Assembly (NCBI GenBank): GCA_021108415.1
Contig: JAIOQX010000002.1
Coordinates: forward strand, 558,001-622,000
Source: Acholeplasmataceae bacterium
GTDB lineage: Bacteria > Bacillota_I > Bacilli_A > Acholeplasmatales > Acholeplasmataceae
Reading direction: 5' to 3'
Length of the DNA stretch: 64,000 nucleotides
Made by a program: the position numbers and the translations under genes. Below the pieces are notes generated by a model. It did not search any database. It had not been told where the DNA came from and saw only the letters and a program-made list of their open reading frames with translations. Shown here in pieces: positions 1 to 64,000 of the stretch (within the stretch, counting starts at the first letter, position 1; every line of letters starts with the position of its first letter).

Positions 1-113
1 GAGAATGATTGAAAAGTGCTGTTGCACTTCCCAATACTGCCCAAACAGCATATGTTCTAAAAAAAATTAAAGATACTAAAGTCAATAAGACAGCATATCC
101 TAGTGCGATTAAA

Positions 114-326
114 TTAATTACGCTTACGTCTTTCATATCTTTCCTCACTTTTAATAAATTGATGCAATGTCATAAATCCAATAAAAATTCCGATAAATAG
201 TCCTGCAGCAGCTAAATAAGTTGCAAGTTCACCTTCTGGATCCATTTTTCTTCCAATATAAATCCCTAAAACAGATAACCCGATGACCGTAAAAAACATT
301 TGCATCACCATGGTGTAAGTCATCAT
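114..326 (-). CDS. AtpZ/AtpI-like small two-TM membrane protein (F-ATPase associated)
   Basis: ORF 114..413; product likely starts at the internal Met (MTYTMVMQMFF...). Two hydrophobic segments with GRKMDPEG; adjacent to upp as in Firmicutes upp-atp regions. Confidence 0.55.
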   Translation of the reverse strand: MMTYTMVMQMFFTVIGLSVLGIYIGRKMDPEGELATYLAAAGLFIGIFIGFMTLHQFIKSEERYERRKRN

Positions 327-348
327 GATTTTTCTTCTTTTTTCTTTT

Positions 349-978
349 TTATTTGGTTCCAAATAACCTGTCCCCACAATCTCCAAGTCCAGGTACGATA
401 TATCCGTTTTCATTTAAATGAGAATCCATTGCTGCAAGATATATGGCTACATCTGGATGTTCATCATGAATCCGTTTAACACCTTCAGGACATCCAACTA
501 AACCAACGTATCTTATATCTGTTGCACCAGTACTTTTAACGATTTCAATTGCTTTAGCAGCAGATCCACCAGTCGCAAGCATAGGATCAACAACTAAGAC
601 AACACTATCTTTAATGATGTCTGGAAATTTTGAATAATAGACTTGAGGTTCTAGGCTAGTCTCATCACGATAAAGTCCTACATGTCCAATTTTTGCGGTT
701 GGAATAATGTTATGAATACCTTCAACCATTCCAAGTCCAGCTCTTAAAATTGGTACAATGACGATTTGTTTTTCTAATTCATATGCTTCTGTTTTACATA
801 TTGGTGTTTCAATTATTTTTTTCACGGTCGCAAAATCTCTAGTGATTTCATAAGTAATCAACCCACCTACTTCACTTACCGCTTCTCTAAATTCTTTTGT
901 TCCAGTGTTTTTATCTCTAATTCTTGTCATCTTATGATCAATCAAAGGATGATTTAATACAACTAATTTAGACATCAT
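349..978 (-). CDS. upp: uracil phosphoribosyltransferase
   Basis: [31 protein letters not shown]..., PRPP motif [13 protein letters not shown]-terminus [26 protein letters not shown]. Confidence 0.97.
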
Positions 979-1414
979 ACTCCTCCTCAATTTTATTAAT
1001 TTTATCAAGTCTTTTTTGATGTCTTGGTTCATATGTCGATTCCATAAAAGCCTCAACTATTTTTACAGCCATCTCTTGTGTTGTAGTTCTACCACCAAGT
1101 GCGATGACATTTGCATGATTGTGTTGTTTTGCTAATCTTGCTGTCTCTTGGTTATAAACCAATGCTGCTCTGATGCCCTTAACCTTGTTTGCTGCTATAG
1201 ATATACCAATACCTGTTCCACATATAACAATACCAAAATCATAAGGCTTAGCTAAAACTGCTTCTGCTACTTTCTTGCCATAATCAGGGTAATCCACTGA
1301 GTCAGTTGAGTGTGTTCCAAAATCATCATAGTCAATCTCATGTTTATCAAAATATGATGTTAAATATGTTTTAAGTTCATATCCACCATGATCACTACCA
1401 ATTGCAATTTTCAT
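968..1414 (-). CDS. rpiB: ribose-5-phosphate isomerase B
   Basis: [15 protein letters not shown]..., [21 protein letters not shown]. Confidence 0.97.
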
Positions 1415-1554
1415 CTCTTCCTCCTTATATCGATATTCCAGTATATATTATATCATAATATATGTTTTATATCTCTAATATCTCTCACTTAATTATTGTG
1501 TGTTTTTATGTATGCAACGTCACTTTAAAGAAGAAAAAGATGTTGCCATCTTTT

Positions 1555-3375
1555 TTATACTTCTTTATTTATTGAATAAAAAGCTTTCTTTCTTTCATTA
1601 GCTTTTAAAATCGCTTTTCTAAGTCTTATCGTTTTAGGTGTAATTTCGATAAGTTCGTCATCATTAATAAATGCTAAACAAGCTTCTAAGTTCATGTTTT
1701 TAGATTTCTTTAAAACGACAGTTGAGTCTTTACCAGCAGTACGCATATTTGTTAATTGTTTCTCTTGAGTCACATTAACAACCATATCTGAATCTTTATT
1801 TGCTTCTCCTATAATCATACCTTCATAAACATTCATTCTAGGATCGACAAACATGATGCCTCGTTCTTCTAGTTTTCCGATTGCATATGCAGTTGTCATT
1901 GATGTGTTTATTGAAACAAGTGCGCCAGCTCTTCTATTTCCAACTGCTTCATAAATCATAGGTCTATAATCTAAAAATACATGTGATATGATGCCATATC
2001 CTTTTGTTGCTGTAAGAAATTGTGTCATAAATCCAATTAATCCTCTTGATGGCATAATGTATTGAATACGACTATAATCTCCAAGTTGACTCATTGTAGT
2101 TAAGTCACCTTTTCTCTCGCCAAGCATTTCAATAACAGTTCCCATAGATTCTGTTGGGCAATCTATTTGAACTTCTTCATATGGCTCATGCTTAATGCCA
2201 TCGATTTCTTTAACGATAACTCTTGGTCTAGAAACTTGAAATTCGAAATCTTCTCTTCTCATGTTTTCAATTAAAATACCTAAATGAAGTTCACCTCTAC
2301 CTGAGACAATCCATTGTTCGCTATTTCCGATACGTTCTACTTTTAAACTTACATCTTTTTGAGTTTCTTTATATAAACGATCCTCTATTTTAGATGCAGT
2401 AACATGCTTGCCTTCTTTTCCAGCAAATGGAGAATTGTTCGTTAAAAAAGTAATTTGAACGGTTGGTTCATCAATATGTAAATGAGGTAGTGCTTCTGTT
2501 TTACCAACTTCACAAATTGTTTCACCTACGTGAATATCAGGAAGTCCTGCAATAGAAACGATGTCTCCTGAATATGCAGTTTCAACTTCAATTTTTTCTA
2601 AACCCATGGATTGATAAATTTTTTGAATTCTAAAATCTATAGATGATCCATCCATACGGATACAAGTGACTGTATCATTTGCTGAAACTGATCCAGAATA
2701 AATCTTTCCGATTCCCATACGTCCTACATAATCGTTATAATCTACTAATGCTGGTTGAAATAAAAATGATGCTTCACTATCTTGGTTTGGTTGTGGAATT
2801 TCTTTAATAATTGTATCTAAAATTGGTTCCATTCTTACATGTTCATTTAATGTTGGTACATAGCTTGCAAGTCCTTGTAAGCCTGAAGCATATAACACTG
2901 GAAATTCTAATTGATGTTCATCTGCACCAAGATCTATAAATAGGTCATAAATCTCATTAACGGTTTTATCAATGTCCGCAAATTGTCTGTCAACTTTATT
3001 AACAACAACAATTGGTAATAGTTTAGCTTCTAACGCTTTTTTTAGTACAAAGCGAGTTTGTGGCATGACACCTTCAAATGCATCAACTAAAAGAAGCACA
3101 CCATCAACCATGTGCATAATTCTTTCAACTTCTCCACCAAAGTCAGCGTGACCTGGTGTATCTAATATATTGATTCGATAATTTTTATAAATGATTGCAG
3201 TATTTTTTGCTAAAATGGTAATCCCGCGTTCTCTTTCGATATCATTACTATCTAAAACGCGATCGTTTAGTGTTTGATGTATATCGTATCTTTCACTTTC
3301 TTTTAATAACTGATTTACCAACGTTGTTTTACCATGATCAACGTGGGCAATAATTGCGATGTTTCTAATATCCAT
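1555..3375 (-). CDS. typA: translational GTPase TypA/BipA
   Basis: [35 protein letters not shown], TypA C-terminal domain. Confidence 0.97.
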   Translation of the reverse strand: MDIRNIAIIAHVDHGKTTLVNQLLKESERYDIHQTLNDRVLDSNDIERERGITILAKNTAIIYKNYRINILDTPGHADFGGEVERIMHMVDGVLLLVDAFEGVMPQTRFVLKKALEAKLLPIVVVNKVDRQFADIDKTVNEIYDLFIDLGADEHQLEFPVLYASGLQGLASYVPTLNEHVRMEPILDTIIKEIPQPNQDSEASFLFQPALVDYNDYVGRMGIGKIYSGSVSANDTVTCIRMDGSSIDFRIQKIYQSMGLEKIEVETAYSGDIVSIAGLPDIHVGETICEVGKTEALPHLHIDEPTVQITFLTNNSPFAGKEGKHVTASKIEDRLYKETQKDVSLKVERIGNSEQWIVSGRGELHLGILIENMRREDFEFQVSRPRVIVKEIDGIKHEPYEEVQIDCPTESMGTVIEMLGERKGDLTTMSQLGDYSRIQYIMPSRGLIGFMTQFLTATKGYGIISHVFLDYRPMIYEAVGNRRAGALVSINTSMTTAYAIGKLEERGIMFVDPRMNVYEGMIIGEANKDSDMVVNVTQEKQLTNMRTAGKDSTVVLKKSKNMNLEACLAFINDDELIEITPKTIRLRKAILKANERKKAFYSINKEV

Positions 3376-3432
3376 ATAAGTCCTCTTTTCATAACCTTAT
3401 CTATTATATACCTTTTTTGTGTTTTTTTATAT

Positions 3433-3460
3433 AAAAAAGTCCCAAAAAAGGAACTTTTAT
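3433..3460 (-). terminator. rho-independent terminator after ywlC
   Basis: AAAAGTTCC/GGGACTTTT hairpin with T run. Confidence 0.6.
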
Positions 3461-3514
3461 TGTTATTTGTTGAAAAAGTGTCTATGAAAACCCTATCTTA
3501 GCCTTAAATGGATA

Positions 3515-4066
3515 TTATAGAGCTTTTAAATCTTCTAATTTGATATCGCCTTGTCGTAAAATCTTAATCTCATCAGTTGTTAAATCAACAACAGTTGATG
3601 ATACATGACTTTTATCGATATCACCATGGGGATAGATCTCATTAACGAAGTTGCCAAATATTTTATTAATATCCTTGATATTTGATAAAGGCTCTTCACC
3701 ACTTTTATTCAAACTAGTCACTCTTAAAATACCATAAGTATCAATCAATTTTAAAGCTGTCGGATGTTTAGGCATTCTAACTGCAATCGTTTCCTCACCT
3801 GTTTTACTTTTAAATATTGGTGTCGTATTTAAAACGATCGTCAACGCACCTGGCCAATATGTATTCATTAATTTTAAACTTAAATCACTAGTCACGCAAA
3901 CATCTTTTAATTGATCAATATGTGAGATTAACAATGGAATTTTTTTAGATTGTTCTCTACCTTTGATCTCATATATTTTTAATAAGGCTTCATCATCATA
4001 AAGTTTTGCAGCTAGGCCATATACAGTATCCGTAGGTATAACAATTAAGTCCCCTTTATTCATCAT
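3515..4066 (-). CDS. ywlC: L-threonylcarbamoyladenylate synthase (Sua5/YwlC/YrdC family)
   Basis: GDLIVIPTDTVYGLAAKLYD, KKIPLLISH; next to prmC. Confidence 0.9.
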   Translation of the reverse strand: MMNKGDLIVIPTDTVYGLAAKLYDDEALLKIYEIKGREQSKKIPLLISHIDQLKDVCVTSDLSLKLMNTYWPGALTIVLNTTPIFKSKTGEETIAVRMPKHPTALKLIDTYGILRVTSLNKSGEEPLSNIKDINKIFGNFVNEIYPHGDIDKSHVSSTVVDLTTDEIKILRQGDIKLEDLKAL

Positions 4067-4910
4067 TTAATACACCTCCAAAACCAATAAATGTAAATCT
4101 ATCTTTTTGTTGAAGATCTTTCTTTTGAACGATTTTTCCATCTTTTAAATGTTTTTGAGCAAATCCTCTAATCACATCTTTTTGCATGTATCCATGCTCA
4201 AAAGCAATTAGTGATTTTTCCTTTAAAAAAGGTTTAATATCTTTTAATATTCTTTCATAAAAATCAACACCTAATTGTCCACCATATAGTGCAACATCTG
4301 GTTCTTTTTTCACGATATTATCAATAACTTCTTCATCAGGAATGTATGGAGGATTAGAGACAATCATATCAAATTTTTGATTAATGTTATTGAATAGATC
4401 GCTATGAATAATTTCAACATTAGCTTTTAATTTATCCTTATTTTGAGCTGCTACTTTTAATGCATCTAAACTTATATCACTAATAGATACACTCATATGA
4501 GGCTCTTCTAATGCAAGAGTGATACCTATACATCCGCTACCTGTTCCTAGATCTAATACAGAGATTTCTTTTTGATCAAAATATGTATCATATAAATATA
4601 AAACTTCTTCTACTAATGATTCTGTTTCGCTTCTTGGAATTAGAACATCACTAGAAACACTAAAAGCATGTCCATAAAAATAGGCATGTCCAATTAAGTG
4701 TTGTACTGGTATATCATTGTTTAGATAAAGATCTAATTTATCTAAAAAATTATTTTTTATATTATCTTCAACATCTTTTTTTAAATTTAAATAAAATTGA
4801 TGAGGATCTTGATTCGATAACTCCATTAAAAGCAGTTTAACAGCTTCTACTTCTTTATCTTTTTCAATCGCTTTTTTAGATGCATCTCTTAATAATTGGT
4901 CATAAGTCAC
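4056..4910 (-). CDS. prmC: peptide chain release factor N5-glutamine methyltransferase
   Basis: VLDLGTGSGCIGITLA, SNPPYIP motif; follows prfA. Confidence 0.96.
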   Translation of the reverse strand: MTYDQLLRDASKKAIEKDKEVEAVKLLLMELSNQDPHQFYLNLKKDVEDNIKNNFLDKLDLYLNNDIPVQHLIGHAYFYGHAFSVSSDVLIPRSETESLVEEVLYLYDTYFDQKEISVLDLGTGSGCIGITLALEEPHMSVSISDISLDALKVAAQNKDKLKANVEIIHSDLFNNINQKFDMIVSNPPYIPDEEVIDNIVKKEPDVALYGGQLGVDFYERILKDIKPFLKEKSLIAFEHGYMQKDVIRGFAQKHLKDGKIVQKKDLQQKDRFTFIGFGGVLNDE

Positions 4911-5974
4911 TACTCAAGTTCTCCTGTAAGTTGACGCTTTTGAAATTCATTTAAAAGCGGTTCTAAAATAAGATCTAATCTACCATCTATAATCGCATCT
5001 AATCTTTGTAGCGTTAGCCCGATTCTATGATCTGATACTCTATTTTGTGGGTAGTTATAAGTTCTAATCTTTTCTGATCTATCACCACGACCAATAAGCG
5101 CGTGTCTTTTTTCATCTTCTTTAGCCGCTTGTTCACCTAAAATTTGATCATATATTCTTGTTTTAAGTAAAATAAATGCTTTAGCTTTATTTTCGTGTTG
5201 CGATTTACCTTCTTGACAACTTACTGCAATCCCTGTTGGCTCATGAACAAGTCTAACTGCAGATTTGGTTGTATTAACTGATTGTCCACCTGGTCCACTT
5301 GAGTTAAATGTGTCAAATCTAATATCATTCCAACTGATATCAATTTCAACTTCTTCTGCCTCAGGCATAACAATCACAGTTGCTGTTGATGTATGAATGC
5401 GTCCTTGAGATTCTGTTTCTGGAACTCTTTGTACACGATGGGTGCCTGATTCATATTTAAGCATAGAATATACAAGCTTTCCTGTAATCATAAACTCTAT
5501 AGATGTATATCCACCCATAGATCCTTCCATCGTATTAAGAATTTCAATTTTCCAATTTTTGGCTTCTGCATATCTAGAATACATTCTAAATAAATCACCA
5601 GCAAAGATATTACCTTCATCTCCTCCTGCAGCACCTTTAATTTCAACAATAACATTCTTATCGTCGTTAGGATCTTTAGGAAGTAGTAAGATTTTTAATT
5701 TATCTTCTGATGTTTCTAAGAATTTTTCTAGTTTATCAATCTCTTTTTCCGCCATTAAAATAAGATCGTCATCATCTTCAAGTTCGATCATTTCTTTTAG
5801 GTCTTTTAATTCGGTTTCTTTTTCTTTGTATAATCGGTAGAGCTCTACAGTTTCTTGAATACCTGCTGATTCTTTTAAAAGTTCAGTCATTTCTGTAATT
5901 TCTAAAGTTCCACTAATTACTTTTTCTTGTATCTCGTCATATTGCTTTTCTATAAGCTTTAGTCTATCAAACAT
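4910..5974 (-). CDS. prfA: peptide chain release factor 1
   Basis: SSGPGGQSVNTTKSAVR GGQ motif; RF1 domains. Confidence 0.97.
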   Translation of the reverse strand: MFDRLKLIEKQYDEIQEKVISGTLEITEMTELLKESAGIQETVELYRLYKEKETELKDLKEMIELEDDDDLILMAEKEIDKLEKFLETSEDKLKILLLPKDPNDDKNVIVEIKGAAGGDEGNIFAGDLFRMYSRYAEAKNWKIEILNTMEGSMGGYTSIEFMITGKLVYSMLKYESGTHRVQRVPETESQGRIHTSTATVIVMPEAEEVEIDISWNDIRFDTFNSSGPGGQSVNTTKSAVRLVHEPTGIAVSCQEGKSQHENKAKAFILLKTRIYDQILGEQAAKEDEKRHALIGRGDRSEKIRTYNYPQNRVSDHRIGLTLQRLDAIIDGRLDLILEPLLNEFQKRQLTGELE

Positions 5975-6112
5975 ATTATTATCACCTGCTAATTATATTA
6001 CCATATTTTAATCAATTATTCCATAGTTATATGCAAAGCATATGCCTTGAAGATGATTATAAATAGTGTTATAATTAAGGTAGTTAAAAAAAGAAAGGTG
6101 TTGAGTTTTATT

Positions 6113-6547
6113 ATGGAAAAATTATTTACGGCTTTAAACAAGCAAGTAGCAAACTTAAGCGTTTTTTTCACAAAGTTACATCACTATCACTGGTATGTAG
6201 AAGGGCCTCAATTTTATCAGTTACATGAAAAATTTGAAGCATTATATGATGAAATGAACGAATTATATGATGAATTCGCAGAAAGATTATTAATGATTGG
6301 TGGACAACCTGTATCAAATCTAAAATCATATTTAGAACTTACTTCTCTAAAAGAAGCAAGTGGTAAAGAAGCACCAATGGTTATGGCTAAACACATTTTA
6401 AATGACATCAAACTTATTAATACTGAATTAAAAGAAGCATTATTAATCGCACAAGAACTAGGTGATGAAGTAACAGCTGATATGTTAATCGGTACAATGG
6501 CAAGTTTTGACAAACACATTTGGATGTTAACAGCAACAACTAAATAA
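6113..6547 (+). CDS. dps: Dps-family ferritin-like DNA-binding protein
   Basis: LNKQVANLSVFFTKLHHYHWYVEGPQFYQLHEKFEALYDE; likely start at internal ATG 6113. Confidence 0.9.
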   Translation: MEKLFTALNKQVANLSVFFTKLHHYHWYVEGPQFYQLHEKFEALYDEMNELYDEFAERLLMIGGQPVSNLKSYLELTSLKEASGKEAPMVMAKHILNDIKLINTELKEALLIAQELGDEVTADMLIGTMASFDKHIWMLTATTK

Positions 6548-6567
6548 TTAATAAAGAATAAAAAATT

Positions 6568-6600
6568 AAGGACCATTTCATTTGAAAGGGTCCTTTTTTT
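6568..6600 (+). terminator. terminator after dps
   Basis: AGGACC..GGTCCT stem then T7. Confidence 0.7.
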
Positions 6601-6601
6601 G

Positions 6602-7954
6602 TTAATCTCTATATAGTGATTCTTCTCGATCTTCTTTAGCTGTAAATCTAGAATATTCAGTATCAAATCTAAAGCTTAATCTAATACCAGCCATACCTTG
6701 TCTATTTTTAGCAATACTTAATTCAACATCTCCTGTTTTCTTTTCAGGATCATGAATATAATAATCACCACGATACAAGAACATAACAATATCAGCATCT
6801 TGTTCAATTGCACCTGATTCACGAAGATCAGCTAGAACAGGTCTTTTATCTTCACGTTTTTCAACTTCACGAGATAATTGTGATAAAGCTAGAATAGGAA
6901 TTTTCAATTCTCTTGCCATTTGTTTTAAACTTCTAGAAATTCTTGCAACTTCTTCTTGTCTATTTCCTGATTTTGTATCTCCTTTAATCAATTGAAGATA
7001 ATCAATAATTACAAAATCTAATTTACCTTCTTGGGATAATTTTCTACATTTTGCTCTAATATCAGCAACTGTTACACTTGCTGAATCATCAAATGAAATA
7101 TTTAATAAAGATAGTGATTGGATACCACCTTCAAGATGTTGCCATTCTTTTGAAGTTAGGTTACCTGTTTTAATCTTATTATTTTCGACATTAGCTTCAG
7201 CTGAAAGCATACGAGCTGCAAGTTGTTCATTACTCATTTCTAGAGAGAAAATTGCAACTCCACTTTTTCCTTCTTTATTATGTTTAGCGATATTTAATGC
7301 TAAATTCATCGCAAGTGCTGATTTACCCATTGATGGTCTAGCAGCTAAGATAATTAATTCTTCTGGCTGCAAGCCAGCAGTCAATCGATCTAGGTTCTCA
7401 AATCCAGTGTGAAGACCTGTGATACCGCCTTTTTTATTTCTATTTTTTTCAGTTTTTTCTTTAACTTCTTTAATAACATCAGAGATTACTGCAAATGCAG
7501 ATGTTTTTCTTTTTTGAGCTAGGGCAAAGATTCTCTCTTCAGCTTGTGTTAAATATTCTTTAGCTTCTACATCTCCATCAAAACCTTGTTTAACAATTTC
7601 ATCAGCTAAATTAATGACTTGTCTTTTTAACGATCCATCTTTAACTAAATCAATATAGGTTTCTATATGCGCTGTTGATGGCACAAAATCAGCTAAGTCA
7701 AGGATGTATTTCATCCCACCGACTTTGCTTAGGTTTTGTGTTTGTTCTAATTTAGAACCAACACTTGCATAATCTATTTTTAAATTTTCGTTATATAAAT
7801 CTTGCATCGCTTGATAAATCAAGATATGACTTTGCTCAAAAAAATCTTCGTTATCTAATTGGTCTAAAACTTGTACAATCATTTTAGGATCTAGAAATAT
7901 TGAGCCAATAACAGATTGCTCTGCTTCTTTATGATAAGGTAAACTCTTTGCCAT
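6602..7954 (-). CDS. dnaB: replicative DNA helicase
   Basis: LIILAARPSMGKSALAMNLA, FVIIDYLQLI, SQLSREVEKR. Confidence 0.97.
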   Translation of the reverse strand: MAKSLPYHKEAEQSVIGSIFLDPKMIVQVLDQLDNEDFFEQSHILIYQAMQDLYNENLKIDYASVGSKLEQTQNLSKVGGMKYILDLADFVPSTAHIETYIDLVKDGSLKRQVINLADEIVKQGFDGDVEAKEYLTQAEERIFALAQKRKTSAFAVISDVIKEVKEKTEKNRNKKGGITGLHTGFENLDRLTAGLQPEELIILAARPSMGKSALAMNLALNIAKHNKEGKSGVAIFSLEMSNEQLAARMLSAEANVENNKIKTGNLTSKEWQHLEGGIQSLSLLNISFDDSASVTVADIRAKCRKLSQEGKLDFVIIDYLQLIKGDTKSGNRQEEVARISRSLKQMARELKIPILALSQLSREVEKREDKRPVLADLRESGAIEQDADIVMFLYRGDYYIHDPEKKTGDVELSIAKNRQGMAGIRLSFRFDTEYSRFTAKEDREESLYRD

Positions 7955-7963
7955 AATAAAATC

Positions 7964-8407
7964 CTACTTTTCTACGATATGTACTTCAAATTGCGCCTTT
8001 ATCTCTTTGTTTAAGGTTACAAAAGCTGTATAGATACCAACAGAATTTATTTCTGATTGTAGTTCAACTTTTTTCTTATCAATTAAAATATGATGCTCTT
8101 TTTCAAATTCTTCAACTATTTGTTTAGTTGTAATCGCGCCAAAGAGTTTTCCATCTTTACCGATTTGAATGCCTAATGTAACTTTCTTACCATCAATTTC
8201 ACCTTTTAAGGATTTCATTAATGCGATATGTCTTTGATTTGCTTCTAGCATTTCTTGTTTTTCTTTTTCTAATGTCTCAAGGTTTTCGTCAGTTGCAAGC
8301 ACTGCCTTTTTTTGATTTACAAGAAATTGACCATAACCATTTGCAACTTCAATGATTTGATTCTTCTTGCCTTTTCCTTTAACATCTTCTAATAATATAA
8401 CTTTCAC
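7964..8407 (-). CDS. rplI: 50S ribosomal protein L9, possible independent internal translation start (GTG)
   Basis: CAAGGAGGAGAAATCGTG at 8422..8405 (minus): strong SD with 7-nt spacing to an in-frame GTG opening the L9 domain. Confidence 0.65.
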   Translation of the reverse strand: MKVILLEDVKGKGKKNQIIEVANGYGQFLVNQKKAVLATDENLETLEKEKQEMLEANQRHIALMKSLKGEIDGKKVTLGIQIGKDGKLFGAITTKQIVEEFEKEHHILIDKKKVELQSEINSVGIYTAFVTLNKEIKAQFEVHIVEK

Positions 8408-10408
8408 GATTTCTCCTCCTTGACCATATTCTAATTCAATCATGTTTTTTAATTCATCCACGACTTCTTTAATTGATCTATTTTTTAATTGAGCAGCAGC
8501 AACACTAAAGTGTCCACCTCCACCAATTGATTCTAATAAAATTTGTACATTTACTTTTTGAAAACTTCTTGCACTAATCCCTACGATATCATCACTCATT
8601 CTTGAGATGGTAAATGCAGCATCAATATCATTGATTTGTAGTGCGGCATCTGCAACTTGTGCCAGTAAGATTCTATCATCATATATATCTCTTGTCACGA
8701 TAAATGCGAAATGACCTAAAAAGATTTCTACATGTGATAATAATTTATTAATTTCCATGGTTCTTAAAAAGTCTTTTCTAAGCCATGTTTTAACTTCTGA
8801 TGTATCAGCACCTAAGTCTTTTAGTTGTGCTGCAACTTCAAATGTTCTTGATCCGGTTCTATAGACGAAATTGTTTGTATCTACAACTAGACCTGCATAC
8901 ATCATGGTTGCTTCTATTGGTGAGATATGAATTTCTTCATTCATATTGTAAAATCCTAAAAGTTCCATAACAAGTTCAATAGTTGATGATGCTGATGATT
9001 CAATAATAGAGAACATTGAATTAAATCCTTCGTCTCCAACTCGGTGATGGTCAATAACAATAATTTTTTCTGTTTTTGTTAAAACTTCTGCATCCATCAC
9101 TATTTTAGGTGATTGTGTGTCTAGAACCATTAAAGTGGATTGAGCATCTAGAAGCTCTAAAGCTTCTTTTGATGTAATCATATGTTCCATAATTTCTTTA
9201 ATATCATCTTTTACTATGTTTATAATTTTTTGAACAGTACGGTCAAGTTTTTCATGATCGACAATCAGATAAATTGGTTTATTGGAAACTTTTGCCATGT
9301 GATAACACGCAATCATGGAACCAAAGGCATCCATATCTGCTTGATTATGACCCATAATAAATATTTTACTTGAATGATCAATAAAATCTTTAATCGTTTG
9401 TGCATTAATTCTTACACTTACTCTTGAACTTTTTGATGATGCATCATTTTTTGCTCCAAAATAAGTGATTTTTTGATTTTGGATATTAACAACAACTTGA
9501 TCTCCACCACGTTTTTCAGCAAGTTCAACAGCATTTTGAGCATAAACACCTAATGCTTCATAATCTATATCCCACGATGCAATCCCCATAGAAATAGAGA
9601 CTCTTACTTTATTTTGATTTGAAATATCTCTAATTTTATCTAATAGTTCAAATTTTTTCTCGATCATTAATTCAAGATTTTTACGATAGCATATTAAAAA
9701 GATTCTTTCATCTGAATAAGGTTTTAAATATCCATCATACAAATGTGCCCAATCATTAATAGCTGCTAAATATTCACCTTTTAACGATGATTGTTCAGAA
9801 ACATCAAGTGAGCCTAATGCTTCATCAAGGTTATCTAAATAGATAATCCCAAGTGCAGGTATTTGTTCACTATATTTTTTTCTAACTTCTTCTCTTTCAG
9901 TTACATTAAATAAATAGAAAAAGTTGATATCAGGTCGATAAGTTACATCATATTGACTTTCTTTGATATCAACAATAAATCTAACTTTATTAGAATTTGC
10001 TTGTGCATAAAGTTTTTCACTAATATCTTTAAGGTTTTTCCCATCAATCTTTTGTTCAAAAATAATCTTTGCGTGTGGATTTGCCCATTTGACTTCAAAT
10101 GTTTCATCACATGCAATAACACCAATTGGAAGTTCGTTAAACACTTCATCTCCAACTTGATTTACATGGTAGGATAACTTAGTCCACATAGATAAGCGAT
10201 TTTGTAAAGTTTTAATTTTTTGTCTAGTTTGAAAATTTAAGCTGTAATATAGTCCCACAAAAGCTGCAGTGACACTAATCATTAAAAAAGAAAAACTTAA
10301 AACCTCTTCAATTGAATCAAAAGAAGCATATGGTAAAAACAAATATATACTTAATCCCAATAAGACTAAGACGCTTCCTAATAAAATCCAACGTTTCATA
10401 TGGTTCAC
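7964..10408 (-). CDS. c-di-AMP phosphodiesterase GdpP (TM-PAS-degenerate GGDEF-DHH/DHHA1) fused in frame to ribosomal protein L9
   Basis: N-terminal two TM, PAS-like and GGDEF-like regions, DHH motifs GHNQADMDAFGS and VIDHHRVGD; C-terminal ~147 aa VKVILLEDVKGKGKKNQIIEVANGYGQFL is L9. Confidence 0.93.
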   Translation of the reverse strand: MNHMKRWILLGSVLVLLGLSIYLFLPYASFDSIEEVLSFSFLMISVTAAFVGLYYSLNFQTRQKIKTLQNRLSMWTKLSYHVNQVGDEVFNELPIGVIACDETFEVKWANPHAKIIFEQKIDGKNLKDISEKLYAQANSNKVRFIVDIKESQYDVTYRPDINFFYLFNVTEREEVRKKYSEQIPALGIIYLDNLDEALGSLDVSEQSSLKGEYLAAINDWAHLYDGYLKPYSDERIFLICYRKNLELMIEKKFELLDKIRDISNQNKVRVSISMGIASWDIDYEALGVYAQNAVELAEKRGGDQVVVNIQNQKITYFGAKNDASSKSSRVSVRINAQTIKDFIDHSSKIFIMGHNQADMDAFGSMIACYHMAKVSNKPIYLIVDHEKLDRTVQKIINIVKDDIKEIMEHMITSKEALELLDAQSTLMVLDTQSPKIVMDAEVLTKTEKIIVIDHHRVGDEGFNSMFSIIESSASSTIELVMELLGFYNMNEEIHISPIEATMMYAGLVVDTNNFVYRTGSRTFEVAAQLKDLGADTSEVKTWLRKDFLRTMEINKLLSHVEIFLGHFAFIVTRDIYDDRILLAQVADAALQINDIDAAFTISRMSDDIVGISARSFQKVNVQILLESIGGGGHFSVAAAQLKNRSIKEVVDELKNMIELEYGQGGEIVKVILLEDVKGKGKKNQIIEVANGYGQFLVNQKKAVLATDENLETLEKEKQEMLEANQRHIALMKSLKGEIDGKKVTLGIQIGKDGKLFGAITTKQIVEEFEKEHHILIDKKKVELQSEINSVGIYTAFVTLNKEIKAQFEVHIVEK

Positions 10409-10542
10409 CTACTTTAGACATATTATATCAATAATATGACCCTTTTTCAATCAAATAAGGTCGTATAAACCATTATCACAAATAAAAGGGTTCATCTCAT
10501 AATGATATCACGTTTTTTATGATAAAATATAGAAAATAACAG

Positions 10543-10572
10543 CTTATGATACCTCTTATGCATCTTATGAAT
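10543..10572 (+). promoter_or_regulatory. candidate LytTR-type direct repeats upstream of the LytTR cassette
   Basis: CTTATGATA (10543) and CTTATGAAT (10564), start-to-start spacing 21 bp, with a further CTTATGCAT at 10555. Confidence 0.35.
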
Positions 10573-10632
10573 ATTTGTATGACAATCATCTTTTTATTTG
10601 TTATGATGCAAGTGTAAAGGAGGTGATTGAAA

Positions 10633-11175
10633 ATGAAAACTAAATTATTATATGTTGGTTTATCAATTTTGGTTTTAGGTTCGCTATTGTTTGTTGGTTT
10701 AATTATAAACTCAAAACAACCTAGTTTAGCAGATCTCGATGGTGAAATAAAACTTATTTCTAATGAAGTAGACGAAAATCAAGATTATGACATAGACCCT
10801 GTTATTTACAATTTATTCTTAGAAATCGGACAACAAAAAGATTTATTAGATTCACATCTATCTTCTATTGAAGCATCAAAGATGTATATCGAATCAAATG
10901 ACATAGAACTTAGCAGAAGAGATTTAATCTATATTAAATTGTCATTAGTTGAAATTAGAGCCTATAAAGGCTTATACATTGATACATTTAATTCCATCAA
11001 AGATGAATTTTCTGCATTAGAAGTTCCTTATGAACAACTAACTTTAGAACAGCAAGCTGAATTTGTACAATTTGTAACAGATGTATTAACCTATAGACTT
11101 GTCTTATTAGAAAAAGTGAATCTAGAATTAGTAAACATTATAAATATCGTTGAGATATATGAAGGTGAAAATTGA
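10633..11175 (+). CDS. single-TM anchored helical protein of unknown function, first gene of LytTR cassette
   Basis: ORF with AGGAGGTG RBS; N-terminal hydrophobic helix; TGATG junction with the next gene; ORF track uses an upstream TTG at 10627. Confidence 0.7.
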   Translation: MKTKLLYVGLSILVLGSLLFVGLIINSKQPSLADLDGEIKLISNEVDENQDYDIDPVIYNLFLEIGQQKDLLDSHLSSIEASKMYIESNDIELSRRDLIYIKLSLVEIRAYKGLYIDTFNSIKDEFSALEVPYEQLTLEQQAEFVQFVTDVLTYRLVLLEKVNLELVNIINIVEIYEGEN

Positions 11176-11621
11176 TGAAACTAACAATTGAAAAAATAAA
11201 AGATCAAAAAGAAATTGAAGTTGTTATAAAATGCAATCAAGAAAATGAATTAGTCAATGAGATTAAACATGCACTAACCTACTATCAAGTCGGTCTAGTC
11301 TGCAAAAAAGATGATCAATTTTTTCAATTAAATCCTCAAGATATTTATTATATCGATGCTCTTGGACATCAAGTGTTTGTTTATACAAAAAAGGAAGTTT
11401 ACAACATTGACCAAAAGCTATATCAATTAGAAAGTTTACTTGCACAAACTCCATTTCTTAGAGTCAATAAAAGTACGATTGTAAACACGAAGAAAATAGT
11501 TAAGTTTAAATCATTTATAAACGGTCGAATGGAAGCTCGCTTAGACAATGATGATCGAATCATGATTTCAAGACTTTATGTTCCTAAACTTAAAGAAAAA
11601 CTAGGAGGACAAAATACATGA
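11175..11621 (+). CDS. LytTR-domain DNA-binding regulator
   Basis: DIYYIDALGHQVFVYTKKEVYNIDQKLYQLESLL...FLRVNKSTIVNTKKIVKFKSFINGRMEARLDNDDRIMISRLYVPKLKEKLG is a typical LytTR domain. Confidence 0.92.
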   Translation: MKLTIEKIKDQKEIEVVIKCNQENELVNEIKHALTYYQVGLVCKKDDQFFQLNPQDIYYIDALGHQVFVYTKKEVYNIDQKLYQLESLLAQTPFLRVNKSTIVNTKKIVKFKSFINGRMEARLDNDDRIMISRLYVPKLKEKLGGQNT

Positions 11622-12025
11622 AAAAATATATAGACATCTATCTTAAAAGTTTCTTCTTTATGAGTCTTTTGTTTCTGTTTCTTTCAATTATTGTTTATCA
11701 AAGAACTGATGTTAGACCACCGTTTGCTTTAGTATCATATGGTATATTTATCGTTTCCATATTTCTATCAACAAGTATCTGGTTATTTAAACTTGAAGAA
11801 GGCAACGGCCTTATTCATGCAATTATTGGTTATTTAGTTTTAATTCCAGCTATTTTAGTGATTAGAAATGTTTATGGTACTGCCTTGTTTAGATTTTCAT
11901 ATTTAATTTATATCATCTTTATCTTCATTGGAATTATTTATGGTATTGTATTTGCAGTTGTATCAAAAAAATATAAAAATGAAGTTGACAAACTTAATGA
12001 GATGATTGATAAAAATAAGAACTAA
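11618..12025 (+). CDS. DUF3021-like four-TM membrane protein
   Basis: ATGA-coupled to LytTR gene; four hydrophobic helices; LytTR-DUF3021 pairing is common in Firmicutes. Confidence 0.75.
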   Translation: MKKYIDIYLKSFFFMSLLFLFLSIIVYQRTDVRPPFALVSYGIFIVSIFLSTSIWLFKLEEGNGLIHAIIGYLVLIPAILVIRNVYGTALFRFSYLIYIIFIFIGIIYGIVFAVVSKKYKNEVDKLNEMIDKNKN

Positions 12026-12044
12026 ATAAACCATTTTAAACCAT

Positions 12045-12075
12045 AAAAAAAGTGTTGCAGCTGCAACACTTTTTG
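12045..12075. terminator. bidirectional terminator between convergent DUF3021 gene and rpsR
   Basis: AAAAAGTGTTGCAG/CTGCAACACTTTTT perfect inverted repeat. Confidence 0.85.
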
Positions 12076-12087
12076 TTTGTATTTTTT

Positions 12088-12327
12088 TTAGTCTTTAACA
12101 AATGGTAATAATGCCATATGGCGTGCTCTTTTAATAGCAGTTGCTAATGGACGTTGCCATTTAGCAGTTGTGCCAGTAACACGTCTTGGTAATATCTTAC
12201 CGCGGTCTGTAATAAAGCGTCTTAATAAATCAACATCTTTAAAATCGATATGTTGAACTTTATTTTGTGTAAAGAAACAAACTTTTTTACGTCTTTTGAA
12301 ACCGCCACGTCTATTATTGTTTTGCAT
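12088..12327 (-). CDS. rpsR: 30S ribosomal protein S18
   Basis: [50 protein letters not shown]. Confidence 0.97.
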
Positions 12328-12338
12328 TTTCTTCCTCC

Positions 12339-12785
12339 TTAAAATGGTAGATCTTCTTCAGCGGCAAGTTGTTTTGATGTTTCATAAAACTCATCGCTGT
12401 CTTTTTCGTTATGACTGTCATCATTATATGAAGACTCTGTTCTCTCATTAGTTGAAGATGATGAATCACCTTTGTTTTCTAAAAATTGAACTGAATCGCA
12501 TACAACATCAGTCGTATAACGTGTGACTCCGTCCGCTTCATACTTTCCAGTTTGAATACGTCCTTCGACACCTAAAAGTGCACCTTTTTTTATAAAGCGT
12601 GCTAAATTATCTGCTTGTCGTCTCCATACAATACATTGTATAAAGTCGGCTTGTCGTTCGCCTGATTGGTCTGTAAATTGACGATTTACAGCAAGTGTAA
12701 AGTTAACAAAATTAATGTTAGATTGGGTAGATTTAAGTTCAGGATCTTTAGTGATTCTTCCAACTAAAACAACTCTATTAATCAT
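12339..12785 (-). CDS. ssb: single-stranded DNA-binding protein
   Basis: [23 protein letters not shown]...; C-terminal acidic tip EEDLPF. Confidence 0.97.
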
Positions 12786-12786
12786 A

Positions 12787-13083
12787 TTATTCGCCTTCCT
12801 TTACAACAATAAATCTAATGACTGATTCAGTAATTCTTACGACACGGTTAAATTCAGCAATCGCTTCTGGAGTTGCATTTGCAAGCAACCAAACGTAATA
12901 GCCTTTTTTATGATGATCAATCTCGTATGCTAAGTCTTTTAGCCCCAACTCTTTAAGCTCTAGAACTTCACTATTAAAATTTACAAATATTTCATTGAAG
13001 TGATTAACAATTTGTTTGATGTTCTCGCTCTCTTCAGTTGGACGGATGATATACATAACTTCGTATTTTTTCATCTGTTCCAC
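12787..13083 (-). CDS. rpsF: 30S ribosomal protein S6
   Basis: [12 protein letters not shown]...[21 protein letters not shown]; rpsF-ssb-rpsR order. Confidence 0.96.
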
Positions 13084-13181
13084 CTCCTTCTGGTCTATGG
13101 TCTTTGATAAGACAAGGATTATCTTACGCCAAATAATTATATCATAATAATCTGTATATTACAATGATATCCATCTATATT

Positions 13182-13646
13182 TTATGAAATGATTTGATAT
13201 ACTTTTTGATATATAAAATCTATAGAATCCTTAATATTTTTTTCTCTATCTTGTTTTGTAAAATCCAGGTGTAAATCCAGATATTTTTGTTGATATAAAA
13301 CGGTTATAAACGCTTCAAGTTTTTCTGTGTCTTTTTCATAAGTTGGTCCAGCATTTCCTGTTATTGATATACACAAATCAGCTTGTGTTTGTTTAAAAAT
13401 ACCTAATGCCATTTGTTTAGAAACTTCTTTACTTACAATAGAATAATCATCTATAATTTTAGAATCAACGAATAATAATTGCTCTTTAATTTGTCTTTGA
13501 TAAGAGATGACACTACCAATTACGACTTTTGATGCATTTGGGTTCTTAACCATTTCATAGGTTAATAATCCTCCAGTCATACTTTCGGCAAACGCCATTG
13601 TAATGCCTTTTTCTAAACATTTATCAAATACTTTTTTGTTTGTCAT
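13182..13646 (-). CDS. CinA C-terminal-type amidohydrolase (PncC-like), standalone
   Basis: GITMAFAESMTGGLLTYEMVKNPNASKVVIGSVISYQ, DLCISITGNAGP. Confidence 0.85.
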   Translation of the reverse strand: MTNKKVFDKCLEKGITMAFAESMTGGLLTYEMVKNPNASKVVIGSVISYQRQIKEQLLFVDSKIIDDYSIVSKEVSKQMALGIFKQTQADLCISITGNAGPTYEKDTEKLEAFITVLYQQKYLDLHLDFTKQDREKNIKDSIDFIYQKVYQIIS

Positions 13647-14746
13647 GACAGTATAATACTTACAGTTACTTCTTGGAATGTACCCTCTACATTTCTTAAA
13701 ACAGTAAGTTGGTGAGTATCTCCAAATTCTGCATCTTCTAATTGTGCTGCAAGATCTGCAATCTCTGTAATCGTGATTCCATTCATACGAATGATTAAAT
13801 CATTTTCCTCTAATTGTTCATGTGCATTTCTAGTTAAATCAAATCCAATGATCACAACACCAATTGGGTCAGTTGGAAGTAGGGAAGGATCATTTGTTTC
13901 TAAGAAAGTCTCTACTTCTTGAATAGTAATACCAAGACGAGGACTCCTTACGACTTCTATATAATTTGCTTCATCAAAGTTTCTAATAATTGGCGCAATT
14001 TTATTAATGTTTAAAGCATAATTTAAACCTTCGGCTGCAATATCACCATCTATTGTTGGGATATCTGCGACTTTAGCAACATTAATTCCAATTAAATCTC
14101 CATTTAAATTAAATAAAGGTCCACCACTATTTCCAGGATTAAGCTCTGCATCATGCATTAAAGCTAGTCCTGCTATATTGTTATATGCATAAGTTGCTAA
14201 ACTTACTACACCTGATGTTACATAATTAAATTTATCAAGATCTTGAGGTGATCCAATCGCAAAGACATCTTGTCCTTTAATAATTTCAGTAATTGTATTA
14301 TCATCTATAGGTCCAACAGCATGCACTCTAAGTTCTCTAGTTGTTTGTATTCTAACAACTGCTATATCATAGGCTTCATATCCTTGATAATCCATCACAT
14401 AGATATCATCTTGTCCCTCGCCAAAATAAATCTTCATTTCTCCACCATCTTCAACAACATGATAATTAGTTAAAATATAGTAGATTGTTAAACCTTCTTC
14501 AATGACTTCTTCTGGATCTTCAGATGTCACTAGTTCAGATTTAAATATAATGCCTGAACCGTGACCAGTCTCAGTAACAACCGCGACGACTGATGGTTCA
14601 ACTTCTGCAATCATATCAATTCTAAGTTGCTCATAAGTTGATGGTGATTCATATAGTACATCTGCTCTAGTTAATAGACTACATCCCATTAATGTAAAGG
14701 TTAATAATAGGGTGAGTATCGTTAATAGTATTTTTTTATTTTTCAT
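13643..14746 (-). CDS. HtrA/DegP-like lipoprotein serine protease with PDZ domain
   Basis: lipobox LMGC; triad ILTNYHVVEDGG, YDIAVV, LNPGNSGGPLFN; C-terminal PDZ; likely start MKNKKILL. Confidence 0.92.
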   Translation of the reverse strand: MKNKKILLTILTLLLTFTLMGCSLLTRADVLYESPSTYEQLRIDMIAEVEPSVVAVVTETGHGSGIIFKSELVTSEDPEEVIEEGLTIYYILTNYHVVEDGGEMKIYFGEGQDDIYVMDYQGYEAYDIAVVRIQTTRELRVHAVGPIDDNTITEIIKGQDVFAIGSPQDLDKFNYVTSGVVSLATYAYNNIAGLALMHDAELNPGNSGGPLFNLNGDLIGINVAKVADIPTIDGDIAAEGLNYALNINKIAPIIRNFDEANYIEVVRSPRLGITIQEVETFLETNDPSLLPTDPIGVVIIGFDLTRNAHEQLEENDLIIRMNGITITEIADLAAQLEDAEFGDTHQLTVLRNVEGTFQEVTVSIILS

Positions 14747-15509
14747 GATTACTTCCTCCAATATGAAATAATTTATATGCATTTTCTGTTGTAATTTCAG
14801 ATACTTTATGAGCATCAATTTTTTTTATTTCTGCGATCTTATTTACAACTTCAATTAAATAACTTGGTTCATTTCTTTTGCCTCTATAAGGCATTGGTGC
14901 TAAATATGGACTATCAGTTTCAACTAAGATATGTTTTAAATCTATGTTTTCTACGATAGGTAATATATCTTTAGGGTTTTTGAAAGTGATGGGTCCATCA
15001 ACTCCAATATAAAATCCTAAATCAACTGTTTTCATTGCATCTTCTAAGTTTGATGAAAAGCAATGAAAGACTCCAGTAACTTCTCCTTTATATCCTTTGA
15101 TTGTATCATATGCTTCATTAAAGGAATTTCTGGTATGAATAATTAAAGGTAAATGATGCTTTTTGGAAAGTTTAATTTGATTAATAAACATTTCAGTTTG
15201 TCTATCAAGATTATCTTTAGTCCAATATAAATCAAGTCCAGTTTCACCGATTGCTACCACTTTAGGATGCTTCAATAAGGGTTCAATAAAGTTTGTATTA
15301 TTATCATCTACATAGCCTGGATGTAGTCCAACTGATGCATAAACATGTTCATATTGCTCAGCGATTTCGATCGCTTTTAAGCTTGTTTTTTCATCCATTC
15401 CAATCACGATTAACTTTTTTATACCTTTTTCATAAGCTCTATCAATAACTTCTGATAAGTCTTTATCGTAATCTTCAACATTTAAATGTAGGTGTGTATC
15501 AACAATCAT
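14736..15509 (-). CDS. tatD: TatD-family metal-dependent DNase
   Basis: MIVDTHLHLN, GETGLDLYW, LVETDSPYLAP. Confidence 0.95.
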   Translation of the reverse strand: MIVDTHLHLNVEDYDKDLSEVIDRAYEKGIKKLIVIGMDEKTSLKAIEIAEQYEHVYASVGLHPGYVDDNNTNFIEPLLKHPKVVAIGETGLDLYWTKDNLDRQTEMFINQIKLSKKHHLPLIIHTRNSFNEAYDTIKGYKGEVTGVFHCFSSNLEDAMKTVDLGFYIGVDGPITFKNPKDILPIVENIDLKHILVETDSPYLAPMPYRGKRNEPSYLIEVVNKIAEIKKIDAHKVSEITTENAYKLFHIGGSNHEK

Positions 15510-15611
15510 ATTTATCATATCCTTTGATAGTTTCTATTTTATCACAATTTAAAGAAAAAAGAGGGAAATAGCCTCTTCTTACATGCTTTCATACATTTTA
15601 CCATTTTCACT

Positions 15612-16811
15612 TTAAATTTTCACTTTTTTTATCATTAAAACAACCGTATATGCTACCCCTAAAAGAATTAGTGCAGTTACTGTTAAAATCGCTTGAGTCC
15701 CTAAAACAAAGGCTAAAACCGTCATTAAAATTCCACTAAAAATTTGTCCAATCCCGTCGATTTGACCAAAAGTAGACATCACAGTTGCTTTTATGTTTGA
15801 AGGGATCTCGCGGGCTTGTATCGATGTATATAGAGGATCTAGTCCTTGTCTTGTCATTCTAAAAAAGAAGAAACCAGCAATTGCGATATATGGATTAATC
15901 ATATGTGCAAAGATTAAAAGTCCTAAACTCATCAAAAGTGTTAATCCTAAAAACCATTGATAAGTTTTTATACCTTCCTTTACAAATCTCTTTACAATGA
16001 GTAGCATCACAAAGCCAACAACAGCCATCATTAAATGCATTGCACTGACGATATAAATAGAATCAAATTGACTAAAAATAGTTGTGCTAACTTTATCTAA
16101 TATAATAAACTCTTCTAAGCGATCAATACCTTCACTATATAAGCCAAGTAAAAATGCAGTCACTACAAATATCTTTAACATAGGATGATGAAATATATGT
16201 TTTACGCCTAGTTTAAACTGATGAAACATAGAATGTGTTTGTTTTTCTCTTTCAACATTTTCCTTCATCACAAAGATTAAAGAAATACTTAAAACAAAAT
16301 ATAGGATTGCACTAATAAGCATAGGTAATCTGATGTCAATGATTCCAAAACCAAATGCGCCAATAATACCTAAAATGGTCATGATTTTACTAATGGTGTT
16401 TGCTTTAATATAGGTGTGTTCAATCACTATATTATGGGTTTCATCAGAAACCCAAGCATCAAGTGCACCAGAAATAAATGTATAGCCAAACCCCCAAATA
16501 ATTTGAGCTAAAAATATCCATAGAAATTTTAAAGTCGCTAGTTCTACTAAAAACCCAATACCAATAATAAAATATCCAATGACTACACTTAATTTTCTAG
16601 AATACTTATCAGCAACTAGTCCTGTGGGTATCTCAAAAAAAATGACTGCAATCTCTAACGCAGTACCAAGTAAAATTAATTGATATGGCTCTAATCCTGC
16701 TAGATCAATACGATAGACGATTGCAGATGTCATCATCATTGTCATTGCTAGATTTAGAACACTCACTTGAAGAATATATAATCTCTTTGGGTTCATAAAT
16801 ACCTCACACAT
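15612..16811 (-). CDS. MFS transporter
   Basis: 12-TM hydrophobic pattern, GLVADKYSRKLSVVIG motif. Confidence 0.85.
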   Translation of the reverse strand: MCEVFMNPKRLYILQVSVLNLAMTMMMTSAIVYRIDLAGLEPYQLILLGTALEIAVIFFEIPTGLVADKYSRKLSVVIGYFIIGIGFLVELATLKFLWIFLAQIIWGFGYTFISGALDAWVSDETHNIVIEHTYIKANTISKIMTILGIIGAFGFGIIDIRLPMLISAILYFVLSISLIFVMKENVEREKQTHSMFHQFKLGVKHIFHHPMLKIFVVTAFLLGLYSEGIDRLEEFIILDKVSTTIFSQFDSIYIVSAMHLMMAVVGFVMLLIVKRFVKEGIKTYQWFLGLTLLMSLGLLIFAHMINPYIAIAGFFFFRMTRQGLDPLYTSIQAREIPSNIKATVMSTFGQIDGIGQIFSGILMTVLAFVLGTQAILTVTALILLGVAYTVVLMIKKVKI

Positions 16812-16835
16812 CTATATTACATGATTTTTTTGCAT

Positions 16836-16860
16836 AAAAAAAGAGGCTAAGCCTCTTTTA
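16836..16860 (-). terminator. terminator after tuf
   Basis: AAAAGAGGCTTAGCCTCTTTTTTT palindrome. Confidence 0.75.
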
Positions 16861-16877
16861 ATATATTTGTTTTAAAC

Positions 16878-18062
16878 TTATTCAGTAATTTTAACTACTG
16901 AGCCAGCTCCAACAGTACGTCCACCTTCACGAATAGAGAACTTAGTTCCTTCTTCGATAGCGATTGGATGAATTAATTCAACATTCATAACTGTATTATC
17001 ACCAGGCATAACCATTTCAGTACCTTCTTGAAGTGTAATAACTCCAGTTACGTCAGTTGTACGGAAATAGAATTGAGGACGATAGTTTGAGAAAAATGCT
17101 GTATGACGTCCACCTTCTTCTTTTGATAAAACGTATACTTGAGCTTCAAACTTAAAGTGTGGGTTAACTGATTTAGGTTTAGCTAAAACTTGTCCACGTT
17201 CAACTTGTTCACGGTTGATCCCTCTAAGTAATGCACCAATATTGTCTCCAGCTTCTGCATAGTCTAATAATTTTCTAAACATTTCAACACCAGTAACAAC
17301 TGTTTGTTTAGTATCTGTTAAACCAACGATTTCAACTGGGTCTCCAACTTTAACTTGACCACGTTCAACACGGCCAGTAGCAACTGTTCCACGTCCAGTA
17401 ATTGTAAATACATCTTCAACTGGCATTAAGAATGGTTTGTCAGTTTGACGAACTGGAGTATCGATATAGCTATCAACAGCATCCATTAATTCTTCAATAC
17501 CTTTAACCCATTTTTCTTCACCGTTTAATGCACCTAGTGCAGATCCACGGATCACAGGAATGTCATCACCTGGGAAATCATATTCTGATAATAATTCACG
17601 AACTTCCATTTCAACTAAGTCCATTAATTCTTCATCATCTACCATATCAGCTTTGTTTAAGAAAACAACTAGCTTAGGTACACCAACTTGACCAGCAAGT
17701 AAGATGTGTTCTCTTGTTTGAGGCATAGGGCCGTCAGCTGCAGATACAACTAAGATCCCACCATCCATTTGAGCAGCACCTGTAATCATGTTCTTAACAT
17801 AGTCAGCATGACCTGGGCAGTCAACATGAGCGTAGTGACGAGCTTCTGTAGCATATTCAACGTGTGCTGTATTAATTGTAATACCACGTTCTTTTTCTTC
17901 TGGTGCGCTATCAATTGATGCATAATCTTTAATGTCTGCTAATCCTTTTCCAGATAATACTGTAGTGATTGCAGCAGTTAAAGTAGTTTTACCATGGTCA
18001 ACGTGTCCAATTGTACCAACGTTAACGTGTGGTTTTGTTCTTTCAAATTTTTTCTTTGCCAT
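16878..18062 (-). CDS. tuf: elongation factor Tu
   Basis: [33 protein letters not shown]. Confidence 0.99.
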
Positions 18063-18153
18063 TTTAATAGTTCCTCCTATTTTTTGATTGATTTTTTTAT
18101 TTTTTTTATCATTTATATTTTATATTAATTCTTATGAATTTGCAAGCATCAAA

Positions 18154-20226
18154 CTAGTTCATGCCACGCTTTTTCATTACTTCTTCCATAATTGATTTTG
18201 GACAACGGTCATAATGACTAAATTGCATCATGAATGTTGCACGACCTTGAGTGTTTGAACGAAGTGATGTTGCATAACCAAACATTTCTGCCAAAGGCAC
18301 AAATGAACGAATTGCTGCTGCATTTCCTCTTGTTTCTTGACTCTCCATACGTCCACGTCTTGATGTGATATCACCAATAACGTTACCAACATAATCATTT
18401 GGAACAACAACTTCTACGTCCATAATTGGTTCTAATAGAATTGGAGCACATTTTGCTCTAGTTTCTCTTAGCGCCATTGAAGCAGCAATTTTAAATGCCA
18501 TTTCAGATGAATCCACATCATGATATGATCCATAATGAAGTGTTGCTTTAATATCGATTGCAGGATATCCAGCAATGATACCATTAGGTAGTGATTCTTG
18601 TAGACCTTTTAATACTGAAGGAATGTATTCTCTTGGAATAACACCACCAACAATTTTGTCCACAAATTCGAATCCCTTGCCAGGGTTTGGTTCAAACTTA
18701 ATGATAACATGTCCATATTGTCCACGACCACCAGATTGTCTAACAAACTTAGATTCGATATCTGCTTCTTCACTAATTGTTTCACGATAAGATACTTGAG
18801 GTTCAGCTACATTAGCTTCAACCTTAAATTCTCTTTTCATACGATCTACAATAATGTCTAAGTGAAGTTCACCCATACCAGCAATAATCGTTTGTCCAGT
18901 TTCATGATCTGTAAATGTTTTAAATGTTGGATCTTCTTCAGCAAGTTTAACAAGTGCGACATTCATTTTGTCTTGATCTTGTTTTGTTTTAGGTTCGATA
19001 GCAACATTAATTACAGGTTCAGGGAAAACCATTGATTCTAAGACGATATCATCTTTTTCTAAGGTAAGTGTATCACCTGTTGTTGTATTTTTCAATCCAA
19101 CAACTGCTGCAATATCTCCCGCAAATACTTCTTTGATTTCTTCACGGTGATTAGCATGCATTTGAAGAATACGTCCGAATCTTTCTTTTTTGTCTTTATT
19201 TGTGTTTAATACATATGATCCAGCTTCTAATGTACCTGAATAGACTCTAAAGAACGTTAAACGTCCTACATAAGGGTCTGTCATAACTTTGAAAGCAAGT
19301 GCAGTAAATGGTTCGTTATCATTTGATTTACGTTTTACTTCATTACCTTCAGAATCTTGTCCTGTAACTGATTCTACATCAGTTGGAGCAGGAAGATAAT
19401 CAATAACTGCATCAAGCACAAATTTAACACCTTTATTCTTAAATGAAGAACCACATACAACTGGGAAAAATTTCACAGCTAAAGTGCCTTTTCTAATTGC
19501 TTTTCTGATTTGGTCATTTGTGACTTCTTCACCTTCAAGGTAATTCATCATAATTTCTTCATCAAAATCAGCAATTGCTTCAATTAATTCAATTCTTTTT
19601 TCTTCGACAATGTCAGCCAAATGAGCAGGTATATCAATATTTGTTGAAATTTCTTCTGAATTTCCATCAAAATGATAAGCTTTTTTCTCAATTAAGTCAA
19701 TAATACCATCAAATTCTGATTCAGCACCGATTGGCCATTGAATAGGAACTGCTTTAACACCCAAACGGTTTTTAATCGTTTGAATAGATCTAGCAAAATC
19801 CGCACCGATTTTATCCATTTTATTAATGTATACAATTCTTGGTACTTTATATTCAGTTGCTTGTCTCCAAACTGTTTCTGTTTGAGGTTCAACTCCTGCT
19901 TGTGCGTCTAGTACTGTAACAGCACCATCAAGCACACGCAATGATCTAGATACTTCTACTGTAAAATCAACGTGACCTGGAGTGTCAATGATATTAACTT
20001 TATGATCTTTCCAGAAAGCTGTTGTAGCTGCTGATGTGATCGTAATACCACGCTCTTGTTCTTGAGCCATCCAGTCCATTGTAGCTGCACCATCGTGAAC
20101 TTCACCCAGTTTATGAATTTTACCAGTGTGGAATAGAATTCTCTCTGTAGTTGTTGTCTTTCCAGCGTCAATATGGGCCATGATGCCAATATTACGCACT
20201 TTGTTTAATGGGAATACACGAGGCAT
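18154..20226 (-). CDS. fusA: elongation factor G
   Basis: [32 protein letters not shown]. Confidence 0.99.
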
Positions 20227-20244
20227 AATCTTAAATCTCCTTTA

Positions 20245-20715
20245 TTACCAGCGATAGTGAGCAAATGCTTTATTTGCTTCAGCCATGCGGTGTACATCTT
20301 CACGTTTCTTCACAGCAGCACCTAATCCTTGAGATGCATCCATGATTTCTTTCGCTAATCTTTCTTCCATTGTCTTTTCATTACGCAATCTTGCATAATT
20401 TATTAACCATCTTAATCCTAATGTTGTTTTTCTTGAAGCTCTAACTTCTACTGGTACTTGATAATTTTGTCCCCCAATACGGCGAGAACGAACTTCTAAT
20501 ACTGGTGTAATATTATTTAATGCTTCATTAAATACTTCGATTGGTTCGCGTCCTGTTACTTCTTTAACGCGGTTGAACGCTCCGTATAATATACTTTGAG
20601 CTGTACCTTTTTTACCATCGATCATAATTGTATTTACAATACGTGTAACTAATTTCGATTGATAAATTGGATCTGGTAAAACATCACGTTTTACGATATG
20701 TCCTTTACGTGGCAT
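20245..20715 (-). CDS. rpsG: 30S ribosomal protein S7
   Basis: [26 protein letters not shown]; start at 20715. Confidence 0.98.
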
Positions 20716-20757
20716 CGAGTTCACCTACTTCCTTTCTTTTGATTGTTCTTTTATTTT

Positions 20758-21171
20758 TTATTTTTTAGGTCGTTTTGCTCCATATTTAGAGCGAGCTTGC
20801 ATACGGTTTGCTACACCTGAAGTGTCAAGTGTACCGCGAATAATGTGATAACGCACACCAGGTAAGTCTTTTACACGACCACCACGGATAAGTACCACAC
20901 TATGCTCTTGTAAAGAGTGTCCAATTCCTGGAATGTAAGCTGTAACTTCAGTTTGGTTACTTAAACGAACACGTGCATATTTACGTAAAGCAGAGTTTGG
21001 TTTTTTAGGTGTCATTGTTGTAACACGAGTACATACCCCACGTTTTTGTGGTGATGTATAATCACTTTCACTCTTTTGTAGACTGTTATAGCCATACCCT
21101 AGAGCTGGTGATTTTGATTTGTACTTTTTAGTAGATCTTCCTTTTTTTACAAGTTGTTGTATTGTAGGCAT
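20758..21171 (-). CDS. rpsL: 30S ribosomal protein S12
   Basis: [12 protein letters not shown]...[19 protein letters not shown]. Confidence 0.98.
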
Positions 21172-21390
21172 TTGGTTGTTCTCCTTTCCTTAACACATAT
21201 CCATGTGTTTCTTTTTTTGTTTAAAAAATATTTTTGGCTTTATAAAGCCAAAATGATTAGTCATCTTGTGTGTAAATAACACAGCGTTTTAATTATATAA
21301 TAATATAGGTTTATTGTCAACAAATTTAAGTGTTTTTACACCTTTTTTTATAGATTTTTACACTTAACGCATTTATATTTATTTGATGAT

Positions 21391-21420
21391 AAAAAAAGAT
21401 CAAGTTTTCCTTGATCTTTA
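21391..21420 (-). terminator. terminator after FNT-family gene
   Basis: AAAGATCAAGG AAAA CTTGATCTTTTTTT. Confidence 0.75.
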
Positions 21421-21436
21421 ATGTTCTAATTAAGTA

Positions 21437-22060
21437 TTATTGTTTTTTTATTTGTTCTTGCAATAGGTTTAGACCAACAGCACCTAACATATTACCTATA
21501 ATCACAATGATAATAAATAGCAAGGCTTCAAATGTGAAGCTCTTTGATAAAACGACATATGACATATTTGCAATGCTATGTTCAAATCCAGCTACAATAA
21601 AGATGACAACTGCAAAGATGACAGCTAATACAGATGCAACTTGATTTTGAATTTTAGCATAACTATCTACTGCTAAATACATCATAAATCCACAAAAGAT
21701 AGCTAAAACTAAAGTTTCATACCACGCTTGTGCAAGTTTCGCTTGAAATATAGAATCTGCATGTGCCAATGCTTGTGATTTACCTGATAAAAGAAAAAAT
21801 GAAGTCGTTAAAACAATACCTATTGTATTTCCTAATAAGATAAGTCCTATCAATTTAAGATTACCTTTTTTATATGGAAGTAGATAGCCAATTTTACCTG
21901 TAAATAAATTATAACCTCTACCTACAATTAAGATCAGTGCGAAACTAAATAAAACTGCGCCTATAATTTGATTTGATGAACTCACATAAAGGATTCCACC
22001 AATGCCGACTAATATACCTGAAAACAATGCTTTAATTAATGTCTGAGATGTTTTTATCAT
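21437..22060 (-). CDS. formate/nitrite transporter (FNT) family channel
   Basis: six hydrophobic helices; FTGKIGYL, VAGFEHSIANM..., NMLGAVGLNLL typical of FNT. Confidence 0.8.
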   Translation of the reverse strand: MIKTSQTLIKALFSGILVGIGGILYVSSSNQIIGAVLFSFALILIVGRGYNLFTGKIGYLLPYKKGNLKLIGLILLGNTIGIVLTTSFFLLSGKSQALAHADSIFQAKLAQAWYETLVLAIFCGFMMYLAVDSYAKIQNQVASVLAVIFAVVIFIVAGFEHSIANMSYVVLSKSFTFEALLFIIIVIIGNMLGAVGLNLLQEQIKKQ

Positions 22061-22063
22061 GCC

Positions 22064-22870
22064 TTACCCCTTTTTAAACCCATAGATGGACCCCACAAGA
22101 TAATTTACTAATCTTGCTGGTAATACTTTTTGGAGAAAAATAAAAATTTTATATTTAATACCGATTGTTTTATATAACGGTAATCTTCTTTTTTTTACAA
22201 GTTTATAAATGACTTTTGCTGCATATTGAGCATCCATACCATTATGTTCATCATTTTCCATGACTTGGATAGACTTATCAACACGCTTTTCATATAGATC
22301 GCCTTCAAGTTCATTTTTCTTTCTGTTTTTCGTAAACCCTGTTTTGATATCACCTGGCATCACACTACATACTTGTATATTAAATGGACTTAATTCGATT
22401 TTTAAACTCTCAGAAAAAGCATTAATAGCTGCCTTCGAGCTGCTATAAAATCCTTGAAAAGGAATAGCAAGTCTCCCTGCAACACTACTTATGTTAATAA
22501 TTTTAGCTCTATTGGATTGTCTTAAAAATGGAAGCATCGCTTTTGTAGAATGAAAAACACCCATAAAATTAACGTCCATCATGTATTTTGCATCTTCAAG
22601 GGTTGTATGTTCAATACTTCCAGAAATACCCATACCTGCATTATTAATTAAACAATCAATATGTCCTTCTATATCAAATATTTCTTGATAAGCTTGTTTT
22701 AATTGTTCGTAATTCGTCACATCAGCTTGAATGCTTTTTACGCATTTATCATGAATTTTAGTTCTTGATATGCCATAAATGATATAGTTTTTTTGATTTA
22801 ATAGTTTTGCTGTTTCAAATCCTATACCACTTGAAGCGCCTGTGATGACTACTACTTTTGAATTATTCAT
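22064..22870 (-). CDS. short-chain dehydrogenase/reductase
   Basis: VVVITGASSGIGFETA, NNAGMG, YSSSKAAINAFSESLKIEL. Confidence 0.95.
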   Translation of the reverse strand: MNNSKVVVITGASSGIGFETAKLLNQKNYIIYGISRTKIHDKCVKSIQADVTNYEQLKQAYQEIFDIEGHIDCLINNAGMGISGSIEHTTLEDAKYMMDVNFMGVFHSTKAMLPFLRQSNRAKIINISSVAGRLAIPFQGFYSSSKAAINAFSESLKIELSPFNIQVCSVMPGDIKTGFTKNRKKNELEGDLYEKRVDKSIQVMENDEHNGMDAQYAAKVIYKLVKKRRLPLYKTIGIKYKIFIFLQKVLPARLVNYLVGSIYGFKKG

Positions 22871-24050
22871 TAAAATCTTCCAGTCCTTTAAGTACTTCTA
22901 CTATTTTTTCAATAGCTTGATCCATTTGTTCTTTTGTATGTGTTGCTGTATAACTTGTTCTAATCAAGCATTCTCCAACCGTTGTTGCTGGTGGAAGTAC
23001 TGGATTAACATAAACTCCATGCTCAAACAATTGATTACATGCAACCATTGTTCTTACTGGCATATACGTATATATTGGAATAATTGGTGTTTCAGATGGT
23101 CTTAATTCTAAACCTTTTGCTTTTAGACCAGTTCTCATATAATTTGCAATATCTCTTAAAGCTTTTACTCTTTCTGGTTCTCTTTTTAAGATTCTTAAAG
23201 CTTGAAGTGCAGCTGCTGCATTAGATGCAGGAATTGCTGCAGAAAAGATATATGGTCTTGAATTATGTCTGATATAGTCAACAACGTCATGACTTGCTGC
23301 TACATAACCACCAAGACTTGCTAATGATTTAGAAAAAGTACCCATAATGATATCCACTTCATCTTCTAAGCCAAAATGCTCTGCTGTTCCTCTACCATGC
23401 TCGCCGAGTACACCTAGACCATGTGCATCATCAACCATAACTCTTGCTTCATATTTTTTCGCTAATCTCACGATTTCTGGAAGATTTGCAATATCTCCAC
23501 TCATTGAAAAGACACCATCAGTTAGAATCAGTTTTCCTTTATTAGGATCTGCTTTTTCTAGTTTAGCCTCTAGATCTTCCATATCACTATGATTAAATCT
23601 AATCACTTCTGCATAAGATAGTCTTGTACCATCATAAATACTTGCGTGATTTTCTTTATCTGAAAATATTAAATCATTTCTTCCAGCAATAGCTGAGATA
23701 ATACCTAAATTAGATTGAAAACCAGTTGAAAATATAGTTGAATCTTCTTTATGTAAAAATTCAGCTAATTCTTTTTCAAATTGAACGTGTAGATCAAGTG
23801 TACCATTTAAAAATCTTGAACCAGACACACCAGTTCCATATTCGTTAGTTGCATCAACGGCAGCTTTAATAACCTCTGGATGAGAAGCGAGTCCTAAATA
23901 GTTATTAGAACCAATCATAATCATCTTTTTGCCTTCCATCTCAACAATTGTATCTTGTTTTGTGTTTAAGACGTGAAAATAAGGATAATATCCTGCTGCT
24001 TTAACTTTTTTTGCTGTATCATAGGTGAAACATTTTTTAAATAAATCCAT
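22863..24050 (-). CDS. PLP-dependent alpha-oxoamine synthase family; resembles serine palmitoyltransferase more than Kbl/BioF
   Basis: GVSGSRFLNGTLDLHVQFEKELAEFL, DGVFSMSGDIANLPEIV, VDDAHGLGVLGEHGRG, GTFSKSLASLGGYVAA, VNPVLPPA. Confidence 0.85.
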   Translation of the reverse strand: MDLFKKCFTYDTAKKVKAAGYYPYFHVLNTKQDTIVEMEGKKMIMIGSNNYLGLASHPEVIKAAVDATNEYGTGVSGSRFLNGTLDLHVQFEKELAEFLHKEDSTIFSTGFQSNLGIISAIAGRNDLIFSDKENHASIYDGTRLSYAEVIRFNHSDMEDLEAKLEKADPNKGKLILTDGVFSMSGDIANLPEIVRLAKKYEARVMVDDAHGLGVLGEHGRGTAEHFGLEDEVDIIMGTFSKSLASLGGYVAASHDVVDYIRHNSRPYIFSAAIPASNAAAALQALRILKREPERVKALRDIANYMRTGLKAKGLELRPSETPIIPIYTYMPVRTMVACNQLFEHGVYVNPVLPPATTVGECLIRTSYTATHTKEQMDQAIEKIVEVLKGLEDFNE

Positions 24051-24230
24051 AGTTTTTTCCTCACTTTAAAAAACTGCATATGTCTATTATAGCCTAAGAC
24101 ATGTTAATTCACTCAATTATGACGTTATTTTAAAATACGCATTTGAATGAACATATACTATTGTATTAGATTAAGTCCAAAAGGTCAAGGAATTTTTTTG
24201 AGTTACTACCTATAATTTAAGAAATTAGTT

Positions 24231-24260
24231 AAAAAAACGGTATATATAAATATATACCGA
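24231..24260 (-). terminator. terminator after PfkB-family kinase
   Basis: CGGTATATAT..ATATATACCG then T7 on minus strand. Confidence 0.7.
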
Positions 24261-24290
24261 CCATTTTTTTATCTGTTTGATGATTTATCT

Positions 24291-25178
24291 TTATTTGATT
24301 TTTACCTTTATTTTTTCTTGACACATCTCTTCTGAGACAGCTTTTTCATCTTGTAATGTGATTAGCGCTGCTCTTGTTCCATATATTAATGGATCAAGAT
24401 CGCATACCTTTGCATAAATCACACCAGCAAGATATGCATCACCTGCACCTGCTGTATTTTTGATGTTTACAGTTCTATTCTTCATCTCTTTAAATGAGTC
24501 TTTTGCGACATAAAAAGAGCCTTTAGCACCTTTTGTAATATAAACTTCACCTACACCTTGAGTGATAAAGTATTTACCTAAATCTTGATCACTTAGTTTG
24601 TTATTTGCTTGAGCTAAATGATTAGCTTCTAAAAGGTTCATTTTTAAGGTATGCACATATGGATAAATAGCCTTGATTTTATCTGCTTTTTGACAAGAAA
24701 TCGCATCAATATAGATTTCTTTATTTTGATAAGTCTTTGCAATATAAATCAGCGTTTCTTGAGACAAATTTGTGTCAAGTACAATTAAATCTGATCTTAA
24801 AAAGATATTATGTCTTTTTTTAACATCTTCTATGCTTAAGGTTTCTATCTCATCCATTAATGCCATAGATACTACATGATCATTTTCTTCGTTTAAAATC
24901 GATAAATAACTAGGTGTTTGTTCAACGGTAGTTGCAGATAATTTAAGCTTAGCTTCTTGTGCTGATTTCATAATCCAACGTCTACCCTCATCTTTACCTA
25001 AAACAGTAAAAAGAGTCGTATCAACATCTAATCGAGCTAGATTTTCTGCGATGTTTCTTGCGACACCACCTAATGATCTTTTCAAATATCCTGGATTAGA
25101 ATCTCCTAAAATTAATTTGTCTTTTGGATATGCAAATATATCTATTACAGATCCACCTATTACTAATACTTTTTTCAT
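24291..25178 (-). CDS. PfkB-family carbohydrate kinase, pseudouridine-kinase-like
   Basis: VLVIGGSVIDIFAYP, GGVARNIAENLARL, NTAGAGDAYLAGVIY. Confidence 0.85.
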   Translation of the reverse strand: MKKVLVIGGSVIDIFAYPKDKLILGDSNPGYLKRSLGGVARNIAENLARLDVDTTLFTVLGKDEGRRWIMKSAQEAKLKLSATTVEQTPSYLSILNEENDHVVSMALMDEIETLSIEDVKKRHNIFLRSDLIVLDTNLSQETLIYIAKTYQNKEIYIDAISCQKADKIKAIYPYVHTLKMNLLEANHLAQANNKLSDQDLGKYFITQGVGEVYITKGAKGSFYVAKDSFKEMKNRTVNIKNTAGAGDAYLAGVIYAKVCDLDPLIYGTRAALITLQDEKAVSEEMCQEKIKVKIK

Positions 25179-25291
25179 ATTATCACCTACATCTATTTTA
25201 CCATTTTTGACCCTATATTATAAGTATTAAGAGCAATTACTTGTCTTTACTGATGTTTACAATAAAAAGGATTAAATAGATGCGGTAAAAG

Positions 25292-25483
25292 TTATGACTT
25301 TGATATCTTGTTTTCTATAACTTTAATAGACTCCATAATCAAATAAAAAGCTACAGCTGCAGATAAGTATAATAGACCTTCTTCAAAGTGAGAAGGATTA
25401 TCAATCGCTGCAATAAAACTTAATAAAAAAACCACACATAACAATATGATGATTACGCTTAGACTCAAATATAATTTTTTCAT
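25292..25483 (-). CDS. small two-TM membrane protein
   Basis: 63-aa hydrophobic ORF with RBS-like AGGA upstream; resembles its neighbour. Confidence 0.5.
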   Translation of the reverse strand: MKKLYLSLSVIIILLCVVFLLSFIAAIDNPSHFEEGLLYLSAAVAFYLIMESIKVIENKISKS

Positions 25484-25487
25484 TCGA

Positions 25488-25670
25488 CTAGTCCTTTCTT
25501 AAGAGATTAAACAAAGCTGCTGCTAAAAAAACAGAAAATAAAATTGAAATACTTAAAAAACTTATGGCCGCTTCAATTTCCTCAATTGGATTAATAATTC
25601 CTGCTACTAAAAAAATCACACATATGATCACAATTAGTACAGATAAAACATTAAATATTATTTTTTTCAT
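25488..25670 (-). CDS. small two-TM membrane protein
   Basis: likely starts at internal MKKIIFNVLS with GGAGGGGAAATG upstream; similar layout to 25292..25483. Confidence 0.5.
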   Translation of the reverse strand: MKKIIFNVLSVLIVIICVIFLVAGIINPIEEIEAAISFLSISILFSVFLAAALFNLLRKD

Positions 25671-25784
25671 TTCCCCTCCAAATATATTTGGTTTCCACCG
25701 TTTCCTCATATTCTATCAATTAAGAAATGTTTTGTCAATCGCAATTCTACTTATAATATGCTAAATACTCATGTATTTATAGAA

Positions 25785-25825
25785 TAAAAAAACACTTCCA
25801 TACTTGATGTAGTATGGAAGTGCTT
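25785..25825 (-). terminator. terminator after rpoC
   Basis: CACTTCCATAC/GTATGGAAGTG hairpin plus T7. Confidence 0.85.
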
Positions 25826-25829
25826 GAAT

Positions 25830-28800
25830 TTAAAATTGGTAATCGTCTTCCTCTTCTTCAAATGAAGTATTAGAACGATCATATTCAAATGCTTTATCTC
25901 TTAGGATACCTGTACCAGCAGGAATTAATCCACCAATAATAACATTTTCTTTTAGGCCATGAAGCTCATCTGTTTTACCTCTAATTGCTGCATCAGTTAA
26001 GATTCTTGTTGTTTCTTGGAATGATGCTGCTGATAAGAATGAATCAGATCTCAAGGATGCTCTTGTAATACCTAATAAGATTGGACGACCTACTGCAGGA
26101 CGTTTAAATGCTGCAAAAGCTTTTCTGTTTTCACGTTTAAATGCTGCAACTGATACTTCAGTACCTGGTAGTAATTCTGTATCACCTTCAGTAACAACGC
26201 TAATTCTTCTAAGCATTTGTCTAATGATAATTTCAATGTGCTTATCACTAATTTCAACACCTTGTGCACGATATACTTTTTGAACTTCTTCTAAGATATA
26301 CATCTCAGCAGCTTCAGTAGATACAATACGCAACAATTCTTTAGGATTAATTGAGCCTAGTGTTAATCTTTGACCAGCTTTTACGCTAGCGCTCTTACGA
26401 ACTAAAGATTCAACATTTGGATCAATGGTATATTTGTATTCTTTGTTTTCAGCATCTGTAATGGTAATAATTGATGTACCACCACGTTGACGATCAACTG
26501 ATTTAACTTTTCCATCGACTTCACATAGTACAGCTTTCCCTTTAGGGTTTCTCGCTTCAAATAACTCTTGGATACGAGGAAGACCTTGGGTGATATCTGA
26601 TGCAGATGCCACACCACCAGTATGGAAGGTTCTCATGGTTAACTGAGTCCCTGGTTCACCAATTGATTGAGCAGCTACTACACCTACAGCTTCTCCAACT
26701 TCAACTCTTGTGTTAGTTGCTAGGTTTCTACCATAACATTTTGCACAAACGCCGTTATCAGAATTACATGTAAGATTTGATCTAATTTCGATTTCAGTCA
26801 AACCTGCTTGAATAATATCTGTACCAATTTCTTCGGTGATTAATTCATTTCTTTTAACTAAGACTTCTTTAGTCTTAGGATTTAATACATCTTTTGACGC
26901 AAAGCGGCCAACGATTCTATCATATAATGGCACGATTTCTTTTGTGTCATCCATAACAGATCTCATCACAACGCCACGTTCTGTACCACAATCTTCATCA
27001 ACGACGATGACATCTTGTGAAACGTCAACTAAACGACGAGTTAAGTAACCTGATTCTGCAGTCTTTAAGGCAGTATCAGTAGACCCTTTTCTAGCCCCAT
27101 GGGTAGAAATAAAGAATTCAGATACAGTTAAGCCTTCTCTAAATGATGCTTGTACTGGAACTTCAATGGTTTCACCCTTTGGATTATTCATCAGTCCACG
27201 CATACCAGCTAGTTGCGAGAAGTTTGATGCGTTACCACGGGCACCAGAGTCACTCATCATATAGATATTATTATCGCTGTCAAATTCAGCCATAAGTCCA
27301 ACTTGGATTTCATCACGTGCATCTTGCCATTGTTTAATAACTAGGTCACGACGTTCACGGTCTGTTAACATACCATCTTCATACCAATCATTGATTTGTT
27401 CAATCGCTTTATTAGTTTGATCGATACGTTCACCCTTCTTAGAATAAACATTAATATCTGCAAACGATACAGTAATACCTGCAATTGTAGAATATTTAAA
27501 TCCTAAATCCTTAAGTCTATCAAGCATCTTAGATGTTTCTGAGATTTGTAATTGCTTAAAGACTTGAGCAATAATTTGTGATAAGAATTTCTTCTTAAAT
27601 GGTCCTGGTACATATGCATCTAACATAAAGTCTTTTGGATTCATACCTTTAGCCATAAAATACTTGTCAGGTGTTTTTTGTTCTAAGTTTTCTAAAGTTG
27701 GTTCATTTAAATATGGGAACGTTGGAGGCAAAATTCTATTAAAGATTAATTTACCTAAAGTTGTTAATAAATATTTGTTTAATTGGTCTGCTGCAAATTT
27801 TTGATTAATTGATCTTGGATCAATCATAATTCTTGTATGAAGCCCAATTTCATCATGTTGATATGCAAGATATGCTTCATCAAAATCAAAGAAGAAATGA
27901 CCTTCATTACGATGTGTATGATGATGTTCCTCTAAGCGAATATCAGCACGATATCCTTTAAATTCACGTTCATATCTCTCTTCAATAGTTAAGTAGTAAT
28001 TACCTAATACCATATCTTGGGATGGCGTAACAACAGGCTTTCCGTCTTTTGGATTTAAGATGTTATTTGATGCTAGCATCAATAATCTTGCTTCCGCTTG
28101 TGCTTCATTAGATAGTGGCACATGGACAGCCATTTGGTCTCCGTCAAAGTCAGCGTTAAACGCAACTGTAACAAGTGGGTGTAAGCGAATTGCTTTACCG
28201 TCAATTAATTTAGGTTCAAATGCTTGAATACCAAGTCTATGAAGTGTAGGTGCACGGTTTAATAGAACTGGATGTTCTTTAACAACTTTTTCTAAAGCTG
28301 CCCATACATCATCATCCATACGATCGTATTTAGAGTTTGCGTTTTTCTTAGAGTTTTGATCATCGCCTTGCATTCTTTGCAATTCTCTTAATACAAATGG
28401 TTTAAATAAAGTGATTGCCATTTCTCTTGGAATACCACATTGATACATTTCTAAGTCTGGTCCAACAATAATAACTGAACGACCTGAATAGTCAACACGT
28501 TTTCCAAGTAGATTTTGTCTAAATCGACCTTGTTTACCACGTAGCATATCTGATAATGATTTTAAGTGTCTGTTTCTTTCTACTGCTGCTTTTTTACCGC
28601 GTTTAGCGTTATCAAATAAAGCATCAACAGCTTCTTGTAACATACGTTTTTCATTTTTAGTAATCAATCTTGGTGCCATTTGTTCTTTTTGTTTCTTTAA
28701 ACGATTATTTCTGTTTAGAATACGACGATATAAGTCGTTAAGGTCAGTTGTCGCGAAACGTCCACCATCAAGTGCAACCATTGGTCTTAAATCTGGTGGG

Positions 28801-30005
28801 ATGACTGGAATTACATCCATAACCATCCATTCTGGTTTGTTATCAGAATTGTTAAATGCTTCAACAACTTCTAAGCGTTTAATAATACGTTCTCTTTTTT
28901 GTTTAGACGCAGTTTTTAGTTTTCTTCTTAAAGATTTAACTTCTTTGTCTAAGTCTAATTCTTGTAATAACTTTTTAACAGCTTCAGCGCCAGTCAATGC
29001 TTGGAATTTTGAACCATATTGTTCAGTTAACATTGAATAGTCTTGTTCTGATAAGATTTGTTTTTTAGTTAATGGTGCACTGCCTGGATCTGTAACGATA
29101 TAAGATGCATGATAGACAACTTCTTCTAATGATTTAGCTTTTATACCTAAAAGGATTGCTAATCTTGAAGGTGAATTTTTTAAATACCAAGTATGAACAA
29201 CTGGTGCTTCTAATTCAATATGTCCCATACGTTCTCTACGTACTTTTGATTCAGTAATTTCAATACCACATTTTTGACAGATTTGTCCTTTGTTTCCGCT
29301 TTGTTTTTTACCACAAGCACATTGATAATCTCTTGTAGGTCCAAAGATTCTTTCGCAGAACAAGCCGCCTTCTTCAGGTTTAGATGTTCTATAGTTAATG
29401 GTTTCGTGTGTTTTAACTTCACCATAAGACCATTGTCTGATTTCATCTGGTGCTGCAATACGAATCTTTAAATGAGAAAATGTACGTGAACCATATCCTT
29501 TACGAACTGGTTTAACATGACGTGCGATACGTTCAGTTAAATCAACATCTAGTGCACTTTCAACATCTTCTAAGACTTCAGCATCTGCTTCTTCAACAAC
29601 ATCTTTAACACTTTCAGTATGTGTGTGTTCTTTTAATGCGTCAAATCCATATAATTCTAATGTTGTATTAATCTCTTGACGAAGAATTAAATCTTCTTCA
29701 AATAAATGATATAAGGTGTGACGATCAAAATCTAAAAATTGCTTTAAATCATAAACGCCTGCATCTTTTAATATAGAAACTGTTTCATCATTTAAATTAA
29801 GATTTTCTAATGGTCTAGGTAGCGAGTATTTACGTAATATAGATTTTGTTTCTTCATAGCTTTCACCAAGAAGCATTGATAATTCTTTTAATGTAAATGT
29901 ATTGAAATCTTCTAATTGATCGATACCAGCAAGTTTTAATGCAGTGAGAGCATCTTGAGACAGTTTTAAAGATTCAACGTGTAACGTTAGTTTTTCTTTT
30001 GCCAT
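25830..30005 (-). CDS. rpoC: RNA polymerase beta' subunit
   Basis: [16 protein letters not shown]; zinc finger [21 protein letters not shown]. Confidence 0.99.
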
Positions 30006-33000
30006 TAGCGATACCCTCCTTTACTAAAGGTTGTTTTTGTATGATCAACTAGTGATTTAGTTGCTTCATTTTCTCCAGTTTCAGCATCAATAAGTTCAAC
30101 ATATAATCCTAATGATTGTAATTCTCTTGTTAATACTCTAAATGATTCTGGAATTGAAGCTTGTGGAATTGGTTTATCATGTGTGATTGAAGAGTAAACT
30201 TTATTTCTACCAATCATATCATCTGATTTAACGGTTAACATTTCTTGTAGAGTATGAGCTGCACCATAAGCATATAGTGCCCAAACTTCCATTTCACCGA
30301 AACGTTGTCCACCATTTTGAGCTTTACCACCCATTGGTTGTTGTGTAACTAGTGTATAAGGTCCAACTGATCTTGCATGAAGTTTATCATCAACCATGTG
30401 AGATAGTTTAATCATGTACATGACACCAACTGAAACTCTATTATCAAAGGCTTCACCTGTACGTCCATCATATAATTGAACTTTTCCATCTTCACCAAAT
30501 GCTGCAAGCATCTTTTGGTCAAGTTCGTAATTGTATTTTTCCATCTCATTCATTTGTTCAACTGGTTTTTTAGGTTTAATTGAATCTAGTGTTTTTTGTC
30601 TTGATTCTTTCATGATTGACTTTAAGTCTTCATCATTTAAACCATCAAATACTGGTGTTGCAATCTTGATGCCTAAGTTCTTAGCTGCAATTCCTAAATG
30701 GATTTCTAATACTTGTCCAATATTCATACGAGAAGGAACCCCTAGTGGATTAAGCATGATGTCTACTGGTGTACCATCAGCCATATGTGGCATATCTTCT
30801 CTTGGTAATATTCTAGAGATAACCCCTTTATTACCATGACGACCAGCCATTTTATCCCCTTCAGAGATCTTACGTTTTTTAGCTACATAAACTGTAATAG
30901 ATTCGTTTACTCCACTTGGAAGTACGTCTCCATTTTTCTTAGAGAAGTATTGGATAGATTGAACAATCCCTCCTCCACCATGTGGAACTCTTAGAGATGA
31001 ATCTCTATATTCTCTTGATTTTTCACCGATAACCGCATGAATTAACTTTTCTGATGGGCTTGGTTCAAATACACCTTTAGGTGTTATTTTACCAACTAAG
31101 ATGTCGCCTTCACTAACTTCACTACCCGCGATAACTATACCACGTTCATCTAAGTTTTTAAGTGCGTCATAACCAGCATTTGGAACTTCTCTGGTAATTT
31201 CTTCTCTACCATTTCCAGTTTTTAATTCTCTAGTTTCGATTTCATATTCATCAATATGTATAGATGTATAAACATCGTCTTTAACTAATTCTTCAGATAA
31301 AATAATCGCATCTTCATAGTTGTAACCTTCCCAAGTCATAAACGCAACAGTTACATTTCTACCTAGGGCAAGTTCACCTTTATCTGTTGAAGGACCATCT
31401 GCGATGATATCTCCAGCATTGACGAATTCTTGTTCCTTAACGATAGGTCTTTGAAGCACGTTAGTATCTTGGTTAGATCTAAAGAAGTTAATTAAATTAA
31501 ATGTTTTGCTATTTCCCATGCCATAATCTTTTAATGTTTTAGCAATTTGATATGTAAATTCTAAAGTTGGATCAAATAAGACATTGTTTCCAACCATAAC
31601 TTTATCATCTGGTTTTTGTGTAATGATGATTTTTGTACCATCTGCATAAGTAACAAAACCTGATACATCTGCTACAACTACTGAACCTGAATCTTTTGCT
31701 GCACGATATTCAATACCAGTTCCTACAATAGGAGAATCTGATTTTAATAGCGGTACTGCTTGTCTTTGCATGTTGGCACCCATAAGTGCTCTTGATGCAT
31801 CATCATGTTCCAAGAATGGAATGGTTGATGTCGCAACAGAAACAATTTGCTTAGGACTAACATCCATGTAAGTAACTTCATCAAGTTCAAACATCGACGT
31901 TTCACCACGATGACGACCAATGATTTTCTCTTCTATGATGACACCTTTTTCATCTAGGTGTGTAGCTGCTGAAGCGATAACTTCATGATACTCTTCATCT
32001 GCTGTTAAATAATGAATGTCTTCAGTTACTACTGGTTTTCCACTCTTACGATCAACTTTTAAATATGGTGTTTGAATAAATCCATATTGGTCAACTTTAC
32101 CATAAGTTGCAAGTGAAGAAATCAAACCAATTGAAGGACCTTCAGGTGTTTCAATTGGACAAATTCTACCATAGTGAGAGTTATGAACGTCACGGACTTC
32201 AACGCCAGCACGATCTCTTGCTAGACCACCTGTACCAAGTGCAGATACTCTTCTTTTTTGAGTAAGTTCTGCTAGTGGATTGATTTGATCCATGAATTGT
32301 GAAAGTTGTGAACTTCCAAAGAATGTTTTAATTGCACCAGCAAGTGGTGTCATATTAATAATATTAGAAGGTGTTGCATCAGCAAATGTTGTTGTTGACA
32401 TCTTGTCTTTAATATTCTTTTCTGCTCTTGCAAGTCCGATTCTAAATTGATTTTTTAACAATTCGCCAATTAATCTTAAACGACGATTTCCTAAATGGTC
32501 AATATCATCTGTGTTGCCTAGTCCATCGTATAAATTTAAATAATAACTCATAGATGCTACAACATCAGATAGTGTAATATGTTCTCTATCTTCTCTTTGA
32601 TCGTTACCAATTACTTTAACTGGATAGATACGATCTGTTTCTTTATCTTTAACAGTGACTTCAATCATTTCCACGATAACGCCACTACGTTCTAATTCTT
32701 TTTCATAAATATCTTTAACACCAAAGAAATATTTAATCACTTTTTCATCTAAAGACTGACGGTTTCTTCTTAAAATCACAAATACATCATCATTGATTTC
32801 AGTATTTTTAGCAACTAAGACTTCGCCAGTTCTTAAATTAATGATATTTTCTTTTGTATATAATTCGTCTCCACCATCTGGAAGATGAACCGCTAAGATT
32901 TCATTAGGCGTTTCATTTTGTAATGATTCTTCTTTAGAGATAACTTCGCTGCGAAGAATGTGGCGGTTTTCTCTTAAGATACTAATGATTTCTTCAGTAA

Positions 33001-33940
33001 TTTTTGTTTCTTTAGCGACTAAGACTTCACCCGTTTCTGGGTTAATGATATCTGTAGCTGTATATGTATTTAAAATACGTTGAAGTACGTCTAATTTTTT
33101 ATTAAATTTATAACGTCCAACAGCAGCTAAATCATAACGACGACGTTCAAATAAACGCATGCGAACAAATTCTCTTGCAGCATCTGCAGGAACTTTTTCA
33201 CCTTGTCTTAATTTAGAGTATAAATCAATGATGGCTTCATCACTGTTTTTTGTTTCATCTTTGTCAAAAGTAGCATCCATGAAAACAGATTTACCAAATA
33301 GTTCGTAAATCTCTTTCTTTGTAGAAAATCCTAATGCACGCATCATCGTGGTCATTGGAACTTTTTTTGAACGATCTAGCTTCGCATACATAATGTTTTT
33401 TGAACCTAGTTCATATTCTATCCAAGCACCTCTTGTTGGAATAACTTGTGCTGAATACTTCGTTTGATTTAATTTTTTGTCTAGCTCACTTGTAAAATAT
33501 GCACCTGATGAACGAATAATTTGTGATACAACTACACGTTCAGCTCCGTTAATGACAAAAGTCCCCGATGGTGTCATATAAGGGATTTCACACATAAGAA
33601 CTACGTTTTCACGAACTTCTCCGGTTATTGCATTTTCTAGTTTCACACGAGCAGAGAGTTGTTTCGCATAATTGACATCTCTAACTTTTGATTCTTGAAT
33701 ACCATATTTGGGTTCCGTTAAATAATGTTCCTCAAAATATAGTTTTAAATCGCCATTATGTCCTTCAATGGGCGAAATATCTTCTAACAGTTCTTTAATA
33801 CCCTCGTCAATAAACCATTTAAAAGCTTTGGTTTGAATTTCTATGAGGTCTGGTAAATCAATGTCATAGCGCATTTTAGAATAATTTCTGCGCTTAGCTT
33901 TTTCACCATATTTGACGTCGCGATATTCCATATTCCACAC
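30005..33940 (-). CDS. rpoB: RNA polymerase beta subunit
   Basis: [35 protein letters not shown]; start may be the Met at 33931. Confidence 0.99.
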
Positions 33941-34046
33941 TCCTATCGTATTTGGAAATTACGTATTTTTAATGTTTTTTTCAATAAAAAAACAATATTA
34001 TGCATTTAAATATATTATCATATATTTTGTAAATAGTCAATGAATA

Positions 34047-34643
34047 TTAGCCTTTTTTAGCTAAAAGAATCCAATATCCCTTTTCTTTAGCAACAATAAC
34101 ACAATTAGAGAATAATTGCTCTAATTTGGCATATGTCGATGGTGCTCCTTGTTTCTTTTGAATGACACAATAGAAACTTCCACCAGAAAGTAGGTGTTCA
34201 TAGCTTTGTTCATACAATTTGAACACAACTTCTTTACCTGCTCTAATAGGTGGATTTGATATAATTAAGTCAACTTGTTCAGTTACTTGATCAAATAAAT
34301 AACTTTTGCTAATAGTCGTGTTATTTATTTGATTGAGTTTGCTGTTTTTCATCGCAAGTTCAACTGCTCTTTGATTAATGTCATACATAAAAACATGCAC
34401 ATCTGGATATCGTTTTGCTAGATATATTCCTATAGGTCCATATCCACATCCCATATCAATGATAGTTTTAGTATCTAATCCGACATCAATATGTTTAAGT
34501 AGTTGTCTTGTCCCAAAATCAAGATTTTCCTTACTAAAGACCCCACGGTCTGTAAAGAATTCAAAGCGGGTTTCATTAATGATAATCTCTTTTTTTCTGA
34601 TGTCGTGATTTAAGTTTTTATCTTCTTGAAAATAGTGACTCAT
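34047..34643 (-). CDS. RsmC-like class I SAM methyltransferase (YbxB type)
   Basis: IIDMGCGYGPIGIYLAKRYP, LIISNPPIRAGKEV; between rplL and rpoB. Confidence 0.9.
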   Translation of the reverse strand: MSHYFQEDKNLNHDIRKKEIIINETRFEFFTDRGVFSKENLDFGTRQLLKHIDVGLDTKTIIDMGCGYGPIGIYLAKRYPDVHVFMYDINQRAVELAMKNSKLNQINNTTISKSYLFDQVTEQVDLIISNPPIRAGKEVVFKLYEQSYEHLLSGGSFYCVIQKKQGAPSTYAKLEQLFSNCVIVAKEKGYWILLAKKG

Positions 34644-34660
34644 AGGTCCCCCTTTGACAG

Positions 34661-34690
34661 CGAAAAAACCCGAGATCATATCTCAGGTTA
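34661..34690 (-). terminator. terminator/attenuator after rplL
   Basis: ACCTGAGA TATGAT CTCGGGTTTTTT. Confidence 0.65.
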
Positions 34691-34711
34691 AATCTTCACT
34701 TGTCTTAATAA

Positions 34712-35080
34712 TTATTTAACTTCAACAGTTGCGCCTGCTTCTTCTAATTTAGCTTTCAAAGCGTCTGCGTCTTCTTTCTTAATCTTTTCTTTGATAACTG
34801 CATCTGCAGTTTCAGTTAATTTCTTAGCATCTGCTAATCCAAGACCAGTAACTTCACGTACGATCTTAATAACTGCGATCTTAGTTGATCCGAAATTTTT
34901 AAGAATTACATCAAATTCAGTTTGTTCTTCTTCTGCTGCTGCAGCTGCTGCTGCTGGTGCTGCTACCGCTGTTGGGTCGATACCGAATTCTTCTTTTAAA
35001 CCATCTACTAATTCTTTAATTTCTAATAAAGTCATTTCTTTTAAAGCTTCAATAAAAGCTTGTTTTGTTAATTTAGCCAT
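34712..35080 (-). CDS. rplL: 50S ribosomal protein L7/L12
   Basis: [34 protein letters not shown]. Confidence 0.98.
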
Positions 35081-35104
35081 TTTTATATTCCTCCTAATTG
35101 TTTA

Positions 35105-35590
35105 TTATTGTTCACTAATCATGTTAAGTCCAACTGCTAATTCTTTGATTGGAGTCAACAAACCAACTGCTAACATTGTTAACATCGTTTCTCTTGATGG
35201 CAATGTAGCTAATTCATTAAGCATGTTAAGGTCTGCTATTTTACCTTCTACGATACCCGCAGCGATTGTTACGACTTTGTTATCTTTAGCAAAATCATAG
35301 ACTATCTTAGCAGGGGCAACAACATCATCATAACTGATTGCTAGAGCTTTAGCGCCTACAAATGTATCAGCTAAACCTTCATATCCAGCAGCAACCGATG
35401 CTCTTCTGGTGATATTGTTCTTGTAAACAGTAATTTCACAGTTCGCTTCTCTTAACTGGCTACGTAACTTTGTGAATTGTTCCACAGTTAGGCCAGGATA
35501 ATCGAAGGCAACAACTGTTGTCGCACGACCAAGTTTATCACTTAATTCGCGTACAGCTTCTGCTTTACGTTCAATACTTGCTTTTTGCAT
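35105..35590 (-). CDS. rplJ: 50S ribosomal protein L10
   Basis: MQKASIERKAEAVRELSDKLGRATTVVAFDYPGLTVEQFTKLR; start at 35590. Confidence 0.97.
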   Translation of the reverse strand: MQKASIERKAEAVRELSDKLGRATTVVAFDYPGLTVEQFTKLRSQLREANCEITVYKNNITRRASVAAGYEGLADTFVGAKALAISYDDVVAPAKIVYDFAKDNKVVTIAAGIVEGKIADLNMLNELATLPSRETMLTMLAVGLLTPIKELAVGLNMISEQ

Positions 35591-35604
35591 AAAATGCCTC
35601 CTTT

Positions 35605-35710
35605 GTAAAATAAAATCTCTCTTATGCCGAAAGACAAAAGAGAGAGAAATTTTATTTTCTATCACCTCGGTAGGAAATTAAGTCTTTTGACACCTACTGT
35701 CTTTGGTATA
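35605..35710 (-). promoter_or_regulatory. ribosomal protein L10 leader (autoregulatory)
   Basis: minus strand AGACAGTAGGTGTC...TTAATTTCCTACCGAGGTG followed by AAAATCTCTCTT-type hairpin; matches known L10 leader layout before rplJ. Confidence 0.8.
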
Positions 35711-35727
35711 ATTTTAAATATTTTTGT

Positions 35728-36420
35728 TTATTTTTTAAGTGAATCTTGTGATACTTTAATGCCAGGTGCCATTGATGAAGTAATTGTTATATTCTTCATA
35801 TAAACGCCTTTAACTGTTGTTGGTTTTAATCTTGCTAACACGTTATAAAGTGTTTGGAAATTCTCAACCAATTTTGCGCTATCAAATGATATACGGCCAA
35901 TTGGTGCATGAATGTTTCCGACTTTATCTGTACGATATTCGATTTTACCATTTTTAATTTCGTTAACTGCTTTAGTTACGTCCATTGTCACAGTTCCTGT
36001 TTTAGGGTTTGGCATTAAGCCTTTTGGTCCTAAAACACGACCAAGTTTTCCTAATTGAGCCATCATATCTGGGGTTGCTACCATGACATCAAAGTCAAAC
36101 CAGCCTCCAGCTATTTTTTGGATTAAGTCAGTATCACCGACAAAATCTGCACCAGCTGCTTCAGCTTCTTTAGCTTTTTCACCTTGTGCGATAACTACAA
36201 CTTTGGAAACTTTACCTGTACCATGTGGTAAAACGATAGCGCCTCTTAAGTTTTGTTCTGCTTTTCTTGGATCAAGATTCAAGCGGAATGCTGCTTCTAC
36301 AGTAGCATCGAACTTAACAAATGAGGTTTTTTTGACTAATTCAACAGCTTCGTCGATCGCATACTTATTTTCTTTATCAATAAGTTTTGCTGCGTCAAGG
36401 TATTTCTTTCCTCTTTTCAT
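35728..36420 (-). CDS. rplA: 50S ribosomal protein L1
   Basis: [16 protein letters not shown]...[18 protein letters not shown]. Confidence 0.98.
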
Positions 36421-36491
36421 ATTCTTCCTCCTAAAATGTGGTCTAGCGGGATATCCTCCCACAATTTAGATAGCTAATCATCTAAATTATT

Positions 36492-36917
36492 TTACTTCTT
36501 TACTTCGATACCCATATTGCGTGCAGTTCCTTCAATGATTTTCATTGCTGCTTCTACTGTGTACGCATTTAAGTCAGGCATTTTTCTTTCTGCAATTTCT
36601 TTGACTTGAGCTTTAGTAATTGTTGCAACTTTAACCTTCAGTGAATCTCCTGAACCGGATTTAACATTTGCAGCTTTCTTTAATAAGTCACTTGCAGGTG
36701 GCGTTTTTGTTACAAATGTGAATGTACGGTCATCATATACCGAGATCACAACTGGAACAACAAAGCCCATTTGATCTTTGGTTGCTTCGTTAAATTGTGA
36801 ACAAAATGCTGGAATGTTAACTTGAGCTTGACCAAGAGCTGGACCTACTGGTGGAGCTGGGTTTGCTTTTCCTGCTGGAATTTGTAATTTAACTATTTTT
36901 ACAACTTTTTTTGCCAT
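36492..36917 (-). CDS. rplK: 50S ribosomal protein L11
   Basis: [26 protein letters not shown]. Confidence 0.98.
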
Positions 36918-37040
36918 GAGACACAACCTCCTTCTTTACATAAGTATGTGGTATGAATTTAATCTTCCACTATGGTGTGTTTTCACACGCGATATAATTA
37001 TATCATAAGATAAACAAAAGTCAACCAAAACCGGCTTTAA

Positions 37041-37397
37041 TTATCTTATTTTAGACCCAAATGGAAATAGAGCTAGTTTTGCAAGCTTAGCCCATTGTAT
37101 TGCAAAAGGTATTCCTATGATTGATATCGTGAAAAATAATGCAATCCCTAAATATGCAAGTGCCATTTCCCAACCAACAAAAATAACCCATAAAATATTT
37201 GCAATTGGATGTTTATCAACATTTAATCTTACATCTTTACCAAAAGGTGTTAAGACTAACTCTGCAAATTTAAAACATTGCGTACCTAGTGGGATACCAA
37301 TGATGGTTAATGATAATAAAAGACCTAAAATAACCCATAAGATAGATGCTATAAATCCGCCAAATATAAACCAGATGATATTTCCTAAAAATCTCAT
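37041..37397 (-). CDS. YccF domain membrane protein
   Basis: duplicated GNIIWFIFGGF...TIIGIPLG / ANILWVIFVGWE...SIIGIPFAIQWAKLAKLALFPFG. Confidence 0.85.
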   Translation of the reverse strand: MRFLGNIIWFIFGGFIASILWVILGLLLSLTIIGIPLGTQCFKFAELVLTPFGKDVRLNVDKHPIANILWVIFVGWEMALAYLGIALFFTISIIGIPFAIQWAKLAKLALFPFGSKIR

Positions 37398-37472
37398 ATA
37401 TGTCCCCTCTCTTTATATCTTGATTATAACATAAAACAAACATCAAAAGAGGTAGTATACATATTTAAAAAA

Positions 37473-38189
37473 CTAAAATTCACAACCTTCATCATTGCAT
37501 GATTGACTCTCATCAGAGTCATTCATTGTTTGTAAAGGCTGATCTTCTTTCCAGATTTGCTCTAAAACTTGTGTAAAATACTCTTTTTGTTGTGCACCTG
37601 AGACACCATATTTTCTATTGATTACAAAAAATGGAACACCTTGGACACCAACTTTTCTTGCTTCATCGATTTGACCTTGAACTTCATCTTTATACTTGTT
37701 AGAAGCTAAGACTTCCTTTGCTTCTGTTTGATCAAGTCCAATTTCTACTGCAAGTTTTTCTAAAGTAGCATGATCAGCTAGGTTTAGACCATCCGTAAAA
37801 TATGCTTTCATTAATCTATTTGTTAATTTATCTTCTAAATTTTTAGTTGCTGCATATTTTGCTAAGCGATGCGCATCAAATGTATTTGTCATTTGAATAA
37901 TGTCATAGTTATAAGTTAAGCCTACTGATTTTGCATTTTGTTCAAACATTTTAAATCTATCTTTTGCTTCTTTAACTGTCATATTATGACCTTTAGCAAA
38001 CGCTTCATAAGCACTGCCTTCCATCGTTTTAGGTGCGTATGGATTAAGCTGATAAGCTTTATAAGTTACTTCTACATCCTTTTTGTTTTTAAACTCGTTT
38101 AATGCTTGTTCAAATCTAGTTTTACCAATATAGCAAAACGGACAAGCAAAGTCTGACCAAATTTCAATTTTCATTATTAAATCCTCCAA
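37473..38189 (-). CDS. DsbA-family (FrnE-like) oxidoreductase
   Basis: IEIWSDFACPFCYIGKTRFE CxxC motif; GVQGVPFFVIN. Confidence 0.92.
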   Translation of the reverse strand: MEDLIMKIEIWSDFACPFCYIGKTRFEQALNEFKNKKDVEVTYKAYQLNPYAPKTMEGSAYEAFAKGHNMTVKEAKDRFKMFEQNAKSVGLTYNYDIIQMTNTFDAHRLAKYAATKNLEDKLTNRLMKAYFTDGLNLADHATLEKLAVEIGLDQTEAKEVLASNKYKDEVQGQIDEARKVGVQGVPFFVINRKYGVSGAQQKEYFTQVLEQIWKEDQPLQTMNDSDESQSCNDEGCEF

Positions 38190-38274
38190 ATTTTTTATTA
38201 AATCACTAAATATATTTATAACATATTACTTCAATTTTTGCAATTATTTAAGTTTATTTATTTTTAGAAATAAA

Positions 38275-38301
38275 AAACTGCGATCCAAAAGATTGCAGTT
38301 T
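38275..38301 (-). terminator. terminator after nusG
   Basis: AAACTGCAATC..GATCGCAGTTTTTTA. Confidence 0.65.
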
Positions 38302-38307
38302 CTAATA

Positions 38308-38853
38308 TTATTTTGTTAATTCTCTTACTTCGTGTGCATCAAGTTCTGTTGGTGTTGCTCTACCAAATAAATCAATATTTACGATAACTTTTTCTTGGTC
38401 ATTATCAATTGTAGATACTTCACCTGATAAACCAATATATGCACCAGCAATAATTTCAACTGTCTTGCCTAATAAATGATCGAATGTAGGTTTTGAAATG
38501 ACACCAATCTTTAATAAGATTTGATTAATTTCATCAGCTGCAAGCGGAACTGGTTTGGTTCCTCCGCCTGAAGATCCTAAGAACCCAGTAACTCTTGGTG
38601 TATTTCTTACAACGAACCAAGATTCATCTGTAACTTCCATTTCCACAAATACATATCCTGGAAATAGTTGTTTAATTTTCTCTTTTTCCTTACCGTCAGC
38701 CTTTTTTTCAATAATTGTTTCTTCAGGGACAATGACTCTAAAGATGAAGTCACCCATACCCATACTTTCTACACGACGTTCTAAGTCAAGTTTGACAGCA
38801 TTTTCATAACCTGAATAGGTTTGAATAATGTACCATCTTACCTTTTGACTCAT
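38308..38853 (-). CDS. nusG: transcription termination/antitermination factor
   Basis: WYIIQTYSGYENAVKLDLERR; KOW region. Confidence 0.97.
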   Translation of the reverse strand: MSQKVRWYIIQTYSGYENAVKLDLERRVESMGMGDFIFRVIVPEETIIEKKADGKEKEKIKQLFPGYVFVEMEVTDESWFVVRNTPRVTGFLGSSGGGTKPVPLAADEINQILLKIGVISKPTFDHLLGKTVEIIAGAYIGLSGEVSTIDNDQEKVIVNIDLFGRATPTELDAHEVRELTK

Positions 38854-39269
38854 AGAATGCCACCTAACAATCTAATGATAAGCATATTATATAAGAAGAT
38901 GATGCCTGTTAAGATAAATAAGAAAATGAAAACTCTTACTGCATTATCTAAAAATTTTGGCCATTTTGCCCATGAAATTTTTCTTAATTCTGGAATTGCT
39001 GGAATAAAGAATGGATAAATAACTAGTATAAGACCGAACACTGAAATTACAAATAACACCCATGCAAAAATCAATCCATTATTTCCTTCACCTAAAATTG
39101 GGAAATCTGGTCTAATTTGTAACAGTGTATTCCCACTAATAATCATTAAAGCTAGAGCTCCAGAAATCGTCGCTAGAATACCTAGTAATAAATTTTCCCA
39201 TTTATACTCTGTCTTTAGAACTTCAAGTAATTTACTTTTTTGTTCTTCATTTTTTTGTTTGATTGCCAT
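38850..39269 (-). CDS. secE: preprotein translocase subunit SecE with extra N-terminal TM segments
   Basis: C-terminal IPELRKISWAKWPKFLDNAVRVFIFLFILTGIIFLYNMLI; located rpmG-secE-nusG. Confidence 0.88.
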   Translation of the reverse strand: MAIKQKNEEQKSKLLEVLKTEYKWENLLLGILATISGALALMIISGNTLLQIRPDFPILGEGNNGLIFAWVLFVISVFGLILVIYPFFIPAIPELRKISWAKWPKFLDNAVRVFIFLFILTGIIFLYNMLIIRLLGGIL

Positions 39270-39278
39270 ATAAGCCTC

Positions 39279-39428
39279 CTATTTACTTTCCTTATGTAGT
39301 GTATGCTTATTACAACGTGGACAAAATTTCTTGATTTCAATTCTCTCTTTTTGTGTCTGTTTATTTTTTGTCGATGTGTAATTTCTGCTCAAACATTCCG
39401 AGCACACTAATATTATTTTTTCACGCAT
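39279..39428 (-). CDS. rpmG: 50S ribosomal protein L33 (absent from ORF track because of size)
   Basis: manual translation [49 protein letters not shown], CxxC...CxxC zinc type. Confidence 0.95.
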
Positions 39429-39506
39429 TAAAAAACCACTCCTTGTGGTCATTTATAGCAAGTGTATTTTAACACTTATAAATGACTTAGTCAATACTAT
39501 TCATAA

Positions 39507-40007
39507 TTATATCATATTTTTATATTTTTCTTTGATACGAAAGATTGCATTATATATTTTCTTTGGTTCACAAGCCATTTGTTTAGATATTTTTTTAACA
39601 GCTTGTTTTTCTACAAAATAAAACTGATAGATATTTTTTTCAAAAAGCGAACAAGAATCCATCAAATCTTGATCATTTTGTTCTTCTTCATAACCAAAAC
39701 AAGACATAAAATTTGAATCTTCATACAACAAATATTTAGGAAGTTTATAAATCAAATGATAAAAATGTCTTCTTAATATAAGTTCAAAGTATCTAGTAAA
39801 TGTTTTATTCTTTGATTCATCAAATGTTTCTACTGCTTTATATAAAATTAAAATGCCTTCTTGAAAAAAATCATCTTGTTCTCTAAGCTCAATGTTCATT
39901 AAATGAATATATTTCCATATAAATTTTTTATACTTTTGGAAGAGGAAATCAAAAGCGATTGAATCATTTTGTGCTCTTATTAAATACACAAGTTCATAAT
40001 CGTTCAT
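39507..40007 (-). CDS. SigH-like sigma-70 family factor
   Basis: DYELVYLIRAQNDSIAFDFLFQKYKKFIWKYI...QDDFFQEGILILYKAVETFDESKNKTFTRYFELILRRHFY; order rlmB-sigma-rpmG-secE-nusG as in Firmicutes sigH. Confidence 0.82.
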   Translation of the reverse strand: MNDYELVYLIRAQNDSIAFDFLFQKYKKFIWKYIHLMNIELREQDDFFQEGILILYKAVETFDESKNKTFTRYFELILRRHFYHLIYKLPKYLLYEDSNFMSCFGYEEEQNDQDLMDSCSLFEKNIYQFYFVEKQAVKKISKQMACEPKKIYNAIFRIKEKYKNMI

Positions 40008-40023
40008 GATTTTATATATCATA

Positions 40024-40716
40024 TTAAATCATCTTATACATCATCAGTGCTGCAGCAACACTAACGTTTAGTGAATTTATTTTTCCATACATTGGGATTT
40101 TAACCAACATATCACAATGTTTTTTAACCAATGGTCTCATACCTTCTCCTTCATTGCCTAAGACAACTGCCAAAGATTTATCAAGTGGCATCTGATCATA
40201 GGTTAAATCAGTATTGCCATCGGTGCCAACCACATACACGCGGCTTTCTTGTAGCTTTAAAATGGCTTGATTAATATTTGAGACTAAGATTACAGGTACA
40301 TGCTCAATAGCGCCAGAAGAGACTTTCGCAACTGTTGCGTTTAATTGCACTTGTCCTTTTTTGCTCATAATAATACCAGTAAGTTTAACAGCTTCTGCAC
40401 TTCTTAGGATTGCACCTAAATTATGCGGATCTTCAATCCCGTCTAAAATAATAAATCTTTGCAATTCATCATTTTTTAATATATTCTCTAATGTATAAGT
40501 TTCATAATCTTTAACATTTGATACAATGCCTTGATGATTTGCGTTGCCTGTAAGTTCATTTAATCTTTCTTTACTGACTTGCTCAAATCTGATATCATGT
40601 TCTTTTAAGAAAGATAAAAACTTATAGTCACTAAATTTGTTATCAACATACATATTAAAAAAAGGTCTTTTTGCATAAATTGCTTCTCTAATTACATTTT
40701 TTCCATAAACAATCAT
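40024..40716 (-). CDS. rlmB: 23S rRNA 2'-O-ribose methyltransferase (SpoU/TrmH family)
   Basis: ILDGIEDPHNLGAILRSAEA, VLGNEGEGM, SLNVSVAAALMMY. Confidence 0.93.
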   Translation of the reverse strand: MIVYGKNVIREAIYAKRPFFNMYVDNKFSDYKFLSFLKEHDIRFEQVSKERLNELTGNANHQGIVSNVKDYETYTLENILKNDELQRFIILDGIEDPHNLGAILRSAEAVKLTGIIMSKKGQVQLNATVAKVSSGAIEHVPVILVSNINQAILKLQESRVYVVGTDGNTDLTYDQMPLDKSLAVVLGNEGEGMRPLVKKHCDMLVKIPMYGKINSLNVSVAAALMMYKMI

Positions 40717-40788
40717 CTTGATCCCTCCAGGGTCATTATAAAGATAAGTCTTTCATAAATCCAATAATTTTTTGATAAAATAAGATTC

Positions 40789-40812
40789 AAAAGGCGCTTA
40801 TGCGCCTTTTTA
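40789..40812 (-). terminator. terminator after P-type ATPase gene
   Basis: AAAAAGGCGCATAAGCGCCTTTT palindrome. Confidence 0.75.
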
Positions 40813-43473
40813 TTATTGCATATCTGCTAATTTGTTTAAAGCTGTTTTAATAAATGTTTTAATCCATCCATACATATTGGTTAACACATACATCAGTGGG
40901 AACGTTGATTGTGCTAAGACAATTAATAGTAAGATTTGTGAAACAGTTAATGGTTCTGCAATCATGATATCTTGTCTAAAGAATGGCGCAAAATCAAAGA
41001 ATTGCGGTGTCATTAGAACTAAGAATAAGAAGATTGCTACCATCAAGAAAAATAATGTTCTTCTCATTTTATTAAATGGAGTTGAGACTCTAAATAATAC
41101 AGTAAGACAAGTCACTGTTGCGGATAAAACAATTAATGTGGAAACCACGATTGAATCCATTCCAAGTAATCCTTCAAATCCAAAGATAATCAAACTATTA
41201 ATCATAACAACTAATGCGCCAGGTAGAGCTGCTTTAATAATATTAAGCAAAAACTTACCTACAACTTGTTTATTATTTGGCTCAAGGGCTAAGAAAAATG
41301 ATGGAATACCAATCACTAAGTAATCAATAAGTACCAATTGTGATGGACTGATCGGATATGATCCAGATCGTATGATAGCTACAATTGCTAATAAGAAAGA
41401 AAACATAGTTTTTGTTAAAAAGAGTGTTGATACTCTTTGAACGTTATTAATAACTCTTCTACCTTCACTAACTACTTTAGGCATTGATGAGAAATTTGAA
41501 TCTAATAGAACTAAATGCGATACGTTTCTAGCTGCTTCACTACCTGAGGCCATCGCAATTGACGTATCAGCCTCTTTTAAAGCTAAGATGTCATTAACAC
41601 CGTCACCAGTCATAGCGACCGTTCGTCCGTTGTTTTTTAATGATTCAATTAATAATTTCTTTTGATGAGGTGATACACGTCCAAAGACTGTATATCTTGA
41701 AGCTGAACGAACAACTTCTTTATCTTGCATACCCTCCAAAGAAATATATTTATCTGCATTTGCAATATTTGCTCTTTGTGAAATACGAGATACAGTTTGT
41801 GGACTATCTCCTGAGATAACTTTTACATCTACGTTATGTGATTTAAAATACTCAATTGTTTCAATCGCATCAGGTCTAATCGTATCTTCAATCATGATTA
41901 ATGCGACTGGTTTTACTTTACCTGATAATTTATTATCAATAATTTCACCATCTGAATGTGCAACTACTAAAACTCTATATCCCTCAAGTGATTGTTTTTC
42001 AACTTCAGATGCAATTTGACTAAATCCATCTTTAATGACAAACTCTGGTGCACCTATTGCAAATGTACCATAGCGATCAAATTGAACAGCACTATATTTT
42101 CTAGAACTTGAAAACGGAATGATTTCTTTAAATCTATATCGCTTAGCTGTTCCAAATCTCTCTTTTAATGCTTCAGATGTTAAATTAGTATCATTTTGTG
42201 CATTCAACATTGCTGATACAACATTTTTCAATGCGACACCTGAATCATTTTTGTATTCAATAATTGATTTGACTGTCATGGTTCCATCAGTGATAGTACC
42301 AGTTTTGTCAAGACATAATGTGTCGACTCTTGCAAGCATTTCTATACAATATAATTCTTGAACTAATGTATTGTTTTGTGCAAGTCTAATTACACCAACA
42401 GCTAAGGCCATTGAAGTTAATAAGAATAACCCAGAAGGAATCATCCCTATCATCGCACCTGCAGTTTTAATAACAATTTGTTGATATTCAGGCGAGCTTA
42501 TTTGTTCTGCAAAAGTGATGCCTGGTGCCCAATCAACTTGAGACCACATCAAATAAAATAATGTTGCAGCAAGTGGTAAAATAAGTGCCCCAACTGTACG
42601 AATGATAATTTTTAGAGATCCTAATAAATCTGAATTTGGTTTTTTATATTTTTTAGCTTGATTAGTAAGTTTTTGAATGTAGATATCTTTACCTACAGCA
42701 GTTACTTGAGCATGACATGATCCTGAAATGATAAATGATCCCGAATATAGTGTGTCACCTTTTCGTTTAATAATTGGATCAGATTCACCTGTTAATAATG
42801 ATTCATTAACTTCTACGGTTCCATCTCTTACAACCGCATCTGCAGGAATTTGTTTTCCTGAACTTAAAAATAGGATATCATCAATAACAACATCAAATAT
42901 TCCAATTTCAACTTCATCAGAATCACGTTTAACGATTGCTGTTGGAGCTGATAGGAGTGATAATTTATCTATTGTTTTTTTAGCTCTAATTTCTTGAATA
43001 ATACCAATAGTTATATTGGCTGTAATAACACCCATAAATAACACGTTAGTTATACTTGCGCCAACAGAGATTAACCAAGCTGCAATCGCAAAGTTTAAAA
43101 AGTTAAAGAATGTAAAAATATTTGAAGTAATAATACTAGGAATACTTTTTGAACTTCCTGTATCACTAACGTTTGCAAGTCCTGCCATTTGTCTAAGTTC
43201 AACTTCTTCAGTCGATAAACCTAGATCTATTTCAGGATTGTAACGTTCAACAACAATTTCATCTTTACTTTTTATTTTTTGATCAACGTTAAGACTTTCA
43301 CGTGGTTCATCATCAAGAGGTACATGTAGACCTAATGGATCGCCCTTCATTTTTATCAAATCACCTTTGATAATTGTTTTAGGACCTTTTTGTTTTTTTC
43401 CATCACCATCAATTAACTCTTTTAAGTCTTGAGATTGATTTTTATTTAGTTTTTTATTAACTGTTTTTTCCAT
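40813..43473 (-). CDS. P-type cation-transporting ATPase
   Basis: CLDKTGTITDGTMTV, VNESLLTGESDPI, MTGDGVNDILALKEADTSIAM; charged ~75-aa N-terminal extension. Confidence 0.93.
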   Translation of the reverse strand: MEKTVNKKLNKNQSQDLKELIDGDGKKQKGPKTIIKGDLIKMKGDPLGLHVPLDDEPRESLNVDQKIKSKDEIVVERYNPEIDLGLSTEEVELRQMAGLANVSDTGSSKSIPSIITSNIFTFFNFLNFAIAAWLISVGASITNVLFMGVITANITIGIIQEIRAKKTIDKLSLLSAPTAIVKRDSDEVEIGIFDVVIDDILFLSSGKQIPADAVVRDGTVEVNESLLTGESDPIIKRKGDTLYSGSFIISGSCHAQVTAVGKDIYIQKLTNQAKKYKKPNSDLLGSLKIIIRTVGALILPLAATLFYLMWSQVDWAPGITFAEQISSPEYQQIVIKTAGAMIGMIPSGLFLLTSMALAVGVIRLAQNNTLVQELYCIEMLARVDTLCLDKTGTITDGTMTVKSIIEYKNDSGVALKNVVSAMLNAQNDTNLTSEALKERFGTAKRYRFKEIIPFSSSRKYSAVQFDRYGTFAIGAPEFVIKDGFSQIASEVEKQSLEGYRVLVVAHSDGEIIDNKLSGKVKPVALIMIEDTIRPDAIETIEYFKSHNVDVKVISGDSPQTVSRISQRANIANADKYISLEGMQDKEVVRSASRYTVFGRVSPHQKKLLIESLKNNGRTVAMTGDGVNDILALKEADTSIAMASGSEAARNVSHLVLLDSNFSSMPKVVSEGRRVINNVQRVSTLFLTKTMFSFLLAIVAIIRSGSYPISPSQLVLIDYLVIGIPSFFLALEPNNKQVVGKFLLNIIKAALPGALVVMINSLIIFGFEGLLGMDSIVVSTLIVLSATVTCLTVLFRVSTPFNKMRRTLFFLMVAIFLFLVLMTPQFFDFAPFFRQDIMIAEPLTVSQILLLIVLAQSTFPLMYVLTNMYGWIKTFIKTALNKLADMQ

Positions 43474-43843
43474 TCAAATCTCCACTTTCAATAAGTTTAA
43501 TTGCTTTATCTATCAATTGATTACATCTTGTTTGATCTTCTAGGTATAAGCCACCAATTAATGATTCAAAGCCTGTTGCTTGATGATACGTTTTTGCGTC
43601 TGTATTTTTTCTACCTGGACCACTTGCATTGCGGCCTCTTTTATATAACGAAACTTCATCCTCTGTTAATTCATTTGATTCTATAAAAGCCATCACAATT
43701 TTAGATTGTGATTCACCTTGAGTAAATTTGATTGCTGTTTTGTGCAATTGATTTACACTTGTTATTTTTTTATCTAACAAATATCGTCTGATGCATAATT
43801 CGTAATAAGCATCACCGATATAAGCTAACGTTAATCCGTTCAA
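43457..43843 (-). CDS. mrnC: Mini-ribonuclease III
   Basis: TLAYIGDAYYELCIRRYLL, KRGRNASGPGRKNTDAKTYHQATGFESLIGGLYL; after cysS. Confidence 0.93.
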   Translation of the reverse strand: MNGLTLAYIGDAYYELCIRRYLLDKKITSVNQLHKTAIKFTQGESQSKIVMAFIESNELTEDEVSLYKRGRNASGPGRKNTDAKTYHQATGFESLIGGLYLEDQTRCNQLIDKAIKLIESGDLNGKNS

Positions 43844-45157
43844 TTACATCCATCCTCTTTTGCTTAATTGATCTCTAAGTTGATCAGCTAATTGGAAGTT
43901 TTTTTGATGTCTTGCTTCTTCCCATTTTCTATACATCACAAGTGTTTCATCTTCTAAGGTATAAAGTGGCATGATTCCTAAAATATCTAAAATTGTTTTT
44001 ACACTTTGATAAAGTTTGGCTAATTGATGATTATCCTTTTCTTTATTCATTTGCTTTAAAACTTCATAAATTAATGTCATGACATTTGGAATGTTGAAAT
44101 CTTGATTCATGATTTCAATAAACGCATCAATCGTAGGCTGATCAGTATCTTTTATATCTATGTTCTCTAAAGAGAGTGTTAAAAAAGCTTTCTTTAGTGT
44201 TCTTTTTATTTTATCATATTCTTTTGAAAATTGTATCATCAAATCATGTGTATAGTTGATGGGTTGACGATAATGATGATTAATCATCAATAAACGAAAC
44301 GCATATGGTTCATAAGCTTCAAGCAAATCTTTTACTAAAGTAATATTGCCGATAGACTTGCTCATTTTAACTTCATCAACATTAAGTCTTCCAACATGCA
44401 TCCAGTATTTAGCTAAATGATGATGATCATGTGCCATCGTCTGAGCAATCTCATTTTCATGATGAGGAAACTTAAGATCACTTCCTCCGCCGTGTATGTC
44501 TATTTCAGTAGAAAATATTTTATGATTCATAACAGCACATTCCGTATGCCAACCTGGTCTACCAGGTCCCCAAGGACTGTCATAATTTAGTCCTTCTGTT
44601 GTATTTTTCCAAATACTAAAATCACGAGGGTTTTCTTTTTCTTGATCTAAATCAACTCTAACTCCTTCGTTTAGTTCATCCATATTTTGTTTGCTTAAGA
44701 TACCATAATCATTTACTGAATCAACTCTAAAATAAACACCACTAGATGTTTGATATGCAGAACCTTGTTTTATTAATTGGTCAATATATTCAATCATATA
44801 ATCCACAAATTCAGTAGCTTTAGGAAGTTCATCTGGTAGATAACTACCTAAAGATAATGTCATATCTATGAATCTTTTAGTATAATCATCGGTAAGTTCT
44901 TTTTCGGATATTTTTAACGCTTTAGCTTTTTCAATAATCTTATCATCGATATCGGTGATATTAGAAACAAAGCGAACATCATATCCTAAAAAACTGAGAT
45001 AACGTTTAACCACATCAAAAAAAATGACTGGTCTTGCGTTTCCTAAGTGTATATCTCCATAAACAGTCGGTCCACAAACATACATGTTAACCTTGTTTTT
45101 ATTGTGTGGCTTAAAGTTTTCAATGTTTTGAGACATTGTGTTATAAATTTTTAACAT
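43844..45157 (-). CDS. cysS: cysteinyl-tRNA synthetase
   Basis: MYVCGPTVYGDIHLGNARP, VKMSKSIGN. Confidence 0.97.
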   Translation of the reverse strand: MLKIYNTMSQNIENFKPHNKNKVNMYVCGPTVYGDIHLGNARPVIFFDVVKRYLSFLGYDVRFVSNITDIDDKIIEKAKALKISEKELTDDYTKRFIDMTLSLGSYLPDELPKATEFVDYMIEYIDQLIKQGSAYQTSSGVYFRVDSVNDYGILSKQNMDELNEGVRVDLDQEKENPRDFSIWKNTTEGLNYDSPWGPGRPGWHTECAVMNHKIFSTEIDIHGGGSDLKFPHHENEIAQTMAHDHHHLAKYWMHVGRLNVDEVKMSKSIGNITLVKDLLEAYEPYAFRLLMINHHYRQPINYTHDLMIQFSKEYDKIKRTLKKAFLTLSLENIDIKDTDQPTIDAFIEIMNQDFNIPNVMTLIYEVLKQMNKEKDNHQLAKLYQSVKTILDILGIMPLYTLEDETLVMYRKWEEARHQKNFQLADQLRDQLSKRGWM

Positions 45158-45259
45158 ATATCATAGACCTCCTCTTTGTTTTATTATAATAAAAATCATA
45201 GAAAATAACAAGGAAACAACCTATATTTACTTAATTTTATGATTTGGCTTTACAAAAGA

Positions 45260-45290
45260 ATATACCACCCATTGCGATGGGTGGTATTTA
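45260..45290 (-). terminator. terminator after DUF2779-like gene
   Basis: ATACCACCCATCGCAATGGGTGGTAT hairpin. Confidence 0.7.
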
Positions 45291-47120
45291 TCACATAACT
45301 TGCTTTCTTAAAGCTTCTAGTATTTCTACCATTGCCCATGTGTCTTGTTTACAATATTCAAGTAAATCTTTATACGTTTTTTCAAACTCTTCTTTTTTCA
45401 TAAAAGGAAAATTTGCATAAGCTACAAGCGCATCTGTTCCATTACCAATAGGCATGCCATCATATTTTAAATGCGAAAAAACAGGTAAGACTTTCTTTAT
45501 CGAAAATGAGCCATTTAAATCATTGTTGTAATAACAAAATCCATCAGCTTGTTCATCATCAAATCCAAGTGCTTTAAAGAACTTCTTATTACCTTTTACG
45601 AAATCCATTAAATCTACTAAACGATCCACCATATCAAGTAATCTTGTCTCATGTTCTGGAAATAGTTTTGCCATTTCTTTTAATCTAGTTTGTTCAAAAG
45701 ATTGATTATAAACCATAATTGATCCGCCATCATCTTTAATAATATCCATCATCGTTTCTACAAGTTCTCTTCTTAAATCATCATGTGTTTTTGCGATAAA
45801 CCCATAATTATCTTTATCTTTATCGCATACACCAGGTTTATGCTCTATATGAATTGAATATTGAAACAATGATTGCGTGTATGGTGTTTCTCCTTTAAAT
45901 CTAGGTATTGGACAAGGAAAGGTTTCAAAATCTAGATGATAAATTGGATATCGTAGAGATTCAATCGCTGCTTTAATTTTATGTGGTTCCATAAAAGGAA
46001 TCTTTGAGTCCATCACTTGACGTTGAATCTTATTTTTATCCCTGTTTAACCAATTATATGGGACATCAAAAGCTGTTAAGTAGCCTTGATTAATTAAATC
46101 GAATCGATCATGCTTGATTCCTGTTTCATCTTTAAACCCGTGATGTCCATCAATATATGTGAAAATTGAGTTTTTAGCGGGAACATCTTTATAACATATT
46201 GGATAAAAAATACACTCTCTAGAATCTTTTCTTTGACAATGAGGCCCTAAATCTACAGGATTTGCGTTCATTTCATCAAGTCTATCCATCACAATTTTTT
46301 GATCATTTTTGATGATTGGCATCATTGTTTTAATAAATGATGTAACATCAATAAAGGTGATTAAATCATCCTCATAAATCGGTTTATTTTCTTCGTTTAC
46401 TAATCCCTTATGGACGTATGTTGAATTTAGAACACCAAGATAGTATTTAACATTTTTATCTGTTTTTAATGTGTGTTCTAAAACATATCTTTGATATGCG
46501 ATATCATAGAAATATCTTCCTTCTTTAGATAGTCTATCTCTTAATTTTTTTAGTTTCTTATGATATGCTTCATTGACTTCTAAACCTAAATCTTCTCTTA
46601 ACATTAGAATAGACTCTGGACTATACTCAAAGACACTTACTTTTTGATCATCAAGTTTAAAAGTCATATCTAAAAACTTCTTAGAAGTTGTTGATTTAAC
46701 TTCAAAAATACGAATCGTATCTTTATCTTCTTGATATCCATCTAAGAAACAATAGAATCGGTATCCATCTAATTCATATTCAAATCTTTTTTGATCAAAT
46801 GTATCTAGTGCATAAATGGTATCCCCTTTGAACTTACGCTCAATAATACGACCAGAAATCATTTCTATTTCGTTATAGTATTTAAGCATCGTTTCCATTT
46901 GAGCATTTGATTTCACTAAGATATCTTCATTGTTTTCATCAATCATTGAATCTAGAAGAATACCTATCTTAGCATCATTTTCTTGACTCATCAGATCACT
47001 TAAATCATCTTGATCTGAAAATGAAACCACAGCTTTATCTTTTTCTCTATAGACTTCATCTAGTGCAGGATAACGATCACATCTTATATAATTAATAAAT
47101 CTTGTTTTTGAAATTAACAT
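45291..47120 (-). CDS. DUF2779-like protein with PD-(D/E)XK-like and RNase H/DEDD-like motifs
   Basis: IRIFEVKSTTSKKFLD; CQRKDSRECIFYPIC; YHLDFETFPCPIPRF, VYNQSFEQTRLKEMA, LEYCKQDTWAMVEIL. Confidence 0.75.
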   Translation of the reverse strand: MLISKTRFINYIRCDRYPALDEVYREKDKAVVSFSDQDDLSDLMSQENDAKIGILLDSMIDENNEDILVKSNAQMETMLKYYNEIEMISGRIIERKFKGDTIYALDTFDQKRFEYELDGYRFYCFLDGYQEDKDTIRIFEVKSTTSKKFLDMTFKLDDQKVSVFEYSPESILMLREDLGLEVNEAYHKKLKKLRDRLSKEGRYFYDIAYQRYVLEHTLKTDKNVKYYLGVLNSTYVHKGLVNEENKPIYEDDLITFIDVTSFIKTMMPIIKNDQKIVMDRLDEMNANPVDLGPHCQRKDSRECIFYPICYKDVPAKNSIFTYIDGHHGFKDETGIKHDRFDLINQGYLTAFDVPYNWLNRDKNKIQRQVMDSKIPFMEPHKIKAAIESLRYPIYHLDFETFPCPIPRFKGETPYTQSLFQYSIHIEHKPGVCDKDKDNYGFIAKTHDDLRRELVETMMDIIKDDGGSIMVYNQSFEQTRLKEMAKLFPEHETRLLDMVDRLVDLMDFVKGNKKFFKALGFDDEQADGFCYYNNDLNGSFSIKKVLPVFSHLKYDGMPIGNGTDALVAYANFPFMKKEEFEKTYKDLLEYCKQDTWAMVEILEALRKQVM

Positions 47121-47160
47121 TTGTATACCCTCCAATGTATATATTATAACATGCCTATAT

Positions 47161-47190
47161 AAAAAAATTACGGCACCGAAGTGCCGTAAG
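47161..47190 (-). terminator. terminator after lipoprotein gene
   Basis: TTACGGCAC TTCG GTGCCGTAATTTTTTT. Confidence 0.85.
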
Positions 47191-47193
47191 TAA

Positions 47194-48720
47194 TTATTCA
47201 GCTAATTGATCTAAAATCCATTGACTTGTGAAATATGCGTTTAAGTCATTAATAAGGTTAATGCTTACTTCTGGAGTTTGAGATATACCATTAATGGTTA
47301 AGTTTTCTGTTCCATTAACACCTTTATCACTAGCTACACCAAAGCGATTAAATCCAAACACTTGTGATGCATCTAATGAAACATCATCTGCAACATTTAG
47401 TGTCATACTACCACCATCAAGTCTTACAATTTGATTAGAAGGTTTATTAGATTCATAAAATCCGATAAGTCCACCTATTCTAAATTGTTTTGTAACATCT
47501 GCTTCATATTCATTTTTTTGATGATTTATGGTAATTGATCCACTATAATATCCACTAGTTATTGAGTCGTTAGCTTTACCAATTAATCCACCAACAAATA
47601 AAGTATAAATTCCTTTATCCGTATCTGGAAGTGTATTGTAATCTAGGTCTACATCAATATCACCTGTACTAATTACATCTGTAATTTTTGCGCCAGTTAC
47701 ATGTTGAGCAACAATACCACCAATCATATGGCTTGTATCATCATCTCTAATGTTAGTTCCTAAAACGTTAAATGTAATATTTGTATCACTATTAACTTCA
47801 CTAATAACTGAAGCAGCACCTAATAATCCAATAGCTCCACCAATTTTAATGGTTCCAAAAGAAGTTGATAAGACATCAATATTTGTGTTGATGATATCTA
47901 CACCTTCTACTGATCCTTTATATTCAGCTGCGATTGCACCTACATATGCTTGAATTGTAGATGATGTTGAAAATGAAATTGTAGAATCTTTAATCACTAC
48001 ATTTTCTATGCTAGCTGTTTGGGCTGTTACATAGCCTGCAACGATTCCAACTCTTGATGAAGTTGTTGTAGCTAAAGGTTCAGCAATCGTTCCTATGGTT
48101 ACATTTTCAAATGTTGTATTTTTAATTGTGCCTGATGATACATATCCAAATACACCCGTATAAGTTGATATTTTTTCAAAGTTGATATTTTTTAAAGCAT
48201 AACCATCACCATCAAAGACTCCACCAAATGAAAGGCTTGATGTATTAAATGCAGATACAAATTCTTCACCTGTAAAATCGATATCTTGTCCTAATTTAAA
48301 ATTGCCATTTTTGTTGTTTTTCATATTATTGAAATCTTCTACTGTGTTGATAATGATTTCTTCAGCTGTAAGAGTTGTAAACTCATATACTGCAATTTCT
48401 ATTGCATCTCTACCTACGGTTGCGATGACTTTGATACTAAATGTGGTTTCAGTTTCAAGGCCATAAAAATAGATGCCTAGTAAATCTTCTTCAGTTTCAA
48501 TTGTTTTTTGATTTCTAATGTTGCCATCAGTATTATATAAATATACAACTGTTGATCCTGTAATCTCATTATCTACATCTGTAATTTCAACATCAAATGA
48601 AATACTTGTTTGATCAACATCTATTTCTAGAAACTCAGCAGTTGCGGTTGTACTACTACCGCATGCTACTAAAGTTATTAAGAATGCAATCGCTATGATT
48701 ATTATTTTTATTTTTTTCAT
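47194..48720 (-). CDS. surface lipoprotein with GLUG-like beta-helix repeats
   Basis: lipobox TLVACGS; repeated GxVxGYV / GGIVAQ / GGLIGKA segments. Confidence 0.75.
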   Translation of the reverse strand: MKKIKIIIIAIAFLITLVACGSSTTATAEFLEIDVDQTSISFDVEITDVDNEITGSTVVYLYNTDGNIRNQKTIETEEDLLGIYFYGLETETTFSIKVIATVGRDAIEIAVYEFTTLTAEEIIINTVEDFNNMKNNKNGNFKLGQDIDFTGEEFVSAFNTSSLSFGGVFDGDGYALKNINFEKISTYTGVFGYVSSGTIKNTTFENVTIGTIAEPLATTTSSRVGIVAGYVTAQTASIENVVIKDSTISFSTSSTIQAYVGAIAAEYKGSVEGVDIINTNIDVLSTSFGTIKIGGAIGLLGAASVISEVNSDTNITFNVLGTNIRDDDTSHMIGGIVAQHVTGAKITDVISTGDIDVDLDYNTLPDTDKGIYTLFVGGLIGKANDSITSGYYSGSITINHQKNEYEADVTKQFRIGGLIGFYESNKPSNQIVRLDGGSMTLNVADDVSLDASQVFGFNRFGVASDKGVNGTENLTINGISQTPEVSINLINDLNAYFTSQWILDQLAE

Positions 48721-50060
48721 GATTCACCTCTAAGTTTATCGATTGTATGTGTTAATCTTTTCATAATTTCTTGTTTACCTAATAAAGCTAGGGATGCGGG
48801 AAGACTTGGACCATGCATATCACCTGTAGTCGCAATTCTAAGACCCATAAATAACGCTTTACCAGAAGTTTCTGTATCTAATCCAGATTGTTTGATTGCT
48901 TCTTCAATAGCGTTGACTTGGAAATCTGAATCATTTAGATGTTTTGAAAATGCTTCAAGTAAAGTTAAGCTCTTATTTTCTTTTATAAATTGATAGCTTT
49001 CATCGGTTAGTTTGAACGTTTGATGAAAAAATTCATGATAAAGCTCAGTTATTTCTCCAATATGATTCATTCTGTCTTGGAAAACAGTGACTAAAAGTTC
49101 TAACCAATTTTCTGATTTGATTTCTATACCATCAGTCTCTAAGAAAGCTCTAGATTTTTTAGCAAGTTCAGCAATTGATAATTTTTTAATATATCTACTA
49201 TTAATGAAAGCTAATTTATCTTTATCAAACATTGCAGGTGCTTTTGATAATCTCTTAGGGTCAAATTGTTTGATAATGTTTTCTTTAGATAATATTTCTT
49301 TATTTCCTTGAGGGGACCATCCTAATAAAGCTATGAAATTAAACATTGCTTCTGGTAGATACCCAATCTTTTCATACTCAGAAATAAACTGAATAACATT
49401 TTTATCTCGTTTGGATAGTTTTTTCTTTTCTTCATTAACAATAATTGTCATATGCCCAAAAAGTGGAGCTTCCCAGTTAAATGCTTGATAAATCATTAAT
49501 TGTTTTGGTGTATTGGTGATATGTTCTTCGCCACGCAAAACATGTGAAATTTCCATAAAATGATCATCAATAACAACCGCAAAATTATATGTTGGAATAC
49601 CATTATCTTTCATGATGATCCAATCTTCTACATCTTTACTTTCAAATGATAAGTGACCACGAACGATATCATCAAATCCATAAGTGACATCAGCTGGCAC
49701 TTTAAAACGGATAGCATATGCATCGCTATCTTCTCTAAAGTCTTTATACGCAAGACCTTTTTCTAAAAGTTCTTCTGCATACTTTGTGTATAAATCTAAT
49801 CGTTCAAGTTGACGATATGGACCAAATGCTCCACCTTTATCAGGTGACTCATTCCATTCTAATCCTAACCAACTTAAATAGTTTAATTGTGAAGCTTCTC
49901 CACCTTCTACATTTCTTAAAACGTCAGTGTCTTCGATTCTTACAATAAAATCGCCGCCAAAATGACGTGCGTATAGATAATTAAATAGTGCACTTCTTGC
50001 GTTTCCGATATGTAGCAGTCCTGTTGGACTTGGTGCATATCTTACTCTTACTTTTTTCAT
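48717..50060 (-). CDS. gltX: glutamyl-tRNA synthetase
   Basis: VRYAPSPTGLLHIGNARSALFNYLYA, KKLSKRD; TGA stop. Confidence 0.97.
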   Translation of the reverse strand: MKKVRVRYAPSPTGLLHIGNARSALFNYLYARHFGGDFIVRIEDTDVLRNVEGGEASQLNYLSWLGLEWNESPDKGGAFGPYRQLERLDLYTKYAEELLEKGLAYKDFREDSDAYAIRFKVPADVTYGFDDIVRGHLSFESKDVEDWIIMKDNGIPTYNFAVVIDDHFMEISHVLRGEEHITNTPKQLMIYQAFNWEAPLFGHMTIIVNEEKKKLSKRDKNVIQFISEYEKIGYLPEAMFNFIALLGWSPQGNKEILSKENIIKQFDPKRLSKAPAMFDKDKLAFINSRYIKKLSIAELAKKSRAFLETDGIEIKSENWLELLVTVFQDRMNHIGEITELYHEFFHQTFKLTDESYQFIKENKSLTLLEAFSKHLNDSDFQVNAIEEAIKQSGLDTETSGKALFMGLRIATTGDMHGPSLPASLALLGKQEIMKRLTHTIDKLRGES

Positions 50061-50126
50061 TTTATCCCATCCTTTATGCAGGTATATTATACGATATATA
50101 ATGCCAATTAACAACGGTTAAATTAT

Positions 50127-50654
50127 TTATTCGTATTTTAAAGATCCTTCGTAACCAATAGATTTTAGATAGTTATCGACTTGTCTTCTGTTTTTGAAGA
50201 TAACTACCTTATGTTTATACTTCTCTTTATAGAGTTTCATTAAAGCTTTTGAGTCTTTTTTTCGACCCGTAAATAAGATCCACCAAATGAAACTTAAATT
50301 CAGTCTTTCTTTACATCCATCAGCAATTGAATCTCTACTTTTATTGTGGTATTTAATGCGTCTTAAAATCGCTCCATAAAGACATTTAAACCGATTGAAA
50401 TCAAACAAGAATAACTTATCAGATGCTTCGTATCTGTGTGTAGCTATTTTACGATATTGACCATCTATAATCCATTGATCTTTCTTCATAAACTCTTGTA
50501 TTTCTTGTTCTATAATTTGTTTATCTCTTTGGATCCAATTGGGACCAAAAAAGATCTTATCAATATGTAGAACATCTATATGATAATGTTTGGAAAGTCT
50601 TTTAGAAAATGTTGATTTTCCTGAACTTGAATATCCGACAACTTGTATTTTCAT
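50127..50654 (-). CDS. P-loop kinase/topology modulation (FlaR-like) protein
   Basis: MKIQVVGYSSSGKSTFSKRLSKHYHIDVLHIDKIFFGPNW. Confidence 0.8.
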   Translation of the reverse strand: MKIQVVGYSSSGKSTFSKRLSKHYHIDVLHIDKIFFGPNWIQRDKQIIEQEIQEFMKKDQWIIDGQYRKIATHRYEASDKLFLFDFNRFKCLYGAILRRIKYHNKSRDSIADGCKERLNLSFIWWILFTGRKKDSKALMKLYKEKYKHKVVIFKNRRQVDNYLKSIGYEGSLKYE

Positions 50655-50655
50655 A

Positions 50656-52248
50656 TTACACCTTCTTTTTAAAGAATTTCTTAAAGTCTATTTTTTGTGG
50701 ATCACCATGTTTAACTAATAGCATTGTAGCTAAAGCAAGTGCCATAAAGATTGTTGCGTAAGGGAATAAAATAATTCTTCCATATCTATCCATTAGAATA
50801 CCTGATAAGATTGGTGTGAAAATTTGTGCACCCATTGATGCTGCATAATAATACCCTGTATACGTCCCAACATTTCTACCTCTAGACAATTCAACAACCA
50901 TTGGATAAATGTTTACACCAGTTAGTGTCCAACCAAATCCAGCAATCATAATGATTCCTGCAGTTAGAATAATTTGATTTTGTTCAATAAAGACGATGAC
51001 ACCCATTGATATCATTAATAAAAATATACCTAAAAGCATTGATTTTTTTCTGCCCATTTTTAAACTTAAAATCCCTATAGGTAAGATCATTGCAATAACA
51101 ACACCTTGTGCAATGATAAATGGTAGTTGGTAAAATTCCATATTTAAAACTTTAGGTAGGTAATCAGCAATTTTACTCATCACTGCATTATATCCAAAGA
51201 ATAGTAAAAATACTGTTGTTAACAATAAATATAGTGAAAGTCTTTTCTCTTTATTTAATGCTTTTTTAGGATTCTCATATGGGTCAGTTTCTTTAATGTT
51301 ATAAGCTGCTTCTCTTGCTTCTTTATCTTTTACCAACAAAGGTTCTTTAACTTTCCACAAGAAGATACCTAATGTAATAATCATAATCGATCCAATCACA
51401 ATATAGACACTAACATGATTGTGATAAGCATGCTTATTAAGCCCACTAAATAAAATAACAAAAACAGAGAAAACCCCTCCAATTGCCCCTAAGAAAGTAA
51501 CAATTGCATTAGCTTTTGTTCGATTTGGCTTTATGGTAACATCAGGCATTAATGCGATGGCTGGTGTTCTATAAATAGCCATTGAGACGAGTGCTACAAA
51601 TAAAATTGCTAAAAAAGTATAAAATACTTCAGGATCATTTTTTGTAAGTTCCCAAGCTCTAAGAGATAGATACTGATAATATAAATCTCTTACCTTGGTT
51701 TGATCGCTAACCGAAAGTTCTTGACTTCCAGCAGCTAAGATATCTGATATGGGTTGATATATTGTTGATTCCCATTCATCAAACTCACTGGTACTAATAA
51801 GTCCTTGTGCATATGTTTGATCTCTTTCTGTTTCCATGATATCAATAACCATATACCAATGGGCTTTTAAAGTAATATCAACATCATCATCAAAGGCGAT
51901 ATCATAATGTGATTCAATAATATCGGTTGCTTCTATCTTTTCAGTTTGTCTATAATCAGCAAATGCTAGCATCATAAATGCTACAGCAGCAACTAATGTG
52001 CCAATAATAATATAAGGTGTTCTTCTTCCAAGTTTATGAGTTGACTTATCAGATAGCGCGCCAAATAGAGGCAGTAGGATAACTGCCATAATATTATCAA
52101 ATGCCATGACGATTCCAGATTCAAACTGATTTAATCCAAATTTGTCAATAAGCGTTTTTGCGATTAACATGTCATAAGCTTGCCAAAACATTGAAATACT
52201 GAAAAATATCAAGCCTACATAAAAAGTTGTTTTATAATTCAGTTTCAT
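50656..52248 (-). CDS. MFS transporter (SLC45/glycoside-like) with large extracytoplasmic insertion
   Basis: FGALSDKSTHKLGRRTPYII; ~110-residue polar insertion after TM3. Confidence 0.82.
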   Translation of the reverse strand: MKLNYKTTFYVGLIFFSISMFWQAYDMLIAKTLIDKFGLNQFESGIVMAFDNIMAVILLPLFGALSDKSTHKLGRRTPYIIIGTLVAAVAFMMLAFADYRQTEKIEATDIIESHYDIAFDDDVDITLKAHWYMVIDIMETERDQTYAQGLISTSEFDEWESTIYQPISDILAAGSQELSVSDQTKVRDLYYQYLSLRAWELTKNDPEVFYTFLAILFVALVSMAIYRTPAIALMPDVTIKPNRTKANAIVTFLGAIGGVFSVFVILFSGLNKHAYHNHVSVYIVIGSIMIITLGIFLWKVKEPLLVKDKEAREAAYNIKETDPYENPKKALNKEKRLSLYLLLTTVFLLFFGYNAVMSKIADYLPKVLNMEFYQLPFIIAQGVVIAMILPIGILSLKMGRKKSMLLGIFLLMISMGVIVFIEQNQIILTAGIIMIAGFGWTLTGVNIYPMVVELSRGRNVGTYTGYYYAASMGAQIFTPILSGILMDRYGRIILFPYATIFMALALATMLLVKHGDPQKIDFKKFFKKKV

Positions 52249-52291
52249 TCATTAACCTCAATCATTGTGTATATATAAATTATAACACGAG

Positions 52292-52320
52292 AAAAAAGAA
52301 AAGGACCCATAGGGTCCTCA
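52292..52320 (-). terminator. terminator after rpsI
   Basis: AGGACCCTATGGGTCCT then T-rich tract. Confidence 0.75.
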
Positions 52321-52325
52321 TAAAA

Positions 52326-52724
52326 TTAACGTTTCGAGAATTGAGAAGCTTTTCTTGCTTTTTTCAAACCGTATTTTTTACGTTCTTTACTACGAGAATC
52401 TCTTGTAACTAAACCTGCTGGTTTTAAGATTTTTCTTAAATCAGGATTGATTTCCATCAATGCGCGAGTGATTCCTAAACGGATCGCTCCTGCTTGACCT
52501 GTTAGTCCACCACCGTTAACATTAACGCTGATATCATATTTACCTTCTGTTTCAGTTAAAACAAGTGGTTGAGTAACGTCTAAACGTGTTGCAGCTGAAG
52601 GAATATATTCTTCAAAAGGACGATCGTTAATTAAAAACTCACCTTTACCATTTGATAAAATTACTCTAGCTACAGAACTCTTACGACGTCCTGTACCGAA
52701 ATATTGTACTTTAGTGTTTGCCAT
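52326..52724 (-). CDS. rpsI: 30S ribosomal protein S9
   Basis: [18 protein letters not shown]...[23 protein letters not shown]. Confidence 0.98.
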
Positions 52725-52727
52725 GTG

Positions 52728-53162
52728 TTAAACCTCCAATTTTTCTGGTTGTTGTGCAGAATGTTTGTGTTCTGGACCAGCATATACAAAAAGCTTTCTA
52801 GCCATTGAGGCACCTAACTTTGTATGTGGTAACATACCAACAATTGCTTTTTCAACCATACGTGTTGGGAATTTCGCCATAACGTCTTTAGCACTTGTAG
52901 ACGTAAGACCTCCATTATAGCCTGAGTGACTATAATACATCTTTTTGTCCCATTTCTTACCTGTTAATTTAATTTTTTCAGCATTTAAAACAATTACATA
53001 ATCTCCAGAGTCCACGTGAGGCGTGTATGTAGGTTTATGTTTTCCTTTTAAAACTGAAGCTACTTCAGTCGCTAAGCGGCCTAAAGTCTTATTCTCTGCG
53101 TCGACTACAAACCATTTGCGTGTAATCGTACTTTCATTTGCCATGAATGTTTTCATTGTCAT
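52728..53162 (-). CDS. rplM: 50S ribosomal protein L13
   Basis: [44 protein letters not shown]. Confidence 0.98.
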
Positions 53163-53291
53163 TCTCCTTATATTCTTACTTTCTTTTTAAAAAAATAAGG
53201 GCATTAGTGGATAAATATTTAAAACGTACCTTTGTTATATTACTATATAAATGATAAATTGTCAACAGTTTCATACTTTATTTTAGTTTAT

Positions 53292-53789
53292 TTATTCATC
53301 AATTGTAACAACTAGCTTTTCTAGATCAACTACAACTTTTTCGTTAATTGATGTTGGGATGTTTTTACCTATAAAATCAGCTCTAATAGGAAGTTGTCTG
53401 TGCCCTCTATCAATTAGTATTGCAAGTTCAATTTTCTCAGGTCTTCCGTGGTCATTAATCGCATCCATAGCTGCTCTAACTGATCTTCCGGTATATAAAA
53501 CATCATCTACTATGATTACTGTTTTATTACTTAAATCAAAGCCTTGATTCACTTTTTCTAATTGCTTGTTTATATCATCTCGATAAGCCTTAATATCTAT
53601 TGGATATGTTAATACATTTACATCTGCAAAATCTTTTAAATTCTTTTGTAATAATTTTGCTAATGGATATCCTTTTTTTAAGATACCTAATAATACAATA
53701 GGTTCTAAACGATTGTTCTTTTCTATAATTTCATGTGTCATTCTTTTTAAAGTTCTAGATAATTGTTCTTTGTTCATAATTTCTTTCAT
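53292..53789 (-). CDS. pyrR: PyrR pyrimidine regulatory protein / UPRTase
   Basis: VIIVDDVLYTGRSVRAAMDAI, LAILIDRGHRQLPIRADFIGKNIPTS; start uncertain among several Met. Confidence 0.93.
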   Translation of the reverse strand: MKEIMNKEQLSRTLKRMTHEIIEKNNRLEPIVLLGILKKGYPLAKLLQKNLKDFADVNVLTYPIDIKAYRDDINKQLEKVNQGFDLSNKTVIIVDDVLYTGRSVRAAMDAINDHGRPEKIELAILIDRGHRQLPIRADFIGKNIPTSINEKVVVDLEKLVVTIDE

Positions 53790-53873
53790 TATAATCACCT
53801 TCGTATCCATTATATCTTTTTTTATTAAAAAATCTATTGTAATCATAAAATTATATGATATACTTGTATCAGT

Positions 53874-53968
53874 AAAGGTCCTTTAAGTTATGCCTGTGAG
53901 CATAATAAGGTAGCATTTTTTTATGTAAATTACCCTTAAAGGACACCATTGGTGTCCTTTTTTATTAA
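53874..53968 (+). promoter_or_regulatory. PyrR-binding attenuator (anti-antiterminator / antiterminator / terminator) before uraA
   Basis: GTCCTTTAAG TTATGC-CTGTGA-GCATAA TAAGG (CNGNGA hexaloop), TCCTTTAAG complementary to CTTAAAGGA, terminator GGACACCATTGGTGTCCTTTTTT. Confidence 0.85.
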
Positions 53969-53996
53969 GACCTTACAAAAAATAGGAGGTTTTAAA

Positions 53997-55289
53997 ATGA
54001 ATGAAAATGGTTTAGTCGTAGGCATTAATGAAAAGCCAAAACCAATTGGCAGATGGATTGTATTAAGTTTACAACATGTTTTTGCAATGTTTGGTGCAAC
54101 GGTTTTAGTGCCGATGTTAACTGGACTTGATGTTGGTGTCGCATTAGTTGCTAGTGGATTAGGTACATTAATCTATATTTTATGTACAAAAGGAAAGGTT
54201 CCTGTATATTTAGGCAGCAGTTTTGCATATATCACAACCATCTCAGCAGCAATTGCTTCTACTGGTGGTGTAGCTAGTGCTTATATGGGGTTGATGTTTG
54301 TAGGTATCATTTATACAATCATTGCTGGTATCATTTATTTCACAGGTAGTGGATGGTTAAGAAAATTACTTCCACCAGTTGTGATAGGTCCTATGATTAT
54401 TATAATTGGATTAACACTTGCACCTGTTGCAGTTCAAAATTTTGGATTACTTGGTATGCAACCTTTATATGATAATGGATTATATATTGGTTTAAATGGT
54501 GCCGGTTGGAAAGTTCCTTTGATTGCATTTATTACTTTCTTTACTGTTGTTTTACTATCTGTTAGAGCAAAAGGGTTTTTAAAGATTATTCCCTTTATCA
54601 TTGCTATATTTGTTGGATATGTCTTTTCAGTTATATTTGGAGTTGTAGATCTAAAAGCAGCTTTTGCAAATGTGTCTTTTTTTCAACTTCCAAATTTTTC
54701 ATTTATTGGAACTTATAAATTAAACTTCTCACAAGTGTTTGTATTTCTACCTTTAGCTTTTGTTACCATATCTGAGCATATTGGAGATCATGTCGTTTTA
54801 GGCGAGATTACAGGAAATGATTTTATCAAAGATCCTGGACTTCATCGCACCCTACTTGGTGATGGTGTAGCAACGTTTGTGTCAGCATCTTTAGGTGGAC
54901 CTGCTAATACTACATATGGTGAAAACACTGGTGTGATCGCATTAACTAAAGTAGGCTCAGTTTATGTAGTGGGTCTTGCAGCTATATTTGCAATTCTTCT
55001 TGGATTCTTTGGATATATCCAAGCCTTTATTATGAGTATTCCTTGGGCAGTTATTGGTGGAATGACAATCATATTATATGGATTGATTGCTGCAAATGGA
55101 GTTAAAGTTTTGATTAAGGATAAAACTGATTTATCAAATATGAAAAACTTAATTATCGTTTCTACGATGCTAGTGATTGGATTAGGTGGAGCATTTATAT
55201 CATTTAATACTCAAATGACACTTTCAGGTATGAGTCTAGCTGCACTAGTTGGTATTGTGTTAAATCAAGTTTTATCGTTCCTAGAATAA
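53997..55289 (+). CDS. uraA: uracil permease (NCS2 family)
   Basis: LQHVFAMFGATVLVPMLTGLDVGVAL...; AGGAGG before ATG 53997. Confidence 0.93.
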   Translation: MNENGLVVGINEKPKPIGRWIVLSLQHVFAMFGATVLVPMLTGLDVGVALVASGLGTLIYILCTKGKVPVYLGSSFAYITTISAAIASTGGVASAYMGLMFVGIIYTIIAGIIYFTGSGWLRKLLPPVVIGPMIIIIGLTLAPVAVQNFGLLGMQPLYDNGLYIGLNGAGWKVPLIAFITFFTVVLLSVRAKGFLKIIPFIIAIFVGYVFSVIFGVVDLKAAFANVSFFQLPNFSFIGTYKLNFSQVFVFLPLAFVTISEHIGDHVVLGEITGNDFIKDPGLHRTLLGDGVATFVSASLGGPANTTYGENTGVIALTKVGSVYVVGLAAIFAILLGFFGYIQAFIMSIPWAVIGGMTIILYGLIAANGVKVLIKDKTDLSNMKNLIIVSTMLVIGLGGAFISFNTQMTLSGMSLAALVGIVLNQVLSFLE

Positions 55290-55473
55290 CAAAAATGATT
55301 GAATAAGTTAAATGGATTTAGGTAATATATTAAGTACTCATAAAGCATGATTATATATGTCATACAGTTAAATCAAACTAGCATAATTGTAGAAAACATA
55401 GGGATATTTTGATTTTATAATTAGATTTTATTTATTTGCACATACTAGAATTCCAATATGTTATTTATACTTG

Positions 55474-55517
55474 AAAGAGGTCTTTTATGCTTCTATAACG
55501 GCATAAAAGACCTCTTT
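55474..55517. terminator. 17-bp perfect inverted repeat hairpin (likely uraA terminator or small repeat)
   Basis: AAAGAGGTCTTTTATGC ttctataacg GCATAAAAGACCTCTTT. Confidence 0.6.
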
Positions 55518-55853
55518 GTTTATTTTGATTTTTTCTATATGTTTCCTATTACAAGTTGCGTTGAGTGAACCAAATTGCTCGAAAATGGGGTCTTGTGTGT
55601 ACTCAAGTAACATCAAATTGACTGTTTTATGTTTATACATACAAGCAATAGAAAAAGTAAAGAAACATGTTTTGATGATAATTTAATGTTCTATGATTAG
55701 TTTTAGTCTGTGTCGAGTTAATGCATTGCTTGTTTTTTATATGCTGTCTGTATTGAAGTAACATAAACATAGCTTTTTATATTCACATAAACAATGTTGA
55801 GTGTTGTTAAGAAATATAATTGCATACATATATCTCTGAAGCTTACAAATTAA

Positions 55854-56354
55854 TTATATTGTATTATTTTGATTTTCATTTAGGTTTTCTATCTTCACAC
55901 TTGAATACTTTCTGATAGCTTTTAGAATGTTAGGAGTGAAACTTATTTGTATGATATCCTTGTTTTTAATCAGTTGATAATATGACATGCCTTCTGTGGA
56001 TAGTTTACTAATAAAAAGCCACTGATCTACTCTATTAAAAATCCTTAACTCTTTTATGTCTTCCCATAAAAAATCTTTTTTAAAGAAACGGTTAAATAGT
56101 GATCTGTGAACACCTTCTTCATCAAAAGAAATCATTGAAAAGCACTTATTTAAAGTGAACATTAATGTTAGTGTTGGAAAACCACCTAGTATGATAGCGA
56201 ATGCTATTAAAGTACCCTTTGAAGCGTTTTCTAAATTTGATTTCGGTAAAATATAAAAAATTAGTATGAATTGAAAATAACTTAGAATACAAATAAATAA
56301 GACTCCAAACAAGATGAGGGGTGAGGCAAGAAACTTTGTTTTTGTGTTATCCAT
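55854..56354 (-). CDS. two-TM membrane protein with PH-like C-terminal region; possible immunity gene for Rhs tip
   Basis: likely start MDNTKTKFLASP at 56354; two N-terminal hydrophobic helices; FDEEGVHRSLFNRFFKKDFLWEDIKELRIF. Confidence 0.6.
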   Translation of the reverse strand: MDNTKTKFLASPLILFGVLFICILSYFQFILIFYILPKSNLENASKGTLIAFAIILGGFPTLTLMFTLNKCFSMISFDEEGVHRSLFNRFFKKDFLWEDIKELRIFNRVDQWLFISKLSTEGMSYYQLIKNKDIIQISFTPNILKAIRKYSSVKIENLNENQNNTI

Positions 56355-56367
56355 GTTAATTTCTCCT

Positions 56368-57540
56368 TTAATCGCATACAGCAATTATATCTATTATATT
56401 TTCTTCATTCTCTTCTTTTTCTTCTACTAATAAATTAGCCAACGAGTTTAGTAGAGATCCTGTAGCACCATATGTAAAAGCCAAAAAAGCAGTTGTTGCG
56501 GTTAATGAAAGTGAATTACTTATTCTTGTCATTATGGGTATAGTTCTATTAACCATGTTGCCAAATAAGCTTGGAGTTGAACTAGCTATATAGCTCATTG
56601 TACAAAAACTTCCTAGAGTTATAGCTGCTGAAATACCTCCTACAATGAGACTGTGTCCTAATTCGATTTTATTCCATCCTTTATTCATACCTTGAGATAC
56701 AACATCCCCTAAACCACCACCAAGAAAGCCTGTGCCTGCTGCAAATGGCATCCCTAAAGCTGGACCTAAAGCTACTGCCGTAGCAATACCCACACTAATG
56801 ATAGCACCCGCTACCGCACCGCTACAGAATCCTGCACCAATATCATCACCGTTAATTGCAGCGGTTATAGCTCCTACATAGCCTCCAATAGCAGCACCTA
56901 ACACAACTGTTCCAAGTATTGCCAAAAATGATTTCCCACTTGGGTCTACATGCATGATTGGATTGTTTCCACAATAAGCATACATATTGGTCGCAATAAT
57001 ATTACCTTGTTCACCTAGCAACCCATCACTATTAATAAATCTACCTATTAATGGATTATAATATCTACTATTTAGGTAATAAAGGTTTGTTTCTGAATCA
57101 TATCTATACCCACGATATGTATATGAATTAATATTTGCAATGTAACCATAACCTGAAGTAACTTCTGTTTTAGTAATATTTCCATATGCATCATAGACAT
57201 AATGAACTACTGTTAATCCACTAGCATTTAAAATATGGGTTATATCTCCTTGTTGATTTCTTAAATAGAAATAATCTTCCTCATTATTGCTTATATTAAC
57301 ATTAGGATCATATGAAAACCCTATTAAAGTTCCATCATAATCATATGTGTACAGTATAGCATAGGTCCCGTTAGTTTCAAAGATAACTTGATCATTAATT
57401 AAGGTATATTCAATAGTTTCTATGACTGTAGTAGTTGTTGCTATTTCTTTACTTGTTCTATATCCATGGTCGTTATATTTATATGAGATGATATATAAAG
57501 GTGTAGGATTATACGCTTCATATATTTGGACTTCTTTATT
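56368..57540 (-). pseudogene. 5'-truncated Rhs/YD-repeat protein, core end plus C-terminal tip
   Basis: frame open from after TAA at 57543..57541: NKEVQIYEAYNPTPLYIISYKYNDHGYRTSKE...YGYIANINSYTYRGYRYDSETNLYYLNSRYYNPLIGRFINSDGLLGEQGNIIATNMYAYCGNNPIMHVDPSGKSF. Confidence 0.85.
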
Positions 57541-57734
57541 TTAATTATATACTTCCAAATTAGATATGAACAGGGCGTAAATGGCCGATTCAATCTTTTT
57601 ATTATAAATATAATATTATTTTTTATATTTTTGAATTATTTGTATGTTTTATAAATGATTATGTTAGACTATACATATCAAACATTTAACAAAAAAATTA
57701 ACTAATTTATATTATCAGATAGGAGTCTAGCTAA

Positions 57735-58505
57735 ATGAAGCTAAAATTTTTAACTCAAAACCTACATTGCTTAGTAGAAAAAGATCTGATTACAAAACAA
57801 CATATACTTGCAAACAAAATTGCAGAGCTTGATATAGATATAGTTTTCCTACAGGAAGTTGCACAAACTAAAACACTACATGATCCATCAAAAACGACTA
57901 TCGAAGATGATAATTATGGTTTGGTTTTACAAAAAGTTCTTAAAGATAAGGGATTACACTATCACTTCTATTTTGAACCGATCAAAGAGAGTTTTTCGAT
58001 TTATGATGAAGGTGTTGCAATATTATCAAAATATCCCCTAGACTATGTAGACGCAAAAACTATATCAAAGACCAATGATTATTCTAATTGGAAAACTAGA
58101 AAAGCTTTAGTATATAAACTTTCAATACATCAGAAAACTATAACTTTAGCTACAACACACTTTGGTTGGACTGATGATGTTGAAAGATTTGAAGATCAAT
58201 TTGATTTAATCAGTCAAACACTTATGAAAGAAGATTTATCTATCTTAGCCGGTGATTACAATATCTATCCCACATCTAATGAATATAAACACATCATCAA
58301 CCGTGGTTGGCTAGATATATTTAAAGATGATCAAGTCTATCTTCAAAAACCTACCTTTAGTGGTGAAGATCATACACATTCTAGGCAAATTAGAATAGAT
58401 TATATCATGACCAATAAGCCTGTTACTTTGGTTGATAAAGAAATATTATTTACTAAAGATCGAATAAGTGATCATTATGGCGTTTTTGTAGAAATTAGCA
58501 TTTAG
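57735..58505 (+). CDS. endonuclease/exonuclease/phosphatase family protein
   Basis: KFLTQNLHC, DIVFLQEV, LAGDYNIYP, RIDYIMTN, ISDHYGVFVEI. Confidence 0.9.
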   Translation: MKLKFLTQNLHCLVEKDLITKQHILANKIAELDIDIVFLQEVAQTKTLHDPSKTTIEDDNYGLVLQKVLKDKGLHYHFYFEPIKESFSIYDEGVAILSKYPLDYVDAKTISKTNDYSNWKTRKALVYKLSIHQKTITLATTHFGWTDDVERFEDQFDLISQTLMKEDLSILAGDYNIYPTSNEYKHIINRGWLDIFKDDQVYLQKPTFSGEDHTHSRQIRIDYIMTNKPVTLVDKEILFTKDRISDHYGVFVEISI

Positions 58506-58508
58506 TCA

Positions 58509-58536
58509 TCAAAAAAGCCCTTCTGGGCTTTTTTGC
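58509..58536. terminator. terminator between EEP gene and amino-acid permease
   Basis: AAAAAAGCCCTTCTGGGCTTTTTT. Confidence 0.8.
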
Positions 58537-58563
58537 TATGCTTACTTATACAGTTCTATTTAA

Positions 58564-59892
58564 CTATGAATTTCTATTTGATCTTTTCTCAATTACAAAT
58601 GTATAAAAAACAAATGCTAAACCAAGAACACCTAATCCAATCAAAGACGGTATAAAATCTTCAATGATTGTTGCAACAAACAATCCAATCATCCCAACAA
58701 TCGCAAGGATTGGTACATATGGATATCCCCAAGTTTTATAAGGTCTATTTAAATCAGGCTCTTTTTTTCTAAATATAAAGACAGAGATAAAAATCAATGT
58801 ATTAAAAATCAATCCAGTTAAGACAACAAATGTTAAGAGTTGCTCAACATTAAATAACAATAGAATTAAAGACATTACCATTGATCCAAATATAGCGACA
58901 CTTGGTGTTTGTCTTTTTTTATCAATTGTTTTAAACGATTTAAAAAATGTTTGATCTAGAGCCATCGCATAATAAACTCTTGGAAAAACCATAATACTTC
59001 CATTTAATGCTCCAAACACAGATACCATGACTGCAATAAATACTAAAGTCATTCCAGTATTTCCAAATATGCTCATCATCGCAGGTATTGGAAGGACTGC
59101 ACCATCTTGTGATAGATTAATTAAATCATTTAATGGAATCAATCTATAGATTGCAAATGTAAACAAGACATAAATAATAGTCACACCAGTAATTGCAAAA
59201 ATGATTGCTTTAGGTAAATCTTTTTTAACATTTTTCATCTCACCAGAGATACTATTAAGGTTTGTCCATCCTTCATATGCCCATAGTGTTCCAACAATAC
59301 CAAACCCAATGGTTGTAAATATTTTAATCCCTGACAATCCAGATTGCGGTATGAAGTTTAGCGTAACCGTTTCAGTCCCTAAAAATAATCCAATAAAAAT
59401 AATAGAGATTAAAGGAATAAGTTTTGCAATTAGAAATATCTTTTGGACTAAAGATCCAAATTTAACACCTAAATAATTAATACCCGATAAAATAATAATT
59501 AATCCAGCAGCAATCCATTTAACATAAGCTGATATAGGTAATACATAAGATAGAATATCACTAAAAACAAGCGCTAATAAAGCAATGGATCCGCTACTAG
59601 CAAGCACAAAATTCATTGTACCACTTAAAAATGCAGTCTTTTTGCCATAAGCTTTTCTTAAATAAACATAATATCCACCAGTTTCTGGAAACATGGTCCC
59701 TAATTCTGCATATGTTAATCCAGAAAACAATGTAATCAACCCACCCACTAGCCATACGACTAATGATAAACCAAGTGCAAATCCAACTCTAGTTAAAATT
59801 AATGATCCAAATACAAAGATACCTGAGCCGATCATGATCCCTGCAATGACGGCGATACCTCCGAATAGCCCTATTTCTTTTTTTAATTGCAT
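58564..59892 (-). CDS. APC-family amino acid permease
   Basis: GIAVIAGIMIGSGIFVFG, YAELGTMFPETGGYYVYLRKAYG. Confidence 0.92.
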   Translation of the reverse strand: MQLKKEIGLFGGIAVIAGIMIGSGIFVFGSLILTRVGFALGLSLVVWLVGGLITLFSGLTYAELGTMFPETGGYYVYLRKAYGKKTAFLSGTMNFVLASSGSIALLALVFSDILSYVLPISAYVKWIAAGLIIILSGINYLGVKFGSLVQKIFLIAKLIPLISIIFIGLFLGTETVTLNFIPQSGLSGIKIFTTIGFGIVGTLWAYEGWTNLNSISGEMKNVKKDLPKAIIFAITGVTIIYVLFTFAIYRLIPLNDLINLSQDGAVLPIPAMMSIFGNTGMTLVFIAVMVSVFGALNGSIMVFPRVYYAMALDQTFFKSFKTIDKKRQTPSVAIFGSMVMSLILLLFNVEQLLTFVVLTGLIFNTLIFISVFIFRKKEPDLNRPYKTWGYPYVPILAIVGMIGLFVATIIEDFIPSLIGLGVLGLAFVFYTFVIEKRSNRNS

Positions 59893-59965
59893 AAATATAT
59901 TCTCCTTATGAAATGTATAAGCATAATAAACATAACATAGTTATGGATTGAACTTCAAACAATAT

Positions 59966-60001
59966 GCAAAAAAAAGGAGCTTAGCTAAAAACTAAACTCC
60001 T
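59966..60001 (-). terminator. terminator after AzgA-type permease gene
   Basis: GGAGTTTAGTTTTTAGCTAAGCTCCTTTTTTT. Confidence 0.75.
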
Positions 60002-60029
60002 AAACATTTATAAAAACTAATTTTAATGC

Positions 60030-61415
60030 TTATGCAACATATGTAATCACAAAATATATAACAAATAAAATAGCTAATGCATACATCACAGGATTAACTT
60101 CTTTTGCTTTCTTTTGAGATATCATAATAATTGGATAGAATATAAATCCTACTGCAATACCATTTGCAATTGAATATGAAAGAATCATCATAATTACAGT
60201 GAAAAATCCAGTAATCACAATTGCTTTGTCATCCCAATCAATGTCTTTTAATTGTGCAAACATTAATGTACCTACCATAATTAACGCCATTGCAGTAACC
60301 GGACTATACACAATAGCGTCACCTAAGGCATTCGTATCTACTACAACACCATTAAAGATTGATAAAACAGGATACAAGAATATAGATAATAAGAACAATA
60401 CAGCTACAGTAACGCTTGTTAATCCAGTACGTCCACCTTGTTCAATACCAGTTGATGATTCAATATAACTAGTTACGTTAGATGTACCTAACATTGCGCC
60501 AGCAATTGTACCAATTGAATCAGCGATTAATGCATTATCTCCACCTTCAATAACGCCTTCATCATTGATTAGACCTGCTTGATTACCAACAGCCATTAAA
60601 GTACCTGCAGTATCAAAGAAATCAACAAACAATAAAGAAAATATAACAACAACTGCATTCCAACTAGAAAATAACTCAGAAAAACCTCCAAATGCAGCTC
60701 CGACTGTATCTCTTGTACCACTCCATACACCAGACATGCCAGCTGAATCGTATACAGGCATCATATCAACGCCAAGCGTGTTTAAAATCAATCCGACAAC
60801 TGCAGTTCCAACTATTGCTGTAATAAGCGCAAACTTGAATTTTAAGGCATATAAAACAACAACTAAGATTAATCCAAATAAAGCTAGTAAAACAGTTGGA
60901 TGTGCAAGATTGCCTAATTTAACAAATGTTGCAGCATCTCCTACGATAATACCCGCATTTTTAAATCCGATGAATGCAATAAAAAACCCAATCCCTGCAC
61001 CTACTGCAAGTTTTAACCCTTTAGGAATCGCATTAATTACAACTTTTCTTAATCCTGTTAAAGAAATGATTAAGAATAAAACTCCAGATACCAATACAGC
61101 AGCTAATGCAGCTTCAGGGCTATATCCTAGTCCAAAATTAACAAGTGTATAGGTAAAAAATGCATTTAATCCCATACCAGGTGCTAATGCAACAGGCAGA
61201 TTTGCAAGTAGACCCATAATCAGTGTAGCAATTGCCGCTGATACAGCAGTTGCAAAGAAAACTCCACCTACAGGTAGTCCAGTTGCAGCAAGCATGAAAC
61301 TATTAACAGGTAAGATATAAGCCATTGCTAGAAAAATTGTTACCCCTGCTAATACTTCTTTTAAAACAGATGATCCGCGTTCTTCAATTTTGAAGAACTT
61401 TTTTACTTTTTCCAT
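60030..61415 (-). CDS. guanine/hypoxanthine permease (NCS2, AzgA/PbuG type)
   Basis: FKIEERGSSVLKEVLAGVTIFLAMAYILPVNSFML, ALAPGMGLNAFFTYTLV, DFFDTAGTLMAVG. Confidence 0.93.
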   Translation of the reverse strand: MEKVKKFFKIEERGSSVLKEVLAGVTIFLAMAYILPVNSFMLAATGLPVGGVFFATAVSAAIATLIMGLLANLPVALAPGMGLNAFFTYTLVNFGLGYSPEAALAAVLVSGVLFLIISLTGLRKVVINAIPKGLKLAVGAGIGFFIAFIGFKNAGIIVGDAATFVKLGNLAHPTVLLALFGLILVVVLYALKFKFALITAIVGTAVVGLILNTLGVDMMPVYDSAGMSGVWSGTRDTVGAAFGGFSELFSSWNAVVVIFSLLFVDFFDTAGTLMAVGNQAGLINDEGVIEGGDNALIADSIGTIAGAMLGTSNVTSYIESSTGIEQGGRTGLTSVTVAVLFLLSIFLYPVLSIFNGVVVDTNALGDAIVYSPVTAMALIMVGTLMFAQLKDIDWDDKAIVITGFFTVIMMILSYSIANGIAVGFIFYPIIMISQKKAKEVNPVMYALAILFVIYFVITYVA

Positions 61416-61461
61416 TCTCTTTCTCCTTTTTTTATTTTATATTCAATATGCATTTTTCAAA

Positions 61462-61490
61462 CAAAAAAACCACAAAAATGTGGTTTCTAC
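61462..61490 (-). terminator. riboswitch expression-platform terminator
   Basis: AAACCACATTTTTGTGGTTTTTTT on minus strand. Confidence 0.75.
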
Positions 61491-61519
61491 ATATGAAAAC
61501 AATAAAAAAAGATGTTTTC

Positions 61520-61590
61520 ATATCGTAGTCGTGAATTTTACGGCTTCACGGTAGAAACTTGACCACCACATTTGGTCGATTATACGATAT
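61520..61590 (-). promoter_or_regulatory. purine riboswitch aptamer, guanine type (C at the specificity position)
   Basis: ATATCGTATAATCGACCAAATGTGGTGGTCAAGTTTCTACCGTGAAGCCGTAAAATTCACGACTACGATAT; P1, P2, P3 all pair; conserved TATAATC and GTTTCTACC. Confidence 0.95.
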
Positions 61591-61667
61591 ATTGAATACT
61601 TTTTTAGTATAACAAAGATTTATTTATATGTAAAGATGAGAATGAAAGAAAATGAAAGAAATTACAT

Positions 61668-62642
61668 TCATGCTGTTTTTTTAGGTAGCAATATTCCTAA
61701 AACAAATCCATAAATCAGTGTGACTCCTAATAAGATAAAAATGAACATAAATGAATTTTTTATAAAGAACACTGAAAGTATACCACCATGTGCCACTAAC
61801 GAAGTAACCTCATAATGAACTGAAAGCATGCCCGCAGTCATACTTGCTAATATTAAAACATATTTAATTTTTTTATCTTTATGCACAAATGAAAGTGCAC
61901 CCTCAGTAATAAAAGATAATCCAAACAGCCAATTCTTTTTAGCCAGGCTATACTCATCAGAGTTATATTTATGTTTAAAGAGTAATGCTGAACTGGCTAT
62001 AACTAATGGTGGTATCATTCCAGCGATCATTACTGCTGGCATGATATAAGAATCATTTCCACCCAAAATAGTTAATATCCCAATAATATATGCGCACTTG
62101 TTAATGGGACCACCTAGATCATAAGCCATCATATAACTTAATAGTCCTACAATGATGATCATATATATTTTATCAATATTTTGATATGAACTTGCGACCC
62201 ACAATTCAGTAGGAAAAATAACAATTTCTAATCCTTGTATAACAAAGAACATAAGGATTGCACCTAAAACAGGATAAATAAAAACTGGATTTAAACCTTT
62301 AATTCCGTAAGGTAGTTTATTGAATATATACTTAAATCCCACCACAATATAACCCGATATAAACCCTGCTAATGAAGCACTTAAAAATCCACCACCCATA
62401 AATGCAATCATACCACCTGATATTAAACCAAGCATTAAGCCCGGTCTATCAGAGATTGCAAATGCAATGAAACCCGCTAAAATCGGATAGATTAAAAAGA
62501 TTGCGGTGGTTCCAAAATTAAACAAAAGAGTGTTATCAAATTGTTGACTTAAAGTTAAAAACACTCCACCAACTACTGCTAGTGGAATGATGTAAGTAAA
62601 ACCATTCATAAATGTTTTATAAACTTTTTTTAATATCTTCAC
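61668..62642 (-). CDS. PTS fructose-type EIIC
   Basis: hydrophobic; GGVFLTLSQQ, SGYIVVGFKYIFNKLPYGIKGLNPVFIYPVLGA, LGGPINKCAY. Confidence 0.88.
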   Translation of the reverse strand: MKILKKVYKTFMNGFTYIIPLAVVGGVFLTLSQQFDNTLLFNFGTTAIFLIYPILAGFIAFAISDRPGLMLGLISGGMIAFMGGGFLSASLAGFISGYIVVGFKYIFNKLPYGIKGLNPVFIYPVLGAILMFFVIQGLEIVIFPTELWVASSYQNIDKIYMIIIVGLLSYMMAYDLGGPINKCAYIIGILTILGGNDSYIMPAVMIAGMIPPLVIASSALLFKHKYNSDEYSLAKKNWLFGLSFITEGALSFVHKDKKIKYVLILASMTAGMLSVHYEVTSLVAHGGILSVFFIKNSFMFIFILLGVTLIYGFVLGILLPKKTA

Positions 62643-62652
62643 TTTTCTTCCC

Positions 62653-62958
62653 TTATGTTAAATTTATCAAATGGTTGATCCATTGCATAGCTTGACCAAT
62701 TGCTTGGCTAGTTGATATTTCAACTATCTTTTTATCTTTAAATCTATCTAAATCTAAAAGAAGATCTGATGCGATGATAACTCCAATTGATTCTTTGATA
62801 TCTTCACTTTTAAGCTTATTTTCTACACCAATTGCTCCATGTGTTTCAATAAGCATTTCGTAACCTAAAGATTTACCTGCTACTTTTAGCATTTCAGCTG
62901 CAATATAGGTGTGCGCAATACCTGTAGGACAGGCAGTTACACAAACAATTTTAGGCAT
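62653..62958 (-). CDS. PTS fructose-type EIIB
   Basis: IVCVTACPTGIAHTYIAAEML. Confidence 0.94.
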   Translation of the reverse strand: MPKIVCVTACPTGIAHTYIAAEMLKVAGKSLGYEMLIETHGAIGVENKLKSEDIKESIGVIIASDLLLDLDRFKDKKIVEISTSQAIGQAMQWINHLINLT

Positions 62959-63421
62959 ATTGGTCTTCTTTATCGATATCTTTTAAAACTTCTAAAACTT
63001 CTTTTTCTGTTTTCGCTTCTTCTAATGCAATTCTAAAACTTTCATGAATTAGATTTCTTGATAGTTTTGCTAACGCTTTTAAATGAAGATTGCCACCAGT
63101 TTCAGGCATACAAATCAAAAAGAATAAATGAGCATTATCTCCATCCATAGAATCATATTCTATTCCTGCTTTTGATTTCCCAAACGCAATTGCAGGTTCA
63201 CTTATAAATTTACTCTTTGCATGCGGAATCGCAATTTTAAATCCAATACCAGTAGATGATAAAGACTCTCTTATTTTAATATCGCTAATGAGTAAATCTA
63301 GATCTGATACAATACCTGCATCATCTAATTTTTTAGCCAATTCTTCAATAACTTGAGATTTAGATTTCGCTTTTAAATCAAGATTCATGTATGATGCTTT
63401 AATCATATTTAATATATCCAT
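62951..63421 (-). CDS. PTS fructose-type EIIA
   Basis: STGIGFKIAIPHAKSKFISEPAIAFGKS active-site His; LFFLICMPE. Confidence 0.93.
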   Translation of the reverse strand: MDILNMIKASYMNLDLKAKSKSQVIEELAKKLDDAGIVSDLDLLISDIKIRESLSSTGIGFKIAIPHAKSKFISEPAIAFGKSKAGIEYDSMDGDNAHLFFLICMPETGGNLHLKALAKLSRNLIHESFRIALEEAKTEKEVLEVLKDIDKEDQYA

Positions 63422-63495
63422 TTTTAATGTGTCCTTTCGTAGGTAACTTCCTATTTTTCATTATACCAACTAAATTCAATTTTGTTAAATATTTC

Positions 63496-63524
63496 ATAAA
63501 AAAGACCTCAAAAAGGTCTTTTTA
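63496..63524 (-). terminator. terminator after YitT-family gene
   Basis: AAAAAGACC TTTTTGA GGTCTTTTTT. Confidence 0.7.
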
Positions 63525-64000
63525 TGCTATTGTTTTTCTTGCAAAATTACCAAACACATGTTTTGTAGGTCTTGTAACCATAAATGCATTTGGATCTATC
63601 TTTTTAACCAATGATGTTAATGCATGAAGTTCATAAGAAGAAATAACAACGTAAATTAATGTTTTTTCATGATGCGAATAAGCTCCTTCAACCTTCATTA
63701 ATGTAACTCCACGATATACTTTATGAAGTATTTCATCAACTAATGCCTGTGGATTTTGAGTAATAATATCAACTGATAAGAATTGATATGCTGTATGCAT
63801 TCTATCAGTTAGAATTGTTGATACAATCACACGAATGACTGTATATGAAATTATAACGCCACCCATGACAACTTCTCCACCAGGTCCGACATTACCACCA
63901 ACAATTAATCCACCTAAGATTGCGATGAATAAATTCATAGCCATAGATAACACACCAACAGATTGTCCTTTTTTAAACGAAAAATATTGTGCAATAATAT
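63522..64000 (-). CDS. YitT/DUF2179 membrane protein, partial at window end
   Basis: ...FKKGQSVGVLSMAMNLFIAILGGLIVGGNVGPGGEVVMGG; C-terminal DUF2179-like domain; frame stays open to 64000. Confidence 0.85.
   Translation of the reverse strand, partial: IIAQYFSFKKGQSVGVLSMAMNLFIAILGGLIVGGNVGPGGEVVMGGVIISYTVIRVIVSTILTDRMHTAYQFLSVDIITQNPQALVDEILHKVYRGVTLMKVEGAYSHHEKTLIYVVISSYELHALTSLVKKIDPNAFMVTRPTKHVFGNFARKTIA

Follow-up and report, generated by a model that had tools for sequence, protein, structure and literature searches.

In Bacillota, the c-di-AMP phosphodiesterase gene gdpP (yybT) lies next to rplI, and the two are reported to be co-transcribed (PMC5575661; PMC3711813). While GdpP (YybT) and L9 are separate proteins in that arrangement, the gdpP of an Acholeplasmataceae bacterium has no stop codon of its own and runs into L9. 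How could ribosomes be supplied with L9 when the protein is encoded as the tail of a predicted membrane enzyme, and why would the enzyme keep such a tail? We addressed these questions by analyzing the locus in a window of 64,000 nucleotides, which is the whole stretch of DNA under study, and in related genomes.

The fused gdpP-rplI frame

A first-pass annotation of the window had described one uninterrupted frame of 814 codons with the GdpP architecture followed by the whole of L9. This description was borne out: the frame is open on the minus strand from 10408 to 7964, and six Pfam domains lie in it in the order PAS_GdpP, GGDEF_GdpP, DHH, DHHA1, L9_N, and L9_C, each scoring above its cut-off. 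Because the GTG at 10408 lies inside a Shine-Dalgarno (SD) sequence, AGGTGA (10405..10410, minus strand), located 5 nt before an ATG at 10399, the long product likely starts at this ATG and would have 811 rather than 814 amino acids (7964..10399, minus strand; stop codon TAG at 7966..7964). A promoter-like element, TTGAAA-17-TATAAT with TG before the second hexamer (10422..10450, minus strand), has 11 of 12 consensus matches, which is a consensus match only, the promoter scan as a whole being at chance level.

The predicted protein begins with a membrane segment of two hydrophobic helices (10220..10399; helices 2-21 and 30-89 in the structure model). The Pfam assignments that follow, likewise on the minus strand, are the PAS_GdpP domain (9902..10165), a degenerate GGDEF domain of the GdpP type (9470..9844), the DHH domain (8891..9367), and the DHHA1 domain with its GGGH motif (8438..8677). 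The catalytic-type residues of the DHH metal site and the GGGH motif were invariant across 50 fused proteins (H351, D355, D357, D427, D450-H451-H452, D507, and G627-H630). The L9 coding region occupies 7964..8407 (minus strand; L9_N 8407..8273 and L9_C 8215..7970) and matched the L9 model TIGR00158 with 102.8 bits (cut-off 58.6) at positions 1-147 of 148, both the N- and C-terminal domains being complete. The next gene, dnaB (6602..7954, minus strand), starts 9 nt past the L9 stop codon, and the conserved cluster order gdpP-rplI-dnaB holds at the fused locus. Membrane helices, PAS, degenerate GGDEF, DHH/DHHA1 with the invariant metal-site residues, and this gene order are all shared with GdpP (YybT), and the nearest solved structure is 9n0l. 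Furthermore, the genome encodes a diadenylate cyclase at another locus (DAC domain PF02457, E 3.6e-39), and the phosphodiesterase therefore has a substrate. The fused gene is predicted to encode a complete GdpP-type c-di-AMP phosphodiesterase and a complete ribosomal protein L9. A search of the genome (1.78 Mb, 99.85% complete) for a second L9 found none, the fused one being the sole match.

Three other features of the window were recorded. A LytTR-family DNA-binding protein (11172-11621, plus strand) is encoded upstream of, and divergently from, the fused gene, and a ribosomal protein L10 leader (35601-35724, minus strand) and a purine riboswitch (61506-61607, minus strand) are ordinary.

The guess that such fusions might already be annotated in relatives also proved right. 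The NCBIfam equivalog NF011110/PRK14538, "putative bifunctional signaling protein/50S ribosomal protein L9", has the same architecture over nearly its full length (1000.4 bits against a cut-off of 707; model positions 57-835 of 838). Its name describes one bifunctional protein, with no reference to an internal start or to free L9. The fusion architecture is already known, and the new part is the putative internal start at the junction; a search of the open-access literature found nothing on the gdpP-L9 fusion or on its internal start.

A putative internal start site at the junction

The first-pass annotation had placed the junction correctly, at 8400..8425, and had missed an SD sequence and an in-frame start codon there. 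The mRNA from 8420 to 8403 reads AGGAGG-AGAAATC-GTG-AA, in which the SD AGGAGG (8415..8420, minus strand) is followed after 7 nt by a GTG (8405..8407, minus strand) that is the codon of L9 residue 1. The duplex energy of this SD with the 16S rRNA tail was -11.2 kcal/mol; a search of the window's own assembly found no 16S rRNA, and the tail, with its anti-SD CCTCC, comes from three other genomes of the genus. No RNA structure that might hide or shape the internal start was detected, the RNA there being unstructured, and a scan for a promoter inside gdpP just upstream of L9 remained at chance level.

We next consider whether this site is conserved, using the junctions of 143 fused genes, which span 59 genera in 10 families; related genomes are non-independent samples, and many of those surveyed are draft assemblies. 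Among the 141 fused genes without a second L9, L9 residue 1 is encoded by ATG in 131 cases and by GTG in 8. In the other two, both from genomes called phytoplasma-like (for genus g10, a label resting on genome size and near-maximal scores to the family model), an ATG lies one or three codons upstream. Where residue 1 is valine, its codon is invariably GTG, which accounts for 10% of the valine codons in these genes.

With one gene per genus (58 genera), the mean anti-SD energy at the L9 start was -9.3 kcal/mol, as against -1.3 at other in-frame ATG/GTG codons and -8.2 at the rplI starts of unfused relatives. When the same peptides were recoded synonymously with each gene's own codon usage, the mean was -6.0 kcal/mol (s.d. 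0.28), and none of the 500 simulated sets was as low as the observed value. The signal forms a sharp peak some 16 nt before the L9 start and is confined to it. The SD core is found in each of the three codon phases, being read as GGE in some families and as KEE/QEE in others, and the linker peptide is otherwise barely conserved (identity 0.18). These comparisons indicate that selection acts on the internal SD as a nucleotide sequence. An exception is genus g10 (phytoplasma-like), in which the SD energy of -5.1 is no stronger than the codon expectation of -4.8, while the start codon is retained; the SD of the next gene is weak in this genus, too.

Distribution and origin of the fusion

Comparison of the junction with relatives, which had been proposed as a check, revealed the same fusion in four further genomes of the genus, which excludes an error of sequencing or assembly at that point. 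As the related-sequence scan of named genomes gave three loci only, the distribution described here rests on a separate genome survey. Among 160 genomes of the order, 153 of which have an L9 match, L9 is fused in essentially all, and the fused gene is present wherever assembly quality permits a judgment; the remaining genomes have fragments or no L9 match. Several genomes of the order (G401, G435, G449, G450, and others) seemed to have lost the fusion, but these cases proved to be fragments at contig ends or incomplete genomes. Elsewhere in the class, the fusion occurs in families f7, f14, f17, f21, and f22. A 397-amino-acid L9 frame in G143 and G205 was considered as another fusion and rejected; in this GC-rich genome the L9 frame simply has a long open extension. 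In the phytoplasma-like genome G428, two full gdpP-L9 genes score equally (C1:325974-328463 and C1:454124-456613), which may reflect a segmental duplication or an assembly effect.

In a tree of the phosphodiesterase core, two changes are needed to account for the fused and separate states, and family f5, with separate genes, sits among fused ones. Depending on where the tree is rooted, this would fit one old fusion and one later split. The nested f5 loci with separate gdpP and rplI are L159 (genome G002) and L165 (G015); in G002, a single TAA is all that separates the two genes, which share a reading frame, and this locus is perhaps a re-split fusion. In unfused relatives, rplI starts between -20 and +18 nt relative to the gdpP stop codon, and its SD often lies in the gdpP tail. 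The fusion can therefore arise through a small indel or the loss of one stop codon.

Lineages with a fused and a free L9

Five genomes have a free L9 gene directly after the fused gene, and they belong to two lineages: G072 and G467 in family f3, and G286, G293, and G300 in family f7. In the f3 lineage, the fused copy has lost the SD and retained the ATG, and in the f7 lineage it has lost both the SD and the start codon, the codon now being AAG, AAG, or ACT. The free copies in both lineages have their own SD, an ATG, and the GY of the conserved L9 motif, which is gone from the fused copies. Start codon and SD are thus both present in 133 of 141 genes without a free copy as opposed to 0 of 5 with one (Fisher p = 2.5e-6, a value that overstates the case because only two events are involved). 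In a tree of L9 sequences, in which several of the branches concerned are long, each pair of copies falls within its own family or beside its sister family, and we therefore consider that separate duplications occurred in f3 and f7.

The fused L9 copies remain open after the duplication. Their dN/dS was about 0.12 for G072/G467 and 0.33 for G293/G300, with the most distant f7 pairs near saturation, and these values indicate purifying selection on the fused copies. The f7 fused copy is also diverging fast, showing 35-40% identity between G286 and the other two. In G087 (f7, genus g78; 97% complete), a sister of the duplicated f7 lineage, no L9 match and no convincing GdpP-L9 match was found, and the whole gdpP-L9 locus may have been lost. 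The two duplicated lineages serve as natural experiments in which the roles are separated.

Two probable products from one frame

Taking these results together, we consider it highly likely that the single frame has two products, a membrane-bound GdpP-L9 and a free L9 made by internal initiation. Translation from the ATG at 10399 would give an 811-amino-acid c-di-AMP phosphodiesterase in the membrane with a C-terminal L9 domain, whereas initiation at the GTG at 8407, directed by the SD at 8420..8415, would give a free L9 of 147 amino acids that would enter the ribosome. The arrangement would have arisen from neighboring, often overlapping gdpP and rplI genes when the gdpP stop codon was lost or a small indel occurred, with the SD and start codon of rplI preserved in the gdpP tail. 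The long product is probably made, because no stop codon has arisen in the linker. Two observations stand against this proposal: the SD in genus g10 is no stronger than codon usage predicts, and G072 and G467 lost the SD but kept the ATG. The efficiency of the internal site is also in question, since ribosomes translating gdpP would pass over it.

The first-pass annotation had implied a tie between a second-messenger enzyme and a ribosomal protein. The fusion is real and conserved; however, with a conserved internal start at the junction, a membrane-tethered L9 finds no support as the principal account, and tethering of ribosomes to the membrane is not needed to explain the data. If only the long protein were made, ribosomes would have to take L9 as a membrane-tethered domain, which would link them to c-di-AMP turnover. 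Although the uninterrupted frame across the order and the lack of another L9 in the genome agree with this idea, the conserved internal SD and start codon speak against it, as does their loss precisely in the lineages with a free L9. In addition, in the AlphaFold model, whose domains are confident and whose arrangement is uncertain (mean pLDDT 85, pTM 0.45), the final helix of DHHA1 (643-658) is separated from the opening strand of L9 (664-669) by only some six residues. With so short a connection, we infer that docking of the fused protein into the 50S subunit would be poor. We regard this explanation as very improbable. We give even less credence to the SD-like sequence being a translational pause at a domain boundary instead of an initiation site. 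SD-like motifs have been proposed to slow elongation, and this one does sit between two domains, but a pause would explain neither the invariant ATG/GTG at the correct distance, nor the restriction of valine to GTG, nor the loss of the start codon after L9 duplication. That an error in sequencing or assembly joined two genes is refuted, since nothing was found in its favor and more than 140 genomes, single-contig assemblies among them, share the fusion.

A different alternative, compatible with internal initiation, is that only the free L9 matters and that the missing gdpP stop codon is an accident of no consequence. The GdpP of unfused relatives does without an L9 domain, and the rapid divergence of the f7 fused copy points in the same direction. 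On the other hand, among the final 12 codons of the linker a mean of 6.6 could become a stop codon by a single base change, and the linker peptides vary freely, yet no linker stop was found in any full-length fused gene of the order. Fused copies stay open after duplication with the low dN/dS values given above, and splitting is possible, since the nested family f5 has separate genes. We therefore consider a neutral extension rather unlikely. Since the long frame persists even though a single base change would turn most linker codons into a stop, the sequences suggest that the L9 tail of the enzyme has some function. One conceivable function, which we put forward tentatively and think unlikely as it stands, is regulatory: the L9 domain might sense rRNA or the supply of ribosomes, for example, and set c-di-AMP breakdown in balance with free L9, a role that would stay on the fused copy after duplication while the ribosomal duty passed to the free copy.

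Implications

In-frame internal initiation occurs in bacterial genes such as infB, clpB, and cheA, and the proposed arrangement resembles these in that an SD and start codon within a long frame would give rise to a second, shorter product. What sets it apart is that this product would be an entire ribosomal protein that once had a gene of its own, and that in two lineages the two roles have come apart following duplication. The annotation of this family as a single "bifunctional" protein probably hides the ribosomal product. Two questions become testable: how much free L9 internal initiation yields, and why an L9 tail is retained on the enzyme. In this wide group of bacteria, a ribosomal protein is nested in frame in the gene of a second-messenger enzyme, and its own start site has been preserved.

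Follow-up and report, generated by a model that had tools for sequence, protein, structure and literature searches.

A conserved, probable internal start site in the GdpP-L9 fusion genes of Acholeplasmatales and related families, with a predicted free bL9 product

The GdpP-L9 gene and its junction

The window analyzed here, a stretch of 64,000 nucleotides from an Acholeplasmataceae genome (contig JAIOQX010000002.1, positions 558,001 to 622,000), carries on its minus strand an open frame (7964-10408, 814 codons counted from an upstream GTG at 10408) in which GdpP and ribosomal protein L9 are joined. Its features are:

7964-10399, minus strand: GdpP-L9 fusion ORF, 811 aa from the probable ATG at 10399
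10405-10410, minus strand: SD-like AGGTGA upstream of the GdpP ATG at 10399, where translation of the message would first begin (from the sequence)
8408-8425, minus strand: linker G Q G G E I joining DHHA1 to L9, most of it ribosome binding site (from the alignment and junction table)
8415-8421, minus strand: internal Shine-Dalgarno (SD) AAGGAGG, conserved in relatives and read in the fusion frame within Gln-Gly-Gly
8408-8414, minus strand: spacer from SD to GTG, 7 nt
8405-8407, minus strand: internal start codon GTG at L9 residue 1, in frame; ATG or GTG in 166/166 single-copy fused genomes
7964-8407, minus strand: predicted free bL9, 147 aa from the internal start; the sole L9_N and L9_C matches of the genome, also matching TIGR00158

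The fusion contains the Pfam domains PAS_GdpP, GGDEF_GdpP, DHH, DHHA1, L9_N and L9_C; DHH and DHHA1 score above their cut-offs and the catalytic columns D-x-D, DHH and GGGGH are conserved in the alignment. Counted from the ATG, the GTG codon is residue 665, and both Ribosomal_L9_N and the TIGR00158 (L9) match begin there. The L9 part has both L9 domains and the Gly-Tyr motif (NGYGQFLV), as expected of bL9, and a profile search of the genome returned no further L9_N or L9_C match. In NCBIfam it has a full-length match, with the same domain order, to NF011110 (PRK14538, putative bifunctional signaling protein/50S ribosomal protein L9; residues 35-811, E 6e-301, 1000.5 bits against a cut-off of 707), so the fusion itself is already known. 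The name and description of that family present one bifunctional protein and mention neither an internal start nor free L9, and our literature search, largely outside subscription journals, found no paper on an internal start of the GdpP-L9 fusion. A replicative DNA helicase gene (DnaB-like; 6602-7954, minus strand) follows the fusion after about 10 nt in the same orientation; the order gdpP-rplI-dnaB is reported adjoining rplI in phytoplasmas (PMC3750655).

The minus-strand sequence of the junction, 8422 to 8405, is CAA GGA GGA GAA ATC GTG, encoding Q G G E I V. The preliminary description had placed an AAGGAGG SD here, with 7-nt spacing to an in-frame GTG exactly at the start of L9, and the sequence confirms this arrangement: the linker codons double as a ribosome binding site. 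A search of the window for AAGGAGG-N5-9-RTG gave 8 occurrences, where shuffles predict 0.79, and the other matches include ordinary starts such as those of rpsR (12325) and rpsF (13072). The anti-SD energy at the junction (-11.2 kcal/mol) is the strongest among the in-frame ATG/GTG codons examined in the gene, the best of the 24 others reaching -6.0 kcal/mol, and is equalled at 0.6% of the codon positions of the same gene.

Distribution, origin and conservation of the junction

The sole L9 found is the fused one in nearly all searched genomes of Acholeplasmatales, including phytoplasmas, and likewise in several related families. Within the order of the window, nearly every genome has its L9 inside an ORF of about 810-870 codons, and shorter fusion frames (e.g. 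L024, L163 and L177) are located at contig ends. The fusion is also present in five more families of the class (f9, f16, f19, f23 and f24), and the remaining families have a free L9 of about 150 aa. The named relatives retrieved, a mixture of fused and unfused, include Acholeplasma oculi, Haploplasma modicum, 'Ca. Phytoplasma mali' and onion yellows phytoplasma. Fused genes form almost one clade in the GdpP tree, with one unfused family (f7) nested, and a tree constrained to hold all fused rows in one clade was not rejected, being as good or better (p-AU 0.72). One ancient fusion is therefore enough, and repeated independent fusions are unnecessary to explain the tree. One phytoplasma-like genome carries two equal-scoring fused loci (G054:C1:328029 and 454421), either a duplication or contamination (estimated at 7%).

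Unfused relatives, with few exceptions, have gdpP and rplI next to each other or overlapping in different frames. The gdpP stop commonly lies at -1, +4 or +23 counted from the rplI ATG, and the rplI SD is often already within the 3' end of gdpP. The gdpP-rplI pairs of other Bacilli resemble the fusion in sharing one message and in commonly having the rplI SD inside the gdpP 3' end; however, their gdpP has its own stop, mostly in a different frame, and no fusion protein results. Cotranscription of gdpP and rpl9 has been described in S. pyogenes (PMC3711813), and translational coupling offers a comparison for such overlapping or adjacent pairs (PMC6728339). The earlier suggestion that the fusion arose by loss of a stop codon finds no support in this comparison: since the frames of the unfused neighbors mostly differ, a small indel is the simpler and likelier route. 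The SD within the gdpP coding sequence probably predates the fusion. How close the two states are can be seen in an unfused locus (L097, GAGGAGGAAGAAAATAATG) set against a fused one (L109, GAGGAGGAAAATATG). In the f7 locus L122 (G162), gdpP and rplI share a frame and are kept apart by one TAA, two codons ahead of the ATG (GAG GGA TAA AAA ATG); this family, nested near the fused clade, may represent a fusion undone by one stop or a pre-fusion state.

Our comparison set comprised 171 fused genomes, 166 of which (10 families) have the fusion as the only L9 found. In these 166 the junction codon is ATG (145, including one alignment shifted by one codon) or GTG (21) and no other. Conservation of the SD at the nucleotide level among fused relatives had been named beforehand as a check, and the SD is indeed conserved: it is kept in the single-copy fused genomes, a few of them with a weak one, though linker peptide and frame vary. 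The GGAGG motif is read in differing codon frames, as Gly-Gly, Lys/Gln-Glu-Glu or Ser-Glu-Asp, with 6 changes of frame on the tree by parsimony. Mean anti-SD energy is -9.5 kcal/mol at the junction versus -1.7 kcal/mol at other internal ATG/GTG codons, and predicted folding is weaker at the start region than in the rest of the gene (-3.3 versus -5.9 kcal/mol per 50 nt). Some phytoplasma junctions have a weak SD (-1.0 to -5.7 kcal/mol), and the spacing is long (12-13 nt) in several genera.

Genomes with an additional free rplI

Five genomes carry a second, free rplI directly downstream of the fusion (G094 and G106 in f2/g16; G411, G417 and G423 in f9/g90). They form two independent duplicated lineages in the GdpP tree, each adjoining relatives with a strong junction SD. 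The SD is missing from the fused copy in 5/5 (+0.5 to -2.4 kcal/mol) and present at the free copies (-5.7 to -11.4 kcal/mol; six were counted in the five genomes, one of them on a separate contig of G417). Fused copies of f9/g90 also lost the start codon (AAG, AAG and ACT); as a counterpoint, one of the two duplications, that in f2/g16, left ATG at the fused junction. The Gly-Tyr motif of L9 (about positions 24-25), which we take to sit in an rRNA-contact loop, is found in 0/5 fused copies of the duplicated genomes, and is kept in 165/166 single fused, 49/49 single free and 6/6 free copies of duplicated genomes. Among the sequences compared, the SD and ribosomal features are thus kept only where the fusion is the sole L9 source. 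With two duplication events only, the effect is large and the number small.

The fused tail of the duplicated genomes is nevertheless full length, with dN/dS of 0.115 and 0.322 (0.135 and 0.157 for their free L9), and this purifying selection after duplication hints at a second role. Horizontal transfer was considered as the source of the extra free L9 and set aside: in f2/g16 both copies fall within a 29-row set otherwise made up of fused L9s, so a local copy fits; for f9/g90 the L9 tree gave no resolution. G417 has a third L9, a free one on a short contig (L120, G417:C38), which groups with the free L9s of other families and is probably foreign sequence, given an estimated contamination of 5%. 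Two other f9/g90 genomes, G239 and G447, gave no L9_N match, and a GdpP-L9 search, run with no positive control, was likewise empty; their L9 may have been lost, be absent from the assembly, or have diverged past detection, and the fused L9 of their genus is diverged.

One message with two starts and the competing readings

We consider it very probable that one mRNA, read in one frame from two starts, would give both the GdpP-L9 fusion and free bL9. Ribosomes starting at the GdpP ATG would make a c-di-AMP phosphodiesterase carrying an L9 tail, and those starting from the internal SD and junction GTG would make free bL9, which would supply the ribosome. The preliminary description had proposed such a retained internal start, able to give free L9 besides the fusion, and the comparison strongly supports it: start codon and SD are kept in 166 genomes, and the SD is lost in both lineages with a separate rplI. 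We infer that initiation takes place at the junction and that free L9 is the ribosomal form; the fusion protein would also be made and useful. More tentatively, the fusion could be a genuine second product, a phosphodiesterase whose L9 tail has a selected role, perhaps in contacting ribosomes near the membrane, with duplication then splitting the roles (subfunctionalization).

The most durable alternative is that only free L9 matters, the fusion being tolerated as a side effect of losing the gene boundary, with an idle L9 tail. The GdpP of other Bacilli works without a tail, and free L9 alone accounts for all of the conservation at the site. However, the frame is open in 171/171 fused genomes, although one stop in the variable linker would split the products; the tail of the duplicated genomes stays full length under the dN/dS values given above, with the ribosomal need gone; and one unfused family, f7, may be a reversal. 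We regard this alternative as unlikely, though far from negligible.

Alternatively, the fusion alone might be made and incorporated into ribosomes, the SD-like sequence reflecting a protein constraint on a Gly-rich linker. A Gly-Gly peptide by itself gives fairly strong pairing, and a synonymous shuffle of the whole linker was not significant for energy in most Gly-Gly genomes; this test is weak in such lineages because the peptide and alternative pairing registers hold the energy low, and a codon-choice test was used in its place. Where the linker has Gly-Gly, its first Gly is encoded by GGA in 63/76, against a gene background of 0.31 by genus; where it has Glu-Glu, GAG encodes the leading Glu in 17/18, against 0.07-0.34. 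Both choices are far above background. The junction Val is always GTG (21/21), against 1/21 and 0/21 in two other all-Val columns. Moreover, the SD persists across widely differing linker peptides, other frames included, and disappears where a separate rplI is present. Codon choice, the GTG valine, the shifted frames and the loss in duplicated lineages all mark a junction conserved beyond what the protein sequence demands, and a fusion-only product is very improbable.

SD-like sequences inside genes have been suggested to slow translating ribosomes, and the site could in principle act in pausing, for membrane insertion or folding of GdpP, with no initiation; we give this hardly any credence, as it accounts neither for the strict ATG/GTG exactly at L9 residue 1 nor for SD loss only with a second rplI. 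Proteolytic cleavage of the fusion, comparable to that of ubiquitin-ribosomal protein fusions, would likewise yield free L9 and has nothing specific in its favor, but the linker residues vary widely with no conserved peptide site, while nucleotides and start codon are kept, which makes it equally hard to credit.

With two starts as the preferred reading, and with evolutionary evidence strongly supporting the internal start, we place GdpP-L9, a known fusion family, among genes with putative in-frame internal initiation. In E. coli infB/IF2, cheA and clpB, in-frame internal initiation yields a shorter C-terminal product. GdpP-L9 resembles these genes in having a single frame, an internal SD and start codon and a nested C-terminal product. 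Unlike them, its predicted nested product is a whole ribosomal protein, encoded by a separate gene in most bacteria, its site is inherited from a former gene boundary, and initiation is deduced from sequence.

Where the sole L9 found lies within the fusion, an annotation that gives the fusion only misses the likely ribosomal form. GdpP-L9 offers a clean, testable case of a gene fusion that retains an old start site, and the separate L9 gene, added twice in nature, serves as a control. If the fused tail also works, c-di-AMP signaling would be tied to a ribosomal protein.
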